The notes beneath the pieces were generated by a model. It saw only the letters and a list, made by a program, of their open reading frames with translations, was not told where the DNA came from and did no database searches. Shown here one piece after another: positions 1 to 62,316 of a stretch of DNA of 62,316 nucleotides. The DNA comes from a virus. The first letter of the stretch is position 1. The number at the start of each line of letters is the position of its first letter. The DNA is taken from positions 1-62,316 of IMG/VR virus record IMGVR_UViG_3300025585_000044. One strand, 5' to 3'. Made by a program: the position numbers and the translations under genes.

Positions 1-84
1 GGCGTCTGTCTGTGTGAAGCCCAGCTGCTCGGCGTCGGCGAGCAGCGTGGCGTAGTCGTGCGAGTTGAAGATGATGTCGGTCAT
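1..84 (-). CDS. Partial copy of the small protein gene downstream of the tail fibre
   Basis: The reading frame starts MTDIIFNSHDYATLLADAEQ at base 84 and runs off the window at base 1. It is identical over this length to the start of the complete 128-residue gene at 61344-61730. Its ATG overlaps the fibre stop codon (TAATG). If the genome is circular, this is the same gene seen twice rather than a second gene. Function unknown; its position directly after the fibre suggests a fibre-associated or virion protein. Confidence 0.7.
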   Translation of the reverse strand, partial: MTDIIFNSHDYATLLADAEQLGFTQTDA

Positions 85-119
85 TAGTAGGTGCTTCCTA
101 CGATTGATTTTGATTTGAG
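1..119. repeat. Left copy of 119-bp direct repeat (matches 61647-61765)
   Basis: Bases 1-119 are identical to 61647-61765; beyond base 119 the two copies diverge. The repeat covers the 5' part of the small gene downstream of the fibre, the TAATG stop-start junction, and the last codons of the fibre gene. It starts exactly at base 1, which suggests that the window edge is an assembly boundary inside a repeat. Confidence 0.95.
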
Positions 120-3100
120 GATAGCGTCGGGGAGGCGCTGGTTGTAGTAGGCAAACGAACGTATATATCCGCAAGCGAGACCGGCTGTGCCTGTAGGCCA
201 ATAACTACCGAGGAACATCTCACTAACTGTAGGTAGGGTTCCGCTTGTATCTGGCTCTACAGTTCCACCATTTGTGACGGCTGCAAAATCATTGGCTTTA
301 TACGCAAACAACGTGCGGTATATAGTTCCGGCGGTATAGCCAGATGACAAGCTATCAAGCGAAGCCTGCGTTACGCCGCCAACAATAACGCCGGAGTTAA
401 TTTTACCGGATGAGTTGTATATTGTGTAATACCGATTATTGCTTGTTCCATCGCTTACGCTCAACATACCGTAATTATACGCTGTTCCTTCTAAAGCCAT
501 CGTGCCGTTTGTAGAGTTCCAGAAAGACGAGAAATTTGAGCCAGAAGCCATTGCGACATCAGCGGCGCGGGTGACAGCGCCGGTCGTCGTGGGGATGTAG
601 CTGGTGGGGAAGGAGCCTGCTTCGAGTTGTGCGCCGAAGAGAGAAATGGTCTCCGTCCCGGCAGCATTGAAAGTTACTTCCCCCGCGCCATTAAACGTGT
701 TTCCTGTCTTAGATGAGGCGATACAGGCTTCCAGATAAACGGTTGTTTGCGATGTCTTACCTGTCAACGAAAGACGGAACCAGCCATTCCCGAGATATTC
801 CTGCTTTGTCCCGGCAATCGTTCCAGACGATGTTCCAACACTCTGCTCCGTGCGTGCTGTAAGCGACGTATCGCCAATATCAAACACAGCCGAGATATAA
901 TGGTTTGCCGAGTTGCCAAAGACATTTAGGTTAACATACCTTGACGTTCCCGCCTTTGCATAAAGAGAATATGTGTAGTCCGTGTTCGCGCTTACCGAAA
1001 TAGCCGCAGTCGAATACAACATATGATAGGCGTTGCCCGCAACAGCCTTAATCGTCTGCGCGCTTCCTGACACAGCGTCAGGGCCAGCTATAGTGCTGTC
1101 TTTTGTTGACTGTCCCGTCGTCCAATTCGCGGACGTAAACGCGCTGAGAGCGATATTCGTCCTGCTCTCCTCAATCAGCATCCCCCTTGGTGTCGCCGGG
1201 GTCACGCTGGGGTCATAGTCGTAGCGCGGCTGATACACGGCGGCGCTGGTCGTTGGGATGTAGGTTGAGGGGGCGGCTTGGTAGGTGACTTGTTCTAGCT
1301 GCGCGTTCCAGACGAGAACGCCGTTTGTTCCGCTTCGGGTGGCTGTCCCTGATCCATTTGCATCTACAGGGGCAAAGTCAAAATATGCAGAAACGCCCGT
1401 AGCGCCGCCTGTTACGGCCACAGACAAACGATACCAACCGCTGCCTACAGATGTTATAGAGCCGACATGCCCTGTAGCCTGAGTTCCAACTACGCCATTC
1501 TGAAGGTCAAACCAAACACACGCGCCATTGGTTGGGCCGTTTGTTCCAAGAGCAAACCATGTCATGCCACTCGCTTTTGCGTATAGTGACAAGATGTATT
1601 TAACGCCAGTTGCATAGGTGTTCGCGACGTAAACTTCTCTGGCCGTTCCAGTGGTCGTCGGATAAACAAGCCAAGCCGTTGACCCCGCATTCGGGTCAGT
1701 CTGACCACTAGTAAGGGTCATGTTGGTATATGTCCAAGCAGCGTTGGAAAACGCATTGCTCTGCAACAACAAATTCGCCGGAGCCCACGTCAGCGTCCCG
1801 GTGCTGTCATGCATCATCCGGTTGCCGGTGGTGCCGCTATTGTCAATCCACGTCGGCGTGGAGATGGTCCCGGCTGCGGCATTGACGTATGCCCGCAAGC
1901 TCGTAACCCAGCCGTATGTCGGCGTGGAGATGGTCAGCGGGCTGGTGGAGGAAGCATTGATGTTAGCGGACCACGAGCCGCCAGTCTGCTCGTCGATGTA
2001 GAAGCTCTCGACAAGCCGATTGGTGTAGCTGGCGAGCGTGAATGTCTCGGCGGCGCGGGCGATGCTGCCAGTTGCGACAGTTGGAATAAAACTTGTGACA
2101 AACGCGCCGTTTTCTACCTGAACACCCCATAGCGAAAAATAATTTGAGCCATTTGCGCCGGAATTTGCGCCAATGTAAAAAGAGGCGTTGGTGGTATTAA
2201 AGGCGACGCGATACCAGCCGTTACCGGCATTTGTTACAGAGACGTATGTATAAACAGAAGGAAATGTTGACGACCCATTCGACAGGTTTACGGTCCAAAC
2301 ATTTCCTGCGCCGTCTTGACCAGTGATTGTGCTTATGCCCGTCCCTGCTTTTGCGTAAAAAGAAACTGTTCTTCCAGAAGAGTATATCGTTCCAGAGGCA
2401 TCAACAATGCCATTCACACTGTTGTTGCTGACCGGGACAATAGCCTGCGCTGTGTTAGTCCCGTCTGGTGCAATTGTTAATAGTGTTGTGTTATTTACGG
2501 TGCAAGAGCCTAGCTTTGTCCACGCAGATGTCTGCGTAAAGTCGCTTGAGTAAGAACGATAATTCGTCCGCGCCCCCTCCACCAGCAGCCCCTTCGGCTG
2601 CAAGGTCGCGGGGTCGTAATCAAAGCGCGGGCCGTAGTAGGCGGCGGTGGTGGTGATGACTTGGTCGCCGGAGCGGGGTGTGGTTTCGTATGTGACTAGC
2701 GACGCCGCAGATTTATAGACAAAAATGCCATTTGTCCCGTCACCCGTTCCAGCTGAAGCGTTTGACAGGCGCGGATATAGGTAGACTGCGCCGCTGTAGA
2801 ATTGAACCCCTATTGAGTTCCATCCAGCGTTCTTAGCGACGACCGTAATCAGCATACGCGCGCCTGATGTCGTCGCGGTTTTAAACGAAACCTGCCACCA
2901 ACCGCTTCCTAAACTTGTTGCAATCGCATCGGTCGCGCCTCCTGCTAGGTTGGATGTAGCGCCTGTCGTGAGGTCAAATGCAATTAGGTCGTTTGCGGAA
3001 CCAGTAATAGCTGTTTGATTAATGGACCCGTTTGTTTGCCCATTTGTAACAACGAGTTTGAACGCGGTTGTGCCGCCTAATGGATCGGCCTGCCCGCCAG

Positions 3101-3350
3101 TTGGAGTAACATTGGCTGCCGACCACGTCACATTGAACGTATTGCTATACGTCAGCAGATTATTCGGCGCATATGTCAGCTTGCCCGTGCTGTCATACAG
3201 CATCGCATTGCCCGCGCGGGTGATAAGCCCGCCGGTCGGCATAGAGGACGTGGTGGAGAGGGTTGAGAAGTCGTTGAGCGGCTGCGTAAACAGCCCCAGA
3301 ACGACCGGAGACGCGGAATTATACAGGCCAGTCGGGAAGGGAAGCGGCAT
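84..3350 (-). CDS. Large tail fibre with repeated carbohydrate-binding-like modules and a variable tip
   Basis: This 1088-residue protein is almost certainly a receptor-binding tail fibre. It contains about three tandem related modules, each with an NLL-x-x-SN-x-F...W stretch, a GWW/GWYR turn, a Y-x-P-R-x-DYDP segment and a G-LL-(V/I)E-x-(A/S)RTN motif; this module is common in phage fibres and resembles lectin-like or carbohydrate-binding domains. The last ~160 residues look like a LamG-like tip ending in NQRL..LKSKSIVGSTY. Start: ATG at 3350 overlaps the stop of the upstream fibre gene (TGATG), implying translational coupling. The tip differs from the copy at the other end of the window although the flanks are identical. 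Fibre role: high confidence. Sugar specificity: not inferable. Confidence 0.9.
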   Translation of the reverse strand: MPLPFPTGLYNSASPVVLGLFTQPLNDFSTLSTTSSMPTGGLITRAGNAMLYDSTGKLTYAPNNLLTYSNTFNVTWSAANVTPTGGQADPLGGTTAFKLVVTNGQTNGSINQTAITGSANDLIAFDLTTGATSNLAGGATDAIATSLGSGWWQVSFKTATTSGARMLITVVAKNAGWNSIGVQFYSGAVYLYPRLSNASAGTGDGTNGIFVYKSAASLVTYETTPRSGDQVITTTAAYYGPRFDYDPATLQPKGLLVEGARTNYRSYSSDFTQTSAWTKLGSCTVNNTTLLTIAPDGTNTAQAIVPVSNNSVNGIVDASGTIYSSGRTVSFYAKAGTGISTITGQDGAGNVWTVNLSNGSSTFPSVYTYVSVTNAGNGWYRVAFNTTNASFYIGANSGANGSNYFSLWGVQVENGAFVTSFIPTVATGSIARAAETFTLASYTNRLVESFYIDEQTGGSWSANINASSTSPLTISTPTYGWVTSLRAYVNAAAGTISTPTWIDNSGTTGNRMMHDSTGTLTWAPANLLLQSNAFSNAAWTYTNMTLTSGQTDPNAGSTAWLVYPTTTGTAREVYVANTYATGVKYILSLYAKASGMTWFALGTNGPTNGACVWFDLQNGVVGTQATGHVGSITSVGSGWYRLSVAVTGGATGVSAYFDFAPVDANGSGTATRSGTNGVLVWNAQLEQVTYQAAPSTYIPTTSAAVYQPRYDYDPSVTPATPRGMLIEESRTNIALSAFTSANWTTGQSTKDSTIAGPDAVSGSAQTIKAVAGNAYHMLYSTAAISVSANTDYTYSLYAKAGTSRYVNLNVFGNSANHYISAVFDIGDTSLTARTEQSVGTSSGTIAGTKQEYLGNGWFRLSLTGKTSQTTVYLEACIASSKTGNTFNGAGEVTFNAAGTETISLFGAQLEAGSFPTSYIPTTTGAVTRAADVAMASGSNFSSFWNSTNGTMALEGTAYNYGMLSVSDGTSNNRYYTIYNSSGKINSGVIVGGVTQASLDSLSSGYTAGTIYRTLFAYKANDFAAVTNGGTVEPDTSGTLPTVSEMFLGSYWPTGTAGLACGYIRSFAYYNQRLPDAILKSKSIVGSTY
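586..685. repeat. Right flank of the variable fibre tip (100 bp, matches 62217-62316)
   Basis: Bases 586-685 are identical to the last 100 bases of the window. Together with repeat 1-119 they bracket a diverged segment (120-585 here, 61766-62216 there) that encodes the C-terminal tip of the fibre. The offset differs by 15 bases between the flanks, so the two tip alleles differ in length by five codons. Confidence 0.95.
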
Positions 3351-4744
3351 CAGGCAAACCCAATCTGAGCGGTGGCGTAGAAGCTGGTGCCGTCATACAC
3401 GGCGGTGACAACGTCAATCGCGCCAGCAGAGGTTGAGAGCGTCGGAGCCGCGCCGCCCTGCCACTTGAAGCTGGTCCACGTCGTAATCGTCTTGTTGCCG
3501 CCCGTGCCCTGCGTGATGACGACCAGATAGGTGCCGCCCGCGACGGCGTTGCTAATCGTCAGGGTCGCGCCGACCTGATCAAGCGTCAGCGTAGCTACCG
3601 ACGAAAGATTAGCATCCCACGTAATCGTCGCGCCGGAAGTAAGCGCGGTCGGCGGGCTGTAAAGCTGCGCGGCTGCGATGTTGGAGTAGGCGCTATCGTC
3701 CGCAAGGCGAACCTGTAGCGTCGCGCTGGAGCGTTTCAGCGCGGGGAAGGAGGAGGTAGCGCCGCCGAACTGGATTAAGCTGGCGCTTCTAAATTGCACA
3801 TTCCCGCCGGATAGAAATGTGGCAATAGCGCCTGTGCCAACTTTTTGAATCACAAAGTCATCTGTTGAGTTACTTAAATAATAATTCCAAACTGAAGTGC
3901 CTCCGCGCGCAAAATTAAAGACAGCAAAGTTTGATCCTACTGAGTTTATTGTGAAGTCTGTTCTTGATGGGCTTGTTAAAGTCAGAGTATATCCATCAAT
4001 AGTATCGGCGGTAAATGCCTTTCCGGAAATAACAATCGCGCGTGCTGTTCCGCTTCCAGCAACCTCCTGTCCAATTGAAAATTGATTTGAAGTCCATTTT
4101 ACAAAACCGCGCTCATAGTTGCTCGCGTCGGTGTAGGTATTGTAGACGTTGAACGTCTGCGCGTTCGTGCTGTTCCTCAGCGCGAGCGTGTTGGCGGCGT
4201 CGGGAAGAATAGTCGCGGCAGCGCTTGTCGGACCAAGCGTTAAAGCGCCAGATGTAGTCAGTCTCAAAACCTGAGCATAAGAACCAGCGTTATTGCGAAT
4301 AGCCAGCCCATTTGTGGGCACGTCTATATAAAATAAGTCGCCGGAATTTGGTATTATCCCGGAGATTGTATCCGTGTTCATCAAAGAACCGGCAAATATT
4401 GCGTTCCGTGCGCTTGTTAGCGTCAGAGCAGCCGCATACGAGGTGCCATTGTGCGTCTGAAAGATAATCGACCCGCCAGCGGTCGTTCCAGCGGAGCCCT
4501 TGATCGTGAAGTTCGGGCCGGTCGTGCTTGCGCCCGTGTTGCTCTGGACCTGTAGCGTCTGGGGGACAGCGCCGGAGGCAACGTCCGCAGCGCCGAGTTG
4601 GGTCGTGGGGCCGCCGAGGACGAAAGCTGAAATGCTGGAGCTTGTTAGCTTGTAATTTGCGCCGCTGCGAGCAATGACAAATTCGTCTCCGGCCTGTGCA
4701 ATTGTGCCGCCAGTCGGAAATCCTGAAATGGGGAGATTTGCCAT
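3350..4744 (-). CDS. Tail fibre / appendage protein
   Basis: 464 residues, rich in Ser, Thr, Ala and Gly, with the low-complexity beta-rich texture of trimeric phage fibres. The N-terminal MANLPISGFP-x-GG pattern (residues 1-14) is typical of phage fibre N-termini. The C-terminal ~100 residues repeat short ATLTL/TLTISNAVAGG strands that resemble a fibre head domain. It lies directly upstream of, and is coupled to, the main fibre gene (TGATG). I infer a connector or co-fibre carrying the main fibre; it could also be an independent appendage. No catalytic motif is visible. Confidence 0.75.
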   Translation of the reverse strand: MANLPISGFPTGGTIAQAGDEFVIARSGANYKLTSSSISAFVLGGPTTQLGAADVASGAVPQTLQVQSNTGASTTGPNFTIKGSAGTTAGGSIIFQTHNGTSYAAALTLTSARNAIFAGSLMNTDTISGIIPNSGDLFYIDVPTNGLAIRNNAGSYAQVLRLTTSGALTLGPTSAAATILPDAANTLALRNSTNAQTFNVYNTYTDASNYERGFVKWTSNQFSIGQEVAGSGTARAIVISGKAFTADTIDGYTLTLTSPSRTDFTINSVGSNFAVFNFARGGTSVWNYYLSNSTDDFVIQKVGTGAIATFLSGGNVQFRSASLIQFGGATSSFPALKRSSATLQVRLADDSAYSNIAAAQLYSPPTALTSGATITWDANLSSVATLTLDQVGATLTISNAVAGGTYLVVITQGTGGNKTITTWTSFKWQGGAAPTLSTSAGAIDVVTAVYDGTSFYATAQIGFA

Positions 4745-4747
4745 CTT

Positions 4748-4957
4748 TTATTCCTGCAGGATAAAGTCCACGTTGCCTTCTTGCATGATGAAGTCAACCA
4801 GACTGCCTTCTTGGAGTATTCCGTTATTGCCCGGCGGCCCGGGCGTGCCGCCACCAAAGCCCTGAAACGACAATCCGGTTCCAACAGTCATCCCCGCAGA
4901 GGGGGATAGACCTGTTGGAATGCTCAGTCCGGGGTCTGTCGTCAGGCCGTTAGCCAT
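4748..4957 (-). CDS. Small collagen-like/Gly-Pro protein
   Basis: 69 residues, not assigned to a family. A Gly-rich centre (GFGGGTPGPPGNNG) is followed by two near-identical C-terminal tails, LQEGSLVDFIMQE and GNVDFILQE, an obvious short internal repeat. The start overlaps the upstream stop (TAATG), so it belongs to the fibre operon. Probably a small virion or fibre-assembly component. Confidence 0.6.
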   Translation of the reverse strand: MANGLTTDPGLSIPTGLSPSAGMTVGTGLSFQGFGGGTPGPPGNNGILQEGSLVDFIMQEGNVDFILQE

Positions 4958-5304
4958 TAAATCGGCCCGTTGCTGCTCTGGAGGAATGTAGCCACAACAG
5001 AGCCACTGCCGCTTGCCAGCTTAATCCGCGCAAACTTCGGCGCGAACAGGAAGTTGCTCTGCTTCGTCGCCGTGGCGCCAACAACATTCGTGTCCGAACT
5101 ATCAACCCAAGTCATTGAGCCTTCAGCAACAGGATTGAATGGGTCGTTCGGGTCGTCCAGCGACGACTGAACCGTGTAGTTCACCGTGCCCGTCACCGTG
5201 CACTGGATCGAAATGTTCGGCGGCGCGAAGTCGTCAAAGCGCACTGAGGAGGAATATTTCACTCCACCCGATGCGTCGGAAACTGTTACCTGTCGAGCCT
5301 GCAT
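4957..5304 (-). CDS. Small putative virion protein
   Basis: 115 residues with alternating polar and hydrophobic strands (QVTVSD, YSSSVRFDDF, SIQCTVTGTVNYTVQSSLDD) and a conserved-looking WVDSSDTNVVGATATK stretch. It looks like a compact beta-sandwich, of the type found among minor head or tail components. Its ATG overlaps the stop of the 57-residue basic gene upstream (TAATG). Specific function unknown. Confidence 0.65.
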   Translation of the reverse strand: MQARQVTVSDASGGVKYSSSVRFDDFAPPNISIQCTVTGTVNYTVQSSLDDPNDPFNPVAEGSMTWVDSSDTNVVGATATKQSNFLFAPKFARIKLASGSGSVVATFLQSSNGPI

Positions 5305-5477
5305 TATCGTTTTCCCTTCGTGTGGCCCGCTCTGGCGGCCGCTACGTTGTCGACCAGGTTCGGGTATGGCCGGCCGGCGGCGCGAGCTTTTGCCTTTGCC
5401 ATTTTAACACCTTTCACGCTCAAAGCACGCTTCTTGGCGTCTTTTGGGGCGTCTTTTTCCCAGAATGGCTTGGACAT
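5304..5477 (-). CDS. Small basic protein (57 aa)
   Basis: A 57-residue frame starting MSKPFWEKDAPKDAKKRALS and ending AGHTKGKR, bounded by a TGA one base upstream of its ATG and by a TAATG junction with the next gene. Very Lys/Arg/Ala-rich. It falls exactly in the otherwise empty gap between two real genes, which supports it. One of a cluster of small basic proteins downstream of the capsid gene; DNA binding inside the head is a guess. Confidence 0.7.
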   Translation of the reverse strand: MSKPFWEKDAPKDAKKRALSVKGVKMAKAKARAAGRPYPNLVDNVAAARAGHTKGKR

Positions 5478-5478
5478 A

Positions 5479-5748
5479 TCAGCAGTCCCACTTTCTGAGG
5501 GCCTTGTTGATGCGGCTATTAGGATCGGCCGCAGCCGCGGCGCCAGTCAGCTTCTTCTTCATACCGGTCATACGGCTACAGAATGAGGAACGACGACTCG
5601 CCGCCTTATCGCTCTTAGCCGCCTGTTCCTTCGACACCGGAGGCTTCAGGTTCATGCCCTGCGCCTTCGCCGACGCGCGCCCCTTGGCGTTTAAGCCGCC
5701 TTCTTTATTTTTTCCGGCAGCCCGCTGCCAGGCAGGAGATTTCGCCAT
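5479..5748 (-). CDS. DUF6321-like small basic phage protein
   Basis: 89 residues, start chosen at MAKSPAWQR (ATG at 5748) because a GAGAGGG ribosome site precedes it; a longer frame adds six unsupported residues. The pattern MAKSPAWQR...GLNAKGRASAKAQGMNLKPPV...SFCSRMTGM...DPNSRINKALRKW is the signature of DUF6321, a family frequent in environmental phages. Biochemical role unknown. Three similar basic proteins lie side by side here (5304-6032). Confidence 0.8.
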   Translation of the reverse strand: MAKSPAWQRAAGKNKEGGLNAKGRASAKAQGMNLKPPVSKEQAAKSDKAASRRSSFCSRMTGMKKKLTGAAAAADPNSRINKALRKWDC

Positions 5749-5764
5749 ATCGCCCTCTCTTGGC

Positions 5765-5787
5765 AAAACGGGGGCTCGATGCCCCCG
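5765..5787 (-). terminator. Weak hairpin terminator in the late operon
   Basis: Read leftward: CGGGGGC stem, 5-base loop, GCCCCCG, then TTTT. It sits in the 70-base gap between the genes at 5820-6032 and 5479-5748. The U tract is short, so attenuation rather than full termination is likely. Confidence 0.5.
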
Positions 5788-5819
5788 CTGATTGCTCTAT
5801 GCCACAAGAAGCGCCGCCA

Positions 5820-6032
5820 TCAATACGGCTTCGGGGCCGCCCCGCGCGGCGTGCCGCCTTTGGCTGACGAAAACACGCCGCCGCCCGTGGCGCGGGCAGG
5901 CTTCTCGCCCTTCTCCGCCTTGGACATAACGGCCTTGCCGCCCTTTTTCATGCAGCCGCCACCCTTCTTGAAGCCGTCGGTCTTCTCTCCGGCTTCCTTG
6001 ATGGTCGAAGCCTTTCCTTTGTAAGCACCCAT
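5820..6032 (-). CDS. Small Lys/Gly-rich (KGG-type) protein
   Basis: 70 residues with repeated KKGG/KGG motifs (FKKGGGCMKKGGKAV; AKGG). Strong ribosome site AGGAGG upstream of ATG 6032. Composition suggests an intrinsically disordered, nucleic-acid-binding or structural filler protein, similar in style to the 357-residue protein at 10743-11816. No catalytic residues seen. Confidence 0.65.
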   Translation of the reverse strand: MGAYKGKASTIKEAGEKTDGFKKGGGCMKKGGKAVMSKAEKGEKPARATGGGVFSSAKGGTPRGAAPKPY

Positions 6033-6044
6033 GAGAACCTCCTG

Positions 6045-6512
6045 TTACGGTGTCAGGTTGTAGGCCTGCACATATTCGATGCTAAGCGTAGCCGCCCCAG
6101 TGGACCCGGAAGGCGCATTGGCTGCTTTGACATAAATGATCACGTCGTTCGCCCCAACGTCTACCCAGGCCGCCGTGCGCGTGGCGTCAGTGCCCGGGCT
6201 TGCCGAAAAAAGCCCAACGGCATTAAGCAGGAAGTTTGCAGCCGCAACGAGCTCTGTTGACGTAGCCGAGGTGCCAATATTCAGCCCCGCAGAGGCGCCA
6301 GTAAAGGCAACGGATACAAGAGCGGTGATGCCGACAATCTGGCTATTCGCAGGCAAACAGATTGCCGTGGCGGCGGCCGTGGCAGACTGCGTGACGGCGA
6401 CAGACTGAACCATCTGGACGTATCCAACGTTCCTCACAGATCCGGCGGAAGACCCGGTGGTGTTAAGAACGTTGCCGGCCCTGATGGGGCCAGTAAAGGT
6501 TGTTGTTCCCAT
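6045..6512 (-). CDS. Putative capsid decoration/minor head protein
   Basis: 155 residues, small-residue-rich and beta-prone, with the N-terminal TTTFTGPI-x-AG pattern and a body of alternating strands. It follows the major capsid gene after a terminator-like hairpin and has a strong AGGAGGAG ribosome site. I infer a decoration or minor head protein from position and composition. Confidence 0.6.
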   Translation of the reverse strand: MGTTTFTGPIRAGNVLNTTGSSAGSVRNVGYVQMVQSVAVTQSATAAATAICLPANSQIVGITALVSVAFTGASAGLNIGTSATSTELVAAANFLLNAVGLFSASPGTDATRTAAWVDVGANDVIIYVKAANAPSGSTGAATLSIEYVQAYNLTP

Positions 6513-6587
6513 TTACTCCTCCTGCACAAAGATTGATTGCGTCGTCTGTGCAGCGTCCGCTTGGCCGGTCGACGCAATTCAAGCACC

Positions 6588-6618
6588 AAGACAAAGCGGG
6601 ACCATTTATGGCCCCGCT
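6588..6618 (-). terminator. Terminator after the major capsid gene
   Basis: Read leftward: an 11-bp stem AGCGGGGCCAT / ATGGTCCCGCT (one G-U pair), AA loop, followed by TTGTCTT. It starts 10 bases after the capsid stop codon. Such hairpins commonly set a high capsid-to-downstream ratio. Confidence 0.65.
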
Positions 6619-6627
6619 CTGCATTTA

Positions 6628-7533
6628 TTACGACGGGAACGATCCGTAGATTGAACGCCAGTTGTAATACGAGAACGAGTAGCGCTCGTAAGCCTTGACC
6701 AGCAAGTTGTCTGTAACGAAGTCGATCTGCATATCAGTCTCGAACGGAATACGCTCCATGTAGGAGAGGCCGTCGATGTTGGTCAGCAGGAACCACGCCG
6801 TCGAGGAGGTCAAGAAGTCATTGGACATGTAACCCTCCGGCAATCCGCCGGCAGTCATCATGATCGCATTCACATCATTGTCCGCCGTGCCGGGGCGCAA
6901 CTCAGTCTTCGTCAGGCGGATTGCAGTCGGCTCAAGAGCCGGCGGCACAACCAGACGACGACCGCGGGCGAAAATCTTCAGACCAGCCTGGTCCTTGAAA
7001 TTCGTCCTGATTGAGATCATCGCATTAAGAAGCGTCGCCTCGTTCAGGTCGACCGTCGTCTTGTTTGAGACGGTGCTTCCATCAATCGGGTGATCGGTGG
7101 CGCAAAGAGCCTTGCCGTCGCCGCCAACGGACGCAGAGTAGGTCTGAGCCGTGTTGAGGACATTCGCGCCGTAGATTTCCTTCGTCTGATGAAAGCTTTC
7201 AATCAGGCCAAGGTTCGACGGCATGAACTGTGACTTATACAGATTGTCGTCGATGGCCTTGCGCGTAATGGCGTAACCAAGGCCGATTTCAACGTGCTCC
7301 TGGTTATACACATAACGCTCGCCGGCGCCATTATCGAACGCCGTCTGACCACCTTCCGTCTTTAGCTGGGCAAGCCCCAGGAAGCGCATCTCTGCAGTGC
7401 GCTCAAGCGCCATTTTAGAGTTGTGCTTCGTGAAGATCTTGTCGTATTGCGACGGGATCTGCTCATACTTGCCTTCAATTCCCCGCAGGCCGGGGAGGAG
7501 AAGGTCTTTGATGGCGGAAAGATTAACAGCCAT
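6628..7533 (-). CDS. Major capsid protein (Mu gpT-like head protein)
   Basis: 301 residues, the usual length for the Mu-like (gpT) branch of HK97-fold capsid proteins. Diagnostic features: the N-terminal LLPGL..IEGKYEQIPSQYDKIF, a central region LCATDHPIDGSTVSNKTT, and the closing block WFLLTNIDGLSYMERIPFETDMQIDFVTDN. No separate delta domain or protease is evident; a scaffold gene lies upstream at 9104-10030. Preceded by an excellent AAGGAG site and followed by a hairpin terminator, as expected for the most abundant virion protein. The upstream neighbour is a likely decoration protein. Confidence 0.9.
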   Translation of the reverse strand: MAVNLSAIKDLLLPGLRGIEGKYEQIPSQYDKIFTKHNSKMALERTAEMRFLGLAQLKTEGGQTAFDNGAGERYVYNQEHVEIGLGYAITRKAIDDNLYKSQFMPSNLGLIESFHQTKEIYGANVLNTAQTYSASVGGDGKALCATDHPIDGSTVSNKTTVDLNEATLLNAMISIRTNFKDQAGLKIFARGRRLVVPPALEPTAIRLTKTELRPGTADNDVNAIMMTAGGLPEGYMSNDFLTSSTAWFLLTNIDGLSYMERIPFETDMQIDFVTDNLLVKAYERYSFSYYNWRSIYGSFPS

Positions 7534-7549
7534 TGGTCCTTACTCCTTT

Positions 7550-8137
7550 TTAAACGCCAGTAAGCTGCTTGGTGCTTACGTTGTTGAAGGCGACAATTGC
7601 CTTTTGATAGGCGCCGCTTTCTGTTCCGTTTTGACCAGGCGGATCAGTTACAAGGGCGACAACACGAAACGGCAAGCTATTGTCTGTCCCAACGGTCGCA
7701 AGATACGCGCCGGAAAGACCGTTGGCCGCCGTGCCAGACCCAATGTTAAACCCGACATTGGCGTTAACGTATGTCTGATCGACGGACACGTTGCCGAACT
7801 GAGCAACGAACTTTGCATTGGGGTCATTGATGATATAGCCCTCAACCGTCTGTGTCGAAGCCACGTCGGATCCCGGCCAATAGTTTGACCAGACGACACG
7901 CTTCTGCGCGATTGAGAGATACTTGCACCCAACAAAAATGCCGGCAACCTGAGTGTTGCCCGACCCCGAGGAGGTGACGCCGACTACGACATAGCCATTG
8001 CCATCCGGATTTACGGGATCGCCGTAATAAATCGCGCTTGCATTGTAAGCGATCTGAACGGCTACCTGCTCATAGGTTGGTGCAGAGCCGGTGCCGCTAT
8101 ACTGCTGGAAACCGTTGTAGGCGGCTGTGTTCGCCAT
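7550..8137 (-). CDS. Putative head decoration protein
   Basis: 195 residues, beta-rich, beginning MANTAAYNGFQQYSGTGSAP and containing repeated AG-x-FVGC, VVWSNYWPGSD and VEGYIINDPNAKFVAQFG segments. This family sits directly upstream of gpT-like capsid genes in many phages and is usually annotated as a structural or decoration protein. Preceded by an AAGGAG site and by a terminator hairpin, so it probably starts a separately regulated capsid unit. Confidence 0.7.
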   Translation of the reverse strand: MANTAAYNGFQQYSGTGSAPTYEQVAVQIAYNASAIYYGDPVNPDGNGYVVVGVTSSGSGNTQVAGIFVGCKYLSIAQKRVVWSNYWPGSDVASTQTVEGYIINDPNAKFVAQFGNVSVDQTYVNANVGFNIGSGTAANGLSGAYLATVGTDNSLPFRVVALVTDPPGQNGTESGAYQKAIVAFNNVSTKQLTGV

Positions 8138-8269
8138 GACAGGTTCTCCTTTTTACAGGAGGCTCCTTCATCGCGCGCCGGGGCGATTGTAGAACCAGGA
8201 AGTGCTAATGCCTCACGCCGGGGAGGCCCGAGCCGTCTTGCAGCCTGGGGGCATTATCTATAAACAATG

Positions 8270-8306
8270 ATGAAAAGTAAAGAGGCGGCCAGAAGCCGCC
8301 CCTTTT
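8270..8306 (-). terminator. Hairpin terminator between the Acb2-like gene and the capsid unit
   Basis: A GGCGGC / GCCGCC stem with a five-base loop starts a few bases beyond the stop codon of the 8315-8530 gene and is followed, leftward, by TCTTTACTTTT. The other strand has a T6 run as well, so the hairpin could act in both directions. About 130 further bases (8138-8270) hold no gene I can support and may carry the capsid-unit promoter. Confidence 0.6.
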
Positions 8307-8314
8307 TTGAGAAG

Positions 8315-8530
8315 TCACTCTCTTGGCGTGCCGTCCGCGTAGCGTGTTATGGCGACGTTCGCCCACATTGCGGAGCCTCGGATCAGGCGGATGACATGCT
8401 CCTTATCGTCGCCCGGAGGCACAAGGTCCATGACCCTTTCCATGTAGGTCTGGGCCGCATCCCGGATTTCCTGCATCCGGCCCTTTTGCCGATCAGATGG
8501 CTCAAGATACTGAAAGGTTGTGTGATGCAT
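8315..8530 (-). CDS. Acb2/Tad1-like hairpin-domain protein (candidate cyclic-nucleotide sponge)
   Basis: 71 residues. The second half reads VPPGDDKEHVIRLIRGSAMWANVAITR, which matches the hallmark of the Acb2/Tad1 hairpin family, where a helix ends in a conserved ...MWANxAIxR motif after a P-x-(S/D)-(R/D)-(E/K)-containing turn. Acb2 and Tad1 are phage proteins that bind cyclic oligonucleotides or gcADPR and so block CBASS and Thoeris defence. An N-terminal helix (residues 9-35, SDRQKGRMQEIRDAAQTYM) completes the expected helical hairpin. Start ATG 8530 has GGAG seven bases upstream and begins five bases before the previous stop. It sits in the late head operon between scaffold-side genes and capsid. 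Family assignment is by motif recall; ligand specificity cannot be read. Confidence 0.7.
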   Translation of the reverse strand: MHHTTFQYLEPSDRQKGRMQEIRDAAQTYMERVMDLVPPGDDKEHVIRLIRGSAMWANVAITRYADGTPRE

Positions 8531-8534
8531 GACA

Positions 8535-9092
8535 CTACTCCGGGATGGGCATGGGCTCGTAAGACTTTTTGATCTTTGGCCGCGTTTCCCGGTGATCGCG
8601 GGTCATCGTCCCGTCCGGAGTGCCCGCAAGCTGCTCCTCTTTCGCCCGCACCTGATCCCGGGCCTTTTTTATATCAAACGCCCGACGCTCCTCGACAATT
8701 TCGGTCGGGCACTCCATCAGGATCATGCCCTTGCGCATAATGATCGTCTCTGTCGTGTTGTAAGGCATCATGCCGGGGTGTCGCGATGTAGGCACAGGCG
8801 TCCACCCCATGCGCGCAAGATGGATTTGGTAGGAAGGATCCTCGGCCCCCATGACTGTGTGCCGCTTCCACTCATACGTCCACCCATCCTGCACCATCTC
8901 CGGGTCGACATAAAATTCATCAACCGAGCCGGCCAGGTCCTCCTCAAGGTGGCCGCGAAGTTCTGCTGCGCGCTTCGCGGCTCTCGCCCGAGGGTCTTCA
9001 TCTCTCATCTGCGGCCTCATTGGCGGAGCCTCGTCAATTGACGCGGCGGCTTTGGCGAACATTCCTTTTTTTGTCACTGCAGGCGTATTCAT
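8535..9092 (-). CDS. Conserved phage protein in the head operon
   Basis: 185 residues; not confidently assignable. N-terminal ~50 residues are charged and helical (DPRARAAKRAAELRGHLEED); the middle carries VDPEMVQDGWTYEWKRHTVMGAEDPSYQIHLARMGWTPVP, which looks like a small structured domain; the C-terminal third is a helix rich in Lys, Arg and Glu. Ribosome site CGGAG upstream of ATG 9092. Position between scaffold and capsid suggests a head-assembly role. Confidence 0.6.
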   Translation of the reverse strand: MNTPAVTKKGMFAKAAASIDEAPPMRPQMRDEDPRARAAKRAAELRGHLEEDLAGSVDEFYVDPEMVQDGWTYEWKRHTVMGAEDPSYQIHLARMGWTPVPTSRHPGMMPYNTTETIIMRKGMILMECPTEIVEERRAFDIKKARDQVRAKEEQLAGTPDGTMTRDHRETRPKIKKSYEPMPIPE

Positions 9093-9103
9093 ATTTGTCT
9101 CCG

Positions 9104-10030
9104 TTAATGTGCGACCTTGCCTTCTTCACGCAGGCGCGTCAGTTCAAGCGCATACTCCTTCTCCGTCATGCCAAACATCTTCGCGTGCTCAGCCTGATCC
9201 TTTGTCAGCCTGATCACATTAGGACGCGACGTGCCGCGAGACACTGGGGCCGGAGGGGGCTGGGGGGCGCGCCGAGGGGCGACCGGCGCGGCGGCCTCCG
9301 ACATTGCGTTGTCTTCAGCCGCCTGCTTTCTTATGCCAAGCCGGTTTTCAATGTAGGCGAAGTATTCAGGGCTATCCGCCACAATGCCGTCTTCAACGGC
9401 ATCCTGATGCGCGCGAAACATCCGGCCAATTTTCTGCGCGTCCTGAAGATTTTCCCTATTTGCACGCAACCACGAAGCCGACCGCTCAGAAACACGCGAA
9501 GCCATATCCTCAATCGGATCGGCCGTGCGGGGCATAGGCTCAACAGGCTGGCGTTTTGCCCTCTCCACCGCCTCATCCATCGCCTCTTTCATTGCTCTTG
9601 CGCCGCGATTAAGCTCTGAGAGCTGCGACGCATTGACGGAAATAGCCTCCTGGATGTCCGCCAGCTTGTCATAATCGCCAACGCTCATTGCCTCTTTGTA
9701 GGCGGCCTTGAGGGTGTCTGACCGTTCCTTCAGTGTGCCGATTGCGTTGACGACAAGCTGGTAGTTGGCGTCCTCAACATGCCCTTGGGCCTGCTCGGCA
9801 TGCTGCGCAGCCAATCTGGCGCGGTGTTCAGCCTCCTGACGAGCCTTTTGCTCGGCCTCAAGGCGCCTTTTAAGCTCCTGAATGCCTTCCTGGGGCTCAA
9901 TTACCGGAGGCTTTTCCGATTTTGCCGCCGTTTCTGGCGTTTCGTCGACGATTTCTACTTGCGTTTCTTCTTTTTTCTCTTCCTTTGTCTCTTCAATAAC
10001 AACATCGACGTGATCATGATCTTCAGACAT
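9104..10030 (-). CDS. Scaffolding protein
   Basis: 308 residues with the classic architecture of a phage scaffold: a very acidic N-terminus (residues 1-45), a long Ala/Glu/Arg/Gln coiled coil (about 48-130), a mixed helical middle, a Pro-rich linker (PRRAPQPPPAPVSRG, about 255) and a basic C-terminal helix (LTKDQAEHAKMFGMTEKEYALELTRLREEGK) of the type that contacts the capsid. No protease motif. It lies between the GroES-like gene and the capsid block, with a GGAG site at its start. Confidence 0.8.
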   Translation of the reverse strand: MSEDHDHVDVVIEETKEEKKEETQVEIVDETPETAAKSEKPPVIEPQEGIQELKRRLEAEQKARQEAEHRARLAAQHAEQAQGHVEDANYQLVVNAIGTLKERSDTLKAAYKEAMSVGDYDKLADIQEAISVNASQLSELNRGARAMKEAMDEAVERAKRQPVEPMPRTADPIEDMASRVSERSASWLRANRENLQDAQKIGRMFRAHQDAVEDGIVADSPEYFAYIENRLGIRKQAAEDNAMSEAAAPVAPRRAPQPPPAPVSRGTSRPNVIRLTKDQAEHAKMFGMTEKEYALELTRLREEGKVAH

Positions 10031-10042
10031 TACTTTTCTCCA

Positions 10043-10435
10043 TTACCACGCTGCGTCGGGAGACTGAATGCGCATCTGAACGTTTGTGTCCGACAAAACG
10101 CGGCACAAAACGCCATTTACTGTGATGCTCCAACCGTCAGATGGCCTGAAAACAAGCCAGTCATGAAGATTGAAGCTGGTTCCGCGAAACCACGCGCCAT
10201 TTTCGTCGGCAAAGGCATCCGGGCCGGCGCCAACAAGCAGGCCAACCTTCCCCTGGAACCGATCTTCATCGCGATATTTGTCGCTGAGATACAGGCCGCT
10301 CTTTGTTTTCTCCGGCCTGATGTAAACGGCGACAAGAATTTTGTTGTTGAACAACTCAATTTCCGACAAGTCGCCAAGGGCATCGATAAGCTTTTGCTTT
10401 GGATCGCCTTCGTGATCCATTATCAGGTTAGTCAT
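10043..10435 (-). CDS. GroES-like co-chaperonin
   Basis: 130 residues. Residues ~28-125 fit the Cpn10 fold: NNKILVAVYIRPEKTKSGLYLSD (the GroES 'R-x-x-x-x-(E/K)-x-x-T-x-x-G-I-x-(I/L)-(P/S)' strand followed by the mobile-loop position), then QGKVGLLVGAGP and LHDWLVFRPSDGWSITVNGVLCRVLSDTNVQMRI as the C-terminal barrel strands. Phage GroES analogues (T4 gp31 and relatives) retune host GroEL for capsid folding, and this gene sits beside scaffold and capsid genes, consistent with that. The mobile loop is not the standard GGIVL. I am fairly confident of the fold, less of its dependence on host GroEL. Confidence 0.75.
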   Translation of the reverse strand: MTNLIMDHEGDPKQKLIDALGDLSEIELFNNKILVAVYIRPEKTKSGLYLSDKYRDEDRFQGKVGLLVGAGPDAFADENGAWFRGTSFNLHDWLVFRPSDGWSITVNGVLCRVLSDTNVQMRIQSPDAAW

Positions 10436-10446
10436 GCGCTCACCCC

Positions 10447-10662
10447 TTAGTTTTCGCGCGGTTTGCCATCACAGATAGCCGAAGCCTCGGCCATCAGGTC
10501 CTTGACAGAGCGAAGCCCCGCCAACTTTCCGGCGACGTATTTGTAGTCGCTGAAATTTTCCAAAAATCCCAAAGAAAAGTTCTCTTTCATCCTCTCGACT
10601 TCTGCATCTATCAGCCGCTCAAGTTCCTGAGCAAACATATTGTTGCGCGTGTAAGTAGCCAC
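10447..10662 (-). CDS. Small helical protein
   Basis: 71 residues, starting MATYTRNNMFAQELERLIDAEVERMKENFSLG; predicted as two or three helices, Glu/Leu-rich. It sits 11 bases upstream of the GroES-like gene in the late operon. Similar small helical proteins near the portal are common in podoviruses, but I do not recognise a family. Confidence 0.6.
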   Translation of the reverse strand: MATYTRNNMFAQELERLIDAEVERMKENFSLGFLENFSDYKYVAGKLAGLRSVKDLMAEASAICDGKPREN

Positions 10663-10680
10663 AATATCCCCCTATTGGTC

Positions 10681-10720
10681 GGGGTCGGAAGCCGAGAAGG
10701 GGGTCAAGGCCTCCGACCCC
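10681..10720. repeat. Intergenic inverted repeat
   Basis: GGGGTCGGAAGCC (10681-10693) pairs with GGCCTCCGACCCC (10708-10720), 12 of 13 positions, loop 14. No U tract follows on the minus strand, so it looks like an RNA stability or processing hairpin between 10743 and 10662 rather than a terminator. Confidence 0.55.
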
Positions 10721-10742
10721 TTACAGCGAGTGGCCGCTGTAT

Positions 10743-11816
10743 CTACTTTGCCTTCGCAATATCGGTTTTCTGAAGGCGCCCCTCGCCGCTTGCGGCGCCA
10801 GCGGTCATATCCTTATAGGACTTGGCCACCTTGCTAATGCGCCCCCCGGACTTGCGGGCGGGGGCATCCTTGTGGCGTCGGGCGATTTCGGTCTTTTGCA
10901 GACGCCCCTCGCCGCTTGCCGCCCCGGCTTTCATGTCTTTGTAGGAGCTGGCGGCCTTGGTGATGCGCCCCCCGGCCTTGCGGCCCGGAACGGGCGGCAT
11001 TGGGGGCATGGGGCCAGCTCCGGCGGGCGGCATTGGAGGCATAGGCGGCATGGCTGCAGCCGGCGGCCCAGCCATTGGCGGCGGCGGCATCGGCATCGGC
11101 ATTGCCGCCGGCGGCGCCATTACATCAGCCGGAGGCATGCCTTGGCCCTTCCCCGCGGCAATAACAATATTGATGTTGGTCTTGCCCTTTCCGGAGGCGT
11201 GCTTCTTTCCCGCCTTCTTCATGCCGGCAACGTCCAACGCGGCGCCGCCCGTTGCGCGCCTCATGCGGCTGGCGGCCTGCGGGGGTTTGGCTTCGCCGCC
11301 CTTTTTATAGTGCCCCGCCGCCTCTCGTTTGGCGGATGGGTCAATTGCCCCGAGAGCCTTTTTGTCTTTAACGCCGCCGCCTGATTTGCGATTGGCGAGG
11401 TTAGCCATCATGGCTCCCTTCATCTGCTCGCCTGCGTCGCGTTCTTCATCGCGGCCGCCGCGCTGCGCAGATCGCAGCAGGCTGTAGGCCGGACTGATTT
11501 TTTCCAGGACGCCGCCGATGTTCTTTTTTGTTCGGCCGCCAGCCTTCATGCCGCCAACATGCTTGATGCCCGGACGGCTTTCGTTCGCCTCTTTGACATT
11601 GCGATTGACAATTTGCTTTGCGTAGCTGTCGCCCTCAACCTTGCCGCCGGACTTATAAGCGCGGCGTGACACCGGGCGCATGCCGGTTTTTACGTCGGCA
11701 TTGATTGGCTCTGCGGGAGACCAATCGGAGCTGTCGACCTTTTGGTCCTTGGCTCCCGCCCACTGACGAGCCTTTGATTTCATGGCCTCGCGGGCCTTTT
11801 TGGCAAGGTTAGACAT
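10743..11816 (-). CDS. Basic, disordered repeat protein of the head region
   Basis: 357 residues, Lys/Gly/Ala/Pro/Met-rich and mostly disordered. It carries multiple (K/R)-x-GG motifs, a Pro/Met-rich stretch (about residues 225-280), and a ~40-residue C-terminal direct repeat: GGRITKAASSYKDMKAGAASGEGRLQK... and GGRISKVAKSYKDMTAGAASGEGRLQK. Proteins like this are found in environmental podoviruses next to the portal, but function is not established; packing into the head with DNA is my inference from charge and position. Confidence 0.7.
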   Translation of the reverse strand: MSNLAKKAREAMKSKARQWAGAKDQKVDSSDWSPAEPINADVKTGMRPVSRRAYKSGGKVEGDSYAKQIVNRNVKEANESRPGIKHVGGMKAGGRTKKNIGGVLEKISPAYSLLRSAQRGGRDEERDAGEQMKGAMMANLANRKSGGGVKDKKALGAIDPSAKREAAGHYKKGGEAKPPQAASRMRRATGGAALDVAGMKKAGKKHASGKGKTNINIVIAAGKGQGMPPADVMAPPAAMPMPMPPPPMAGPPAAAMPPMPPMPPAGAGPMPPMPPVPGRKAGGRITKAASSYKDMKAGAASGEGRLQKTEIARRHKDAPARKSGGRISKVAKSYKDMTAGAASGEGRLQKTDIAKAK

Positions 11817-11833
11817 TTGTTACTCCGGCCAGA

Positions 11834-14800
11834 TTACCCGGGCGTCCCCGGCTCCACCTGATGACGTGGAAGATTGGATACTACATCAAGAGCGCGATTG
11901 ATTACAGAGCCGCCGCTTGAATAAAGCGTGCCTTGCAGGATGAGGTCTCTCGCCGTCTCGGGGGAAACGCGATAGTGACGCGCAACATTTCCGATATGCT
12001 GCGAAAGCATTTCAAGCTTCGGCGCCCCAATTGGGCTATCCACACCAGTGGCTCCGGACCCCGTCCCCCACAGTAGCGCCTGCGCAGGAACGGCCTCCAT
12101 CTCAAGCGGCCTTGCAACCTCTTCGCGGAACCACGGGCCGACGGGGCGATACTCGTTCATTTTCATGGAAACTGCCGGGTCCGCTGTCCTGCGGACATCC
12201 GGCATGCCGAGGATGCGCGTGTAATGTGCGTCGGGCACCGGAAGCCTGGTCTGAAAACCAGTGGCCGGCACACCGGATGATTGCGCATACAGCGTCACCT
12301 TTGGGCTGCCCATGTCGACGACGCCCGTTCGCATGTATCTCTCCCAGGGGCCAGCTTGCGACGTTGAGTGAACCTTGTGCCCAAGCATGCGCTCACGCAT
12401 GTATGCCGGAAGAATGCCCCCAATGGCTTCACTGGGCTTGCCGCCTCCGCGAATAAAGTCCTCAAATCGCCCCTGCAGCGCAAGATGATATGCCCCGAGG
12501 CCGCGATTGATTTCCGTCGGCACGCTACTGGCCGGCGACATCATCGCAATCGACGTGTTCAGGAGATTGTATCTGTTGCGCGCCTCGTCGGGATCGAACA
12601 TCTGCTCAAGACGCGCATGAACCGGGTCCATGTAATACCACGGCATCATGCCTGTTCTTAACCCTGGCTGCTTGCGCCCTTCTTCCAAAATGCTTTGCAG
12701 GCGCCCGGCGTTTTCAGGAACCATGACGCCTTCTGCGGCGTAATTAACTCCGCGGGGATTTGCCGAGCCGGCGGCCAGGACAGGCTCCCTATTGCCCGGG
12801 CGCGAGCCAGCAATGTTAAACATGTCTTCCCGGGTGACGCCCCACAGGCGCTTCAGCAACGGATCCTCGGGGGCGACGCGGCTTTCGGCTTCCTCAGCCA
12901 GCAGTCGAGGGTTTTTGTAGACGTCAGGGAAAAGCGGTGCCTCATTAACCATACCACGAACGGTTGGCTTGCCTTCCGACGTAATAAGCTTTGCCGCCTT
13001 GATCGCTTGCTCAATAATTTTTCCGCCGCCTGCAAAACCATGGCGACGCACATCTCGCGGCCCGGCAAACAGCGGCGCAACCGCATAGGTCCACAAAGCC
13101 ATGCGGCGGAAGAAGTCATCGTCGTCCGCGCGCGGCACAACGCCCCCTGACGCAAATCCGGCCTCAGGGAAACGCTCCATAATAGTTGTTCCCATGTTTG
13201 ACCGCACCGGATCATACTGCTCAATTCGACGAATGCCGGCGCGCTCAAGAAGCGGCCCCAGCTCGCTGGCCCTCGAAGCCGGGATAGCGGCGCCGACAAA
13301 CTCATCCGACAAACTAACCGCGCGCCCGGGCTTGGCCTCGAAATATTTCGCAGGCATCTCCGCAAGACTTGTGATGTGCCGCCCAACGCGTTTTTCCTGC
13401 TCGGGCGATATTTCCGGGTAATGAGAGCGTATTCGCGAAAAAAACGGCAGACCCCTCTGCCCCGGTTCGGCAGCCCGGCGGGCCTCTATGGCGTCAAGAA
13501 TAGCGTGGCCAAAGTGATCGTCCGCCTTGCCCCGACCGCCCAAGGCCTCTGAGAGCGCTGCGTGCTCCCTGCTGACGTCAAAAAGTCGCTGGCCAAAAAT
13601 TCCGGGCGGCACAAGCCGCTCGCGGGCGGCCTGAAGATCCTGCATTGTTTTGTATCGAGGCGTCAGGGTAGATATAATATAACCAACGTCCGCCTCATCC
13701 GGACGCTTGGCTCCAGGCAGCATGAACTCCCCGCCAATAACGGGCCTGGCGTTCATCTCGGCGAGCAAATTTTCCATTGTGCCAGGCATCGGGCGATCAT
13801 GCAGCATGCTGAAAAATCCCCGGCCCTCAAATGCATTGGGGTCACTGGGCGAGAACATGGTGCGCTCATATTCCCTCGTATTCGGAACGCGAGGCGACCA
13901 GATATCCTGCCCATAAACGGGCGACTTGGCCGTTGGGCTAAATTTCTCAGGCTTGCCGACAAGGGCAATCGGACCGAAATCAGAAAGATCACTGGTTGTC
14001 GGCGTTGATACCGCCATGCTTGGCGCCGGCAATCCGCCGGTTTCGATGGCCCTTTTAAGATTTAGCGGGTCAATATTGTGAGTGAAGAACATCCTTTTGG
14101 TGTAGGGGATGAACTCCTCTGCGGCCTTCAAGGCGGCTCCGATCAGCGCCGCCTTGCCGCCACCTTCGTATTTGGCGCGGCCGCCGCTCTCTCTTTTGTT
14201 GAGAATAAACTGCTCAATATCCGCACCAACAGGCGGAGGCTCTTCCGTCGCCCACGGCGCCATCACGCCCGTCTTTTGATCAGCGTAATGGGTTTCCGCG
14301 CCGGAGGCGGCGCGATTGCGCTCGGCCATCGGGCCAAAATTAACCCAGCTGTTCTGCCCGCGCGTTTCTGACGCCAACGCCGGCACGGCCTCAGGCGAGA
14401 ACATGCGTTTGTGCAGCTGATACGCCCGCTCCTCGCCCGGGGCGCGGAAGAACGGGTTGCCGGGGCCAAAGTGCCCGTAAAGATCGTGGATGACGCGGAA
14501 GGCGTCGTTGACGACCGCATCCGGCTTGTCGCCCACTTGCCCCGCGCCCTTCAGGAGAACGTTGGTTGCGTTCAGGCCGCCCGTGCTGCCGAAGCCCTGC
14601 TCGGTCGGGAACACGAACAGGCGGCCGCGATTGACAATGTCCTCGTATCCAAGGCCCGGGCTTGCCGCGTAGGGGTCCGCCTGCCCGGGTTTCAGGAACC
14701 TGATGTCCAGCCCGAGATCCTTTGCGGCGCGATACTGCGCCATTGTCTCATCCGCCAGGGCCTCAAAGGCGCGGCGCACAACGGGGTCTTTTGGCGCGTG

Positions 14801-16732
14801 CCGCATGCCTTCATATTCGCGGGCGACGCGCTCGGAAAACTCCGGGTTGATCGGGACGACCGGGGCGTCGTGCGCGGGGCCGGCAAAGCGCCGGGAAATG
14901 CTTTCAATCGGCTCGATGGGTCGCGGCTCGACGCGGCCAATGCCGGGGAGATTGACGACGCCCGGGAACCCCTTGCGCGGCACATAGCCTGATCCCTCGG
15001 GCAAAAGCTTGCCGAGAAGCTTTGCAATCGGTCCACCGCCTGCCTTCTTGATGGTCGGCAAGAGCGCAGGGCCAAAGGCTGGCGGCGGAACCCCGGCCCG
15101 CTTGCGCGCCTCGGCCTCAAGGGCGAACTGCATCATGTCTTCCTCAAGAGCCTCTTGCTCAGGGGAGAGAGATGGGCGCGGCTCTGCCGGCAACGGCTCA
15201 CGACGAAGCTGGCGAGCCAGCTCAATCGCCCGCTCGCGCTCTGCTTCCCACCGGGGGCCAGGAAGGTTTCCGAGCGGCCTCGATGTTACCGGCAAAACAT
15301 TCACCGGGTAATTGGGGTCAAACGGAAAACGGACGCGGCGCTCAGGCATCGTCAGCTCAAGACGCTCGCCGGGCAGGCGGGCTGACCACTCTCCAAGCGT
15401 GCGGAGATACTGCTCATGCGCCGTTGGGTGCGTCGCGTAAATATCGTCTATGCCACGGCGCAAAAACTCTGCCTCTTGAGCCAACTCCTCCGCGCCCTTG
15501 TGCGTGTGATGAGTAGAGCCGCCGACAATCGGGATGCCTCTGGCCCCGGCAATAACTTTCGCATCGAGCGGATCAATGCCGGGGTTCTCCCGCATAATCT
15601 CCTGAAGCTTCATGGCGCCAAGGAGCTGGGACAGCCGCTCCTCATGAGGCCGGGCGACGGCCTCAGGTCCCTTAAACATCTCAGTCCGCGCACCCGGCGA
15701 CATGCCTTCAATGTTCTGGATGCGGTGCTGATGCTCATGAAGCAGCGTTTTCATTAGCTGGCGGTCACCAAGCCGCTCATTGATGCCGATATAATCCAAA
15801 AGCGGCGAGTAATAGCCGCGCTCCCCCTCTTCCTTCGGAAGATAAGGCGTAACCTTCGTCGTGTAGGACGAGGGGTAGCGATCATATACCTCAGGGTGCG
15901 ACAAAATGTCGCCAAGAGACATTGTTTCACCCGTTCTGAACCTGGCCAGGCCCTGCGGGATCAGGCGGGCGCCTTCGTCGGAAAGCTCGCTGACCATGCG
16001 TCCGGAGGGGTCGGGAGCCCAGTCGTATTGCCGCCAGACGTCCTGCGGGCGATCAACGTTCAGATACTTGCGTGAAAGCTCAAGGGCGCGGCGCAGAGAC
16101 GGCGTCAGGCGAGCCGCCTCGCCAATGAAGGTGGCTTTGGCCTCTTCCGGCCCGGCTTGGCTGGCCAAAGCCGCGCCTGCGTATTTGGCGTATTTACCGC
16201 CCGGCAAAAAAGCGGACGCCAGAGACGCCTCAATTGGTCGTCCTTCCGCTACCGACTTTGTAAAATCAAAAACACCCATTGGGGCGCGGGTCGCCGGGTA
16301 CGCATATGCAGCAAGCTTGGCTGCTTCTATAGCGCTTCCTATGCCCTCCACGGCCTGACGGCGCTCAACGGACGGGCGGCCATAGTCCAGCCCCAGCATT
16401 TTGTCTCTAGCCTTTTCCCAGAAAGACTGCTCCGGCCCGGCCTTCAGCGGCATCCCGACATTGGAAGAAACAAGAGGTCCACGACCGTATTTTGCAAGCC
16501 CTTTTGCAATTTCCCTGTCGCCAATTTCGGCAATTTGGTTTTGCATCATGTCAGATACGACGGGCTTTGGGGGCTCTTTGTATTGAGGCGCAATGGCCCC
16601 AACATCAATGGGAGGAAGCTGTTTTGGGGCGCCACCGCTCTCCATCACCTGCCTGCCGACATGCGGCAGGTAGTGCGTGGGATACTCGTCTTCGAGCAAC
16701 TTCACGGGAGGCGTGCGGGTATCCTTGATCAT
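11834..16732 (-). CDS. Giant polyvalent multi-domain protein with HExxH zincin-like domain
   Basis: 1632 residues; start taken at MIKDTRTPPV (ATG 16732) with GGAG upstream, directly after the portal stop. Several domains of the 'polyvalent protein' type are visible: (i) residues ~310-350, DYIGINERLGDRQLMKTLLHEHQHRIQN, containing HExxH at 332-336, a zinc-peptidase-like motif; (ii) ~735-800, an HDLYGH (749-754) followed by ETRGQNSWVN-x-GP, a module I know from other phage polyvalent proteins; (iii) a region with THNIDPLNLKRAIETGGLPAPSMAV; (iv) ~1325-1620, a region resembling DUF7178, with SIAMMSPAS and GSPKVTLYAQ. Such proteins are thought to enter the host with the DNA and act early. I see no signal peptide. 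Enzymatic activity is inferred from motifs only. Confidence 0.8.
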   Translation of the reverse strand: MIKDTRTPPVKLLEDEYPTHYLPHVGRQVMESGGAPKQLPPIDVGAIAPQYKEPPKPVVSDMMQNQIAEIGDREIAKGLAKYGRGPLVSSNVGMPLKAGPEQSFWEKARDKMLGLDYGRPSVERRQAVEGIGSAIEAAKLAAYAYPATRAPMGVFDFTKSVAEGRPIEASLASAFLPGGKYAKYAGAALASQAGPEEAKATFIGEAARLTPSLRRALELSRKYLNVDRPQDVWRQYDWAPDPSGRMVSELSDEGARLIPQGLARFRTGETMSLGDILSHPEVYDRYPSSYTTKVTPYLPKEEGERGYYSPLLDYIGINERLGDRQLMKTLLHEHQHRIQNIEGMSPGARTEMFKGPEAVARPHEERLSQLLGAMKLQEIMRENPGIDPLDAKVIAGARGIPIVGGSTHHTHKGAEELAQEAEFLRRGIDDIYATHPTAHEQYLRTLGEWSARLPGERLELTMPERRVRFPFDPNYPVNVLPVTSRPLGNLPGPRWEAERERAIELARQLRREPLPAEPRPSLSPEQEALEEDMMQFALEAEARKRAGVPPPAFGPALLPTIKKAGGGPIAKLLGKLLPEGSGYVPRKGFPGVVNLPGIGRVEPRPIEPIESISRRFAGPAHDAPVVPINPEFSERVAREYEGMRHAPKDPVVRRAFEALADETMAQYRAAKDLGLDIRFLKPGQADPYAASPGLGYEDIVNRGRLFVFPTEQGFGSTGGLNATNVLLKGAGQVGDKPDAVVNDAFRVIHDLYGHFGPGNPFFRAPGEERAYQLHKRMFSPEAVPALASETRGQNSWVNFGPMAERNRAASGAETHYADQKTGVMAPWATEEPPPVGADIEQFILNKRESGGRAKYEGGGKAALIGAALKAAEEFIPYTKRMFFTHNIDPLNLKRAIETGGLPAPSMAVSTPTTSDLSDFGPIALVGKPEKFSPTAKSPVYGQDIWSPRVPNTREYERTMFSPSDPNAFEGRGFFSMLHDRPMPGTMENLLAEMNARPVIGGEFMLPGAKRPDEADVGYIISTLTPRYKTMQDLQAARERLVPPGIFGQRLFDVSREHAALSEALGGRGKADDHFGHAILDAIEARRAAEPGQRGLPFFSRIRSHYPEISPEQEKRVGRHITSLAEMPAKYFEAKPGRAVSLSDEFVGAAIPASRASELGPLLERAGIRRIEQYDPVRSNMGTTIMERFPEAGFASGGVVPRADDDDFFRRMALWTYAVAPLFAGPRDVRRHGFAGGGKIIEQAIKAAKLITSEGKPTVRGMVNEAPLFPDVYKNPRLLAEEAESRVAPEDPLLKRLWGVTREDMFNIAGSRPGNREPVLAAGSANPRGVNYAAEGVMVPENAGRLQSILEEGRKQPGLRTGMMPWYYMDPVHARLEQMFDPDEARNRYNLLNTSIAMMSPASSVPTEINRGLGAYHLALQGRFEDFIRGGGKPSEAIGGILPAYMRERMLGHKVHSTSQAGPWERYMRTGVVDMGSPKVTLYAQSSGVPATGFQTRLPVPDAHYTRILGMPDVRRTADPAVSMKMNEYRPVGPWFREEVARPLEMEAVPAQALLWGTGSGATGVDSPIGAPKLEMLSQHIGNVARHYRVSPETARDLILQGTLYSSGGSVINRALDVVSNLPRHQVEPGTPG

Positions 16733-16736
16733 TGGC

Positions 16737-19172
16737 TTACTCCAGCCCGGAAATGCTCGGAGGAGGCGTGTCTTCCCTGCTCTCAAGCGTCCTTAGCAAA
16801 TCAGGGCTAAGGATCTTCTTCATCTCGGCGTAGCCGCCCGGCGTCTTCATGACGTCCTGCGCCAGCTTCACCGCCGCAATGCGCTCAGAGCTCTCGCGAT
16901 CCTTTTGCCGGTTCCAGTTGTCCAGCTCATTGTCCTTCTGGTCGATCAGGTTCTGGCGCATTTTGGCGGTGATGTCGGCCTGCTGCATTTGCATGTCCAT
17001 GCCGGATTGCCGCATCGCCTGCTCAAGTTCCATGCGCTTCAATTCAAGGTCCATTTCCTTCTGGCGGATCTCGGCCTGCTTCATCTGGATGTCGATAATC
17101 TTATTGGGATCAAGCTGCTGGCCGTCCTGCCCGGCGGCGCCCATCTCGCTCTGGATTTTGGCGACCTCGGCCTGCGCCAGCATCTGCTTTGTGTCTGCTT
17201 CCTGCTTCTTGATTTGCAGCTCAGCCATTTTTGCCTGCGCCTCGGGCGGCGGCACAGGCGCAGACGGCGCGGCAATGAATTGCTCAGGGTTGCTCCACCC
17301 CATCGCCTTCATGGCGGCGCGATCAATTGCCACGGCGTCATACATGCTCGGGTTCGCCTGTTGCAGCTGCTTAAGCGCCATGATCTTCATTACGCGCTGG
17401 GTGTGGCTTGCAGTGTTTGGGTCCGCTTGCGGAACGAGCTCGTAATTGTTGATCGCCTGATTGAAGATGCTCTCGTTCCACTCAAGCGATGGCCCGCGCA
17501 ACTTCTTCCAGAAACTATTTGGATGCTCCCTGAAGCAGCGCAACATTAGCTGGAACTCATCCGCCTGCGCGGCATGCATCCGCTTATGGACCGCGTTCAT
17601 AACCTTTGTCGCCTGATCGATCAAAGCCAGCGTCGTCCCGACCGGGGCGTCCTGCCGCCCCTCGCCAACGGCCAGCTCCGCCGTTCCCCCAACGCGCTGC
17701 CCTGTCTCGACCATGTTGCTGACCAGCGTCATCATGGCGCCGCCCGGCTCCTTGTATGGGAGCGGCATGATCGCCTGATTGATCGGCAGGCCGCCCGTCT
17801 TCACAAGGGCGCCACCGCCGGGCGGAACGCGGAAGATGTTCGTGTTCTGGCGGGCGCCGGTGTCGGCCATCAGGAAGCCGGGGAAATTGGCATACATGCC
17901 GGCGTCGAGCATTTCGCGCCACGCCGCCGTCACGGCGTTGGTCGTGTTCCCGAGGATGTGGAGAAGGCCGATATCGTAGAAGCCCATGCCGGGCACAAAT
18001 GTGTATTTGACAAAGTTCTGGCGCGCCTCCGGCAACTCGTCGCCTTCGTCGCCCGTTGGCTCGTCATAATTTCTGACAATGGAAAGGACTTCCCGGGAAG
18101 ACAAATCGATAGTTACGCGATACGGGATTTCAAGTCCGGTGAGCTGGCCCCTGTATTTATGCTCAAAGCCGGGGATATCGAGCTCGCAGTAAATTTCATA
18201 AATCTCGCGCTCACGATCCTCCGGATTACGCGCCTCGACGGCAATGCCTTGCTGCTCGGCTTTCTCCCTCTGCACGGCGTCATGCGCCTCGAACATTGGC
18301 GTCGCCAGATCAATGTCGCGGTAGACGCCAAGGATTTGCAGCCTGCGCACCGTCGACGCCTTGGCGTAAACGCGATGCGTTATCCGCTTGGCGTCCTGAA
18401 GGGTCGTCGCGGAATTGTTAACGATGAGGTCATCCGCATCCACCGTTTCGCTGACCGGGCGACCGCGCAAGGGGCAGAAGTAAACCTTCTTGAATGCGGT
18501 CCCGCCGAAACCCAGCATAAACAACATCCTGTCAGTATCAGGATAGTATTCTTTGGCGACAGCGGTGAGGTAGGCATTGAAATCCTTTTCCAGCGCGTCC
18601 GCCAGAAAGTCCGTCTGGATCGTTGTGCCGATACTGTCGACGCGCACCTTCACCGGCCCGTCGGTCGGCAGCATCTCGGATCGGCTATTCGCCTGAAAGC
18701 GGAGGACGGCCTCAAGCAAAAGCGGGTGGCGGACGCGGCTCATGCCCTCAACCGGGGCTCCGTCGGTGGCGCCCTGTAGCCCGGGGATTTCGACGGTGAG
18801 GCCGAGGAGCTTTATGCCCTGCGCCCGATCCTCAATCCAGTCCTTCCTGCTTTCAATGTCATCCCGCACGCCGCGCAGGAGGTCGTCGGCGATCAGGTTA
18901 AGCGTTCCGGCGTCAATGTCATCGACCAGGTTGGCAAACCACTCCTGCGCCCGCTCGGCTCTTGATGCCTCCTCAATTGGTTTGCCGTCAAGTGACAGGC
19001 TGACGGATCCATCGTCGTGCTCGATCCGCATAATGTTGCCGCGGTCGTCGGTGTCGATCTTTGGGCTGCCTTCAGAAATTTCAATTACGACATCTTCCGC
19101 CGGCGCGAGCCCCGCCTCCGGCTCATCCTGCTGGAGGCGGAGATTGGGATTGAGCCCCGGCGTCATCGGCAT
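16737..19172 (-). CDS. Portal protein (P22-like)
   Basis: 811 residues, typical of large P22-type portals. Central features are GMSRVRHPLLLEAVLRFQANSRSEMLPTDGPV (residues ~145-175), YYPDTDRMLFMLGFGGTAFKKVYF (~215-240), the D-D-x-x-V-N-x-x-A-T-T-L-x-D-A-x-R block, and an RNYDEPTGDEGDELP segment. The C-terminal ~130 residues form a long Met/Gln/Lys-rich helix like the portal barrel. It forms the dodecameric DNA gate and the motor docking site. It starts two bases after the small upstream gene and is followed by the giant protein. Confidence 0.9.
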   Translation of the reverse strand: MPMTPGLNPNLRLQQDEPEAGLAPAEDVVIEISEGSPKIDTDDRGNIMRIEHDDGSVSLSLDGKPIEEASRAERAQEWFANLVDDIDAGTLNLIADDLLRGVRDDIESRKDWIEDRAQGIKLLGLTVEIPGLQGATDGAPVEGMSRVRHPLLLEAVLRFQANSRSEMLPTDGPVKVRVDSIGTTIQTDFLADALEKDFNAYLTAVAKEYYPDTDRMLFMLGFGGTAFKKVYFCPLRGRPVSETVDADDLIVNNSATTLQDAKRITHRVYAKASTVRRLQILGVYRDIDLATPMFEAHDAVQREKAEQQGIAVEARNPEDREREIYEIYCELDIPGFEHKYRGQLTGLEIPYRVTIDLSSREVLSIVRNYDEPTGDEGDELPEARQNFVKYTFVPGMGFYDIGLLHILGNTTNAVTAAWREMLDAGMYANFPGFLMADTGARQNTNIFRVPPGGGALVKTGGLPINQAIMPLPYKEPGGAMMTLVSNMVETGQRVGGTAELAVGEGRQDAPVGTTLALIDQATKVMNAVHKRMHAAQADEFQLMLRCFREHPNSFWKKLRGPSLEWNESIFNQAINNYELVPQADPNTASHTQRVMKIMALKQLQQANPSMYDAVAIDRAAMKAMGWSNPEQFIAAPSAPVPPPEAQAKMAELQIKKQEADTKQMLAQAEVAKIQSEMGAAGQDGQQLDPNKIIDIQMKQAEIRQKEMDLELKRMELEQAMRQSGMDMQMQQADITAKMRQNLIDQKDNELDNWNRQKDRESSERIAAVKLAQDVMKTPGGYAEMKKILSPDLLRTLESREDTPPPSISGLE

Positions 19173-19173
19173 G

Positions 19174-19398
19174 TCAGTGTTCCTGCTTGTCTAACAGATC
19201 GCCAATTTCTTCTGTGAAACGATCTAACCCCTCGCGAGCGGCCATATTAGCATCTCGCGCGGCAATTTCATATACGCGCACATAGTCGTGGGGTTCCTTC
19301 CCCCACGCCTCAACGCGATAAATACTAAGCTCTCTGGAGGCCGGTGGCGCCTCGCGGATGACGTCCACGACAGCGTTGGCCAGTATCCGGCGCCGCAT
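19174..19398 (-). CDS. Small protein between terminase and portal
   Basis: 74 residues, start at MRRRILANAVVDVIREAPPA (ATG 19398), 16 bases after the terminase stop; a longer frame would overlap the terminase and has no separate support. It ends DRFTEEIGDLLDKQEH two bases before the portal start. Charged, helical, no family recognised. Confidence 0.65.
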   Translation of the reverse strand: MRRRILANAVVDVIREAPPASRELSIYRVEAWGKEPHDYVRVYEIAARDANMAAREGLDRFTEEIGDLLDKQEH

Positions 19399-19414
19399 CT
19401 TCTTGCCCCCGTAA

Positions 19415-21034
19415 CTATACTGGATAGAGCGGCTCCTCCTCAGAGCCGCGATGCAGCATACTATCGTTGAGCTCTGCGGTAAATTCCGCCCCGCGCACAA
19501 GCAGCCCGAGCTCCCGAAGATGGCGCAGCGCCATGCTAACCGTGTCGACAAGATCGTCATGGGCGGCCTTTGGAAACTGCTCGGCCTGCGTAATGACCAT
19601 ATCCGCCCACGACCTGTCTGGCGCGTAGATCAGCCCCTCTTCAAAAAGGTGCTGAACACTGTAGAGCCGCGCAAGCTTGTCCTGCCCCCTTGGATCGATC
19701 AGCTGAACGCCAAAATCGTCGTGACCATAAACGCGTCTGATCTCCTGCGCAACGCTGTGCCCGGCCGCCTTGTTTTCGATCAGCAGCTTGTCGACGCCAT
19801 AGTTCTGCATGGTCTCCCGCACCCTTTCGACGAGCTCATGCAATTCGAGGCGGTCCTGCCAGGCGTAGATCATCATGGCCTTGGGGTGCTCTGGCGTGTA
19901 AGTCCTGGCCATCATAGTCGGAGAGCCATCGACCGTCAGCGCCCGCGTGATCTGCGCCGTCATGTCTCCGCCCGTCCACACACCCCACACTGTCATGGCG
20001 CTTGGGTCGTTTTCCTGCTTAAGGGTGTAGGCCGTATCGAGGGACGCGAGAATGTAATCGAATGGCGGGTAGCTATCGCGATTGTAGCGCTGCCACCAGT
20101 CCCGCTTGATGACGCCGCCGCCGCGCGGCGTTGGCGTTTGCTGCATTTGGCCGGCGAAGGCGTATTCGCCCATGACCCGGCGATCTCGATCTACCACGTC
20201 TTCAGGGAAACGCTGCGGGAAAAGAAGTTCGCCATCCTCTGTTCTCGGGTCCTTGAAGCCCAGCATCGTTTCCTTGGCGGCGGCGGGATCATAAAGCATC
20301 GGCAGGCAAATGTGATCGTAGCCAAGATTGCGGTCGAGGATGACGCCCGAGACATCTTCATGGTGCAGCCTCTGCATAACGGTGACAATCGCGCTGGATT
20401 TCGGATTATTGAGGCGCGTTGGCACTGCCTCCAGAAACCATTCAATGGTTGACGCCCGCATTTGATCAGACGAGGCGCCCTCAACGCTATGCGGGTCGTC
20501 AATGATCACGCGATCACCGCGAGCTCCAGTGATCGACCCGGCGGCGACAGCCTCCCGGAACCCTGTCGACGTCGTCTCAAATTTTGTTTTTGCGTTCTGG
20601 TCGCCGACCAGCTTGACGCGGTCGCCCCACCTCGCCTGATACCACTCCGACATAATCAGGCGCCGCATCTTCATGCTGTCGCGGATGGCGAGGCTTTGGC
20701 TGTGAGATGCGCAAACGTAGCGCAAATGGGGCATATTGCGCGGCCCCCACTCCCACGCCGGCCAGAACACGCCAACAGTGAGGGACTTCATCGTGCCCGG
20801 CGGCACGTTAATTAGCAGGCGATTGTAATGCGCGCCGCTGTCGAACTCGACGCCATCTGTAATGGCCTCAAGATGCTCGCAAATAAAATCAATATGCCAC
20901 CCGTGGACATAATCCTGCCCCGGCTCAAGCACATGCCACGCCTGACGGATGAACTCGGCAAGGCTATCTTCGGCGTCGGCGCGATCAAGTTCGAACTCTT
21001 GCCGGGCGAGATCAATGTGCGGGATATCAAGCAT
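19415..21034 (-). CDS. terL: Terminase large subunit
   Basis: 539 residues, ATPase plus nuclease that drives DNA into the prohead. The Walker A variant is NVPPGTMKS (residues 76-84) and Walker B is DRVIIDDPHS (174-182), with a coupling segment SSAIVTVMQRLHHEDVSG. The C-terminal RNase H-like nuclease shows acidic residues at SLDTAYTL, LLIENKAAG and HDDLVDTVSMALRHL. The pattern fits the TIGR01630 / Terminase_6C group. It overlaps nothing and lies between a small gene and the portal-side small gene. Confidence 0.93.
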   Translation of the reverse strand: MLDIPHIDLARQEFELDRADAEDSLAEFIRQAWHVLEPGQDYVHGWHIDFICEHLEAITDGVEFDSGAHYNRLLINVPPGTMKSLTVGVFWPAWEWGPRNMPHLRYVCASHSQSLAIRDSMKMRRLIMSEWYQARWGDRVKLVGDQNAKTKFETTSTGFREAVAAGSITGARGDRVIIDDPHSVEGASSDQMRASTIEWFLEAVPTRLNNPKSSAIVTVMQRLHHEDVSGVILDRNLGYDHICLPMLYDPAAAKETMLGFKDPRTEDGELLFPQRFPEDVVDRDRRVMGEYAFAGQMQQTPTPRGGGVIKRDWWQRYNRDSYPPFDYILASLDTAYTLKQENDPSAMTVWGVWTGGDMTAQITRALTVDGSPTMMARTYTPEHPKAMMIYAWQDRLELHELVERVRETMQNYGVDKLLIENKAAGHSVAQEIRRVYGHDDFGVQLIDPRGQDKLARLYSVQHLFEEGLIYAPDRSWADMVITQAEQFPKAAHDDLVDTVSMALRHLRELGLLVRGAEFTAELNDSMLHRGSEEEPLYPV

Positions 21035-21039
21035 CGGGC

Positions 21040-21336
21040 CTAATTAAGCGTCGCCTCATCGTCGGCCCATGATGTCAAGTGGAACTCGTCGGCGCCAGCC
21101 ATTATTACGGCAACGGATTTGTTAAAAATATGCAAGGCCTCTGAGGCTTCATCGCATGATTGAAAATGCCTCGAAAGAACATTTGTTATCACGCATGCAA
21201 TGGCATTAATCTCTTCAGGTCCCGGCTCAAGATGAGCCGCCATAATGTCCATGATGCCGCCAACAACAATCTCCATTTTTTTTGCGTAGGCTCTAAACTC
21301 CTCGGAGCAATTGTTTGCGTCGCTGCATTTAAGCAT
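21040..21336 (-). CDS. Small protein between terminase subunits
   Basis: 98 residues from MLKCSDANNCSEEF (ATG 21336, overlapping the small terminase stop by eight bases). Helical, with a central segment VGGIMDIMAAHLEPGPEEINAIACVITNVLSRHF. Coupled to both terminase genes; it might be a packaging accessory. No family recognised. Confidence 0.65.
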   Translation of the reverse strand: MLKCSDANNCSEEFRAYAKKMEIVVGGIMDIMAAHLEPGPEEINAIACVITNVLSRHFQSCDEASEALHIFNKSVAVIMAGADEFHLTSWADDEATLN

Positions 21337-21799
21337 TTTTCTTCTCCGATCTTGCCGCCTCAATCATTGATCGCAACGCGGCGCGCTGATCGGCGTCAAG
21401 CTTCCGCGCGTCTATCACCTGCGACTGAACCTGCAACGGCGACCCGTTCGGGCCGCTGACTTCCGTCACCTGCTTATCAGTGTAATCCTCGCGGAACCGC
21501 GACGCCACGCTCTTCAACCAAATCTGCGCATTGAAGTTTTTATTGCTGACATTTTCCTGCGCCGCATTCTCCCACCAGCACTGCGAGTGAGCCTTCGCGC
21601 GTGCGAGAGCTGTGCGGAACTCTTCGTGCGCCTCTTCCCACCTGTAAATGCTGGCTTTATCAACATCAAACGCAGAAGCAATCTGCGCGATGCTCTTTCC
21701 TTCTTTCCCCAGCTCTATGACGCGCTCGCAGTATTCCGGCAAATACTTTGATGGGCGCCCGGTTTTGTTTTTAACCGTCTTCTCGTCGCTCATCGTCAT
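21329..21799 (-). CDS. terS: Terminase small subunit
   Basis: 156 residues. N-terminal helix-turn-helix: GRPSKYLPEYCERVIELGKEGKSIAQIASAFDVDKASIYRWEEAHEEFRTALARAK, the standard DNA-recognition domain of this terS class; then WWENAAQENVSNKNFNAQIWLKSVASRFREDYTDK, the oligomerisation region. Two possible ATGs (21799, 21793); the second has better ribosome-site spacing. Recognises the phage packaging site and feeds DNA to the large subunit. Confidence 0.88.
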   Translation of the reverse strand: MTMSDEKTVKNKTGRPSKYLPEYCERVIELGKEGKSIAQIASAFDVDKASIYRWEEAHEEFRTALARAKAHSQCWWENAAQENVSNKNFNAQIWLKSVASRFREDYTDKQVTEVSGPNGSPLQVQSQVIDARKLDADQRAALRSMIEAARSEKKNA

Positions 21800-21841
21800 C
21801 TCGCATTTAATCCGGGGGCGCGAGGCCCCCGGCCCACGATC

Positions 21842-22165
21842 CTAGAACTCTTCCGCCTCATCACCGTCAAGATCCACAGGCGTCCGGATGGAGCTGGAAT
21901 ATTGGCTGGCGGCCGCATTGCCCAATGGCGTCCCCGCAAGCATGCCGAGGGCATCCATATAAACAGACAAGAGGGCTTGCTCCTCGGCCCTCTTTGAGGC
22001 GTCTTTCTTCCTCAGGCCCAAAACCTGTTTCAGGATTTTCGGGTCGAACCCGGCTCCCTTCGCCTCGGCAAAAATATCCTTGATGTCGTTTGCAATCGCG
22101 GCCTTTTCTTCCTCAAGCTTTTCGATGCGCTCCACAATACTCTTAAGCTGGTTGTTCGCTGACAT
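21842..22165 (-). CDS. GapR-like (DUF2312) protein
   Basis: 107 residues. The core, QLKSIVERIEKLEEEKAAIANDIKDIFAEAKGAGFDPKILKQVLGLRKKD..., followed by LLSVYMDALGM, matches the DUF2312/GapR family closely. In Caulobacter, GapR binds overtwisted AT-rich DNA ahead of replication forks and stimulates topoisomerases; the family is largely alphaproteobacterial. Phage copies exist. The C-terminal ~35 residues after ALGM are a phage-specific extension ending in an acidic tail (DGDEAEEF). First or second gene of the late leftward operon, next to terS. A role in shaping host or phage DNA during infection is inferred. Confidence 0.85.
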   Translation of the reverse strand: MSANNQLKSIVERIEKLEEEKAAIANDIKDIFAEAKGAGFDPKILKQVLGLRKKDASKRAEEQALLSVYMDALGMLAGTPLGNAAASQYSSSIRTPVDLDGDEAEEF

Positions 22166-22358
22166 TTATGACCCCCAGGTATTCAGCTGCTATTACCGCC
22201 AAAAACTCGGCCTGAAGCCGACAAAAATCACAACTTGCGGGACACGGCTGGCTTGGCTCCCTCAGGGCCAGTCTGCCGCATCCGTCCTGATCCCGATCTA
22301 TTCCAACGCCAAAGGCGCAGATGCCGGCAGCGAGGATGTCAATTAGTCCGTCATCCAT
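22143..22358 (-). CDS. Small Cys-rich protein at the head of the late operon
   Basis: 71 residues from MDDGLIDILAAGICAFGVGIDRD (ATG 22358, GAGG nine bases upstream). Four cysteines in the centre (C-x13-C-x3-C-x2-C) hint at metal binding, but spacing does not match a finger I know. It overlaps the GapR-like start by 23 bases. Function unknown. Confidence 0.5.
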   Translation of the reverse strand: MDDGLIDILAAGICAFGVGIDRDQDGCGRLALREPSQPCPASCDFCRLQAEFLAVIAAEYLGVINVSEQPA

Positions 22359-22389
22359 TGTCAAGCGCCTCAAAGCCATAAAGGTCAAC

Positions 22390-22418
22390 ATGATGCGCGA
22401 AAATGGCAAAAAATGCAA
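22390..22418 (-). promoter_or_regulatory. Candidate leftward promoter for the late operon
   Basis: On the minus strand TTGCAT (22413-22418) and CATCAT (22390-22395) are spaced by 17 bases. Matches to the sigma70 consensus are moderate. It lies back to back with the strong rightward promoter at 22426, and just upstream of the first leftward gene. Confidence 0.35.
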
Positions 22419-22425
22419 TTTCCCG

Positions 22426-22455
22426 TTGACACGCCCGGGATGCCGCACTTAGTAT
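22426..22455 (+). promoter_or_regulatory. Early rightward promoter P1
   Basis: Perfect -35 TTGACA (22426-22431), 18-base spacer, -10 TAGTAT (22450-22455), 28 bases before the ATG at 22483. The spacer contains the CCCGGG palindrome. Together with the divergent candidate at 22390 it makes 22390-22455 a plausible early/late switch region. Confidence 0.75.
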
Positions 22456-22482
22456 GAATTTTCCTCAGTCGGGGAATGTTCA

Positions 22483-22875
22483 ATGAAGATGATCGACTTC
22501 ATGAGGTGGTGCATAAAGTTTGACCATGAGGGATACAACGTCATCGGGACTGCAAAGGAAATTGTAATTTTTGGCCAGCGCGGCAAGCTCGTTATTCCGT
22601 ATGGCGAAATCTACAACTTCAGCTTCAGCAGACTGAAATCGGAGGTTCGGGCGCTCCACCCGGTGCCGCACAAAGGAGACGGGAAAAATGAGCAAACAGG
22701 GTCGGAAGAAGTCAGAGACGCTGGAGGAGCTGGAGGCGAAAATAGAGGCAATAGTGGCGCAGGCGGAGAGGGAGGAGGAGGCGCGGCGTCACCTGGGCCG
22801 GCTCGTCGCCGTGAGGGACAATGCGGTGCTGGGCGTTCGGAGGATGGCGGAGAGGCTGGAGAAAAACCCCTCTGA
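22483..22875 (+). CDS. First early protein (130 aa; 3' part overlaps the next gene)
   Basis: The first ~63 residues (MKMIDFMRWCIKFDHEGYNVIGTAKEIVIFGQRGKL...) look like a small folded protein with good strands and a GGGGA site before ATG 22483. The remaining ~65 residues are Gly/Arg/Glu low complexity and overlap the 22688 gene by 188 bases in another frame. Either the overlap is real or a sequencing or biological frameshift hides an earlier stop. Function unknown. Confidence 0.6.
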   Translation: MKMIDFMRWCIKFDHEGYNVIGTAKEIVIFGQRGKLVIPYGEIYNFSFSRLKSEVRALHPVPHKGDGKNEQTGSEEVRDAGGAGGENRGNSGAGGEGGGGAASPGPARRREGQCGAGRSEDGGEAGEKPL

Positions 22876-23014
22876 CTATGAGGCGGCAAGCAGAATATAC
22901 GAGTGGATGGCGGAATACGTCAGAGTTCAATTGGAAATAGAGCCAACATTTGGAGAGAAACATGACAGCGATATCGAGAAGCAAGACCCTGGGCCAAATC
23001 TACCTGCAAAATAA
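22688..23014 (+). CDS. Coiled-coil early protein
   Basis: 108 residues; KKSETLEELEAKIEAIVAQAEREEEARRHL is a clear coiled coil, followed by a second helical segment and IYEWMAEYVRVQLEIEP. AGGAG lies upstream of ATG 22688. It overlaps its left neighbour heavily and its right neighbour by 53 bases. No enzymatic motif. Confidence 0.7.
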   Translation: MSKQGRKKSETLEELEAKIEAIVAQAEREEEARRHLGRLVAVRDNAVLGVRRMAERLEKNPSDYEAASRIYEWMAEYVRVQLEIEPTFGEKHDSDIEKQDPGPNLPAK

Positions 23015-23201
23015 AATTGACCCAAAATTCCAGAAGGCGAGAAACGACTTTCTCAAGCGGCTGGAAGAAGACCCGGACTACCGCAAAATCATCGAAGGCA
23101 AGCGGGCGTTTGGGCAGGCGCGTCGGCGGGCAAGAGAAAAGGGCGTCACACTCCCCAAAGTGACGTGGCTGGACAGGCCTGATATTTCTCTGACCCCTTG
23201 A
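22962..23201 (+). CDS. Small basic helical early protein
   Basis: 79 residues from MTAISRSKTLGQIYLQNKID (ATG 22962, GGAG at good spacing). Basic helices KARNDFLKRLEEDPDYRKIIEGKRAFGQARRRAREKG suggest nucleic-acid or protein binding. Last gene of the P1 transcript, ending just before promoter P2 and a terminator hairpin. Confidence 0.7.
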   Translation: MTAISRSKTLGQIYLQNKIDPKFQKARNDFLKRLEEDPDYRKIIEGKRAFGQARRRAREKGVTLPKVTWLDRPDISLTP

Positions 23202-23227
23202 CAGGTAGAAGTTACTTCCTGTATCAA
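23198..23227 (+). promoter_or_regulatory. Early promoter P2 with operator in the spacer
   Basis: TTGACA (23198-23203), 18-base spacer, TATCAA (23222-23227). The spacer holds the inverted repeat GAAGT-T-ACTTC followed by CTG. The same layout, with GAAG..ACTTCCTGTAT shared base for base, occurs in P3 at 24872-24901, so both probably answer to one regulator. Drives the helicase gene at 23272. Confidence 0.7.
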
Positions 23228-23229
23228 GA

Positions 23230-23256
23230 GGGGGCGTCGCAAGGCGCCCCCTTATT
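23230..23256 (+). terminator. Hairpin with GCAA tetraloop between P2 and the helicase gene
   Basis: Nine-base stem GGGGGCGTC / GGCGCCCCC (one G-U pair) closed by GCAA, then TTATTT. It would end read-through from P1. The P2 start site should fall inside the left arm, so P2 transcripts would lack a full stem and escape. Confidence 0.65.
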
Positions 23257-23271
23257 TCATGGAGATAGAAC

Positions 23272-24798
23272 ATGGCATTTGTAGCATCGCCGCAGCAGGC
23301 GGCTTTTCTGGATTGGGTCGTCAAGGGCAAGGGGTCCTGCGTCCTTGAGGCTGTGGCGGGCGCCGGCAAAACAACGACGCTGATTGAGGCGGTTGAGCGG
23401 GCGGAGGGGTCTGTCGCATTGCTTGCCTACAACAAGAAAATTGCCGACGAAATCAGCGGCAAGCTGGCGGCTCGCAACGTAGACTGGAAGAAGGCGAAGG
23501 CCGGAACAGTGCATTCGTTTGGCCTCTCGGCCTACAAAAAGACCTTCCCGAGGGTCAAGGTTGAGGGGCTGAAGGTGACAAACCTTATCGCCGAAGCCGG
23601 CAAGAGCGTTTACCCGGATCACGTCGTGCGCGTGTATTCCGAAGTCGTCGCCTCCCTTGTCTCTTTGGCGAAGCAGCGCGCCATTGGCGTCTACGGCGCG
23701 ATTGACGACGAAAGCAAGTGGTTTGACATAATCGATCACTTCGACCTGCTTGGGCGCGAAAAGGAAGACGCCCAGGAGCGCGCCGGAGAAATCGTCAACG
23801 CGGCGATTGATGTCCTCAAGGCTTCTAATACCCGAACCGACGTGATTGATTTTGACGACATGGTTTACCTGCCAGTGCTGCTTAAATTGCGGTTCTGGAC
23901 CTATCCATGGGTGTTCATCGACGAGGCGCAGGACACCAACCCGGCGCGCCGCGCTCTGGTGAAGGCTGTTCTGTCTCCGGGCGGCCGCGTTGTAGCCGTT
24001 GGCGACCGCCGGCAGGCGATCTATGGCTTCACGGGGGCCGACGCTGACGCGCTGGATTTGATCCGCGACGACTTCAACGCCATCGAGCTTCCGCTGACTG
24101 TTACTTATCGGTGTCCGAAGGCGGTCGTTGGGCACGCGCATCAATGGGTCGACCACATTGAGGCGCACGAGGACGCCCCCGAGGGATCGGTTAGCCTGAT
24201 TGACTACTCAGAGCTGCACGCCCGCAATGACCTGACCGGCGGCACAGCAATTTTGTGCCGCAACACCAAGCCGCTCGTTACGCTGGCCTTCAGCCTGATC
24301 CGGGATGGCGTCCCCTGTCGCGTAGAAGGTCGCGACATTGGCAAGGGTCTGATCAAGCTGGCGACCAAGTGGCGGCGGGTGAAGACGCTGCATGGTCTGG
24401 AGGAGGCCGTTGGCGTGTGGTCCGAGACCAATATTATCCGGGCCAAGGCGCGTAATGACGCCGCCGGCGCGCAGTCGATCAAGGATCAGGCTGACACGAT
24501 CCGGGTAATTACGGCAAAGTGCCGCGCGGAGAACCGCGACAGCATCACCGCTGTCGTGGACACTATTCAGGGACTGTTTGAGGATAACGTCGACCGGATG
24601 CTGGTGCTGTCCACTATCCACAAGGCCAAGGGGCGCGAGTGGGACACGGTTTACTGGCTGGACCGCGAGAACACCCTCCCGAGCCGATTTGCGACGCAGC
24701 GTTGGCAATACGATCAGGAAAATAACCTGTGCTACGTGGCGGCAACGAGGGCCAAACAGTCGCTGATAGAGGTGACCGTGCCAAGGTCGGCGGACTAG
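23272..24798 (+). CDS. UvrD/Rep-like superfamily 1 DNA helicase
   Basis: 508 residues with all major SF1A motifs: Q motif SPQQAAFLDW (residues 6-15), motif I AVAGAGKTTT (~28-37), Ia/Ib GTVHSFGLSA, motif II VFIDEAQDTN, motif III VAVGDRRQAIYGFTGA, motif IV VTYRCP, motif V LSTIHKAKGREWDTVY and motif VI CYVAATRAK. It is shorter than UvrD (about 720), lacking much of the 1B/2B insertions, similar to many phage helicases. Expected to translocate 3'-5' on ssDNA in replication or recombination. Transcribed from P2 and closed by a strong terminator. Confidence 0.93.
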   Translation: MAFVASPQQAAFLDWVVKGKGSCVLEAVAGAGKTTTLIEAVERAEGSVALLAYNKKIADEISGKLAARNVDWKKAKAGTVHSFGLSAYKKTFPRVKVEGLKVTNLIAEAGKSVYPDHVVRVYSEVVASLVSLAKQRAIGVYGAIDDESKWFDIIDHFDLLGREKEDAQERAGEIVNAAIDVLKASNTRTDVIDFDDMVYLPVLLKLRFWTYPWVFIDEAQDTNPARRALVKAVLSPGGRVVAVGDRRQAIYGFTGADADALDLIRDDFNAIELPLTVTYRCPKAVVGHAHQWVDHIEAHEDAPEGSVSLIDYSELHARNDLTGGTAILCRNTKPLVTLAFSLIRDGVPCRVEGRDIGKGLIKLATKWRRVKTLHGLEEAVGVWSETNIIRAKARNDAAGAQSIKDQADTIRVITAKCRAENRDSITAVVDTIQGLFEDNVDRMLVLSTIHKAKGREWDTVYWLDRENTLPSRFATQRWQYDQENNLCYVAATRAKQSLIEVTVPRSAD

Positions 24799-24820
24799 GC
24801 AAATTGTTACCCGTTATTTT

Positions 24821-24850
24821 TCAGGGGGTTCCGGCCCCCTGATTTTTTTT
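24821..24850 (+). terminator. Strong intrinsic terminator after the helicase gene
   Basis: Stem TCAGGGGG / CCCCCTGA, six-base loop, then eight T residues. Isolates the helicase unit from P3. Confidence 0.9.
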
Positions 24851-24871
24851 GAGAATATACTAAGATTGTTA

Positions 24872-24901
24872 TTGACAGCAGGAAGAAACTTCCTGTATAA
24901 A
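24872..24901 (+). promoter_or_regulatory. Early promoter P3 with perfect operator
   Basis: TTGACA (24872-24877), 18-base spacer, TATAAA (24896-24901). Inside the spacer is the perfect palindrome CAGGAAG-AAA-CTTCCTG (24879-24895). A protein bound there would block both promoter elements. Shared design with P2. Confidence 0.8.
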
Positions 24902-24937
24902 GCGTTCATCGTGATCTTGCATCTTACGGAGATTGAT

Positions 24938-25252
24938 ATGACCGCTTCCAACATCGCCCCGCTCGCCGACGCCTACGCCCTCCTCAAGTTCGAGCAGGAG
25001 AAGATCACCGCCCGCGTTGACGCCGCCCGCAAGGAGCTGCTCGACGCCGCCGGCGACGACGCCGAGGTTTACGGCGACGCGTGCATCGTCGCCATCGACA
25101 CCAAGGCTGGCGCCCGCACGCTCGACAAGGACGCCGCCCTGAACCTGCTGCGCCAGCTCGGCGCCACAGAGGACCAGATCGCCGCCCTCACCAAGGTCGG
25201 CAAGCCCACCAAGGCGCTGCGCGTCAAGCCGCTGCTCGCCAACGTTGCGTAA
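24938..25252 (+). CDS. Small acidic/Ala-rich early protein
   Basis: 104 residues starting MTASNIAPLADAYALLKFEQEKITARVDAARKELLDAAG; ATG 24938 has GGAG six bases upstream. N-terminal helical hairpin, then a small mixed domain with TLDKDAALNLLRQLGATEDQIAALTKVGKPTKALRVKPL. First gene under P3, so probably abundant early. Resembles small phage proteins of unknown role; not recognised further. Confidence 0.7.
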   Translation: MTASNIAPLADAYALLKFEQEKITARVDAARKELLDAAGDDAEVYGDACIVAIDTKAGARTLDKDAALNLLRQLGATEDQIAALTKVGKPTKALRVKPLLANVA

Positions 25253-25306
25253 GGTCGAAACGGGGCCCCGGCCCCGTCAGCCCGTAAGGCGGGCTCTGAT
25301 GAGACC

Positions 25307-25465
25307 ATGATGGAGATTAAAGTGGAAGAGATCGTCTACAGCGAAGGCCACTATGCCTACAAGGACTGCGTCCGTTGCTCGGACAATCCTTACGTCGGCG
25401 TCAGCGAAAAGCTGGCGAGGATATGGGAAGACGCGTGGTGGGACACGTTTTACGAGGATCAATGA
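25307..25465 (+). CDS. Small acidic protein with CxxC (52 aa)
   Basis: A 52-residue frame MMEIKVEEIVYSEGHYAYKD followed by a C-x-x-C pair and ending WEDAWWDTFYEDQ. It fills the gap between two genes, is aromatic and acidic, and is preceded by an AGCCCG/CGGGCT hairpin (25279-25295). Acidic mimics of this size are common among host-takeover proteins, but that is only a guess. Confidence 0.6.
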   Translation: MMEIKVEEIVYSEGHYAYKDCVRCSDNPYVGVSEKLARIWEDAWWDTFYEDQ

Positions 25466-25502
25466 TCCTTCTTCAAAATGCCTGTAACATGGAGACAGAA
25501 AC

Positions 25503-26096
25503 ATGCCTGCAATAGACATCAATCTTCTGAAGGCGGCGGCGACCGTCTGCGGCAAGGAAGAAACCAGATATTATTTGAACGGGGTCTGCGTGGATGCGCG
25601 CGTCGACGACATCACATGCGTCGCAACCGACGGCCACCGCATCGCCGCCTTCAATGACAAGGCGACGTGGGACGAAGGCGAGGAGCCGACGCCCTTTGTG
25701 ATCATCATCCCCTCGGAGATCGTGGCGGAGATCAAAATATTCAAACCCGTCCCATATGGGACAATCACGCCGGCCGCTGACGGCAAGTATCTGCTGCAGT
25801 ATTGCGGCCGGGATTACCTGTTCCGCCCGATTGATGCGACGTTCCCGGACTGGCGCCGCATCATCCCGAACGGGGTCAACGGCGAGACAGCGCAATTCAA
25901 CCCGCGGTATCTCGCCGACTTCGGCAAGATCGCGAAGGCGCTGGGGGACAAGGAGGGGCGCGTTTGCGTCTACCACAACGGCCTTAGTCCGGCTCCCGTC
26001 TACTTCCCCGGCGTCGACGGCGTCAGCTACGTGTGCGCCGTAATGCCCCACCGCCTGAGCGCGCCTGAATATGAACGCCCTGATTGGACGAAATAA
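25503..26096 (+). CDS. Sliding-clamp-like (DNA polymerase III beta-like) protein
   Basis: 197 residues, about half the length of bacterial beta clamp (~370). Recognisable elements: VDDITCVATDGHRIAAF, equivalent to the beta-clamp 'L-x-x-x-A-T-D-x-x-R-L' strand-helix; FVIIIPSEIVAEI; YLFRPIDATFPDWRRIIP, equivalent to 'R-x-I-(D/E)-G-x-F-P-(D/N)-(W/Y)-x-x-V-(I/L)-P'; and a terminal VDGVSYVCAVMPHR, equivalent to the 'Y-V-V-M-P-M-R-L' end. It would therefore supply roughly two of the three clamp domains and might form a higher-order ring. No polymerase gene is present, so it probably serves a host polymerase. Confidence 0.8.
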   Translation: MPAIDINLLKAAATVCGKEETRYYLNGVCVDARVDDITCVATDGHRIAAFNDKATWDEGEEPTPFVIIIPSEIVAEIKIFKPVPYGTITPAADGKYLLQYCGRDYLFRPIDATFPDWRRIIPNGVNGETAQFNPRYLADFGKIAKALGDKEGRVCVYHNGLSPAPVYFPGVDGVSYVCAVMPHRLSAPEYERPDWTK

Positions 26097-26110
26097 GAGG
26101 AGAAGTCATC

Positions 26111-26362
26111 ATGAGCAGCATTAAAAATATCGATGTTCTGGTGCACGCAGAGGCGTGGTCATCGATCTGGTTCTTTGAACCCGTCACCCCCGAGGCTGAA
26201 GAGTTTTTTGCCGAAAACGTCATTGCCGAGGGGTGGCAGTATCGCGGCAAGTCAATTGCCGTAGATTGCCGCGAGGGGGAGCATCTCGCGATATGGCTTT
26301 GCAAAAACGGGTATCATCTGTTTAATCCGCGATACGGGGAGCATAAGCAAAATGCCAATTAA
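26111..26362 (+). CDS. Hypothetical early protein
   Basis: 83 residues from MSSIKNIDVLVHAEAWSSIW (ATG 26111, strong GAGGAG). Aromatic-rich, alpha/beta. A short WFFEPVTPEAEEFF segment and GEHLAIWLCKNGYHL end suggest a compact fold. Overlaps the next gene by 11 bases. Not recognised. Confidence 0.65.
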   Translation: MSSIKNIDVLVHAEAWSSIWFFEPVTPEAEEFFAENVIAEGWQYRGKSIAVDCREGEHLAIWLCKNGYHLFNPRYGEHKQNAN

Positions 26363-26594
26363 TGTCGACTGGAACGCAACGGCATACTTTCCGCCGCAGG
26401 AGCCGGATCGCCCCGAAATCACCGCCGGGCAAAGATATGAGATGGCGGATGAATTGTTTGCCTCAATTGACAAAACGCTGAAGCGCCGCGGGGTGTCGAT
26501 AGTCCCCGGATCAGTGCATGAAGCAAGGGTGATGGAACTTGTGTTCGGCATTTTGGCGATGGTCACCACAATACAACGCCATGGGGGAGCATGA
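26352..26594 (+). CDS. Hypothetical early protein
   Basis: 80 residues, MPINVDWNATAYFPPQEPDR...; helical second half with MELVFGILAMVTTIQRHGGA. Start ATG 26352 within the end of the preceding gene; the stop overlaps the next start (ATGA). Not recognised. Confidence 0.6.
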   Translation: MPINVDWNATAYFPPQEPDRPEITAGQRYEMADELFASIDKTLKRRGVSIVPGSVHEARVMELVFGILAMVTTIQRHGGA

Positions 26595-26704
26595 TGGCTA
26601 TGGTTCTTGCTACGCTACTGGTCACCGTCGGCTTTCTGGTCGGCGGGGGCCTCATCGCCTTCATCATTGTTTGGGCCGTCATAAAAGCGGGAGACAGAAA
26701 ATGA
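26591..26704 (+). CDS. Single-pass small membrane protein (37 aa)
   Basis: 37 residues; LATLLVTVGFLVGGGLIAFI plus IVWAV forms one Gly-containing transmembrane helix, followed by a short basic tail IKAGDRK. Linked on both sides by ATGA overlaps, which strongly supports it. Acts at the inner membrane; role unknown. Confidence 0.7.
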   Translation: MMAMVLATLLVTVGFLVGGGLIAFIIVWAVIKAGDRK

Positions 26705-26967
26705 GCGCCGTTTATCCATGGGCTAAATTTTACTCTGAAGAGGATTGCCGCCTCGATCCATGCTGGGAGGTCAACCCGGTGTTGTGGGGCGTTTTTTGCC
26801 GGCTATCAAAACGCGACCCGGCGTCAACGTCGCCAAACTGGACGGAGCTCGATTGCGCCAGATACGTTCACGAGAAGCTGAGACGCGTGGAGGGCGTAAT
26901 AGAAAGCCGCAGGCAATTTGACGCCGAGGCGCCGGCACGTGTGACGCGCAGATTGCTGCCGGTGTAA
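26701..26967 (+). CDS. Hypothetical protein
   Basis: 88 residues from MSAVYPWAKFYSEEDCRLDP (ATG 26701, ATGA overlap). Trp/Cys-containing N-terminal half and a basic helical C-terminal half (ARYVHEKLRRVEGVIESRRQF). Function unknown. Confidence 0.6.
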   Translation: MSAVYPWAKFYSEEDCRLDPCWEVNPVLWGVFCRLSKRDPASTSPNWTELDCARYVHEKLRRVEGVIESRRQFDAEAPARVTRRLLPV

Positions 26968-26969
26968 TC

Positions 26970-27212
26970 ATGCAGCCAATAATGCTTAAACAAAGCATGT
27001 CGGAGCTTGGCCTGTCCAACAGGGATCTTGCGACAATATGCGGGAAGACAGAGCGGCAGGTCACTTCATGGCTGTGCGGCACGCACCCGGTTCCAAGGCT
27101 GGTGGCCGTTCTGGTGCACGGCCTCCGGGAAGACCAGATTGACAGAGACTGGTTGCTGGAAGTTGTTTGCATGGAATTGCGGGCGGAGGCAGATGAAAAT
27201 ACGTCCGCATAA
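26970..27212 (+). CDS. Small XRE-like helix-turn-helix protein
   Basis: 80 residues. LKQSMSELGLSNRDLATICGKTERQVTSWLCGTHPVPRLVAVLVHGL has the XRE/Cro pattern: helix, L-x-x-x-x-LA, turn, recognition helix ER-x-V-x-x-W. Last gene of the P3 unit and a candidate regulator of the operators in P2 and P3. Ends just before a bidirectional terminator. Confidence 0.7.
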   Translation: MQPIMLKQSMSELGLSNRDLATICGKTERQVTSWLCGTHPVPRLVAVLVHGLREDQIDRDWLLEVVCMELRAEADENTSA

Positions 27213-27217
27213 AAAGA

Positions 27218-27240
27218 GGGCCCCGCAAGGGGCCCTTTTT
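27218..27240. terminator. Bidirectional terminator between convergent units
   Basis: GGGCCCC-GCAA-GGGGCCC flanked by AAAAAGA on the left and TTTTT on the right. It separates the rightward early block (ending 27212) from the leftward block (ending 27242). Confidence 0.92.
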
Positions 27241-27241
27241 G

Positions 27242-27574
27242 TTACAGCGGGTCGAAGCGAACATACTCCCGCGTCAGCCTCGCGTGGCTGCTTCGCTGCG
27301 TCATCGGCCTCACTTTGCCGGTCCATTGCAGCCAATTTTTATTTTTAACGGCATACATGATCACGGCGCCCCACGCATTGGGGTGGCCGGGATTTGGCAG
27401 GCCGTCCTCCACTGCCAGCCGGCGGATGTCCTCGCCCGTGCCGACCCAGCCCTGGGGCAGCCGGTTCTCGATGAAGTCCAGAACATGTGTGCGCCAGATG
27501 GCGTTTTTATTCAGGACGGCGTCGAGGGCGTCATCCCTCGCCTGCCGCCCGATTGTTGCGTCGTCAGTCATCAA
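27242..27574 (-). CDS. Conserved phage hypothetical protein
   Basis: 110 residues; the region HVLDFIENRLPQGWVGTGEDIRRLAVEDGLPNPGHPNAWGAVIMYAVKNK has a winged-helix-like rhythm and I recall similar phage proteins near methyltransferases, without a function. C-terminus basic (SSHARLTREYVRF). Last gene of the leftward methylation unit. Confidence 0.65.
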   Translation of the reverse strand: MMTDDATIGRQARDDALDAVLNKNAIWRTHVLDFIENRLPQGWVGTGEDIRRLAVEDGLPNPGHPNAWGAVIMYAVKNKNWLQWTGKVRPMTQRSSHARLTREYVRFDPL

Positions 27575-27589
27575 GCAATCCTTGACTAC

Positions 27590-28264
27590 TCAGAATGGAA
27601 CGCTGTCGTCTTCAAAATTCATGACGTCGTCAATCGGGGCCCTGACGTCAAAGATGCCGTGCGTGTCGATCCCCTCCATTGCGGCGAACGGGTCCTTGAT
27701 GGCTCCGGCCGTCCTGGCCACTGTGGCCCCCGGAAACGCCTCCTTGATCGCGCAAACGTCGGAGAGGTAGGGTAGTAGCTTGCCTATCTCTTCAAGGTCA
27801 TAGACGACCACGTAGCGCCCGTCTGCGGCCACAAACTGAAGCGCCTCCGGCTCGCGGACAATGGCCGCCACCCGGCCGTCGTCAAGGGTGACCTCCCAGA
27901 CGCTCGGGTGGATTGGTTTCTTGCCGGCTATGGAGGCGAGCTCGTCGCATCTCCGGAGCGCCTTGACCATCATGCCGGCTTCGCGCCTGAGGTCCTCCAG
28001 CTGGCCCTCCCACAGAGCCTGCAAATAGAGATACCTTTGCCGGTCGTATTTCTCCCGGATGTCCGGGTCGACAGCCAGCCGCAAACGCCCCCGCCCCCAC
28101 TTGCGGTCCATCTCAAGGGTGACGAGATCCACCTCGTCGACCCACTCCTGTCCGGCGAGATACATGCCGGCGGTCTGCTGCCACGGGATAGTCGGGCGGG
28201 TGGAGGAGGCGAAGCCTTTTTCGGCCGCCGGCTTCTGCTTTGATCTGTAACGTCCTGGCGCCAT
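27590..28264 (-). CDS. Hypothetical phage protein
   Basis: 224 residues. N-terminal Pro/Arg segment, then WVDEVDLVTLEMDRKWGRGRLRLAVDPDIREKYDRQRYLYLQALWEGQLEDLRREAGMMVKALRRCDELA, a long helical region, then VWEVTLDDGRVAAIVREPEALQFVAADGRYVVVYDLEEI, beta-rich. Starts at ATG 28264 with GGAG. Not assigned; the methyltransferase neighbour suggests DNA modification or defence evasion. Confidence 0.65.
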   Translation of the reverse strand: MAPGRYRSKQKPAAEKGFASSTRPTIPWQQTAGMYLAGQEWVDEVDLVTLEMDRKWGRGRLRLAVDPDIREKYDRQRYLYLQALWEGQLEDLRREAGMMVKALRRCDELASIAGKKPIHPSVWEVTLDDGRVAAIVREPEALQFVAADGRYVVVYDLEEIGKLLPYLSDVCAIKEAFPGATVARTAGAIKDPFAAMEGIDTHGIFDVRAPIDDVMNFEDDSVPF

Positions 28265-28276
28265 GTCATGTTCTCC

Positions 28277-28312
28277 TTATGGGGATTATTCGCCTTTTAT
28301 GGGGATTATTCG
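28277..28312. repeat. 16-bp tandem direct repeat at the methyltransferase 3' end
   Basis: TTATGGGGATTATTCG occurs at 28277-28292 and 28297-28312, spanning the methyltransferase stop codon and the ribosome-site region of the next gene. Probably a slipped-strand duplication. Confidence 0.8.
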
Positions 28313-29289
28313 ATTATCTCCATCACTGCCTCAATCACCCTGGCCGCGAGCGGCGGGACAATCGCGTTACCGTAACCCCGCAGTCGTCCCACTCGGTTGG
28401 GAACCCCATCAACCAGCAGACGAACTCCGGATTTAACGCGCCTCTCTTTGCCGTCGGCTCCCCGTCGCCACTCCACGCCTCGCGACCAAGGAGAGAGTTC
28501 GTCGGCACGTTCGGGCAGTATTGACCGTCCTTCCCGTCCCGCGTCGTCGGCGTCGGCCATGTCTGGACGGCATGCCGAAGAGCAAATTGCAGATGTATGC
28601 CCTGCTTTTTCTTCTCCGCAGCCCTCTCCGTCCATCGCTCTATCGTTTCCGAATTGTTGTGCAGATGATCTGATGATGTCGGCGTCGGCCACGTCGCCGC
28701 TTCCCTCGCATGAATTGGCAGGTGGCTGTTCCCGCCGCCCTTCGTCTTCGTCGTGCGCCCGCCCTCTCCGTCCGAGGCTTTCGGCGTCGGCCAATGCGAC
28801 CCAGTAGAGCCGCTGCCTGATGTGCGGCGCCCCGACGCCCGCTGCGCACAGATCGGCTCCCGCCCCGGCATATCCCACTCCTTCCAGATCAGCGAACACT
28901 CCGGAGAGCCATTCTCGCCCAGCGCGCGACGCAACCTGCTCGCCAATGACGATTGCAGGTTTGCACTCGCGGATAAGCCGGTAAAACTCTGGCCAGAGAT
29001 GCCGCTCGTCGGCTGTTCCCTTGCCGCGCCCGGCGACGCTGAACGGCTGGCAGGGACAGGAGCCGGTCCAAACAGGTCTGTCGTCGGGCCAGCCGGCGAG
29101 CTGGAGGGCCCTGCTCCACCCGGCGACGCCTGCGAAGAAGTGACACTGGTCAAACCCCCTGAGGTCTTCGGGCCGCACGTCAACGATTGATCGCTCATCT
29201 ACCTCTCCATCCGGTATGCGCCCCGCCTTGATCAGATTGCGTAGCCATTGCGCGGGGTATGGTTCTATTTCGTTGTAATATACAGGCAT
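28306..29289 (-). CDS. C5-cytosine DNA methyltransferase
   Basis: 327 residues, start at MPVYYNEIEPYPAQW (ATG 29289, AGAGAG upstream). Motifs: I FFAGVAGWSRALQLAG; IV GSCPCQPFSVAGRG with the catalytic Cys in PCQ; VI GEQV instead of the usual ENV; VIII RQRLYWVALAD; X GYGNAIVPPLAARV. The variable target-recognition region contains DVADAD/MADADDAGREGR repeats. It would methylate cytosines in phage DNA, probably against restriction. The Gln in motif VI should be noted when judging activity. A second frame is coding within the same DNA. Confidence 0.88.
   Translation of the reverse strand: MPVYYNEIEPYPAQWLRNLIKAGRIPDGEVDERSIVDVRPEDLRGFDQCHFFAGVAGWSRALQLAGWPDDRPVWTGSCPCQPFSVAGRGKGTADERHLWPEFYRLIRECKPAIVIGEQVASRAGREWLSGVFADLEGVGYAGAGADLCAAGVGAPHIRQRLYWVALADAESLGRRGRAHDEDEGRREQPPANSCEGSGDVADADIIRSSAQQFGNDRAMDGEGCGEEKAGHTSAICSSACRPDMADADDAGREGRSILPERADELSPWSRGVEWRRGADGKERRVKSGVRLLVDGVPNRVGRLRGYGNAIVPPLAARVIEAVMEIIE
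28335..29198 (-). CDS. Gene nested out of frame in the methyltransferase (WPTPT-repeat protein)
   Basis: 287 residues in the +1 frame relative to the methyltransferase, wholly inside it. An independent GGAGAGG ribosome site lies three bases before ATG 29198. The protein has features of a known phage family usually found beside C5 methyltransferases: a Ser-rich N-terminus with W-K-E-W, RRTSGSGSTGSHWPTPKASDGEGG, WPTPTSSDH and WPTPTTRDGKDG repeats, and the closing LNPEFVCWLMGFPTEW. The DNA that gives ADAD in one frame gives PTPT in the other. Function unknown; it may assist or modify methyltransferase recognition. Confidence 0.65.
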   Translation of the reverse strand: MSDQSLTCGPKTSGGLTSVTSSQASPGGAGPSSSPAGPTTDLFGPAPVPASRSASPGAAREQPTSGISGQSFTGLSASANLQSSLASRLRRALGENGSPECSLIWKEWDMPGREPICAQRASGRRTSGSGSTGSHWPTPKASDGEGGRTTKTKGGGNSHLPIHAREAATWPTPTSSDHLHNNSETIERWTERAAEKKKQGIHLQFALRHAVQTWPTPTTRDGKDGQYCPNVPTNSLLGREAWSGDGEPTAKRGALNPEFVCWLMGFPTEWDDCGVTVTRLSRRSRPG

Positions 29290-29302
29290 AAGATTGCTCT
29301 CT

Positions 29303-29719
29303 CTAATTGCACAACGGAACGCCAAGCCTGTTTAGATCAAGGCCCGAAAGCTTTGTCCAGCGCGTCGTCGCTAAAGCCCCACGATTGTCAAGATAATCCA
29401 CAACAGCAGGATAGCGTAAGCCATAGGCTCGGCGTAAAACAGCATTCCCTTCATTGCTAATTTCCTTAGTGACCGGATGATGCGCCCCATGAAACCACCA
29501 CTGGCTGTTTTGTTTGACGCATGTCGCATGAGCGAGGCTCATTGTTCCGGCGGAATGATAACTCCGACCCTGAGCAGGGCGCGGCTGGTCGAGCTTCAGC
29601 GCCTGCCAACAATTCCTCGGATCTCCGCCATGCGCCGCCGTGCATCCATAATTAGAGCCGGGCAATTGAACGGAACAAGCTGACAAAGCGATAGCGCACA
29701 TCAATGCGGAATATCTCAT
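29303..29719 (-). CDS. Putative lipoprotein
   Basis: 138 residues from MRYSALMCAIALSACSVQLPG (ATG 29719, AGGAAGG upstream). LSAC is a lipobox at residues 12-15, so the mature protein should be membrane-anchored at its Cys. The rest contains further Cys residues and a basic C-terminus. A phage lipoprotein made early could act in surface exclusion, but this is inference. Overlaps the 29652-29825 gene by 68 bases. Confidence 0.65.
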   Translation of the reverse strand: MRYSALMCAIALSACSVQLPGSNYGCTAAHGGDPRNCWQALKLDQPRPAQGRSYHSAGTMSLAHATCVKQNSQWWFHGAHHPVTKEISNEGNAVLRRAYGLRYPAVVDYLDNRGALATTRWTKLSGLDLNRLGVPLCN

Positions 29720-29825
29720 CGAAGCCTTCCTCTTCCCATTCAGCAAGTTTCCAACCCGCCCATCCGCCCAAAGCCCAGCATGGAGCCACGAAAAACCAAA
29801 ATTCAGAATCTGTAAAAATGTCCAT
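29652..29825 (-). CDS. Small Trp-rich membrane-associated protein (57 aa)
   Basis: 57 residues starting MDIFTDSEFWFFVAPCWALG, with a hydrophobic Trp-rich N-terminal helix and a charged tail (AEWEEEGFDEIFRIDVRYR). GAGG lies five bases before ATG 29825. Overlaps the lipoprotein start in another frame. Function unknown. Confidence 0.65.
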   Translation of the reverse strand: MDIFTDSEFWFFVAPCWALGGWAGWKLAEWEEEGFDEIFRIDVRYRFVSLFRSIARL

Positions 29826-29832
29826 GACTGCC

Positions 29833-29976
29833 TCATTTCATGTTGCAGGAATAGCCCATTCCGCCAATCACGCTTGATCGTATCTCGCGAGCGGCGCGTT
29901 CGCATGTCGATTGAGATGAATGCTCCTGAGTGATAACTCCTGCGCCATATATCCAGAGGGTGAGGATCCATGTCAT
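29833..29976 (-). CDS. Small secreted or membrane protein (47 aa)
   Basis: 47 residues; MTWILTLWIYGAGVITQEHS is a short hydrophobic leader followed by a two-Cys mature part (STCERAAREI...MGYSCNMK), likely a disulphide-bonded periplasmic peptide. Starts by an ATGA overlap with the upstream coiled-coil gene. Confidence 0.65.
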   Translation of the reverse strand: MTWILTLWIYGAGVITQEHSSQSTCERAAREIRSSVIGGMGYSCNMK

Positions 29977-30350
29977 TTTGGCTTCCTTTTTGCGGATTTT
30001 GCGGCTTTGGCTTTCAAAGTTTCGTTTTCTTTTTTCAAAAAATTATTTGCTGCTTCCAGCCTTTCTCTTTCTGCATACAATTCGTTTGTGCGTCTCCGAT
30101 TGTCTACCTCCCTTATTTCCATAATTCCGTATGCTTTCTGGCAATCAGAAAGACGACGAACAAGCTCTTTGTTTTCTTCCAGAACTCGAACAAGGAATGG
30201 ATAAAGCTCATTTCCTTTGTCCGACTCGTTCAGAAGGCGCATCACAAATGGATAAAGCTCCTGCTTGTGAAGCAATTCATTGCGAGCTTTCTGATTGTCA
30301 TTTAACAGGGTCTCAAGGCCCTTTATTTTGAAAGATGCATCTTCGGTCAT
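29973..30350 (-). CDS. Coiled-coil protein with ELYPF repeats
   Basis: 125 residues. Two near repeats, KQELYPFVMRLLNESDKG and GNELYPFLVRVLEENKE, then a long Lys/Glu coiled coil ending AKAAKSAKRKPK. ATGA overlaps link it to both neighbours. Role unknown. Confidence 0.7.
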   Translation of the reverse strand: MTEDASFKIKGLETLLNDNQKARNELLHKQELYPFVMRLLNESDKGNELYPFLVRVLEENKELVRRLSDCQKAYGIMEIREVDNRRRTNELYAERERLEAANNFLKKENETLKAKAAKSAKRKPK

Positions 30351-30535
30351 TTTGTCTCCATTGCTTTCTCATAGATTTCCTGAAAATTCTCAAAATCAAA
30401 AAGCAATTTTCGGAGCCGCGCGTTCTCTTCGCGCAGGCGGGTGATTTCGTCGGCGGCTTCTACTTCAAGGTCTGAGGACAGGCATTTTTTGTGCAAATCA
30501 AAGCGCACAAGCCTGTCGCAGATGTCTTCACTCAT
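30347..30535 (-). CDS. Small coiled-coil protein
   Basis: 62 residues from MSEDICDRLVRFDLHKKCLS (ATG 30535). C-terminal leucine-zipper-like AADEITRLREENARLRKLLFDFENF. Part of the ATGA-linked chain; similar layout to Ea22-like neighbours. Confidence 0.65.
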   Translation of the reverse strand: MSEDICDRLVRFDLHKKCLSSDLEVEAADEITRLREENARLRKLLFDFENFQEIYEKAMETK

Positions 30536-30717
30536 CCTGTCCCTCCCGAATAGCGGCGCACCCACTTGTTGCCGAAGAAAACGAACTGCATCCAGCGCCA
30601 GAAGAAATTAGGCTCACGACCCTTAGTCGGCCGCAAGACTATCCCTTCCGCTCCTGTGCCAAATAGTTCGCAATGCCACTCCGACGGTTCTGGAATTTTA
30701 ATTTCGTGTTCAGTCAT
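30532..30717 (-). CDS. Small hypothetical protein
   Basis: 61 residues, MTEHEIKIPEPSEWHCELFGTG...; contains an aromatic run NFFWRWMQFVFFGNKWVRR. Short beta-rich protein, possibly membrane-peripheral. ATGA overlaps on both sides support it. Confidence 0.6.
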   Translation of the reverse strand: MTEHEIKIPEPSEWHCELFGTGAEGIVLRPTKGREPNFFWRWMQFVFFGNKWVRRYSGGTG

Positions 30718-31025
30718 TCCTTCCCTCCCTCTCGAATAGCGGCGCGGGCGCGGCGGATATCTCGTCTCAACACAAATACGTTTTCTGACTGGACGCCGTT
30801 TGCAACATCATCCCAATCAGGGTCAGAGCGAATGTCTTCCGCATATTCAACCCCCAAATCATCCGGATATAAGAACAGGGCTGAAAACGGCTCCAACGCC
30901 TCCCGCAGCCGCGCGTTTTCTGCGCGCAGGGCGTCACGCTCCAATTCAGCCGCTGTCCGCTCAAAGTCCAGCCGCGACATACGTTCGGTGACGGCGGCTA
31001 GTTCTTCGCGCTCGGCTTCAGTCAT
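30714..31025 (-). CDS. Ea22-like coiled-coil paralogue 1
   Basis: 103 residues from MTEAEREELAAVTERMSRLDF (ATG 31025). Coiled coil RDALRAENARLREALEPF, then an acidic middle and a tail RRDIRRARAAIREGGKE shared with the upstream paralogue. Related to lambdoid Ea22-like proteins by pattern. Function unknown. Confidence 0.65.
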   Translation of the reverse strand: MTEAEREELAAVTERMSRLDFERTAAELERDALRAENARLREALEPFSALFLYPDDLGVEYAEDIRSDPDWDDVANGVQSENVFVLRRDIRRARAAIREGGKE

Positions 31026-31389
31026 CCTTCCCTCCCTCTCGAATAGCGGCGCGGGCGGCGCGGGCATCCATCGCTAATTTGAACATCGGGCCATAGGCGT
31101 CAGCATATTCACCGCAAAAAATAGCTTCGGCTTCTTCAAGAGCATCATCATACAGTTTCAGCGCCGCCCTCAGTTCCGCGATGCGGGTGCGTAGTTTATC
31201 GTTTTCAACAAACAGATGGTCAGCTCGTGTCGCCTTACTTGATAACGCAATAGCCATCTCATCGGAGTGCTTAACAAAACCTTCAAGCCATTTCGCTTGC
31301 CTTTCAAGCGTGTCGGCGGCGGCTTCATCCAGATCAGTTTTATAATCAAGCCCGCGCAGCCGCTTCACCAGTTCGTCAACGTCAGTCAT
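31018..31389 (-). CDS. Ea22-like coiled-coil paralogue 2
   Basis: 123 residues. MTDVDELVKRLRGLDYKTDLDEAAADTLERQAKWLEGF is the standard N-terminal module; NDKLRTRIAELRAALKLYDD is the coiled-coil core; it ends ARAARAAIREGGKDD. Eight-base overlap with paralogue 1. Confidence 0.7.
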   Translation of the reverse strand: MTDVDELVKRLRGLDYKTDLDEAAADTLERQAKWLEGFVKHSDEMAIALSSKATRADHLFVENDKLRTRIAELRAALKLYDDALEEAEAIFCGEYADAYGPMFKLAMDARAARAAIREGGKDD

Positions 31390-31685
31390 CCCTTCTCTCC
31401 CTTCAGCGCGGCGCGGGCGGCTCTTAGGTCTCGCACCTGAATGTTGCAGCCGATGACTGCGCCATCTTCAGTCCAATCGGGGAGCCCGTCTGTGTGCTTC
31501 TCGTCAGTGAACGGTTTCAGCGCCGCCTTCAGTTCCGCGATGCGGGTGCGCAGGCTTTCAATCTCTCCGCGCGCCCACCACTCCATCGAATTTTTTGGAA
31601 ACGCGCTGTCCATAATTCGGCGCTCAATCTCTTCCGCCGACACTGCATCTTGGTAGGGGCCGTCATTTTCAAACTGGTCACTCAT
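31386..31685 (-). CDS. Ea22-like coiled-coil paralogue 3
   Basis: 99 residues from MSDQFENDGPYQDAVSAEEIE (ATG 31685). Shares ESLRTRIAELKAALKPF and RDLRAARAALKGEKG with its neighbours but has a different N-terminus, implying module exchange. ATGA overlaps on both sides. Confidence 0.7.
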   Translation of the reverse strand: MSDQFENDGPYQDAVSAEEIERRIMDSAFPKNSMEWWARGEIESLRTRIAELKAALKPFTDEKHTDGLPDWTEDGAVIGCNIQVRDLRAARAALKGEKG

Positions 31686-31990
31686 CTCTTCTCTCCACTC
31701 AGCGCGGCGCGGGCAACTTCGTGGAACCACGCGGTTCCATCATCGGGGTCTGTGTCGCTTATTTTCTCTAGCGCCGCCTCCAGTTCCGCGATGCGGGCTT
31801 TAAGTTTGGCCTGCATTTCGGAGTATTCTCTCTGCGCATCAGCAACGCGGGTAACGTAAGTCAACTCTGTTTGCTGATATATTTTCATTTCCTTCGCCTG
31901 CGCTTCGAGCGCGTCAGCGGCTTCATCGCAGTCATCTACGTATTCTGCTAAGCCGCGCATGCGCTTCACCAGTTCGCTGATGTCAGCCAT
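31682..31990 (-). CDS. Ea22-like coiled-coil paralogue 4
   Basis: 102 residues from MADISELVKRMRGLAEYVDD (ATG 31990). EAADALEAQAKEMK, then a heptad region and KARIAELEAALEKISDTDPDDGTAWFHEVARAALSGEKR. The N-terminal module equals that of paralogue 2. Overlaps the 44-residue membrane protein by eight bases. Confidence 0.7.
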   Translation of the reverse strand: MADISELVKRMRGLAEYVDDCDEAADALEAQAKEMKIYQQTELTYVTRVADAQREYSEMQAKLKARIAELEAALEKISDTDPDDGTAWFHEVARAALSGEKR

Positions 31991-32117
31991 CTTCTTCATC
32001 CCATGGTTTGTATCTTCCGCTATTCCCTGTCCTGTCGCCCATAAGGGCCAGCACGATACGCACGACGCACATGCCGAGCGTGTAGACACCGACGAACATG
32101 ATAATGTTCTTGATCAT
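31983..32117 (-). CDS. Small membrane protein (44 aa)
   Basis: 44 residues; IIMFVGVYTLGMCVVRIVLA is one transmembrane helix, followed by a polar tail (GDRTGNSGRYKPWDEEDG). Its ATG overlaps the previous stop (ATGA). Function unknown. Confidence 0.65.
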   Translation of the reverse strand: MIKNIIMFVGVYTLGMCVVRIVLALMGDRTGNSGRYKPWDEEDG

Positions 32118-32203
32118 CCGGCCTCTCCTTTCGGCGCAATCAATACTGCCGCCCACATAAGAGCCGTCAGGATGGCGATTATCCAGTAGAGCCAGCGAAG
32201 CAT
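32114..32203 (-). CDS. Tiny membrane protein (29 aa)
   Basis: 29 residues, MLRWLYWIIAILTALMWAAV plus LIAPKGEAG, essentially a single transmembrane helix with a positive N-terminus. It starts three bases after the upstream stop and ends in an ATGA overlap. Function unknown. Confidence 0.6.
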   Translation of the reverse strand: MLRWLYWIIAILTALMWAAVLIAPKGEAG

Positions 32204-32205
32204 CA

Positions 32206-32991
32206 CTATCTCCCGTGCCACTTCATCAGCGCCGTTAGCCGCCCCATTTTTCTGATCGGCGGCTGACGCTTTGCGGGCTCTGCTTGCTTCGCAACCCTTG
32301 ACGTCGCCAACTCTTCCGCCTTCTGCGCCTCACGCTCCGCCCGCCTTTTGGCGTTTAATAATCTCTGCGCCTTCGCCCGCTCCTCCCTTCTGCGCCGCGC
32401 CCTGTCCGCCTTTTCCTGATCAGAAAGTAGAGGCCGGGCGCCTTGTTTACGCGCCTCGGCTTTCGCCTTCCGCCTCTCAAGATACGCCGCAAAAAGAACC
32501 GGGTCGGCAAACAGCCGCTCTTTTTTTGCAAGCCTGTATTGCAACTGCTTCGCGCGATACGCGGCCTTTGCCTCCGGGTCGGCGTCAAGGCGCGCCTTGC
32601 GATTGCGGTAATAACGCCGCCACGCCTCGCGGTCGCCAACGGCCCGGGCGGCCTCTCTCTCTTCCAGCCGCCTGATGTATTCAGGATCAGACAAGCGGGC
32701 CTGTCGCGCGGCGGCGGCCTTCTCAAGCCTTTTCAGCCTCTGCTTCTCCCGGCTGATCCTGATCTTCTCCTCATTGTTTTCGCGCCACCGGCGCCCTTGT
32801 TCGCGCTGCTTCTCCCTGCCGCCCGGCGTCGCCAGCCTTTTCGTGCGCCGCTCGTTCGCCGCCTTCCTTGCCTCCGCAATCTCCTCAGGCGACATGCGGG
32901 AGCGCCTCGCCTGCGACCACTTCCGCCACTTCATGCGCATAATGGCCTGCGCGTCAGGCGAATTGTTTTTTGTGATGCCTTCGTCAGTCAT
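32206..32991 (-). CDS. Highly charged Arg/Lys-rich repeat protein
   Basis: 261 residues from MTDEGITKNNSPDAQAIMRM (ATG 32991, TAATG overlap). The body repeats Arg/Lys/Ala-rich helices about every 30 residues with short D-P-(E/V/D) breaks (LSDPEYIRRL, LDADPEAKAAYRAKQ, FADPVLFAAYLERRK), like a helical repeat that binds nucleic acid. Cotranslated with the HTH protein upstream. Not assigned. Confidence 0.6.
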   Translation of the reverse strand: MTDEGITKNNSPDAQAIMRMKWRKWSQARRSRMSPEEIAEARKAANERRTKRLATPGGREKQREQGRRWRENNEEKIRISREKQRLKRLEKAAAARQARLSDPEYIRRLEEREAARAVGDREAWRRYYRNRKARLDADPEAKAAYRAKQLQYRLAKKERLFADPVLFAAYLERRKAKAEARKQGARPLLSDQEKADRARRRREERAKAQRLLNAKRRAEREAQKAEELATSRVAKQAEPAKRQPPIRKMGRLTALMKWHGR

Positions 32992-33551
32992 TATCTGATG
33001 AGACCCGTCTTCTCTCTTGCCTGCGCAAGCAACTTGGAAACGGCGTTTGTCGTTCTTTGCATTTCTGCGGCGACCTGAGAAACAGTCATGCCGGAGTTTT
33101 TTAGCTCCAAAGCCCTTTCCTGAAGCGGCGTGAGCTTGTTTGGCGGCATGATGTATCTGTGACACCCCTGATTGCGGAGGGCGCGTTTGTTGGCACGGAA
33201 TACGGCCTTTCTCACGCGGTCAGCCGTGACCCCCTTCGCCCTGCCTATCTCGGCGAAGGTCATGCCGGACAACCTCATTTTTACGAGCTCCGCATCCCTC
33301 TCGTGAATTGGATTGGTCTTAGCCTCGATGACAGTCTTCGCCGGCTCAACAGGAGGCCTCGCGGGAAGAGGCGCAGGCGTGTCGGCGACGTCGCCATAAA
33401 GAAATTTCAGCCTGGGGAGAGACAAAGGGATCATCCTTGCCCTGTTCCCGAGAGAGAAGCTATTCGCCGTCGTCATAATCACCGCGGGGACGTGATGCGT
33501 CACGGCGGGAATGCCGGCGATGGTGCTGTAGACAACTCCCCCCGGCGTCAC
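32991..33551 (-). CDS. Tandem helix-turn-helix regulator
   Basis: 186 residues if translation starts at GTG 33551, which overlaps the upstream stop (GTGA); an internal ATG at 33476 is an alternative. Two HTH units: ERDAELVKMRLSGMTFAEIGRAKGVTADRVRKAVFRANKRAL and LTPLQERALELKNSGMTVSQVAAEMQRTTNAVSKLLAQAREKTG. A plausible repressor of the promoter at 34187-34215 that drives this unit. Confidence 0.7.
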   Translation of the reverse strand: MTPGGVVYSTIAGIPAVTHHVPAVIMTTANSFSLGNRARMIPLSLPRLKFLYGDVADTPAPLPARPPVEPAKTVIEAKTNPIHERDAELVKMRLSGMTFAEIGRAKGVTADRVRKAVFRANKRALRNQGCHRYIMPPNKLTPLQERALELKNSGMTVSQVAAEMQRTTNAVSKLLAQAREKTGLIR

Positions 33552-33913
33552 GCCTCCCCTCCCCTCAAAGCCTTCTCCAGCGTCATCAGAACCCACTGGG
33601 CGACATCCGGATAATTCAGACACAGCTTGCTCCAGAATACATTCGAGGCCATTCGGCCGTTGGTGGCGTTGAAGCCAAGTTGATACACCCGCATGCGCTT
33701 CTCTCTGCCGGCGGCGGCCGTTGGGGCCTCGGCCCTTGCGCCATCCGCCGTATCCAGCAGGCGCATGCTCACCCACTGCTCGCTCGACCACCCTCTCAGC
33801 TCACTGAGCTCCCACCCGTCAGGCCTTGAGGCGATCAGGCGCTCGTCCTCGCGGATGCTATACTCTCGACCGCCAATGACGCGGGTCGTCGGCCCCTCGC
33901 CTCCCTCGTTCAT
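33548..33913 (-). CDS. First protein of the leftward regulatory unit
   Basis: 121 residues from MNEGGEGPTTRVIGGREYSI (ATG 33913, GGGGGAG upstream). Two parts: a segment with IREDERLIASRPDGWELSELRGWSSEQWVSMRLLD, and YQLGFNATNGRMASNVFWSKLCLNYPDVAQWVLMTLEKAL. The first part has a region-4/HTH feel but is not assigned. Co-expressed with the tandem HTH protein. Confidence 0.6.
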   Translation of the reverse strand: MNEGGEGPTTRVIGGREYSIREDERLIASRPDGWELSELRGWSSEQWVSMRLLDTADGARAEAPTAAAGREKRMRVYQLGFNATNGRMASNVFWSKLCLNYPDVAQWVLMTLEKALRGGEA

Positions 33914-34186
33914 GCCATGCTCCCCCAAACCATCAACCCTCCGGGATTTCCAGACTGTTGCAATCATGCCGCGAAGCGTTTTTAGAGACGCCCGATCTGT
34001 CAACCCCCTTCCCGCTATCTTCCGCCGCCCCCCGAGGGAGGCAGCGACCGTAAGGGAGCGACGCCCGACCGAGGGACGCGGCTGCCCGATTGCCGGTTTC
34101 CATTCACCCCTCCACCCAAACACCCAAACAGCCTATCCCCAGGCGCGTTCGCAAGCGCGCCCGAAGGGCGCAGCGCAGCGTGCGCC
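33914..34186. other. Leader region without a supported gene
   Basis: About 270 bases of mostly GC-rich sequence between the promoter/operator and the first ATG of the leftward regulatory unit. It has several short inverted repeats (for example GGGCGCGCTTGCGAACGCGCC read leftward, split by a short loop) and a TTGACA at about 34002-34007 without a good -10. Frames crossing it have no ribosome site or family signal. It looks like an untranslated leader or control region. Confidence 0.45.
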
Positions 34187-34215
34187 ACATAGATACTACG
34201 TATCTATGGCGTCAA
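34187..34215 (-). promoter_or_regulatory. Leftward promoter overlapped by a 21-bp palindromic operator
   Basis: On the minus strand TTGACG (34210-34215) is followed after 17 bases by CTATGT (34187-34192). The spacer and -10 are covered by the palindrome CATAGATAC-3 bases-GTATCTATG (34188-34208), with perfect nine-base arms. A dimeric repressor bound here would block the promoter. Drives 33913 leftward. Confidence 0.65.
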
Positions 34216-34451
34216 GATTGCAAATCCGGGATTGCGCGTAAGTGTTTGATTTTGTTGGTCCTTTACTGGGAAAACAAATTACTGTGATTAGATTTCGTAA
34301 CTTGTTGAATCTAAAGGCCGTCGCATTCTTAAAATTTAAGATTGCAGTTGCAGAATTTTAAGAATGCGACGGCCTTTAGAAACAAGGAGTTACGAAGATT
34401 TAAGATTGATTTAAGAATGCGGCGGCCTTTGCTTTCAAAAGCTTACGCAAT
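34216..34451. other. Intergenic region containing a long hairpin
   Basis: About 235 AT-richer bases with no gene that I can support, lying between the primase-helicase stop and the leftward promoter. It contains the long inverted repeat described separately and a third, partial copy of its right arm (about 34413-34433). A candidate origin or transcription boundary. Confidence 0.5.
34291..34398. repeat. Long inverted repeat (~46-base arms)
   Basis: The inner 26 bases are a perfect match (34311-34336 against 34354-34379, 17-base loop). The similarity continues outward imperfectly as TTTCGTAAC...TTGTT..TCTAAAGG on the left and CCTTTAGA.ACAA..GTTACGAA on the right. A third partial right arm, TTAAGAATGCGGCGGCCTTT, follows at about 34413. 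AT-rich in the middle with GGCCGTCGCATTC in the arms. Confidence 0.9.
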
Positions 34452-36755
34452 CTAGTTACTTGTAATTTGTTTTCTGACGAAACCGGGCAGCGCCTTTTCA
34501 GTTACGGCGTAGCTTTCCCGGCGCCCTCCCTTGTCGCTCTTCATGGCGACAGCCTCTGCGGCGTAGAGGCCGTCCATAATTTCCTTCGCGTCGTCCGCCG
34601 GTATCCTGAACTTCAGCTTGAGATTGTTAATGCACCACCGGGGCGTCTGCTTGCCAAAAGCCCACCCGTTGCCAGCCTCAAAGTCGTCCTGGATCGTGTT
34701 CAGGATTTCAAAGATCAGGTCCTGCCGCCACAGCTTGTGGCCAAGCCTGACCATCGCCAGCTCCTGCTTGCCCCCGAACGCCTCCTGCATGGCCTCCGGA
34801 GAGGCCAGAGAAGGCTCCACGATGCGCTCGGCGATAAGAGAGCTATGACCGCACAGCAATGGCGTCAGGTTCATCCTGAAGTCCCACGACCAGCCGCTGG
34901 CCGCAGTCTTGATCTTCATGGCCGTCAGCGTGCCCTCCATCTCATTGTGAGGCTTGACCACAAGGCAAGCGGTGTCCGCCGCCCCGAGGAGAACGGTCGA
35001 CCCGCGCATATTCTCGCTATTTTTGGGCGTGTGGTGGACGCCAAGCACGGCGCAGCCGTAGAGCCCCCTGAGGCGGTCGCAGGCCTGGACAAAAATTGTC
35101 ATGTCCTTCTGCAGGTTCTCGTCGGCCCCGGGCAAAACACGAGACACCGTGTCGACGACAACAAGCACGGGGCGCCTCCCTCCCATCGCCTCAACCCACG
35201 AGCCTACTGTTCGGCAAAGCTTGTCGACGTCGCCCGCGTCCATGAAATTTATCGTTTGATGCGCAAGGCGAAAATCTCTTTTGAAGACAGACACATTTGA
35301 CGTCTCGCCCCACGCCTTGATGCGGAACTTCATGTCGGACGTGCCCTCCGACGAAATGTAAAGAACCGGGCCGGACTTGCGGATGTCATTGCCCCACCAG
35401 GACGCCTGCGCCGTCGAGACGCAAAGAGCCAGATCAAGCGCGATAAATGTTTTGCCGCACCCCGGGGACCCGTAAATAAAATACAGGCCGTTCTCGATAA
35501 AAACGTCCTGCACAAGATACTCGGGGTCCGGAAGATTAAAAATGTCTTCAATCGAAAGAAGGTCAAAGCAGTCCTTGCCGGAAATTGCCTCCGCAACGCC
35601 AGAAAAATCTTCCTCAAAAGCAGAAGTATTTTCTGGTCTTGCGTCCCAATCTTCGGGGTCCGAAGGAAGCGGCTTCTGCTGCGCGGGCTCCCTGAAGTCG
35701 TGGCGCGCAGCCGGGGTGACCGCTGCGGCGTCTCTGACTTTCGTGTTCCACTTCCTTATGAGGCCAAAAAATTTGTCCATGAAGAGCGCGGCGCCGCGAC
35801 CCTCCGCCTCCAAAAGGGCGACCTTGTCCCTCGCGTCGTCCCTCAGGCGCGGTTTTACCGACGCCACATATTGAGGAAACAAATCGGCGGCAATTGCCTT
35901 TTGCCGCTCGACCGTCGGAGGCGTTGGGTCTTTTCGGTATTCATCAACAAGGCGCGCGAAAACCATGCGCGCCATATGCGCCTCTCGGCCGTCCACGATC
36001 AGTCCGAAATTATTGGACACAATCCCGTGGGCGCCGTTTGGGGGAGAACCCGACCCGTTTTGGGTATAGGTTTTATCCAAAGTTGCCCGAGGCAGGCGGG
36101 CGGCAAAAATATCCTCGCCGCTCGCCGGCAGCGTGCCGCCGTTCTCGACAACAAGGCGGTCGATCTCGTCGCACAGCCATCCTGGCGCCGTGGCTATGGG
36201 GACATCCCACGGCGCAAGGCCGTCGTCCCACTGATAAGGAACGCCGCTTTCATGCATTGACGGGGGCATCATGGCGAAGCCGCCTTGCCCCCTGATGTCG
36301 ACGCCTCTGGGTGTCTTTATTGTGGGCGGCGTCCACCCCTCCGGGGCGCGGAAAAGATACTGCTTGCCGCCTCCGCCGGTCGTCTGGGTCGGAGTTTCCA
36401 GTATGATGCCGCCGACATTGTCCTCGTGGATGCCGCGCCACCATATAGCCGCATAAGGCTGTCGGTGGGTGTCAAGGTCGACGATGAAGGCGCGGGATGA
36501 GCAGTCGCCGGTAATAATCCCCATATTGACGCGGCCAGCAAAGCGGCCACTGGGGCCATACCACTGCTTGAACAATTCATCGCTGACCAGGCTCCCCTCA
36601 AGATCCGCCCACCTTATCGCCGGCCGTTTCCAGCTGACGCCAGCCTTTACGTCTGACGCGCCAAGGGCCGGCACAACCTGCAGTCCCGCGCTTCTGTAGA
36701 GACGAGCCCACTGCTCAGGTGACGCGTATTCGTCATCAAAGTATTCTTCGATCAT
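34452..36755 (-). CDS. Bifunctional primase-polymerase/helicase
   Basis: 767 residues, start MIEEYFDDEYASPEQWARL (ATG 36755). N-terminal prim-pol (AEP, PF09250-like) domain: RPAIRW, NMGIITGDCSSRAFIVDLDTH (D-x-D of the active site), GGGGKQYLFR (Lys-Gln where His is usual) and DIRGQGGFAMMPPS. C-terminal RecA-like helicase: Walker A YGSPGCGKTF (~residue 427), VLYISSEGTSDM, Walker B PVLVVVDTVSRVLPG, and AVLGVHHTPKNSENMRGSTVLLGAADT. The pairing primes and unwinds phage DNA. The phage has no replicative polymerase, so this with the clamp is the core replisome. Confidence 0.9.
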   Translation of the reverse strand: MIEEYFDDEYASPEQWARLYRSAGLQVVPALGASDVKAGVSWKRPAIRWADLEGSLVSDELFKQWYGPSGRFAGRVNMGIITGDCSSRAFIVDLDTHRQPYAAIWWRGIHEDNVGGIILETPTQTTGGGGKQYLFRAPEGWTPPTIKTPRGVDIRGQGGFAMMPPSMHESGVPYQWDDGLAPWDVPIATAPGWLCDEIDRLVVENGGTLPASGEDIFAARLPRATLDKTYTQNGSGSPPNGAHGIVSNNFGLIVDGREAHMARMVFARLVDEYRKDPTPPTVERQKAIAADLFPQYVASVKPRLRDDARDKVALLEAEGRGAALFMDKFFGLIRKWNTKVRDAAAVTPAARHDFREPAQQKPLPSDPEDWDARPENTSAFEEDFSGVAEAISGKDCFDLLSIEDIFNLPDPEYLVQDVFIENGLYFIYGSPGCGKTFIALDLALCVSTAQASWWGNDIRKSGPVLYISSEGTSDMKFRIKAWGETSNVSVFKRDFRLAHQTINFMDAGDVDKLCRTVGSWVEAMGGRRPVLVVVDTVSRVLPGADENLQKDMTIFVQACDRLRGLYGCAVLGVHHTPKNSENMRGSTVLLGAADTACLVVKPHNEMEGTLTAMKIKTAASGWSWDFRMNLTPLLCGHSSLIAERIVEPSLASPEAMQEAFGGKQELAMVRLGHKLWRQDLIFEILNTIQDDFEAGNGWAFGKQTPRWCINNLKLKFRIPADDAKEIMDGLYAAEAVAMKSDKGGRRESYAVTEKALPGFVRKQITSN

Positions 36756-36793
36756 GTCGGCTCTCTTTTTCGAGAGCATCGAGACACTACATA

Positions 36794-36822
36794 TTGCTAT
36801 GACGCGTCATGGCGCGTATATA
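36794..36822 (+). promoter_or_regulatory. Rightward promoter for candidate small RNA 1
   Basis: TTGCTA (36794-36799), exactly 17 bases, TATATA (36817-36822). The spacer starts with the perfect palindrome TGACGCGTCA (36800-36809). No rightward gene follows; a hairpin and a terminator do. Confidence 0.65.
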
Positions 36823-36827
36823 AGTAG

Positions 36828-36897
36828 AGCATCTTCGATGCTGATTGGTTTAGCAACACTCTTCCTTGGCCCCGACGGCAATCGGGGCCATTTTTTT
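36828..36897 (+). ncRNA. Candidate small RNA 1 (~70 nt)
   Basis: Begins at the expected start site of the promoter at 36794-36822. It consists of a 5' hairpin AGCATC-TTC-GATGCT (36828-36842), a ~25-base unpaired stretch with CACTCTTCCTT, and a strong terminator GGCCCCGA/TCGGGGCC plus A and seven T residues (36868-36897). It lies antisense to nothing annotated, upstream of the primase-helicase gene. Structure seen; expression is inferred. Confidence 0.55.
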
Positions 36898-36917
36898 GCA
36901 TCCCACCACAAGAGGGG

Positions 36918-36946
36918 TTGACAGGCAAGGTGCATTTATCCAGTGT
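36918..36946 (+). promoter_or_regulatory. Possible promoter for candidate small RNA 2
   Basis: Perfect TTGACA at 36918-36923, 17-base spacer, weak CAGTGT at 36941-36946. The -10 is poor, although it resembles P1's TAGTAT. Confidence 0.35.
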
Positions 36947-36952
36947 CATTTT

Positions 36953-37019
36953 GTTCGCGGCGCCTTGTCGCGAGCGTTTCCTCCCTAACTTTCAGGCGCC
37001 CGAAAGGGCGTCTTTTTTT
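36953..37019 (+). ncRNA. Candidate small RNA 2 with an anti-Shine-Dalgarno loop
   Basis: A 5' hairpin TCGCG/CGCGA (36955-36973), then single-stranded GCGTTTCCTCCCTAACTTTC (36974-36993), then a terminator stem AGGCGCCC-GAAA-GGGCGTCT with seven T residues (36994-37019). CCTCCC in the open region is complementary to Shine-Dalgarno sequences. The terminator overlaps the stop codon of the convergent resolvase gene, so the hairpin may instead only end transcription there. Confidence 0.45.
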
Positions 37020-37479
37020 ATATCTGCGTCTTGGCTCCCCACAGAGCAATCAAGGCCGCCTCCGCGCGCCCCTCATCCTTTTTCTTCCTGAAGTGATCAG
37101 ATGCCGGCCACTTGTTGATTGCAAGGCCGCGCGACGCCTCCTTGTCAGATGACAAGAGAAAGTATTTCTTCCACTTGCCGGGCGTCACAAAAACAACGGG
37201 AACCTTGGCGGCGGCGATCACGCCCTGCGCGATGCCATATGAGACGCCGAAACTAAAGCTGCTGCTCACGCCCTGCCCGGGCATTGAATGCACAGCCTCA
37301 ATAATTGCAAGATCTGGCCGGTGCTGCTGGATCAGATCATAAAGCGCGGCGCCATTGACGCGCTTGTCCACGGCGGGCATGTCGTAGCAGGCAATGTTTT
37401 CCGGGTGTGATGGGTAATAGAAGGCGACGGCCCCTGACAGACCGGGGTCGAGGCCCATAATGCAAACATAGTTTTTCAT
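37018..37479 (-). CDS. RuvC-like Holliday junction resolvase
   Basis: 153 residues from MKNYVCIMGLDPGLSGAVAF (ATG 37479, GGGAGA upstream). RuvC/RNase H fold signatures: GLDPGLSGAVAFY (first Asp), DLAIIEAVHSMPGQGVSSSFSFG (Glu), VVFVTPGKWKKYF, and KKDEGRAEAALIALWG (last acidic pair). Cleaves branched DNA in replication or recombination and before packaging. Three minus-strand frames stay open upstream only because the pentamer array lacks stop codons; the ribosome site fixes this start. Confidence 0.88.
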   Translation of the reverse strand: MKNYVCIMGLDPGLSGAVAFYYPSHPENIACYDMPAVDKRVNGAALYDLIQQHRPDLAIIEAVHSMPGQGVSSSFSFGVSYGIAQGVIAAAKVPVVFVTPGKWKKYFLLSSDKEASRGLAINKWPASDHFRKKKDEGRAEAALIALWGAKTQI

Positions 37480-37489
37480 GCTGTCTCCC

Positions 37490-38000
37490 TGATTGCGTTG
37501 CATTGCGGAGCGTAGCGACGCGTTGCGCAGCGTCGCGCCGATAAATTGCCAAAAGAAACGTTGCGTTGCGCGGCGAGACGTAGCGTAGCGATGCGCTGCG
37601 ATGCGTCGCGGAGCGGGGCGAGGGTAAATTGCCAAAAGAAACGTTGCGTAGAGGTGCGGCGCGATGTGCTGCGATGCGCTGCGCAGGTAAGCAGACAAAA
37701 GAAACGTTGCGGTGCGTTGCGGAGCGGAGCGGAGCGACGTGTTGCGCGGCGTGGATAAACTGCCAAAAGAAACGTTGCGTTGCGTCGCGGTGCGCGGCGA
37801 TGCACTGCAATGCGGTGCGACGCGCAGCGGTGCGCGGCGGTGCGACGCGTAGCGGCGCGCGGCGCCGATAAATCGCCAAAAGAAACGTTGCGTTGCGTTG
37901 CGTTGCGCAGCGTAGCGCCGCGCAGCGAGGATAAATCGCCAAAAGAAACGTTGCGGAGCGTGGCGCCGCGCTGCGCCGCGATGAGATGCGCTGCGGCGTG
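37490..38000. repeat. NNGCG pentamer array with six conserved units
   Basis: About 500 bases built of five-base words NNGCG in constant phase (TTGCG, ATGCG, GAGCG, CAGCG, and so on). Six times the words are interrupted by a conserved ~25-base unit, (G)ATAAA(T/C)(T/C)GCC followed by AAAAGAAACGTTGCG, at 37540, 37623, 37686, 37754, 37867 and 37930. Intervals are 83, 63, 68, 113 and 63 bases. Unit 3 is the most diverged (GGTAAGCAGAC before AAAAGAAACG). It fills the whole gap between the resolvase start and the gene at 38070-38564 and encodes nothing that I can support. Confidence 0.95.
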
Positions 38001-38021
38001 GAGCCCGATCAGACAATAAGT

Positions 38022-38061
38022 CAGCGCGCCCATGAAACGGCATTTCAATACAGGCGCGCTG
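38022..38061. repeat. Nine-base inverted repeat beside the pentamer array
   Basis: CAGCGCGCC (38022-38030) and GGCGCGCTG (38053-38061), 22-base loop, directly after the stop of the 38070 gene. On the plus strand it is followed by CAATTTTGTTATT, so a weak rightward terminator is possible. Confidence 0.6.
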
Positions 38062-38069
38062 CAATTTTG

Positions 38070-38564
38070 TTATTCCTTCGAGAAAGCCTTCAGCGTTTCG
38101 CTAATTGGCAGCTCGCCCGATCTTCCTGCCACGGCGCGCGATGCTTTTTCAAGCTGGCCCTTGCGCGCCATGTAGGCAATGGCGCCAAAGAAGCTGATTT
38201 TAATCGTGTGGGCAATCTGAGCCGCCGGAGACAGCCTGCTGTAATCTTCAACGCAGGCCATTTTCTGCGCGGATCTTTTTGCATGCCGCCGGCTTTTTTC
38301 AACGAACTTGTCGCTGGCGGATGTTGCAAGCTCAGTGTCGTCAAGGCGTTTCAGTCCGACACTGCGAATTGCTTCGAACACCATGTGATTGTGCTTCACA
38401 AGAAATCGCCTGGCTGTAGCCAGATTGAAGGTCTGCCCGGAAACAGGTTTGCCGCAGGCCGCCGAAAGCTCCCCATATGTTACAACATCACCAATCTGCA
38501 TCCGCTTGAGGCGGTCGATCACTATGCGCGTCTCCGGCGCCATTTCCTTGATGTAGTCAGCCAT
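38070..38564 (-). CDS. Hypothetical protein of the recombination region
   Basis: 164 residues. The N-terminus TRIVIDRLKRMQIGDVVTYGELSAACGKPVSGQTFNLATARRFLVKHNHMVFEAIRSVGLKRL looks like a winged-helix domain. The C-terminal part is helical and basic. AAGGAG lies before ATG 38564. Flanked on both sides by pentamer tracts, which makes it a candidate for binding them; that is inference. Confidence 0.65.
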   Translation of the reverse strand: MADYIKEMAPETRIVIDRLKRMQIGDVVTYGELSAACGKPVSGQTFNLATARRFLVKHNHMVFEAIRSVGLKRLDDTELATSASDKFVEKSRRHAKRSAQKMACVEDYSRLSPAAQIAHTIKISFFGAIAYMARKGQLEKASRAVAGRSGELPISETLKAFSKE

Positions 38565-38582
38565 TTTGTTCTCCTTTTAAAT

Positions 38583-38640
38583 TTGCGTTGCGTTGCGAGT
38601 CGATGCGTCGCGATGCAGAGTGATGCGTTGCGCTGCGAAG
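38583..38640. repeat. Second NNGCG pentamer tract
   Basis: About 11 consecutive five-base words, mostly NNGCG (TTGCG three times, ATGCG, TCGCG, CTGCG), fill the gap between the gene at 38647 and the start at 38564. The long conserved unit is absent here. Confidence 0.9.
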
Positions 38641-38646
38641 ATCATC

Positions 38647-39213
38647 CTAGATGTTCTGATACGTGTATTTTATTGCGCGGAAGCGCCCATTCAGCCCCCC
38701 GTTTTCCGGGCGGAACCGCCCAAGGCCAATGAACCTCCCTGCCTCATCAAAGTGACGCTCAAATACCTTGGGCGTCACGGTGTCATCCAATATGGCGAAA
38801 ACAACAGTCCCCTTCCATGTCGGCACCTGAGGAAACGTGCGATTGACGCGCTTCCCGGATCCACGAACGCCGTCGCTATTGGCGCTGATGGTAATGGAGG
38901 GAACGGTGGCCTTGAACCAGCCAATGGGGACGTCGCTCTCGCAGATCACGCCTCCCTTGAAGTGTTTAGTGTAGGTGGCCTTCCCCTTGCCGGGGATTTG
39001 GTCGCCAAGGCGCTTGGCGACGGAGTCGAGGGCCTGTTTGAAGCCCATTGCGGGGATAACGATCTCCCCCGCGTCGTTTGTGCTGCACTTCTCCCGCCAT
39101 GTTCGCTCTTCGTAGTCCTCATGGCTTTCCTTCTCTAAATACGGCGTGCCGTGTTTGAGAGATTGCGAGTAGGGGGACGTGCCTTCGAACTCGATGGTTA
39201 CAAGCTTTGGCAT
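38647..39213 (-). CDS. Conserved phage protein, recombination region
   Basis: 188 residues, MPKLVTIEFEGTSPYSQSLK...; GAGG before ATG 39213. A conserved-looking end, FDEAGRFIGLGRFRPENGGLNGRF, contains a G-x-GR-(F/Y)-RP motif that I have seen in phage proteins near exonuclease and annealing genes. Beta-rich; possibly ssDNA- or RNA-associated. Exact role unknown. Confidence 0.65.
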   Translation of the reverse strand: MPKLVTIEFEGTSPYSQSLKHGTPYLEKESHEDYEERTWREKCSTNDAGEIVIPAMGFKQALDSVAKRLGDQIPGKGKATYTKHFKGGVICESDVPIGWFKATVPSITISANSDGVRGSGKRVNRTFPQVPTWKGTVVFAILDDTVTPKVFERHFDEAGRFIGLGRFRPENGGLNGRFRAIKYTYQNI

Positions 39214-39266
39214 ATTTCAACCTCTATGATGCAGATAATCAGGCAACAAATTGCCGCCGATCTTTT

Positions 39267-39295
39267 CCGTATGACTAGGCAAAATTTTTTGTCAA
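39267..39295 (-). promoter_or_regulatory. Leftward promoter for the recombination unit
   Basis: On the minus strand TTGACA (39290-39295), 17 bases, ATACGG (39267-39272). The -35 is perfect and the -10 weak. Upstream of ATG 39213; the plus-strand gene at 39364 starts divergently. Confidence 0.45.
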
Positions 39296-39363
39296 GCGTC
39301 TCTTTGCGGCTTGACTGCCCCCGCAGCCATATGCATGGTCCAGAAGATGATCATTGAGGCTAC

Positions 39364-40116
39364 ATGAAAAACCCGTTTGAAATCCACAACATACAGCATC
39401 TGTCGCCATCTACGTGCAACACATTCATTGGCAGCCCGGCGACTTTTGTGATGGAGAAGCTACTAAAGAGGCGCGGTCAGGTTGGCTGCGCCGCCTTCCG
39501 GGGGACGGCGACTGAGGCCGGCGTTGTTCATGGTTTGCTGACGGGGGCCACAGATGACGAATGCATCAAAGTTGCAAACGAGGAATTTTATAAGCTTTCT
39601 GCGCTCTCCCAGGATCCGGCCAAGAGCAAGGAACAGGCTGCTGTTCCGGATATGGTGCGCGTCGCTCTGGCAGAGCTTAGGGGCTACGGGCCTCCGACAT
39701 CCACGCAAGGAAAAATTGAGTATCGGTTCGACGGGTTGCTTGTCCCGTTTATCGGTTACTATGACGTCGCGTGGGAAAATCACAAGATTATCGTAGACCT
39801 GAAAACTACACATGCAATACCGTCGAAGATCAAAACCAATCACGCGCGTCAGGTTGCCCTATACACTGCGGCGAAGGGTAAAGATTTCGATCCTCGCATT
39901 GCTTACGTCAGCACAAAGAAGTCCGCAGTCTACAGGCTTGAAGACGTAGACCAGCATGTTGCCGCCTTGGGGAAAATAGGGCTTGCAATCCAGAAATTCA
40001 TATCTATGAGCGATGATCCGATGGAGCTCGCGTCGCTTGTTGTTCCCGACGTAGACAGTTTTTACTTCAACGACCCGCTTACACGACAGGCGGCGTTTGA
40101 GATTTGGGGCATGTAG
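39364..40116 (+). CDS. PD-(D/E)XK exonuclease (RecB/Cas4-like)
   Basis: 250 residues. LSPSTCNTFIGSPATFVMEKLL is the typical N-terminal 'S-x-S-x-x-x-(F/Y)' strand-helix. The catalytic core reads FIGYYDVAWENHKIIVDLKTT, with D in G-Y-x-D and D-L-K as the D...(D/E)-x-K pair, followed by HARQVALYTAA, the Q-x-x-x-Y motif of RecB-like nucleases. Probably a 5'-3' dsDNA exonuclease for phage recombination, partnered with the following gene. Confidence 0.82.
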   Translation: MKNPFEIHNIQHLSPSTCNTFIGSPATFVMEKLLKRRGQVGCAAFRGTATEAGVVHGLLTGATDDECIKVANEEFYKLSALSQDPAKSKEQAAVPDMVRVALAELRGYGPPTSTQGKIEYRFDGLLVPFIGYYDVAWENHKIIVDLKTTHAIPSKIKTNHARQVALYTAAKGKDFDPRIAYVSTKKSAVYRLEDVDQHVAALGKIGLAIQKFISMSDDPMELASLVVPDVDSFYFNDPLTRQAAFEIWGM

Positions 40117-40187
40117 TCCCGCAGAGCTTGGCCCGAACCGGGCAAGAGCAAGCAGCAAGCTAGATTGCTGCAACAGGAGAGTAGAAC

Positions 40188-40829
40188 ATGGGTATCGGCA
40201 TCAATTATGAAACCAATAGCGCTGACTTTCTTCCGATCATTAAATATGATGCGCGGGCGGGTCGTCTGACGCGCGTGGATCGCGTCAACGGCGAAAGCAT
40301 CCCGACTGATATCACTTCGGGGTTCAAGGCCGTCTTTGATCTGGAAAACCTTGAGACTGGCTGGATCGACTTTGAGAGCGGGGCGCCGCAGTATGTTTTG
40401 ACGCGCCTTGGGTCTGGACCCAAGCCTGAGAAGCCTGGCGACAAATACCGCGAAGGCATTCGCTGCCTTGTAAAGCTTGGTAAGGACTTTGGCGGCGATG
40501 TTCGCGAGATCAGTTCAACGGCAAAGGCTTTTTTGCGTGGGTTTGATAAGTTGCACGATGACTACAAGGCTGCGTCTGCGGAAAACCCCGGTAAGTTGCC
40601 GGTGGTTGAGTTGAGCCGCACCGCGCCTCACACGACGGGTGAGGGGGCCCGTAAGTCGACGAACTACGTTCCCGAGTTCAGGATCGTCAGCTGGGTGGCT
40701 CGTCCTGGCGATCTTGTTTACAAGGAGCGTGGTTCGTCGACAAGAAATGCGTCGACGCACGCCACGCCGCCCAGCACCGGGGCCACAAAGGTTGCCGCCC
40801 CGGCTGGCGGCGGCGATCTTGGCTGGTAA
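40188..40829 (+). CDS. Probable ssDNA-associated protein
   Basis: 213 residues. MGIGINYETNSADFLPIIKYDARAGRLTRVDRVNG..., FKAVFDLENLETGWIDFESGAPQYVLTRLG, KYREGIRCLVKLGKDFGGDVREISSTAKAFLRGFDKLHDDY, ENPGKLPVVELS and a disordered Gly-rich tail ending GGGDLGW. This family is common beside phage exonucleases. The layout (beta-barrel-like core, flexible acidic/aromatic tail) resembles an SSB, and I infer that role; it is not proven. Confidence 0.65.
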   Translation: MGIGINYETNSADFLPIIKYDARAGRLTRVDRVNGESIPTDITSGFKAVFDLENLETGWIDFESGAPQYVLTRLGSGPKPEKPGDKYREGIRCLVKLGKDFGGDVREISSTAKAFLRGFDKLHDDYKAASAENPGKLPVVELSRTAPHTTGEGARKSTNYVPEFRIVSWVARPGDLVYKERGSSTRNASTHATPPSTGATKVAAPAGGGDLGW

Positions 40830-40883
40830 ATGATTTGTGGGGGCGGCCTTGCGCCGCCTCCGCTGTCCACATCAGGGGAAACC

Positions 40884-41183
40884 ATGCGCTTTTGGGTGAT
40901 CATGAATATGCCGTCATACAACGGCAACGCTGTCCACCAGATGCATGTGGATCACAAGGAGTCAAATAGCCTTGAGGACTTTGTAAAAGCCTTGACGACA
41001 AATGATTTTGTCGTTGTCGAGGAGTTTTACAGAGACAGGCCGGATGCGGACCACTATAGCGCTGGCTACGTTGCGATAAACCATCGTTACGTCGGCAAAA
41101 TAAAAGTATTTAATAAACATGAAAATGGAGAAAGGCATCATGCACCACAAAGAAACCCTCCTTACCGCCGCCAGAATTATTGA
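40884..41183 (+). CDS. Hypothetical protein
   Basis: 99 residues from MRFWVIMNMPSYNGNAVHQM (ATG 40884, GGGGAA upstream). Middle: NSLEDFVKALTTNDFVVVEEFYRD and HYSAGYVAINHRYVGKIKVF, a compact alpha/beta domain. The last ~15 residues overlap the next gene. Not recognised. Confidence 0.65.
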   Translation: MRFWVIMNMPSYNGNAVHQMHVDHKESNSLEDFVKALTTNDFVVVEEFYRDRPDADHYSAGYVAINHRYVGKIKVFNKHENGERHHAPQRNPPYRRQNY

Positions 41184-41484
41184 CGAGCGCCAGCAGCAGT
41201 ATGGGTCGCCTGACACTTGTTTTTACAAGGCCGTGGAAATTGCAAATGCCGTTATCGGCGGCAATCACAAATACACAGAGCGAGAGCTTGCATTGATCCT
41301 GCTATGCGTGAAGCTTGCTCGCATGCAGGAAAACAATACGCTTGAGGACAATTACTTTGACGCCATCAACTACCTTGCATTTGCCGGGCAGTTCTCAATT
41401 GACGCGTCTGACATAAAGTCAAAGCTCCCAAGACCCAAGGCGTCAATAAATCTTGACCGGCTTGAGACCGACATAACGCGTTAA
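41140..41484 (+). CDS. DUF6378-like protein
   Basis: 114 residues from MHHKETLLTAARIIDERQQQ (ATG 41140, GGAG upstream). YGSPDTCFYKAVEIANAVIG, then ELALILLCVKLARMQENNTLEDNYFDAINYLAFA, matches DUF6378, an all-helical phage family that resembles MazG-type nucleotide hydrolases in its D-x-x-D...D-x-x-x-Y pattern. Nucleotide-pool maintenance is possible. Confidence 0.75.
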   Translation: MHHKETLLTAARIIDERQQQYGSPDTCFYKAVEIANAVIGGNHKYTERELALILLCVKLARMQENNTLEDNYFDAINYLAFAGQFSIDASDIKSKLPRPKASINLDRLETDITR

Positions 41485-41491
41485 CAGTAAT

Positions 41492-41521
41492 GGGCCGCGC
41501 GTGTCGCGGCCCTGTTTGTTT
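41492..41521 (+). terminator. Hairpin terminator after the DUF6378 gene
   Basis: GGGCCGCG-CGTGT-CGCGGCCC followed by TGTTTGTTT. Probably partial, as the following genes lack an obvious promoter. Confidence 0.65.
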
Positions 41522-41530
41522 GGAGGCTAT

Positions 41531-41731
41531 ATGCGTAGTATCATATTAAACATAGAAAAGGGAGCGTTTTACATGATTATGATTTTGTGTCTGACACTTG
41601 CTCTGGCGGCATGCGTTGAGCGGTTAAATGTTGACACCAATGGCTATCAAAGCCGCAGGGTGGTTACCGGCAAAGGCGTTGAGTGCATCAAGACCGGCGA
41701 TTACTATGTTAAATGCGGGGAGCGGCGATAA
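41531..41731 (+). CDS. Small putative lipoprotein
   Basis: 66 residues from MRSIILNIEKGAFYMIMILC (ATG 41531, GGAGG). The hydrophobic stretch ends with lipobox LAAC. A second ATG at 41573 also has a ribosome site and would give a shorter signal. The mature part has two more Cys (VECIKTGDYYVKCGERR). Candidate surface or periplasmic protein. Confidence 0.6.
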   Translation: MRSIILNIEKGAFYMIMILCLTLALAACVERLNVDTNGYQSRRVVTGKGVECIKTGDYYVKCGERR

Positions 41732-41952
41732 TGGAAAGGGCCGAGGATGAAGTCTTGCGCCTGCATGGCGTTATAAAAATCCTTGAGGATAGGCTCGACA
41801 CAGAGAGGCGCGCATACATTGATGAGGTTGCGCGCCTCAACAATCAGCTGCATCGAATGAATACAACTATGATGCGCATCAGGCATAGCGCCTCTGATTT
41901 TTCTGATGTCATGTCTATTATAAGAGAGCACGAAACATACTGGGGGGCATAA
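41731..41952 (+). CDS. Small coiled-coil protein
   Basis: 73 residues from MERAEDEVLRLHGVIKILED (ATG 41731, TAATG overlap). A single long helix with heptads (RLHGVIKILEDRLDTERRAYIDEVARLNNQL). Joined to the GcrA-like gene by another TAATG overlap. Confidence 0.65.
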   Translation: MERAEDEVLRLHGVIKILEDRLDTERRAYIDEVARLNNQLHRMNTTMMRIRHSASDFSDVMSIIREHETYWGA

Positions 41953-42449
41953 TGGACGAAAGCCTTAAGCAGGGAATAATCAGGCTTTGGAACGAGGGAA
42001 AGACTGGCGCCGAAATAGCGGAAATTTTTGGTGTAACGAGAAATTCCGTTCTTGGTTTTGTTCATAGAATGCGAAAAAAGGGTTACGATGTTCACCAAAA
42101 AGCGGAAGCGAGACCGGCAAAGGCGCGGCCCCCAAAGCCAAGCGCCGCTCCTGCTAAAATCCTTCCCGATTTGGAGGAAGATATGATCGAGGAATGCATT
42201 GGCGACGAAGGTTCTGTTGCCTCCGTTTTTGATCAATACTTCTCCACTCCGCCATCTGGCAAGACGCTGATGTTTCTTAATATGGCATCATGCAGATTTA
42301 TTGTTTCGCCAGATGGCGCGGAAACAGCAATATACTGCGGGGAAAAAATAGCTCGACGCTCATACTGCAAGGATCATGCAGATCTATGCTACACCCCAAT
42401 ACGTCCGGCAAAAGATAGGTTTAGTATCAATATGCGCTTTCCGCAATAA
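41952..42449 (+). CDS. GcrA-like cell-cycle regulator
   Basis: 165 residues. N-terminal HTH: IIRLWNEGKTGAEIAEIFGVTRNSVLGFVHRM, matching the GcrA 'LW-x-EG-x-S-x-x-x-IA-x-x-LG-x-(V/I)-TRN-(A/S)-V-(I/L)-G-(K/F)-(V/A)-HR' pattern. Linker rich in Pro/Ala/Lys (PAKARPPKPSAAPAK). C-terminal module with SCRFIVSP...YCGEK...SYCKDH, as in GcrA's Cys/His end that binds sigma70. In alphaproteobacteria GcrA activates sigma70 promoters, often at methylated GANTC sites. Here it may redirect host RNA polymerase to phage promoters. Confidence 0.85.
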   Translation: MDESLKQGIIRLWNEGKTGAEIAEIFGVTRNSVLGFVHRMRKKGYDVHQKAEARPAKARPPKPSAAPAKILPDLEEDMIEECIGDEGSVASVFDQYFSTPPSGKTLMFLNMASCRFIVSPDGAETAIYCGEKIARRSYCKDHADLCYTPIRPAKDRFSINMRFPQ

Positions 42450-42558
42450 GGTGGTAAAAGGCGTTTCCGCATTTTGCCGCATATATTGCCACCCCAATGG
42501 CGAGGAAAAGCTTTGCTATAAATAGCAGTTTTTCAAAGTCATTGGGGTGCATCATCAT
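42427..42558 (-). CDS. Small membrane protein at the end of the late operon (43 aa)
   Basis: 43 residues: MMMHPNDFEKLLFIAKLFLA then IGVAIYAAKCGNAFYHLIAESAY, with a transmembrane helix. It starts five bases after the fibre stop and overlaps the end of the convergent GcrA-like gene by 23 bases. No strong ribosome site, so support is moderate. Confidence 0.45.
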   Translation of the reverse strand: MMMHPNDFEKLLFIAKLFLAIGVAIYAAKCGNAFYHLIAESAY

Positions 42559-42562
42559 TTAA

Positions 42563-43426
42563 TCAGGTCTTGATGCAAAAGAGCGTTGCATAGTTTTTTG
42601 GACGCGTTTCTGTGCTTCCGGTCGTTGATGCATTTACCGTTATGCCTGTTGCTGATGAGTTGGTTGTGCGTGTGCCGGTATTATAGAGAAGTCCGGATCC
42701 AAGAGGATATGCCTTGTCGTCGCCGGATTGCGCAAATGACATAGTGTGCGTGTGCTCTGGGTCTGTAATTGCGTGACTGTGATTGAGGTAGGCATCTGCT
42801 TCATATGTTCCAACAGTTCTTGGCGACGGATTTAATCCCGCGCCGGAGCCTCTGACAAATGCTCCACGAAGGTCCGGAACATTAAACGTTGTGGTTCCGT
42901 CTCCCACGCCCCACGCCGTTGAAATAGCCTGGAACAACGCCGAATACGTTGACCGGGAAACAGCCGCGCCGTCGCATAAAATAAAGCCTGTTGGCGCCGA
43001 TGTTCCCCCGTAGGAAATAATCGTTCCCGGCTGCGTAAACGGCATGGCGTATCCAACATTTGTGCCGTCGCTGTAAATAAAAACAGTGCTTCCGCGTGGC
43101 GGCGTTATGCTTGTTCCGCCTCCGAGAGAAGATATTGTCAGGTATCGAATGACTGCGGAAGACGCGTCGCTGGTGCCGTTTGTAACAATCCAGAAGCCGC
43201 CAACTCCGGCCGGGAAAGAAATGGTGACATTATTGCTGAGCGTTCCGTTGAAAAACAAACGCATTGATTGATACTCAGCCGTCGCCAGTGTGTAAGCAGA
43301 CGTGTTTGAAATTGTCGCCGTGCCACCAAATGCGCTGTCTATGTAGCCAAAGTTATTGTTAAGCGGCACATCCCATGTCCCGGAATTATACGCAGGCTGA
43401 TTGAGATTTTTATTTGTTGTGGGCAT
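42563..43426 (-). CDS. Tail collar domain fibre
   Basis: 287 residues. N-terminal MPTTNKNLNQPAYNSGTWDVPLNNNFGYID is a frequent fibre adaptor start. The core is a Phage Tail Collar domain: PGTIISYGGTSAPTGFILCDGAAVSRSTYSALFQAISTAWGVGDGTTTFNVPDLRGAFVRG, then NHSHAITDPEHTHTM and ETRPKNYATLFCIKT. Such domains bind metal at His-x-His sites and form knobs on short fibres. Last large gene of the late operon. Confidence 0.9.
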   Translation of the reverse strand: MPTTNKNLNQPAYNSGTWDVPLNNNFGYIDSAFGGTATISNTSAYTLATAEYQSMRLFFNGTLSNNVTISFPAGVGGFWIVTNGTSDASSAVIRYLTISSLGGGTSITPPRGSTVFIYSDGTNVGYAMPFTQPGTIISYGGTSAPTGFILCDGAAVSRSTYSALFQAISTAWGVGDGTTTFNVPDLRGAFVRGSGAGLNPSPRTVGTYEADAYLNHSHAITDPEHTHTMSFAQSGDDKAYPLGSGLLYNTGTRTTNSSATGITVNASTTGSTETRPKNYATLFCIKT

Positions 43427-43430
43427 GGCT

Positions 43431-45806
43431 TCAAATGCTCCTGCTTGCTATCTCAAGCGCCTTCACAACATGCTCGTCGGGGGCCTTGAGGATGTCCTTC
43501 GTGCCAGCGTTGTTTTTGTTTTTCGCGCGCTCAACGGCGGCCATCAACATATCTGCGGTCATGCCCGGGGCGCGGCCACCTGTTGCGCGGCCCTCGCGCT
43601 CTCTGGCTTGCTCGCCAAGCGGCAGCAGCGTCCTGAACTCCGGGAAGCTGTAGGGGCGCGGAAGATTTCGCGGAGGCAAATTGGCCGCCGCCTCCGCCGC
43701 AAGCTGCGACCCCTCCATGCCCTTGCGACGAGAATACATGCCGGCTGCAAGAAGAAGCGGCGCCCGGAGGCTTTCCGGAACCATCTTTGACAGGATGCCC
43801 GTCGCCATTTCCGCAACAATAGGGGCGGAGAACCATGCCGCCTGCTGAATTGTCCCCAGCCGCTCTGGCGTTAATTCACTTGGCTTACGCGCGATTGTGC
43901 GCATGACATCAGCGTATCGCGCCAGAGTGGCCCGCTCCGCGTCGCTCAAAACAGATTTCGAGAACGAGGCGGCGTTTCCTTTCAGAAACGCGTCAATTTG
44001 CTTTGCCGTGTCAGCAAAATGCGCCGGCGTTGCTTTTTCCGACACGCCAAGGACCGGCGTCATCATTTGACTGATGAATGAGCTTTTGATGTCCTGCAGC
44101 TCCGGGGCATTGGGCCCAACGGCGCGACGGATCTGATTAAAGACTTTCAAGGCATTCGCCTTGGCCGTCACGTCTCCGCTGCCTGCGAAGTTAAACATCA
44201 TGCGGGCGACGTCTTCAGATGTCCTGTTGCGCTCCAGAATGTCGCGCATCATGTTGCCGGCGTCGTCGCCCGTTCTCTTCACGCCATACTTGTTTTGGTA
44301 ATCGGAGAAAAGTTTTCGCGCCTTGCGCCAGTCATCAACAACATCAGGGCCGCCGGAGAAGGAGCCATCAAGCAGTTTGCCCTCAATGTAGCGGTCGTAA
44401 TCCTCGATGAGCCGGCGAATGCCTGCCTTTTCGGTCGATGTCGACGCCTTCTCAAGAGCGGTGTTAAGGCCCTTGCGTGCGCCCTCGACAGCCTGAAAGT
44501 TCTGCCACAAAACCTTGACGCCGCCGGGGCCTTCAATTGTCTGCCCAAGGCTTTTGTTTAATTGCTCAGCCGCAGACTGAACAAACGGCTCGTGATAGAG
44601 ATGCTGCGCCTTGGGGTCGACAGCAAGATTTTGCAGAAGACGGTCGCCGACGTTTGTGATTGCCTCGCGGGAGAATTTTCCCGGGGCCTGCTCCGCGACC
44701 TTGTATGCAGATTGATACTGCGCCTTTAGCTTTGCGGCATTTGATACGCCGCGCGAAACAGCAGCATCAATTGCCTCCCTGACGCCAATAGGAGCCCGGC
44801 CCGTTGCCTGCTCCGCAAATTGCTCGGCGGCTCCCTTCGCCTGCTCCGCAATCGGCCCGTATTCCCCGTGCTTGATTTCGTGGGTTAGTTGAGCCGGGTC
44901 CTCCGTCACCATGCCGCGCTTTGGCTCAATGCCAAATTCACGGAAAGGGGCCTCGCGCGCCGCCTCTTTTGTCAGGCCGCGCTGCTCAAATGTCTGAACA
45001 AGTTGCGGCGCCAAATCGCGTATCTGGGACGCCGTCAAACCGGCTTCTGTCGCAATGCGGACTGCCTCTTCCGTAAGATTTCCGCTGGCGTCAATGACTG
45101 GCTTGCCGCCAAAAAGAAGACGCGTGAGGCCGGAAGCGGCGCTCTCAAGGATTGGGGCTCCAATGCCGCCGGCGGCGGCTCCAATGAGCCCCTCCCTTAT
45201 GGCGTCTGACCACTGATTTTTTTCGGCCGCGCCGGACAGGAAGCCCATTGTGCCCCCGGTCAGGGCTCCTGACGCCATTGCTCCGGCTTCAGGCGCCAGA
45301 ACAGGTAAAGTAGCCATGCCAGCGCCAAGACCGGCAGCAGTGCCAAGAGCGCCTGCCCCAGGAGCCTTCTCGCGCGCCGTGCGGCCAAGACCCACGACCT
45401 CTTCCCGGGTTTTCTCAAAGGGCTGTTCCGCAAATCGCTCATAGCCAGAGACCCCAAGCTTACCCAGTCCCTTGGCTCCAAGGGCCACGGCAGAGGGAAA
45501 GACACCCGGGGCCATTGTTTCGCCAAAGCCTGTGGCGCCGGCCAGAAGCGGCGGCGACACAGATGGCTGCGTCATTTTCTCATAAGCCTCTCGGGCCTGA
45601 GCCTCGTCGCGCCCTTCCTGCCGAGATGATGGCGCGGCAGAAGTGTCCCGACGAGGCGGCAATGGAGCAGCTGTTTTTGGCGGGGCAGGAGGGGCAGGAG
45701 GGGCAGGAGGAGCCACCGGCTCCTGAAACGGTTGCCACCCCATCATCTGCCGCATGAGATCGCGGTTGTAGAGGGGATTGGCGCTGTAATCTTCTTTCTC
45801 GGCCAT
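43431..45806 (-). CDS. Internal virion / DNA ejection protein
   Basis: 791 residues. Pro-rich start (VAPPAPPAPPAPPKTAAPLPP), then Gly/Ala-rich hydrophobic stretches (about residues 145-230: GALGTAAGLGAGMATLPVLAP, GALTGGTMGFLSG, GLIGAAAGGIGAPIL) able to insert in membranes, then a long helical region, ending ATGGRAPGMTADMLMAAVERAKNK. The layout matches P22 gp16/gp20-type ejection proteins. Leaves the virion to help DNA cross the cell envelope. Adjacent to the lytic transglycosylase protein. Confidence 0.8.
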   Translation of the reverse strand: MAEKEDYSANPLYNRDLMRQMMGWQPFQEPVAPPAPPAPPAPPKTAAPLPPRRDTSAAPSSRQEGRDEAQAREAYEKMTQPSVSPPLLAGATGFGETMAPGVFPSAVALGAKGLGKLGVSGYERFAEQPFEKTREEVVGLGRTAREKAPGAGALGTAAGLGAGMATLPVLAPEAGAMASGALTGGTMGFLSGAAEKNQWSDAIREGLIGAAAGGIGAPILESAASGLTRLLFGGKPVIDASGNLTEEAVRIATEAGLTASQIRDLAPQLVQTFEQRGLTKEAAREAPFREFGIEPKRGMVTEDPAQLTHEIKHGEYGPIAEQAKGAAEQFAEQATGRAPIGVREAIDAAVSRGVSNAAKLKAQYQSAYKVAEQAPGKFSREAITNVGDRLLQNLAVDPKAQHLYHEPFVQSAAEQLNKSLGQTIEGPGGVKVLWQNFQAVEGARKGLNTALEKASTSTEKAGIRRLIEDYDRYIEGKLLDGSFSGGPDVVDDWRKARKLFSDYQNKYGVKRTGDDAGNMMRDILERNRTSEDVARMMFNFAGSGDVTAKANALKVFNQIRRAVGPNAPELQDIKSSFISQMMTPVLGVSEKATPAHFADTAKQIDAFLKGNAASFSKSVLSDAERATLARYADVMRTIARKPSELTPERLGTIQQAAWFSAPIVAEMATGILSKMVPESLRAPLLLAAGMYSRRKGMEGSQLAAEAAANLPPRNLPRPYSFPEFRTLLPLGEQAREREGRATGGRAPGMTADMLMAAVERAKNKNNAGTKDILKAPDEHVVKALEIASRSI

Positions 45807-45807
45807 T

Positions 45808-48800
45808 TTATCCCCCGAAGTAGCGAGACACGCCGGTTATGCCGCCATGTTTTGGGTCGCGGAAATATTGTTCAATGTGGGACGGATCTATTGTGCCAGA
45901 GAGCATCGCCTTGAAGCCCTCCGGGTCTTCCCACATTGCCTTCATGATTGCTTCTTGTTCCTTGCGATACTTCAGCGGCGTGTTGACGCGCTTGAAGTCA
46001 ACGCCAGCACGACTGTAGAAGCCGCCTGACGCCTGCGCGTAGGTGTCAGCGTGATCACGCTGATCAAGCTTCATCTGATTATTCACCATATTGGAGGCGG
46101 CGTTGAAAACAGACGCCCTTGGCGGCTGGTCAAGATTGGGTTGCGCCTCCACAAGCCGGGCAAGACTGCCAAGGGCTGTCTGCTGCGCGGCCTCCACGCC
46201 GCGCTGCCCGGCCAGCGTATTGAGCTTCCCAAGAAGTGCGGCATTTGTGTCCGAGGCGCCAAAATAATTTTCTCCCAGACCATACATGCGGGCGATTGTG
46301 TTGCCGTAGTTAACGACCATTGCGCGCGTTGATCCGCCGGCGCCCGGGGCGTTCATGCCCGTTGCGTGCGCCGCCTCGGAGATGATGCCGCCGACGTCGT
46401 TGACGAGAAGCTTTTGCGCCTGAGCCGCCTCCGCCGCGCGGTCGACGGTGTTGCGGTAGTCGGCGCTGCGCGCCTCCGCCGCGGCCCTCGCGCCTGTCGT
46501 GCCTCCCGTGACAGCGTCCATCTCTCCCCTTGCCGCAGCCATTGATCGGCTGTCCCACCCGATGCCGGGTGGCGGCTGCACCGCCCCTGCCCCGGGCATA
46601 AGCGGTCCCTGTTTGCCTGCGGGCGTCGCCCCGGGGCGCTGCGGCAGGGTCGCCTCTGACTGGCCAAAGACCGGGCGTGGATTTCTGCGGAAATCGGCTT
46701 CCGTCGTAACCGACCCGTCTGCAAGACGAACCATAGGCACGCCGGCGGGAGACGTGAAGAAGGCGTCCTTGTAAACCTTCATCATCTCTTCGATGTTCTC
46801 GAAGCCCATGCGCTCGACAAGCTTTTCCTTAGCCTTTGTCTCCTGCTCCTGCGTGGCAGCTTTAGCCGTGATCTCTCGGATTTCGGGGATTTGCTTGGCC
46901 ACATCCATGTAGGATTTTGCGCCGGCGGCCATGCCAGCGCCAGCGCCAGCAAGAAGGGCCGACCCGAGGTAGCGAGAAGGTGTCCCCACCATCGTCGTCA
47001 AGCCCGTCCCAAGCCCCGTCAGCAACGGCACCATGACTTGCTTGTCAGTAAGCATGTCGGCAAGGCCACGCGGCGCCTCATCTGCCTTGCCCCCTGCGGC
47101 AGGGGGCATGACGCCCGTTGGCGCCTGCGGCGTCGTCGTTGCCATAAAGCTGCGTTCGCGTGGGCCAAGGGATGACAAGGCCGGGCCAACGCCACCTTTT
47201 TCAAGATTGCGCTCATATCGTGCCATATACTCTGGCACAGACGTGCCAAGAACGTCTTTCGCGCCCATTTTGCTTTTGTAGCCGGGGCCGGCAAACCACA
47301 TGGCCGCCGCCTCTGCGGGGGCGCCGGTTTTTCGTAAGTATGAGCCAAATTGGCTCCGGGCAATTTTTTCCTGAAGATCCGGGTCGCCAAGAAATTGCTC
47401 GCGCGTCACATTTCCAAGACCAGCCGTCCTGGCCCACGGGGCGACATTGCCTTCAAGGATCTGATATTTTCCGAGCGCGTGGCCGTATTTTGTTTGCGGC
47501 CCAATCGTTCGATACGGGTCTTTTTCCCCGCCGGTCTCGCCTTTCGCAAGCGGGCGAAGATAGTAGTCAATGTCCTCATCTGAATAAACGCCGCCGGTCT
47601 GCGCCGCAGGCCGCACGCCCGTCTTGGCCCTTGGGTCAGAAAGGGCCATGAGCATCGGGCCAAATGTTGTGGCCGCGCTGTAAAGACCAGCCAGTCCGCT
47701 TCCGACCTTGCCGGCGGTTCCGAGATAGTCCGCCGCCTTGTCGAGAACGCTTTTTGATTGATCCCTGTCCCGGTCGGAAGATGGCCGGGTGGCTTCCAGT
47801 GGCCGCGCGGTTTGTATGCCGCGGGACATAAAACTCCACGGGTCATCTTCCTGACCGCCGGGCACAATGCCGCCGCCGTAGGCCATATTGCCGCCCCAGC
47901 CGGGCCAGCCTTTGACTTTGTATTTGTCGTATAAATTGTATCCCTTTTCGAGCAGGCCGCTCAGGCTCTCCCCGACCCCAAGCGCCTTTTCCATCGTCTC
48001 AAGGCCGCTTGCCGGCTTTTCACCCGGGGCAATGGATGCCGCAGACAAAGGCGCCGACGTCCTGATGCCTTCAGTCGGAATTGTCGCAGCCGCAGGCTTC
48101 ATTGAGCCATACATAGCCTGCTGCGCGGCAAGGATTGCGGCAATGTCACTGCTTGCGAGGCCGCCATCTGCGTAGCCGCCGCGGGAATAGTCGCCGCCAT
48201 TGCGGACAGCGCCGCCCATGCGCGCCGCATCTTCTGTGGCCTTGCCGTAATCGACAGCCATGAGCCCGTCGGGGCGGACGCCAACGGCATCCGGATGCGC
48301 GCTCGCCACCTCATCAGCCATAAGGCCAATTTGAGCCGGGCCGCCGTCTGCGTATCGATACGCGTAGACGTTTTGGCCGTCGTTCAGTTTGCCGACGACA
48401 TCCGGCTGCTCGCGGTCGACGCCCGTTTTGGCTCTTGGGTCCGACAGGAACATGCCGAACGGGCTTTGTGCCTGAGACTGAACCGTTGTCGACCCCGTAA
48501 GCGGCCCAAGCGCCCCCGCCAGGCCCCCAAGAAACTGGGCTTGCATGTAGGGGAACATTTGCTGCTGCTGAAACTGGTTATACAGAGCAGTTTTCCCCGC
48601 CTGCTCTGTTTGCTGCCCAAGGGTTGCCGCCCCCAGCGCCGCCTGCGCGGCTTGCTGACCCTGCGCCCCAATCCCCTGCGCCGCCTGAAGCTGCCGCGCA
48701 AGGTCTGTCTGCGCCGCCTGCAGCGCCTGACCATAGCCTGTTTGGTAAAGTGGGCTGAGAGCGTTGCCCATGGCTAGCTGTTGCTGACCCATAAGCTGGG

Positions 48801-49251
48801 CGCGCTGTAATCCGGCGCGGTCACCCCCGAAGGCCCCCGCCCGGATAGCTTCCGCCTGCTGCTGGGAAAGCTGTTGCCCCTGCTGTTGCTGAAGAGCCTG
48901 CCGCACGGGGTCAATTACTTGCTGCATGAACGGGTTCATGTAGCCGCCAGCCATTTGCGCGGCGTTACCCATTCCCGCTTGCGCCGCCATCTGGGGGGCA
49001 AGGGCGGCATATGGGGCATTGGCGGCGGCAAGGCCACCAAGGCCGTATATGGCTTGCTGCTGCTGTGGGTTTAATTGCGCAACGAAGGCCTCTGGCGTTG
49101 TGCCATATTGCTGGAATGGGCGGGAGGCGGCCTGCTGCCCCCGCGCCATGACGGAGTTATACCACTCCATCGCCTGCGGGCTGGGCGAAACAGTAACCTG
49201 TTGTGCCGGGGCCAGTCCTCCGCCGCCGCCAGATGATCCCTTTCCGCACAT
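45808..49251 (-). CDS. Internal virion protein with transglycosylase and S74-like segments
   Basis: 1147 residues from MCGKGSSGGGGGLAPAQQVT (ATG 49251, GGAG). Regions: Gln/Ala-rich repeats (to ~260); an S74-chaperone-like block starting LSDPRAKTGVDREQPDVVGKL (~269), with NVYAYRYADG, GLMADEV, HPDAVGV, and GLMAVDYGKA; a second lone LSDPRAKTGV at ~537; a lysozyme-like SLT domain (~565-660) with KGETGG, GKYQILEGNVAPWARTAGLGN and AAAMWFAG; a hydrophobic Gly/Ala stretch (~720-760); and a helical C-terminus. It would locally open peptidoglycan during DNA ejection. The S74-like block inside an ejection protein is unusual. Confidence 0.85.
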   Translation of the reverse strand: MCGKGSSGGGGGLAPAQQVTVSPSPQAMEWYNSVMARGQQAASRPFQQYGTTPEAFVAQLNPQQQQAIYGLGGLAAANAPYAALAPQMAAQAGMGNAAQMAGGYMNPFMQQVIDPVRQALQQQQGQQLSQQQAEAIRAGAFGGDRAGLQRAQLMGQQQLAMGNALSPLYQTGYGQALQAAQTDLARQLQAAQGIGAQGQQAAQAALGAATLGQQTEQAGKTALYNQFQQQQMFPYMQAQFLGGLAGALGPLTGSTTVQSQAQSPFGMFLSDPRAKTGVDREQPDVVGKLNDGQNVYAYRYADGGPAQIGLMADEVASAHPDAVGVRPDGLMAVDYGKATEDAARMGGAVRNGGDYSRGGYADGGLASSDIAAILAAQQAMYGSMKPAAATIPTEGIRTSAPLSAASIAPGEKPASGLETMEKALGVGESLSGLLEKGYNLYDKYKVKGWPGWGGNMAYGGGIVPGGQEDDPWSFMSRGIQTARPLEATRPSSDRDRDQSKSVLDKAADYLGTAGKVGSGLAGLYSAATTFGPMLMALSDPRAKTGVRPAAQTGGVYSDEDIDYYLRPLAKGETGGEKDPYRTIGPQTKYGHALGKYQILEGNVAPWARTAGLGNVTREQFLGDPDLQEKIARSQFGSYLRKTGAPAEAAAMWFAGPGYKSKMGAKDVLGTSVPEYMARYERNLEKGGVGPALSSLGPRERSFMATTTPQAPTGVMPPAAGGKADEAPRGLADMLTDKQVMVPLLTGLGTGLTTMVGTPSRYLGSALLAGAGAGMAAGAKSYMDVAKQIPEIREITAKAATQEQETKAKEKLVERMGFENIEEMMKVYKDAFFTSPAGVPMVRLADGSVTTEADFRRNPRPVFGQSEATLPQRPGATPAGKQGPLMPGAGAVQPPPGIGWDSRSMAAARGEMDAVTGGTTGARAAAEARSADYRNTVDRAAEAAQAQKLLVNDVGGIISEAAHATGMNAPGAGGSTRAMVVNYGNTIARMYGLGENYFGASDTNAALLGKLNTLAGQRGVEAAQQTALGSLARLVEAQPNLDQPPRASVFNAASNMVNNQMKLDQRDHADTYAQASGGFYSRAGVDFKRVNTPLKYRKEQEAIMKAMWEDPEGFKAMLSGTIDPSHIEQYFRDPKHGGITGVSRYFGG

Positions 49252-49264
49252 TAGACTACTCCGC

Positions 49265-49780
49265 TCAAGCCTGTGTCGTGGCCGCTGGCTCATGCCAGCC
49301 GCCTGTCTTCACGCCATATAAAAAGAAGGCCCCGGCTGGCGTGCCAAAGACGCGCTCATACAATTTAACCTTGCCGTCGGTTCTGGTTGTCGAGAGGACG
49401 CCAATGATCAAGGGAAGCCCCAATTCATCCGCAACCTGCTTGCTGAACTCGCAAAGCTTGCGCGCCCGCCCCCCGCTTGCGCCTCGATGTTTGGGGTGAA
49501 CAAAGACGGTTTTCTCCTCAATAATTGGACTATCACTATACCACATTGTCGACACGCGCAGCAAAACAAAGCCTTCAAGCTCAGATCCCGGATTGCCAAT
49601 TACGCCAATGAGCCCGTGTTCCTGGTTTAGGGAAAGCCAAACGTCATACAGTATTTTGTCAACATTTGGCTCAAACACGCCGTTTTCTTCGCAGACCATA
49701 AGCGCAAGGCGCATGACGCCCTCAAGATCTTGCGGCGTCCCTATTCTGATTTTGACGTCCTCAATCGGCTTTCTAGGCAT
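49265..49780 (-). CDS. GNAT-family acetyltransferase
   Basis: 171 residues. IRIGTPQDLEGVMRLALMVCEENG, LYDVWLSLNQEHGLIGVIGN, and the acetyl-CoA site VFVHPKHRGASGGRARKLCEF (R-x-x-x-G-G/R-A equivalent of Q/R-x-x-G-x-G/A), then FSKQVADELGLPLIIGVLSTTRTDGKVKLYERVFG. Common between nozzle and ejection genes in podoviruses. It probably acetylates an amine of a host or virion protein; the target is unknown. Ends 13 bases before the next start. Confidence 0.85.
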   Translation of the reverse strand: MPRKPIEDVKIRIGTPQDLEGVMRLALMVCEENGVFEPNVDKILYDVWLSLNQEHGLIGVIGNPGSELEGFVLLRVSTMWYSDSPIIEEKTVFVHPKHRGASGGRARKLCEFSKQVADELGLPLIIGVLSTTRTDGKVKLYERVFGTPAGAFFLYGVKTGGWHEPAATTQA

Positions 49781-49790
49781 AAAGATCCCC

Positions 49791-50294
49791 TTAATCTTTC
49801 TTGGGCCCGGGTAGTTTTTTTAGCGTCTCTACGGTTTTTGCGCGATATTTTTTAACAAAATCATCAAGCGCCGCGTGACCGCGATCAATATCATTGCCAC
49901 CAATACGAGCAACACTCGCAGGAGAAATAACATATTCTCCCCCAGCTGCAACAATCTCCACAGGCGCGCCATCTCCCCTCTCCTGCATTCCAAAAATAAC
50001 GTTGGCGATGCGAAACCCGGCCATTGTATTGCCTTCCCCCATGGCCGAAATAATGTCGGCGGGGATGACGTAGGCGCCAGACGGCACGTTAATTGGCAAG
50101 TGGTCTGTTCTTCCGGCAACCGGGCTGTGGATAGGCCCGACGTGGATTTTTTCACTTGAGCCGCCGTCGGCGCGGGATTGCCGGGCCTGATTTAATGCCG
50201 CCGCCACGGCCTGATCCTGGGGGTGGCCGGCGTGGATCATCTCGCGAATATTGGCGCCTATTGTTTTTTGGCCTTTTCCCTTAAGAAGCGGCAT
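49791..50294 (-). CDS. Phage structural/assembly protein
   Basis: 167 residues. N-terminal MPLLKGKGQKTIGANIREMIHAGHPQDQAVAAALNQARQSR is a module frequent in environmental phages. Then HLPINVPSGAYVIPADIISAMGEGNTMAGF and VEIVAAGGEYVISPASVARIGG repeat a 'G-(A/E)-Y-V-I-(P/S)-(A/P)-x-x-(I/V)' motif twice. Found next to tail nozzle genes; role unknown. Confidence 0.7.
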   Translation of the reverse strand: MPLLKGKGQKTIGANIREMIHAGHPQDQAVAAALNQARQSRADGGSSEKIHVGPIHSPVAGRTDHLPINVPSGAYVIPADIISAMGEGNTMAGFRIANVIFGMQERGDGAPVEIVAAGGEYVISPASVARIGGNDIDRGHAALDDFVKKYRAKTVETLKKLPGPKKD

Positions 50295-50301
50295 TTTTCA
50301 C

Positions 50302-50658
50302 CTATGCGGTCAAGGAGTAGGTTACATTGATTGACTGCCCCGCGCCTGGGACAATCACAAGGCCCTGCGTAAATATTTGCCCCGACTTGTAGACGCCAAG
50401 CGTTGTTGGCGTCGCAATCAGGGCATTGGCGGAGGCGGCCGCACTTGCCGAAAGCGCATTATTCACCGTTCCTGAGGCGGAGCCGGCCACTATAACAGAC
50501 ACGCTAACCAATACGCCGGATCCGTTAACAACGAGCGTCGACGAGCTCACGGTGGCTGACGTTGCCCTGCCACCATAAAAATTAATCGAAGTGTTGATTG
50601 TGTTTAATGCAACAACGGCGTTCTTTGTTGCGGTAAGAATGTCATCAAGATTTGCCAT
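50302..50658 (-). CDS. Small beta-rich virion protein
   Basis: 118 residues; MANLDDILTATKNAVVALNTINTSI is an N-terminal helix as in tail needle or fibre connectors, then Ser/Ala/Val-rich strands and a YKSGQIFTQGLVIVPGAGQSINVTY end. Coupled to the nozzle gene by TGATG. Probably a tail accessory. Confidence 0.65.
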   Translation of the reverse strand: MANLDDILTATKNAVVALNTINTSINFYGGRATSATVSSSTLVVNGSGVLVSVSVIVAGSASGTVNNALSASAAASANALIATPTTLGVYKSGQIFTQGLVIVPGAGQSINVTYSLTA

Positions 50659-52976
50659 CAGAATTTTCCATCCTGCTGGTAGCGGTATCTCATTGCGCCA
50701 ACCCGCCAGAAAGACCCGATGTCATTGCTCTCGATTTTAATGGACACCAGCCTCCCGCGAAAACGCGGCGTAATATAAGTGCTGCTTTGCGTCATTGTGT
50801 ATGGACCATAAGCCTGAGGCTGCTGGCCGGGGTAGTCAGTAACATAAAACGTCAAAAGGACATTTGCCGTTTGGGCCCCGCCATAGTAGCCCCACTTCAT
50901 ATCTGGCCACACCTGATCAATAAAAATCTTCCACTCGGCGTCCGACAAAACATAGTAGCCTGTCTGGAAGCTGGCGTTTATTGGGGCGCCATCAGCGTCG
51001 GTCGACGTTTCGTGCTGATAAATGTAATAGCCGTTTGTGGTTCCCGCCCCAATCGGAGGCCCTAAAACGCTTTGGTTAATCCACGCCGTTCTTGCAAGCG
51101 AACCAAAGTCCCACTGGTCAAGAACGACATTGTATTTTACATAATTTGTAATTTCCCCATTCCCGCTTGTCGTTGGGTAAAACCATGAAATTTCGCCAAA
51201 TCTGGAATTGGGCGCAATGCGTATTTTATCCAGATTGCTTGTATCAAGATCCTGAAACACAACGTCCCATATGGGACACCTTATTGGTTCCACGCCGCCG
51301 GGGCCAAGGCGGAAAAACTGACTTTGCGACATCCAGTAAACCGTGCCGTTCATTGACGCCGCGGCCTTTCTGGCAATAAGCCCGCATCCCGTTCCAATCT
51401 CGTTGAATTGGTAAACGTATGGCGGCCCGGAATATTGCATCGCCCAAATAGCAAGATCCGTCCAAATCAGACCCTGTTGTGGCCCCTGAATGCACGCAAC
51501 AATTTTTGACCCCTTGGGTATGCGATAAGAGCCAGCCTGATTTGTTACCAATGGGATCCACTGATTGTAGTTGTCAACGTCGCACCACGTAATAAGCATA
51601 GGGTCCTGAATGCCCGTGACAGTTGACCCCCACGCAACAATTTGCCGTTGAGGCATAGCCACAAACATGCCGTCGTTGACCGTCGGCGCGTTACCAATGA
51701 TCGTCGCCGTAGTCAGTCCGGATGTCGGCGACCATTGATATATTTGTCCCCCGACCGGGCAAGCGATAAACACCTGTCCCCAGTTATCAAACGTCCAGTC
51801 TGTTGCGGTGATTGGCGTCCCATAGACAGCCGTTGGGGCGACGCCCGTTCCGTATCCGCCGACGCCGTATCCGCCGACGCCATATCCTGTTGTTGTCGGC
51901 AGTGGCAGCGGCGTTCTGTAGTAGATAAATTTAGCGTTGCCGCCGTTCATGTATGCGTTCGTGGACGCGGCGGCCTTTGTGCTTGCAATTATGCGGAATG
52001 AGTTTCCGGCGCCTACCGATGGACCCGAGGCAGCAAGCGTATCAATTTCAACAATAGTATAATTTCCGTATACATCAATTCCAGAGACAGTCGTCAGAAC
52101 AAGGGCAGGGAAAGTGTCGCCAACGAGATATCCATGATTATAAAGAACAACGTCAACCAAAGAGGAGCCGGATGTCGTGTAAAAGCGCGGGACCGCGCCT
52201 CCACCCGCAACCGTAGACGTTGCAGAAACAGGGCTCCCAAGCGCGTTAAGGGCCCGAATTTGCCAAGAGTTCGCGCTAACAAAATTAGTTGGATAGGTTC
52301 CGAATAAAACCAGCCCCCCAACAGAAATCTGGGTTTTTATGTCAACAGTATCAAAGCTTTGAACATTTGAGCCGGTGTCGTTAATCTGAACAAGACTTGA
52401 TGCAAGAGTTGTATCTGCCGACACCGCGGCATTGGAAACAGTAATTTTAGGCGTCAATACTGCCTGTGTTCCGTTTGATATAATAGAGAGACAGTCAGTT
52501 GCGGACACAGCCCCGCCGCTGACGTAGGAAGACGTCGTCGCCGAGGCAAACGAAACCGTGTTCAGCGTAGATCCGGTTACGGTAAATGTCCCATTGTAGC
52601 TCGGGCTTGATGGCGTTGTTGTAATTCCCGAAACTGTAATTTCCGACCCAACGGAATATTGATTGGATCCGCTAAACGTAATAGTGGCAGTCGTCCCGTT
52701 GCCTGACGCCCCGGTAACAGTGTGAAAAACAGTTTCTGCGCCGACGCCCAAATATTGCCGCGCGTTCGTGTCCTGCCAGGCCCATAGTGCGCGGACAGGC
52801 GAGCTTAATTTAGACGTGTAAAATTTTGTCCAGCCGCCAATTTTTTGGCATAAAGCATTATTTTGCCTGTCGGGTATAAAGCGAACAAGATTTGACGTAG
52901 ATATGGCGCCCTCATTCAGGGCAGACGTCCTGTTTTGATCAACGCCGGGGATGAGCCGTAATGTGCTGTGCGGCAT
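50658..52976 (-). CDS. Tail nozzle / stabilisation protein (P22 gp10-like)
   Basis: 772 residues. Start: MPHSTLRLIPGVDQNRTSALNEGAISTSNLVRFIPDRQNNALCQKIGGWTKFY, the typical beginning of these tail proteins. Beta-propeller-like repeats follow, with Gly-Tyr runs (TTTGYGVGGYGVGGYGTGV, ~370-390). The closing WRVGAMRYRYQQDGKF is typical. It forms the lower tail tube below the adaptor. A low-complexity Ser/Thr insertion at ~85-150 resembles an Ig-like exposed domain. Confidence 0.85.
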   Translation of the reverse strand: MPHSTLRLIPGVDQNRTSALNEGAISTSNLVRFIPDRQNNALCQKIGGWTKFYTSKLSSPVRALWAWQDTNARQYLGVGAETVFHTVTGASGNGTTATITFSGSNQYSVGSEITVSGITTTPSSPSYNGTFTVTGSTLNTVSFASATTSSYVSGGAVSATDCLSIISNGTQAVLTPKITVSNAAVSADTTLASSLVQINDTGSNVQSFDTVDIKTQISVGGLVLFGTYPTNFVSANSWQIRALNALGSPVSATSTVAGGGAVPRFYTTSGSSLVDVVLYNHGYLVGDTFPALVLTTVSGIDVYGNYTIVEIDTLAASGPSVGAGNSFRIIASTKAAASTNAYMNGGNAKFIYYRTPLPLPTTTGYGVGGYGVGGYGTGVAPTAVYGTPITATDWTFDNWGQVFIACPVGGQIYQWSPTSGLTTATIIGNAPTVNDGMFVAMPQRQIVAWGSTVTGIQDPMLITWCDVDNYNQWIPLVTNQAGSYRIPKGSKIVACIQGPQQGLIWTDLAIWAMQYSGPPYVYQFNEIGTGCGLIARKAAASMNGTVYWMSQSQFFRLGPGGVEPIRCPIWDVVFQDLDTSNLDKIRIAPNSRFGEISWFYPTTSGNGEITNYVKYNVVLDQWDFGSLARTAWINQSVLGPPIGAGTTNGYYIYQHETSTDADGAPINASFQTGYYVLSDAEWKIFIDQVWPDMKWGYYGGAQTANVLLTFYVTDYPGQQPQAYGPYTMTQSSTYITPRFRGRLVSIKIESNDIGSFWRVGAMRYRYQQDGKF

Positions 52977-52979
52977 TCA

Positions 52980-53756
52980 TTAACCCCTTGTCGGCGTCGC
53001 GGATGCGGAGCGGCTTTGCGACGACCACGCCGCCGCCTCGAACTTTTTACGATTTTCCTCGTCAATCGCGCTCTTCAGAAGCGTCTGGTATTGCGTCTCA
53101 TAAGTCACGGGCATTTGGGGATCATTGCCTTGGGAGCTGCTAAAGTTTCTCTGATAAGCGGCAACATAAACCATTGACGCCATAATGAATAAATCAGGGA
53201 GGTTAAGGCTGATAAATGTTGTCACGTTTGCAGACGACAGCGACGACGGCCTGTATGTCCCAATAATTTCAACCGTATATGTTGCGTCCGCGTAGGGGCC
53301 GACGAGAAACGTGTAATTGCTCTCTCCGTCGCCAAATGGCGCAAAATATTTTGGTGTTCCGGCGCTTGAGGCGCTTCCATATACGGCGTCCAGAAATTCT
53401 TTTGTGGTGGGCAAAAGCGGGACACGCGTCGATGTTTCCGGGTTTGTGGATCCAGCGGGGGTTAAAAGATTTATCTGCTCGCTGACGACAAGCGTCCCCC
53501 CTTCAGAGGGGTAAAAGCTTGCAGATGGAATTGTGATAGTTCTGGTGTTTGCGGCGACCGAATAGCTGGAGTTGGATACGGACGTAAAAAGAAAGTCCAA
53601 ATCCCGGCATATGCGATTTTCGGCGTAGGTTATTGCCTGGGGCAAAATAGCCAAAAACTCGGCGTTTGACTCCTCAACCACAGCCATTGTTGCAATCTGG
53701 CCTTTGTAGCTGGTAGTCCCCGCCACCGATCCGTCGTAGCTAAGCCCCGTCGTCAT
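52980..53756 (-). CDS. Tail adaptor / head-tail connector
   Basis: 258 residues. FLAILPQAITYAENRICRDLDFLF, TVEIIGTYRPSSLSSANVTTFISLNLPDLFIMASMVYVAAYQRNF and YETQYQTLLKSAIDEENRKK are standard features of the short-tail adaptor group (similar to T7 gp11/P22 gp4-type proteins). It sits just upstream of the nozzle gene, the expected order. Confidence 0.8.
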   Translation of the reverse strand: MTTGLSYDGSVAGTTSYKGQIATMAVVEESNAEFLAILPQAITYAENRICRDLDFLFTSVSNSSYSVAANTRTITIPSASFYPSEGGTLVVSEQINLLTPAGSTNPETSTRVPLLPTTKEFLDAVYGSASSAGTPKYFAPFGDGESNYTFLVGPYADATYTVEIIGTYRPSSLSSANVTTFISLNLPDLFIMASMVYVAAYQRNFSSSQGNDPQMPVTYETQYQTLLKSAIDEENRKKFEAAAWSSQSRSASATPTRG

Positions 53757-53806
53757 TTCAGTCCCTCAGTCGCCGCGGCAATCCTACCATGAAACCGTTG
53801 CCATTC

Positions 53807-53998
53807 CTATGCCGGAGACCCGGTGAGAGCCCTGAGCTCGCTTCGAATGCGCCGTATTTCCGAGAAGATAATCTGCCGGGCTTTGGTATCCCAGTCATCC
53901 TGATAGGCCATGTCATTGCGGCGCCGCCACTCCCGGAGCTCTTGCCGCAGGCGAACGATTTCCGCCCCCTCGTTAAAGGAAACGACATCCCCGGTCAC
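53807..53998 (-). CDS. Small helical protein of the lysis region
   Basis: 63 residues starting at GTG 53998, which overlaps the o-spanin stop (GTGA): V-TGDVVSFNEGAEIVRLRQELREW... Charged helices RLRQELREWRRRND and KARQIIFSEIRRIRSEL. Function unknown. Confidence 0.55.
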   Translation of the reverse strand: MTGDVVSFNEGAEIVRLRQELREWRRRNDMAYQDDWDTKARQIIFSEIRRIRSELRALTGSPA

Positions 53999-54228
53999 TT
54001 CTTTCCCCACCCGCAAGCCTGCTTGCCAACGGCATTGTGAGCCTTCACCGCCCAAACCGTCTTATCCGTGTCCTTTTTTGACCAGTAAATCGGTTTGGCT
54101 CCGTCGCAAAAGCGCAGGCTATTCGTCGTCAGGTCGGCGGAACCCGTCGTCGTCTGACACCCCGCCAGAAAGACGCTCCCGCTCGCGCTCAATAGCCATG
54201 CGCGTCTCAACAGCCTTCTGAGCCGCAT
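53995..54228 (-). CDS. o-spanin (outer-membrane lipoprotein, Rz1-like)
   Basis: 77 residues: MRLRRLLRRAWLLSASGSVF ending in the lipobox LAGC. After processing, a ~53-residue lipoprotein remains, with a disulphide-capable Cys pair. It overlaps the i-spanin gene by 110 bases in another frame, the classical overlapping spanin arrangement. It links to the i-spanin across the periplasm and fuses the membranes at lysis. Confidence 0.8.
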   Translation of the reverse strand: MRLRRLLRRAWLLSASGSVFLAGCQTTTGSADLTTNSLRFCDGAKPIYWSKKDTDKTVWAVKAHNAVGKQACGWGKK

Positions 54229-54364
54229 CCACCTGCCCCTTCAATGCTTCAAGCCGCTCCGCAACCCTTCCGGCGTCGGCAAGCCTGACGGCATAAAGCC
54301 AATCAAACAGCTTGCCGGCGACGGAAAAGAGCGAACTCAACAGGCCGATGATCGTGACGATCAC
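54119..54364 (-). CDS. i-spanin (inner membrane, Rz-like)
   Basis: 81 residues: an N-terminal transmembrane helix (IVTIIGLLSSLFSVAGKLFDWLYAV) and a periplasmic coiled coil (GRVAERLEALKGQVDAAQKAVETRMAIERERERLSGG). Topology, size and overlap with the lipoprotein gene identify it as the spanin partner. Its ATG overlaps the holin-like stop (four bases). Confidence 0.75.
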   Translation of the reverse strand: MIVTIIGLLSSLFSVAGKLFDWLYAVRLADAGRVAERLEALKGQVDAAQKAVETRMAIERERERLSGGVSDDDGFRRPDDE

Positions 54365-54540
54365 GCCTGACGGTCTCCTCCGGTGATATTGTAGTCCTTG
54401 GCCCCGATCAGGCCGAAGGCGACCAGAACCGCAGAGATGTCTTCATTAGACAGCGTTCGAGTCTGGTAGAACTTCCACGCTACATTCAACAGAGCAAGGA
54501 TGCCGGGGATCGTCGTCATCCAGTTTTTCAAAACAGTCAT
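54361..54540 (-). CDS. Holin-like small membrane protein
   Basis: 59 residues from MTVLKNWMTTIPGILALLNV (ATG 54540, AAGGAG upstream). TTIPGILALLNVAWKF is one hydrophobic helix; DISAVLVAFGLIGAKDYNITG is a second. This 'NW-x-TT-x-x-G-x-L-A...GL-x-GAKDxN(V/I)TG' family is common in phage lysis cassettes and is usually assigned as holin-like. Function inferred from position. Confidence 0.7.
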   Translation of the reverse strand: MTVLKNWMTTIPGILALLNVAWKFYQTRTLSNEDISAVLVAFGLIGAKDYNITGGDRQA

Positions 54541-54550
54541 TGCCTTCTCC

Positions 54551-54928
54551 TTAAGTTTCGATTTGAACATGTGGTCCGTCGACAATCGACTTCCAGTAGA
54601 CGCCATAAGTTATTTTGTCAGACAACCCCAGCGCCTTGGCCGCCGGCTTGAACGCCTTCTCCACGATGGTCTTGTAGTCTTTCAGATCCCACGAGACCTT
54701 GCCACCGGGCATGGCGACGAAGTCAATTGCCTTGCCGCGCAGATGATACGACTTCATCGTGCGAGACTTGCCGGTTTTTACGAGATATCGCTGGCGCTCA
54801 GCCGTCCGCAATCCTTCGGTAATCTCAAACGGGATCGGGCTGGTCTCTCTAGCTTTCTTCGCCAGCGCGATCAGATTGGCGTCCACGCCGCGGAGGCGCG
54901 TGAGCGATGTGGCGTTGAGTTTTGTCAT
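54551..54928 (-). CDS. Endolysin, M15-family peptidase
   Basis: 125 residues. Zinc-binding pattern of VanY/M15 peptidases: ITEGLRTAERQRYLV, then SYHLRGKAIDF (H-x6-D), and KSIVDGPHVQIE (final His). Resembles L-alanyl-D-glutamate peptidases such as T5 endolysin. No signal peptide, so it needs the adjacent holin. Its ATG overlaps the upstream gene stop. Confidence 0.88.
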   Translation of the reverse strand: MTKLNATSLTRLRGVDANLIALAKKARETSPIPFEITEGLRTAERQRYLVKTGKSRTMKSYHLRGKAIDFVAMPGGKVSWDLKDYKTIVEKAFKPAAKALGLSDKITYGVYWKSIVDGPHVQIET

Positions 54929-55185
54929 TATCGATCTGCCTTTTTATTTATCGTCTCCTGAATGCGATCAAGCTTCAGAAATACTGCATTCATGGTTGTC
55001 GTAAACTCATCACGGGTCACATATTGTCCCGCAACAAGCACTTCGATTGCGCTGACTTTCTCAACCAGCTTGGCGTCAGCGGTCTGCAGGTCTCGAAGTG
55101 ACGACCACATCGTGTTCAATAGCCACCCGCCCATCACGCCGAGGATGCCGACGACTATGTTAAAGAGAACCTGATAGTCTGGCAT
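54928..55185 (-). CDS. Membrane protein with coiled coil, lysis region
   Basis: 85 residues. N-terminal transmembrane helix (LFNIVVGILGVMGGWLLNTMW), then a helix with SSLRDLQTADAKLVEKVSAIEVLVAG, and FTTTMNAVFLKLDRIQETINKK. Could be a second holin or antiholin, or a spanin-like component. Overlaps the endolysin start. Confidence 0.65.
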   Translation of the reverse strand: MPDYQVLFNIVVGILGVMGGWLLNTMWSSLRDLQTADAKLVEKVSAIEVLVAGQYVTRDEFTTTMNAVFLKLDRIQETINKKADR

Positions 55186-55186
55186 A

Positions 55187-55855
55187 TTACCTCACCAAGC
55201 ACATTGTGGCGATGACAGAAGGAATAGAGGGGCCAAGACCGGCTCCGGGAGTTCCGTCTGAGAGGATTGTTGTGCCGTCATCAGACGCCCATGAGAGCTC
55301 AAGCCAATCGTTGGCGTTCATTGCATAAACAAAATTCCACGCGGCAAGATATTTTGTTCCGTTGTCCTTGATGTCTATTTCTGTATTGGACCACGCAACA
55401 TCTGAGCCATTATATTTTAACCAAAAATATGCTTTCTTGTTTGCTGATGCAGGTAAAACCTGAATTGAAAATTGAAGGTTATATACGCCTTGGTAATCAA
55501 CTTTTATTCTTGTGTTTGCCGGGCCAGATGGATTGGAAGCAATGGAAACGCCATATGAAAGATCGGTCACTTCGTATTGAACAAGGGTCGGCGTTGCGGC
55601 CCCCGCCACTGTCTGATTTACGTGGCTGGAAAACGCCCCGTGATACCCTGCGAAGCCATATCTCGTCACGCCGCCAACCGACGTGACCTCCATATTGTCG
55701 CCGCCAATCGCAGGCTGAGAAATAGCCGTGTTGTTGTTTGCGCCGCCGCCAAGCGTAAAAGTGCTGGCATTATTGCCGATCAAAAGGTCGCCAACAGCCG
55801 GGGATCTGCCGATCCTTGGAACGCCTCCCCAGACAGTTACGATATCGTCGGCCAT
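55187..55855 (-). CDS. Receptor-binding protein with C1q/TNF-like head
   Basis: 222 residues. N-terminal half: fibre-like (VTVWGGVPRIGRSPAVGDLLIGN). C-terminal ~120 residues: VDYQGVYNLQFSIQVLPASA, KAYFWLKYNGSDVAWSNTEI, KYLAAWNFVYAMNANDWLEL and SWASDDGTTI, a jelly-roll fold seen at phage fibre tips. A candidate receptor-binding head on the preceding fibres. Confidence 0.75.
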   Translation of the reverse strand: MADDIVTVWGGVPRIGRSPAVGDLLIGNNASTFTLGGGANNNTAISQPAIGGDNMEVTSVGGVTRYGFAGYHGAFSSHVNQTVAGAATPTLVQYEVTDLSYGVSIASNPSGPANTRIKVDYQGVYNLQFSIQVLPASANKKAYFWLKYNGSDVAWSNTEIDIKDNGTKYLAAWNFVYAMNANDWLELSWASDDGTTILSDGTPGAGLGPSIPSVIATMCLVR

Positions 55856-55862
55856 TTAATCC

Positions 55863-56717
55863 TCAGAACGTGATGCTGCCAGAGCCGACAGTCGTCCATG
55901 TGTATATGCGGAAGCCGCCAGAAACAGTTATAGTCGGCGAGCCGGTTGTGGCTGTAGCAGCGGCATAGGTGTCGGCGTAACGAATAATTACAATGCCTGA
56001 GCCGCCTGCAGCCCCGCCCGTGCCGCCAAATATGCCGCCGCCGCCGCCGCCGCCGCCAGTATTTGAAGAACCTGCGGTTCCGCCAGTAGATGCACCGTTG
56101 CCGCCGCCGCCGGTGCCGCCGGTGCCGCCGGTGACGCCGGTGCCGCCGCCGCCGCCTGCATAAGTAACAGACGCCCCACTAATGCTTGAAGTTGTGCCGC
56201 TTCCGCCATTCCCGCCGTTTCCGGATGTTTGATCACCGCTGGACCCAGCCGCATTTGCGCCGCCCCCTCCTCCTCCTGGATAAGAGCCAGGGGTTCCCGT
56301 AATGCCGCCGCCAGAATTTCCTTGTCCAGCAGTCCCCCCGCCGCCTGCTCCACTTCCGCCCGAATAAGACCCGGCCCCGCCACCGGAACCTCCGCTGTTT
56401 CCGTCAGTTCCAGCAGCAGCGGATCCGCCACCACCACCGCCACCGCCGGTTGATGTAATCGTGTCAAAAACTGAATTGCCACCTGCTCCACCTTTGCTAG
56501 AATATGGATTTGAGGCGCCAGTTCCTCCCCCTCCAACAGTAACCGAATAAGAAACTCCGGCTGTCACTGAATAGCCGCTTGCTGTTCGGAGGCCCCCCGC
56601 GCCCCCGCCTCCCCAAGACCCGCCGCCGCCGCCGGCAACAACCAGATATTCAATTGACGGAGGTGAGTTGCTCGCCGCCTTTGCCGCGCCAACAAGCATA
56701 TGCATGATGCCAGACAT
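55863..56717 (-). CDS. Glycine-rich adhesin
   Basis: 284 residues from MSGIMHMLVGAAKAASNSPP (ATG 56717, overlapping the fibre stop as TGATG). After SIEYLVVAGGGGGSWGGGG the protein is a ~190-residue Gly/Ser lattice (GGGGG, GGAGG, GNGGN repeats), closed by GSGIVIIRYADTY and FRIYTWTTVGSGSITF. This matches Gly-rich fibre proteins, in which polyglycine-II helices bundle and exposed loops bind receptors, as in S16 gp38. Placed as the distal adhesin of the 56717-59380 fibre. Confidence 0.82.
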   Translation of the reverse strand: MSGIMHMLVGAAKAASNSPPSIEYLVVAGGGGGSWGGGGAGGLRTASGYSVTAGVSYSVTVGGGGTGASNPYSSKGGAGGNSVFDTITSTGGGGGGGGSAAAGTDGNSGGSGGGAGSYSGGSGAGGGGTAGQGNSGGGITGTPGSYPGGGGGGANAAGSSGDQTSGNGGNGGSGTTSSISGASVTYAGGGGGTGVTGGTGGTGGGGNGASTGGTAGSSNTGGGGGGGGIFGGTGGAAGGSGIVIIRYADTYAAATATTGSPTITVSGGFRIYTWTTVGSGSITF

Positions 56718-59380
56718 CAGGTCACATTTCCTGTAACAACAAAGGTCGGGGTCGCGCCGCCTACGTCGCAAAGCAGCGTCGCCACGCCATATTGAGCCAA
56801 TGTTCTATTGCCCGTAGTAGCAGAACCAGCAAGTCGTAACGTCACACTTGCTCCTGCTGTTATCGTCTGGGCGGCGTTCGAATTGTTATAAATTGTAACA
56901 ACGTCGCCTGCGCTAAACACCGAAGCATTTACAGTTACTCCGCCAGTGGTGATGCTGATGTATTTTCCGTTGTCTCCCGCAACCAGGACATACGCAGACG
57001 TCTGACTGTTCTGCGGGATGTTCCTGAACCCGACCGTCATTGTTTCGGCGGGGAACGTCACGGTGTAATTACTCGCCCCGGCGTTCGCGGAGGCAAAAGA
57101 TGTGTAGCCGGTAGACGAGCCGGCCAGTCTCGGCGTCGTCAACGTCGGGCTTGTCGCAAATACCAACGAGCCGGAACCCGTCTCATCCGTCATCGCCGCC
57201 GCAAGGTTGGCGCTTGATGGCGTCCCAAGCCATGTTGCTACGCCGGTTCCAAAGCTTGTAATGCCCGTTCCGCCGGCGGCGACAGGTAACGTCCCGGCCG
57301 TCAGCGCCGAAGCTGAAGTCGAATAAATGGCGTTGTTTGCAGCCGTAAAGCCCGTCAGGTTCGTGCCGCCGTTGGCCGTCGGCAAAGTCCCTGTCACGCC
57401 GGTTGTCAGTGGCAATCCTGTATTGGAAGCAAGGCTTCCGGTCGTTGTCTGTAACGTCCCGCTTGTTGGAAGCGTAAGGGCCGTCGTATTTGTGGCTGTC
57501 AGGGTTACCGAAAAGGCTCCGACTGTGGCGAGTGTGGAGCCATCTCCCAAGGTAAGCGTAGCATTTGTTGCCGGGGCGGTAATGGCAACCTTGTTTATGC
57601 TGGTTGCGGAGGCGACGCCAATCGTCGGCGTCGTCAGGGTTGGACTGGTGGCGAGAACAACGCTGCCGGACCCCGTAGAAGCATTTCCCAGCGCCGTAAC
57701 GGTTCCGCTTGTCGGAAGTGTAAGCGCCGTTGCTCCTGTCGATGTAAAAGTAATGGAGTTTGCGCCGCTTGTGGCAAGCGTAGACCCATCCGCCAAAGTT
57801 AACGTGGCGCCCGTGGCCGGAGCCGTAATCGTAACCTTGTTGACGCTGGTAGCTGCTGCGACACCCAGCGTTGGCGTTGTTAGCGTCGGGCTTGTTGCAA
57901 GAACAATGCTACCAGAGCCGGTCGACGTATTGCCAAGAACCGTGACCGTTCCGCCTGTCGCGGGAAATGTAAATGTTTGGCTGTCTGCAGCAGCCGCCAG
58001 CGTCATTGTGTTGCTGAGCGTAAGGGTTTTACTCGCGGCCGGCGCAAATGTTGCGTAGGTAATAAATCCGCCACTGGCATTAACGGCATTTGCCGCAGCC
58101 GTTGCGACGCCGGTTCCGGCCACAACTGTAGCAAGCGCCCCAAAAGACGAGCCGCTTGTTTTTGTAACAGTAATGACGCCCGTTGATGCAACAATTGTTG
58201 CGTCCCCAGACATTGTAAAGCCGCCAAATGCTCCGGCATTATTGTATTGAAGCTCACCATTTGAGCCGCCCGGTGATCCAGACCCGCCTCCGCCAGATTG
58301 CGCAACCCAGCTTAATGTTCCGGAGCCATTGGTCTGAAGAACATAACCGTTGGTTCCGTCGCTATTAGGAAACGTCAGTGTTTTGTTAAAAGTAATTGTT
58401 GTCCCATCAGCAACTGTTAACGTGGCGCTCGTTGCCGGGGCTGTAATTGTAACCTTATTTATGCTTGTAGCCGTGGCGACGCCAAGCGTTGGCGTCACCA
58501 GCGTCGGGCTTGTCGCAAGGACAATGCTGCCAGAGCCGGTTGATGCGCTTCCAAGAGCCGTAACCGTTCCACTTGTCGGAAACGTCAGATTTGTGGCCCC
58601 GGTAAACGTAAATGCCGTTGTGAATGCGCCAATTGTTTGAAACGTGCTATTTGATGCAAGGGAAAGTGTAGAAGTAAGAGCCGGCTGCGTAATCGCGACA
58701 TTGTTAACCGTCAATGCTGTTGCCGCGCCCAACGCTGGCGTTGTCAGACTTGGTGAAGTCGAAAGGACAATGTCCCCAGAGCCGGTTACGGTGTTCCCGA
58801 GGGCCGTGACAGTCCCGGTTGACGGAAGCGTAAGATTTGTGGTTCCGGTAGCCGTTAAGGTGACGGCAAAAGCCCCAAGGGTCGTAAAGGAATGCGCCGT
58901 GCTAAAGGATCCGCCGGTTGAGAAATTGCCGCCCGTCGAGAATGTGCCCGACGTGCTGAAGGCGCCGCCTGTAGAAAAAGTAGAGCCGCTTGATAGCGAA
59001 AGCGTAGCAGTCGAAGCCGGAGATGTTATTGAAACATTGTTGAAAGTCGTGCTGGCCGTGTTGCCCACAACTTGCAGTCGCGAAGACGGCGAGGCCGTTC
59101 CAATACCAAGTCGGCTATTGGCGTTGTCCCAAAATAAATTTGCATTGTTTTGGTTGTAGATCCCGGAGGCTCCGGCAAAAACAATTGAGCCTGAGGTAAA
59201 TATAACTCCCGTCCCCGTTCCACCAAGAGATGGCTGAATGACGCCAGAGGCGGCATTGGCGAGACTTGCTATCTGGGCGGCTGTGACGCGAACGCTTGAT
59301 CCGGATTGAACAGCCTCAAGCTGCTCCTGGCCAGTAAGCGCAATGGCCGCGGGAAGGTTGGGTATCTGAACGACACTCAT
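56717..59380 (-). CDS. Repetitive tail fibre
   Basis: 887 residues. N-terminus MSVVQIPNLPAAIALTGQEQLEAVQSGSSVRVTAAQIASL is a fibre adaptor. SLGGTGTGVIFTSGSIVFAG...NANSRLGIGTASP follows. About five imperfect repeats of ~80 residues then contain TVTALGN-x-(S/V)TGSG(S/D)IVLATSP(T/S)L-x-TP-x-(L/I)GVA-x-ATS-(I/V)NKV and TLTLADGSTLAT, with a GGTNLTGF/GGTGITSFG break. This gives a long thin trimer. Ends coupled to the Gly-rich adhesin. The DNA repeats make copy number prone to change. Confidence 0.88.
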   Translation of the reverse strand: MSVVQIPNLPAAIALTGQEQLEAVQSGSSVRVTAAQIASLANAASGVIQPSLGGTGTGVIFTSGSIVFAGASGIYNQNNANLFWDNANSRLGIGTASPSSRLQVVGNTASTTFNNVSITSPASTATLSLSSGSTFSTGGAFSTSGTFSTGGNFSTGGSFSTAHSFTTLGAFAVTLTATGTTNLTLPSTGTVTALGNTVTGSGDIVLSTSPSLTTPALGAATALTVNNVAITQPALTSTLSLASNSTFQTIGAFTTAFTFTGATNLTFPTSGTVTALGSASTGSGSIVLATSPTLVTPTLGVATATSINKVTITAPATSATLTVADGTTITFNKTLTFPNSDGTNGYVLQTNGSGTLSWVAQSGGGGSGSPGGSNGELQYNNAGAFGGFTMSGDATIVASTGVITVTKTSGSSFGALATVVAGTGVATAAANAVNASGGFITYATFAPAASKTLTLSNTMTLAAAADSQTFTFPATGGTVTVLGNTSTGSGSIVLATSPTLTTPTLGVAAATSVNKVTITAPATGATLTLADGSTLATSGANSITFTSTGATALTLPTSGTVTALGNASTGSGSVVLATSPTLTTPTIGVASATSINKVAITAPATNATLTLGDGSTLATVGAFSVTLTATNTTALTLPTSGTLQTTTGSLASNTGLPLTTGVTGTLPTANGGTNLTGFTAANNAIYSTSASALTAGTLPVAAGGTGITSFGTGVATWLGTPSSANLAAAMTDETGSGSLVFATSPTLTTPRLAGSSTGYTSFASANAGASNYTVTFPAETMTVGFRNIPQNSQTSAYVLVAGDNGKYISITTGGVTVNASVFSAGDVVTIYNNSNAAQTITAGASVTLRLAGSATTGNRTLAQYGVATLLCDVGGATPTFVVTGNVT

Positions 59381-59868
59381 GTCAGCGGTCCTGTCTTTGG
59401 AACAGTCGTGTTATCATACGGTAATCCGGGATTATTGTTGCCCGGCGCGTTCGGGTCGGTGCCCGGCTCGGTATTCTCGCCGCCCGGCGGCTCGCCGGTC
59501 TGCTGCGTGACGCGGGTTTCTGAGCCTTGCGTGACGCGCGTGTCGCCGCCAATGACAGGGATGCCGGTTTTCGGGTCGACTGTATTGCCCTGCGTTGTGC
59601 GGGTATTTTGCTCGGCCGTGACGTAATCCTGCGTGCGCGGGTTCTGAATGGGCGTAGGATCCGGAGGCACTACAATGGCGCGAAGCTGGCTCTGCGGAAC
59701 GTCATTGCATGTGTCGCAGACAAGAATGCGCTTGTTAATCAGCGACGCGCCAGCCCAATCATACTGCCAGGATAAATTAACGTGATTGTATAAAAAACCA
59801 CAGCGGTCGCAAATTGCAAACGCGCGAGGATTTCTGGTGCTGACGCGTGCGCGGCCGTGGGGTCTCAT
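59377..59868 (-). CDS. Zinc-ribbon phage protein of the tail operon
   Basis: 163 residues. AICDRCGFLYNHVNL and RILVCDTCNDVP give a C-x2-C...C-x2-C zinc ribbon (residues ~19-55). A disordered Pro/Thr/Gly tail follows, with TRVTQGSETRVTQQTGE repeats. Often found between adaptor and fibre genes in podoviruses; the ribbon may bind the virion or nucleic acid. ATGA overlap with the upstream adaptor. Confidence 0.75.
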   Translation of the reverse strand: MRPHGRARVSTRNPRAFAICDRCGFLYNHVNLSWQYDWAGASLINKRILVCDTCNDVPQSQLRAIVVPPDPTPIQNPRTQDYVTAEQNTRTTQGNTVDPKTGIPVIGGDTRVTQGSETRVTQQTGEPPGGENTEPGTDPNAPGNNNPGLPYDNTTVPKTGPLT

Positions 59869-60545
59869 CGGAAGTAACCCGAAATCTGCGGCGAAATATA
59901 CTGATTTGCCGTTTCCACGTTTTGCGCGGCCGCGATCTGGTAGGCCTCATCCGCCATTGGCTTCAGGGCGACAACCTTGTCCGGGGACCATATTATAGCG
60001 AGGCGCTGCGCAAGGCCGTAAGCAAAGGCCTCCAGCCAGATCGGTGGCACGTCGACCTCTTGCGTACCATTCATGTTGGCGTCTTGAATGCGGCTAACTT
60101 TGTAATACTTCAGGCTTGTCTGCGTGCCGTCTGGCACGGGCCACAGCGTAACTGTCGGAGACAGCTGGCGGTCGAACCAAAAGGTCGTCGGGAACCCGGA
60201 CTGGGCCTTGTTCGGGTAGGAGGCGTATTCTGTCCTGCTAATTGGCAGGATAATGCGGTCAATCGCCGGCGTCCCGTATTCAATATAAGCGTCCAACATG
60301 ACGACCGTATTGGAATTAACACTATAGGACGCAGTGCCGGCAACGAGCGGCACCGTAACGAGCTCAACCTGCCAAAGGTTAACCCCGCGGTTGCTCCAGT
60401 TCGCCAGCATCATGTTGGTCGCCGTGCGGGCGACATCCATATGCTCCTGGAGCAATGCGGTGGGCCGAACGCCTATCAGCTGATAAGCGTAAAGGGTTAG
60501 CTCACCAAGCGACGGATTATAGTTGTATGTGCCGCTGGTGCTCAT
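59865..60545 (-). CDS. Head-tail connector / tail accessory (P22 gp4-like)
   Basis: 226 residues. GELTLYAYQLIGVRPTALLQEHMDVARTATNMMLANWSNRGVNLWQVELVTVPLV, YPNKAQSGFPTTFWFDRQLSPTVTLWPVPDGTQTSLKYYKV and PPIWLEAFAYGLAQRLAIIW...VALKPMADEAYQIAAAQNVE are diagnostic of the connector family placed between portal and tail. A second connector-like gene lies at 52980-53756, so one may bind the portal and the other the nozzle. Confidence 0.82.
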   Translation of the reverse strand: MSTSGTYNYNPSLGELTLYAYQLIGVRPTALLQEHMDVARTATNMMLANWSNRGVNLWQVELVTVPLVAGTASYSVNSNTVVMLDAYIEYGTPAIDRIILPISRTEYASYPNKAQSGFPTTFWFDRQLSPTVTLWPVPDGTQTSLKYYKVSRIQDANMNGTQEVDVPPIWLEAFAYGLAQRLAIIWSPDKVVALKPMADEAYQIAAAQNVETANQYISPQISGYFR

Positions 60546-60602
60546 TTGATGTCCTCAGATCGACGCCGCAGGCATTATAGCCCACGGCGCCGTGATTGTC
60601 AT

Positions 60603-61088
60603 TTACTGGACCGCTCCCGGCTCAACCGGGATCGGTGGGATCGCATCCTGCGCGTCTTTTGCAGCGGTCGCCTTTTCCTGATTGATCGTGTTGGCGAGGA
60701 TGCCCTGCAACAGCCCGTTCGCCACGGCGTCGAACACCTCCTGCCCTGTGGGCGGGCGAACAGAAGCCGGGACGCCCGGAACCTCTGGAACAGCCGGGAC
60801 GTAAGGCTGATACGGCACCGCAGGCACCTCCGGCGAGCCGGGGTCAATCATGTTGCCCTGATCGTCGTAGGTCGGCGGAACAGCGGGGATAGCATCCTGC
60901 GCCTGAACCTCGGGGATTTCCGGCGTGCCCGGAATGCCCGGAACCTCGGGAACTGGAACGCCATTCGGGAAGTAAAGCTGCGCATATGCGACCGAGATGC
61001 GGTCGATGTCAGCGTCCGCAATCAGGACGCGGCTCTCAAGCGGAGCCGGGTCCACGTCTCGTTTGGATGCGATAGCAAAATAGCCCAT
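60603..61088 (-). CDS. Proline-rich virion-associated protein
   Basis: 161 residues. N-terminal globular part (MGYFAIASKRDVDPAPLESRVLIADADIDRISVAYAQLYF), then VPEVPGIPGTPEIPEVQ, VPAVPYQPYVPAVPEVPGVP repeats, and a helical end. Pro-Val/Pro-Glu linkers of this kind are extended spacers. Unassigned; likely structural. Confidence 0.65.
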   Translation of the reverse strand: MGYFAIASKRDVDPAPLESRVLIADADIDRISVAYAQLYFPNGVPVPEVPGIPGTPEIPEVQAQDAIPAVPPTYDDQGNMIDPGSPEVPAVPYQPYVPAVPEVPGVPASVRPPTGQEVFDAVANGLLQGILANTINQEKATAAKDAQDAIPPIPVEPGAVQ

Positions 61089-61270
61089 TATGCGTGTCCT
61101 TCACGGTTTTCGACTGTCACCGGCTCGTTCGCCTTGGCGACGGCCGCCTCCAGTTTCTCCAAAATCGCCAGCGCGGGCTTCGCGCCCTGCAAGCCAGATG
61201 CTTTCACCGCCACGTCGAGAAGCTGACCCAGCGTGTTAAGCTCATCCTGCGTAAAGTTGACCGATACCAT
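61088..61270 (-). CDS. Small helical protein
   Basis: 60 residues, MVSVNFTQDELNTLGQLLDVAVKASGLQGAKPALAILEKLEAAV...; two amphipathic helices. TAATG overlap with the next gene. Small helical partners like this are common beside fibre genes; role unknown. Confidence 0.65.
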   Translation of the reverse strand: MVSVNFTQDELNTLGQLLDVAVKASGLQGAKPALAILEKLEAAVAKANEPVTVENREGHA

Positions 61271-61343
61271 TTTCTCTCTCCAAAGGTGCTTACCGGGTTG
61301 GAGACTGCGCAGGCCCGGTAAGCGTCCTCCTGCGCAGTATTCG

Positions 61344-61730
61344 TCAGGCGATCATGCCGATCTGCCCAACCCAATCAGGCGCAACCGTCACGCCGTCATC
61401 CGTCCAGCCGCCCAATTCGGCGCTATAGACATACTGCGTGATGGACGGGTCGAAGGGCGGCACGCCGCTGGTGTCGCCGTTGAGCCGGAGCCTGCCCCAG
61501 TAGCCCTCACGCGGAACCGGCGGGGGAACCGGGTCGTCCGGGTTCGGCGGCGGCGTCACCGGCTCGTAGACCGTGCCGACGATGTTGAGAAACCAGCCGC
61601 CGGTTCCGCCCAGCGAGCCGTTCGTGACGATGGTGACGTTGCCCTCGGCGTCTGTCTGTGTGAAGCCCAGCTGCTCGGCGTCGGCGAGCAGCGTGGCGTA
61701 GTCGTGCGAGTTGAAGATGATGTCGGTCAT
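61344..61730 (-). CDS. Small protein downstream of the main tail fibre
   Basis: 128 residues from MTDIIFNSHDYATLLADAEQ (ATG 61730, overlapping the fibre stop as TAATG). After an N-terminal alpha/beta part (GFTQTDAEGNVTIVTNGSLGGTGGWFLNIVGTVYEPV) there is a Pro-rich linker (TPPPNPDDPVPPPVP) and a domain with YWGRLRLNGDTSGVPPFDPSITQYVYSAELGGWTDDG. The first 28 codons are repeated at 1-84. Possibly a fibre chaperone or cap; not recognised. Confidence 0.75.
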   Translation of the reverse strand: MTDIIFNSHDYATLLADAEQLGFTQTDAEGNVTIVTNGSLGGTGGWFLNIVGTVYEPVTPPPNPDDPVPPPVPREGYWGRLRLNGDTSGVPPFDPSITQYVYSAELGGWTDDGVTVAPDWVGQIGMIA

Positions 61731-61765
61731 TAGTAGGTGCTTCCTACGATTGATTTTGATTTGAG
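61647..61765. repeat. Right copy of the 119-bp direct repeat (matches 1-119)
   Basis: Identical to bases 1-119. Spans the start of the small gene and the last 11 codons of the partial fibre. Confidence 0.95.
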
Positions 61766-62316
61766 TGTCGTGTCGGATAGGCGCTGATTGTAAAGGGCTA
61801 TTGAGCCAACCCAACCATCAAAGGTCGTCGTGGTGCCGTAACCGCCTAGCGTGACCGTCGCGCCCGTGCTGAGATTTACGGCATCCGATACAAGCGTGCC
61901 GTTGTTGGCGACTATGGAACGTCCGGCTGCACTCCATCCGATAGCGGACCTGACCGCGCCGCCCGTAAACGTGCCCGAACCGCCAATCGTTGCGTTAATT
62001 CCCGTAGTTCCATCAGTTGAGGACACTACGGTATTACTGCTGTTGGAATACAGCAGGCGGCGGGTCGTGGCAGATGACAGCAAGTCTCTTGCGGCCGCAG
62101 TAGCATTTTGCCAGAGAGATGTCTGAACAATAGCTGTTCCAGTATTTGCGCCAGCCGTCGTCAGCGCAGCCCCGCTCAGCTTCACAACATCCGCGACGCG
62201 CGTGACGCTGGCAGTTGTCGTGGGGATGTAGCTGGTGGGGAAGGAGCCTGCTTCGAGTTGTGCGCCGAAGAGAGAAATGGTCTCCGTCCCGGCAGCATTG
62301 AAAGTTACTTCCCCCG
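61730..62316 (-). CDS. C-terminal end of a tail fibre, alternative tip (5' truncated at window edge)
   Basis: The frame is open to the last base of the window, so the start is missing. It begins within EVTFNAAGTETISLFGAQLE and SYIPTTTASVTRVADVV, matching the fibre at 84-3350, then diverges into a different LamG-like tip (SGAALTTAGANTGTAIVQTSLWQNATAAARDLLSSATT..., TFDGWVGSIALYNQRLSDTT) and ends with the same LKSKSIVGSTY. Most simply, a second allele of the same fibre gene found in the population; alternatively a real second fibre gene. Confidence 0.85.
   Translation of the reverse strand, partial: GEVTFNAAGTETISLFGAQLEAGSFPTSYIPTTTASVTRVADVVKLSGAALTTAGANTGTAIVQTSLWQNATAAARDLLSSATTRRLLYSNSSNTVVSSTDGTTGINATIGGSGTFTGGAVRSAIGWSAAGRSIVANNGTLVSDAVNLSTGATVTLGGYGTTTTFDGWVGSIALYNQRLSDTTLKSKSIVGSTY
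62217..62316. repeat. Right flank of the alternative fibre tip (matches 586-685)
   Basis: The final 100 bases are identical to 586-685. The window therefore ends inside a repeat that is already present near its beginning. Confidence 0.95.

Follow-up and report, generated by a model that had tools for sequence, protein, structure and literature searches.

The stretch of DNA analysed here, referred to below as the window, is one virus record taken at its full length of 62,316 nt, with fibre-gene sequence at both of its ends (Table 1). Close to its start lies a complete tail-fibre gene, read on the minus strand, and at its end lies the 3′ part of a second copy, in direct, not inverted, orientation; the fibre frame is open through both tip copies, giving 1088 aa in the first case and 194 aa (61730..62314(-)) in the second. 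Residues 520-686 of the fibre match the head-spike fibre Rcc01080 of RcGTA, the Rhodobacter gene transfer agent (PDB 6tb9), with an E-value of 1.2e-18, and the two proteins share this domain, but the window fibre is longer than Rcc01080, being a multi-domain chain with a predicted lectin tip. The linker that precedes the tip recurs within the same gene, at residues 697 and 918. Directly after the fibre stop codon, with a TAATG overlap, a small gene of 128 codons follows, referred to here as the partner gene.

Table 1. Positions of the features of the window and of comparable loci in other phages
Feature	Position	Strand	Remarks
IMGVR_UViG_3300025585_000044 (the window)	1 to 62,316		virus record of 62,316 nt, classed linear by IMG/VR
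Tail-fibre gene, 1088 aa	84..3350	-	open frame; PHROG 5939 'tail protein', 2e-99; tip allele A at 3′ end
Second fibre-gene copy, 3′ end	61730..62316	-	runs open into the window edge
Tip allele A, 466 nt	120..585	-	class-1 LamG-like core, class-2 C-terminal tail; GC 49.4%
Tip allele B, 451 nt	61766..62216	-	class 2 throughout; GC 57.9%
Partner gene, 128 aa	61344..61730	-	directly after the fibre stop, TAATG overlap
Partner gene, first 28 codons, repeated	1..84	-	at the window start
Flank on partner-gene side, copy 1	1..119	.	fibre-gene end and partner-gene start; identical to 61647-61765
Flank on partner-gene side, copy 2	61647..61765	.	identical to 1-119
Flank on fibre-body side, copy 1	586..685	.	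linker AQLEAGSFPTSYIPTT; base 586 also terminates contigs G001 and G002
Flank on fibre-body side, copy 2	62217..62316	.	identical to 586-685; at the window end
Overlapping ends of G011 (loci L117 and L118)	1-1074 (L117) and record 37965-39110 (L118)		wrapped circle, two alleles of an internal fibre domain
Swapped tip domains of a third phage	L019 6289-6752 versus L020 6289-6782

The overlap of the two ends consists of two patches, 119 nt on the partner-gene side and 100 nt on the fibre-body side, each of which is identical to its counterpart by string comparison, with BLAST E-values of 1e-63 and 5e-53, respectively, which exclude a chance origin. Identity stops immediately on the inner sides of both matches, and the core segments enclosed by them (the two tips), when aligned, have 13-20 identities per 50 columns, which is the background level, against 50 of 50 in the flanks. 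The two fibre-tip proteins are 42% identical over 199 aa, with the identity mostly at the two ends. An earlier sequence-only reading of this DNA had described exact end identities around a diverged core, on which string comparison and alignment now agree, and had noted that the small gene beside the fibre is continued exactly, in agreement with the repetition of its first 28 codons at the window start.

An overlap by itself is no proof of a circle, and for this reason the gene order was sought in relatives. One of them, G003 (IMGVR_UViG_3300016476_000949, 61,994 nt), has most of its gene order in common with the window; it contains in one contig the fibre gene followed by a homologue of window 61088-61351, and begins with homologues of window 60603-61100 and 59865-60554, a gene order by which this contig crosses the join of the window and is itself nearly one full turn. 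In the other, MW202675 (61,219 bp, deposited as circular), the capsid gene is followed by homologues of the window genes at 60.5 kb and 59.4 kb, and this module order also crosses the join. Genes from the two ends of the window are, in both relatives, neighbours, and the closed length of the window, 61.63-61.65 kb, agrees with the 61,994 and 61,219 of these genomes. The overlap, together with the arrangement of genes over the join in two related genomes of matching length, supports the circle of about 61.6 kb that had been proposed from the window alone, and the window would accordingly be read as a circularly mapping genome. When 24.8 kb of the window was compared by megablast with deposited phages, no match was obtained. 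A separate candidate for a pair of allelic genomes, MW202613.1 (L135) and MW202748.1 (L136), was discarded, as the two are the same 42,977-bp circular sequence deposited twice, rotated and reversed, with zero differences.

Variation at the tip is also apparent from two near-identical contigs, G001 (3300025732_000089) and G002 (3300025889_000604), which are 99.99% identical to the window over 41.4 kb and 99.96% identical over 30.5 kb, respectively, and both of which stop precisely at base 586, the first conserved base past the tip. Since an assembly ends where at least two sequences join one, the corresponding data sets contain at least two tips, or else a repeat; the window itself ends 100 nt past this fork, a distance that would fit the word length of an assembly graph. 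The window presents a near-identical backbone with a bounded divergent segment at the fibre C-terminus, and because a core at background level sits in a highly uniform backbone, the tip core has been exchanged rather than diverged in place. The two tip alleles and the hotspot of variation at the fibre tip, with diverged cores between conserved flanks, that the sequence-only reading had put forward are both supported, the fork at 586 being found in two other contigs. The differences between these contigs and the window cluster in the fibre body: all five in G001 lie inside the fibre gene, at 1055-1166, and nine of the 11 in G002 lie in the same gene, in one 25-nt cluster at 2595-2619. From this concentration it follows that the fibre gene also undergoes replacements on a smaller scale than the tip swap. 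Neither tip was found in near-identical form in another contig searched, and exact searches of IMG/VR with 61736-61765 and 61307-61338 gave no match, so that no contig of the window population covering the partner-gene side was found.

Taken at its most probable, the record represents one circularly mapping phage genome of ~61.6 kb whose fibre-tip alleles coexist, and in which recombination with other phages exchanges the tip as an entire domain. The record would read ~0.67 kb beyond its start, with the second pass taking the other tip allele of the sampled population. A genome holding both tips, either as tandem fibre-end cassettes or with one copy active and the other silent, the contig ends then lying in the repeat, is quite unlikely: a within-genome repeat could likewise end contigs at base 586, but the window already closes at 61.6 kb, the closed or nearly closed relatives (61,219 and 61,994) are of the same size with a single fibre locus at the corresponding place, and neither a serine or tyrosine recombinase nor a third copy of either tip was found in the window. 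As to linkage, the record ties tip A to the left backbone by 119 nt only and tip B to the right backbone by 100 nt only, and within these lengths the data support coexisting tip alleles, which the population of the window phage would carry. Ties of this length, about one assembly word, could also arise if tip B (or A) came from a different co-occurring phage that the assembler entered through an identical patch of about 100 nt, and other phages with tips of the class of tip B (class 2, defined below) are present in similar samples; nevertheless, the flanks of tips A and B show 100% identity on either side, whereas the known class-2 relatives reach only about 82-94% in those patches, and other contigs of the window phage fork at the same base, which leaves a foreign source for one tip unlikely. 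Coexisting alleles of one circular genome are, therefore, the reading followed here.

The origin of tip A was approached by comparing tips taken after the linker QLE...SYIP from all fetched loci, which were split into two classes depending on the presence of the 128-aa gene downstream, a division that makes no use of the tip sequence itself. Five tips have this gene (class 2), and class 1, without it, comprises 48 contigs in which the sequence extends at least 450 nt downstream. In profile scores, with a class-2 profile built on five sequences, the core of tip A is assigned to class 1 (87.8 versus 14.2 bits for class 2) and its tail, the last 25 residues, to class 2 (36.3 versus 8.9 bits for class 1), the best class-1 tail on the class-2 profile scoring 17.0; in tip B, both the core (121.1 versus 7.6 bits) and the tail (29.6 versus 8.6 bits) are assigned to class 2. 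Leave-one-out scores were consistent throughout, for the five class-2 members and twelve class-1 members. Because its core and tail score for opposite classes, tip A combines a class-1 core with a frame of class 2, and the partner gene next to it is likewise a class-2 one. It is, in other words, a chimera, with the core of the widespread partnerless class and the tail and neighbour gene of the rarer one, so that parts of one gene (core and tail) come from different lineages. This chimeric nature and the class membership of the neighbour gene are additions to what had been noticed before. The GC content of tip A, at the 8th percentile, is lower than those of tip B (Table 1) and of the genome (56.8%), which is suggestive only. 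The designation of tip B as the ancestral allele was considered and is not secure, as the tail of tip A (LPDAILK) is nearer to the class-2 consensus than that of tip B (LSDTTLK).

Although the tip sequence gave no match in Pfam, modelling tip A with AlphaFold (pLDDT 86.8, pTM 0.82) gave a structure that matches in Foldseek the LamG domains of agrin and neurexin, CBM40 sialic-acid-binding domains, and galectins, with a cyanopodophage tailspike lower among the matches. The fold predicted for tip A is that of a concanavalin/LamG lectin, a β-sandwich, in line with the LamG-like tip predicted from the sequence. The profiles of class 1 and class 2 align over their full length with 99.8% probability, a score to which the conserved linker contributes. 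The natural reading is that the fibre would be an adhesin that binds carbohydrates and whose lectin tip can be exchanged, in which conserved linkers would join carbohydrate-binding-like domains and the lectin-like (concanavalin/LamG) tip would come last. The position of the tip and its predicted fold suggest that it binds the receptor; the fibre tip probably contacts the host, and tip exchange would be expected to change host specificity.

With respect to the mechanism, homologous recombination through the conserved flanks appears to be the best explanation of the tip exchange. The linker DNA is about 82-94% identical over 80-140 nt between unrelated phages, the exact protein motif of the linker is present in 48 IMG/VR stretches, and the gene products of the window include a RuvC-like resolvase, a PD-(D/E)XK nuclease, and a UvrD-like helicase. 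Recombination with other phages would replace entire tip domains, with one junction in the conserved linker before the tip and the second in the conserved end of the fibre and the start of the 128-aa partner gene, and tip A itself may be the result of such an exchange, a class-2 frame holding a class-1 core. Diversity generators confine variation to a C-terminal ligand-binding domain, and the restriction of the variation in the window to such a domain is typical of them; a retroelement, invertase, or shufflon as the source of the tip alleles is, nonetheless, extremely improbable. Searches of the window for the RVT_1 reverse transcriptase, the serine resolvase (Resolvase), and the tyrosine integrase (Phage_integrase) domains were all negative, with control genomes positive, and the absence of RVT_1 confirms the earlier view that a diversity-generating retroelement is unsupported. 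In addition, the window contains no template repeat of the tip, and no adenine-directed changes were found between tips A and B, whose differences hit all bases and include gaps. Internal repeats of ~80% identity were observed in two other regions of the window, at 37494-38004, within the gene of the RuvC-like protein, which has a repetitive N-terminus, and at 57567-58850, within that of an 887-aa virion protein, where contig G004 ends.

Parallel cases were identified in two other phages. G011 (3300044533_000249, 39,110 nt), which IMG/VR classes as linear, has ends that overlap likewise, with two fibre alleles: positions 1-235 and 37965-38199 are 96% identical, positions 735-1074 and 38770-39110 are 93% identical, and the divergent segment is an internal fibre domain between the linkers GLLIEGTRTN and PTTGSTARAAETF. 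In two contigs of a third phage, L019 and L020, the flanks are 99.9% and 99.7% identical, and the fibre C-terminal domains are unrelated. The tip swap in the window is, in view of both, one instance of a recurring pattern. A more general proposal, which is offered tentatively and is doubtful at present, is that the linker motif AQLEAGSFPTSYIPTT and matching inter-domain linkers constitute a standing recombination joint in many unrelated phages, which may shuffle whole fibre domains and two-class lectin tips, with or without the 128-aa partner gene, in natural populations, and that complete genomes of such phages may for this reason be recorded as linear.

The partner gene lies downstream of every class-2 tip found (5/5), and accompanies these tips across differing neighbourhoods, next to portal and scaffold genes in L056-L058 and to other genes in L059 (names read from the frames). 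Sequence searches with the 128-aa protein against PDB, Pfam, and PHROGs gave no match, and its fold has no match in PDB at E<=0.001; no match to known fibre chaperones was detected by either sequence or fold. Its constant company with class-2 tips makes a putative role in fibre assembly or capping possible.

Exchange of receptor-binding tips is already known in kind. In metaviromic islands, near-identical phage backbones vary at host-recognition genes, chiefly at the fibre C-terminus (PMC3909814); the window resembles them in its near-identical backbone and variable C-terminal part of the fibre, but those islands rest on read recruitment of fosmid phages, whereas in the window a single record shows two alleles whose boundaries are exact, and a chimeric tip has been dissected. 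In Alteromonas phages A5 and V22, modules of tail fibre plus chaperone are common to unrelated phages (PMC10579305), and, likewise, the fibre gene here travels with a small partner gene among unrelated phages; the window partner, with 128 aa, is shorter than A5 gp9 (240 aa) and V22 gp27 (195 aa), and no chaperone match was detected for it. For Pectobacterium tailocins, exchange of fibre loci by homologous recombination has been described (PMC13195805). There, as in the window, variable fibre loci are swapped through conserved surroundings, the homologous recombination in the window being an inferred one; the tailocin loci are chromosomal and DNA inversion acts on them too, whereas the window shows no recombinase. 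To these systems the window adds boundaries that are exact, a tip that is chimeric, and alleles that mask circular genomes.

Regarding the host, close relatives of the fibre were not found in bacterial genomes, and thus no host was deduced from prophages. The window encodes a GcrA-like cell-cycle regulator at 41952-42449 (+) (PF07750, 1.7e-15), a family known from alphaproteobacteria, and its terminase matches those of Paracoccus and Roseobacter phages; these two features and the RcGTA-like fibre suggest an alphaproteobacterial host. Among the other features of the genome are a C-5 cytosine DNA methyltransferase at 28306-29325 (-) (PF00145; PHROG 363, 8e-81) and, at 34288-34403, an imperfect palindrome of 116 nt with 81% self-complementarity. 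The palindrome lies beside the end of the primase-helicase gene and is possibly a terminator or an origin.

In summary, the window provides a clean natural case of exchange of a tip that, by inference, binds the receptor, with exact boundaries, a chimeric intermediate, and parallels in two other phages. It also bears on how phage genomes are catalogued, since a contig with ends that overlap on either side of a polymorphic fibre segment fails the end-repeat test of circularity, and complete phage genomes are thus filed as linear fragments, as is the case for both the window and G011.
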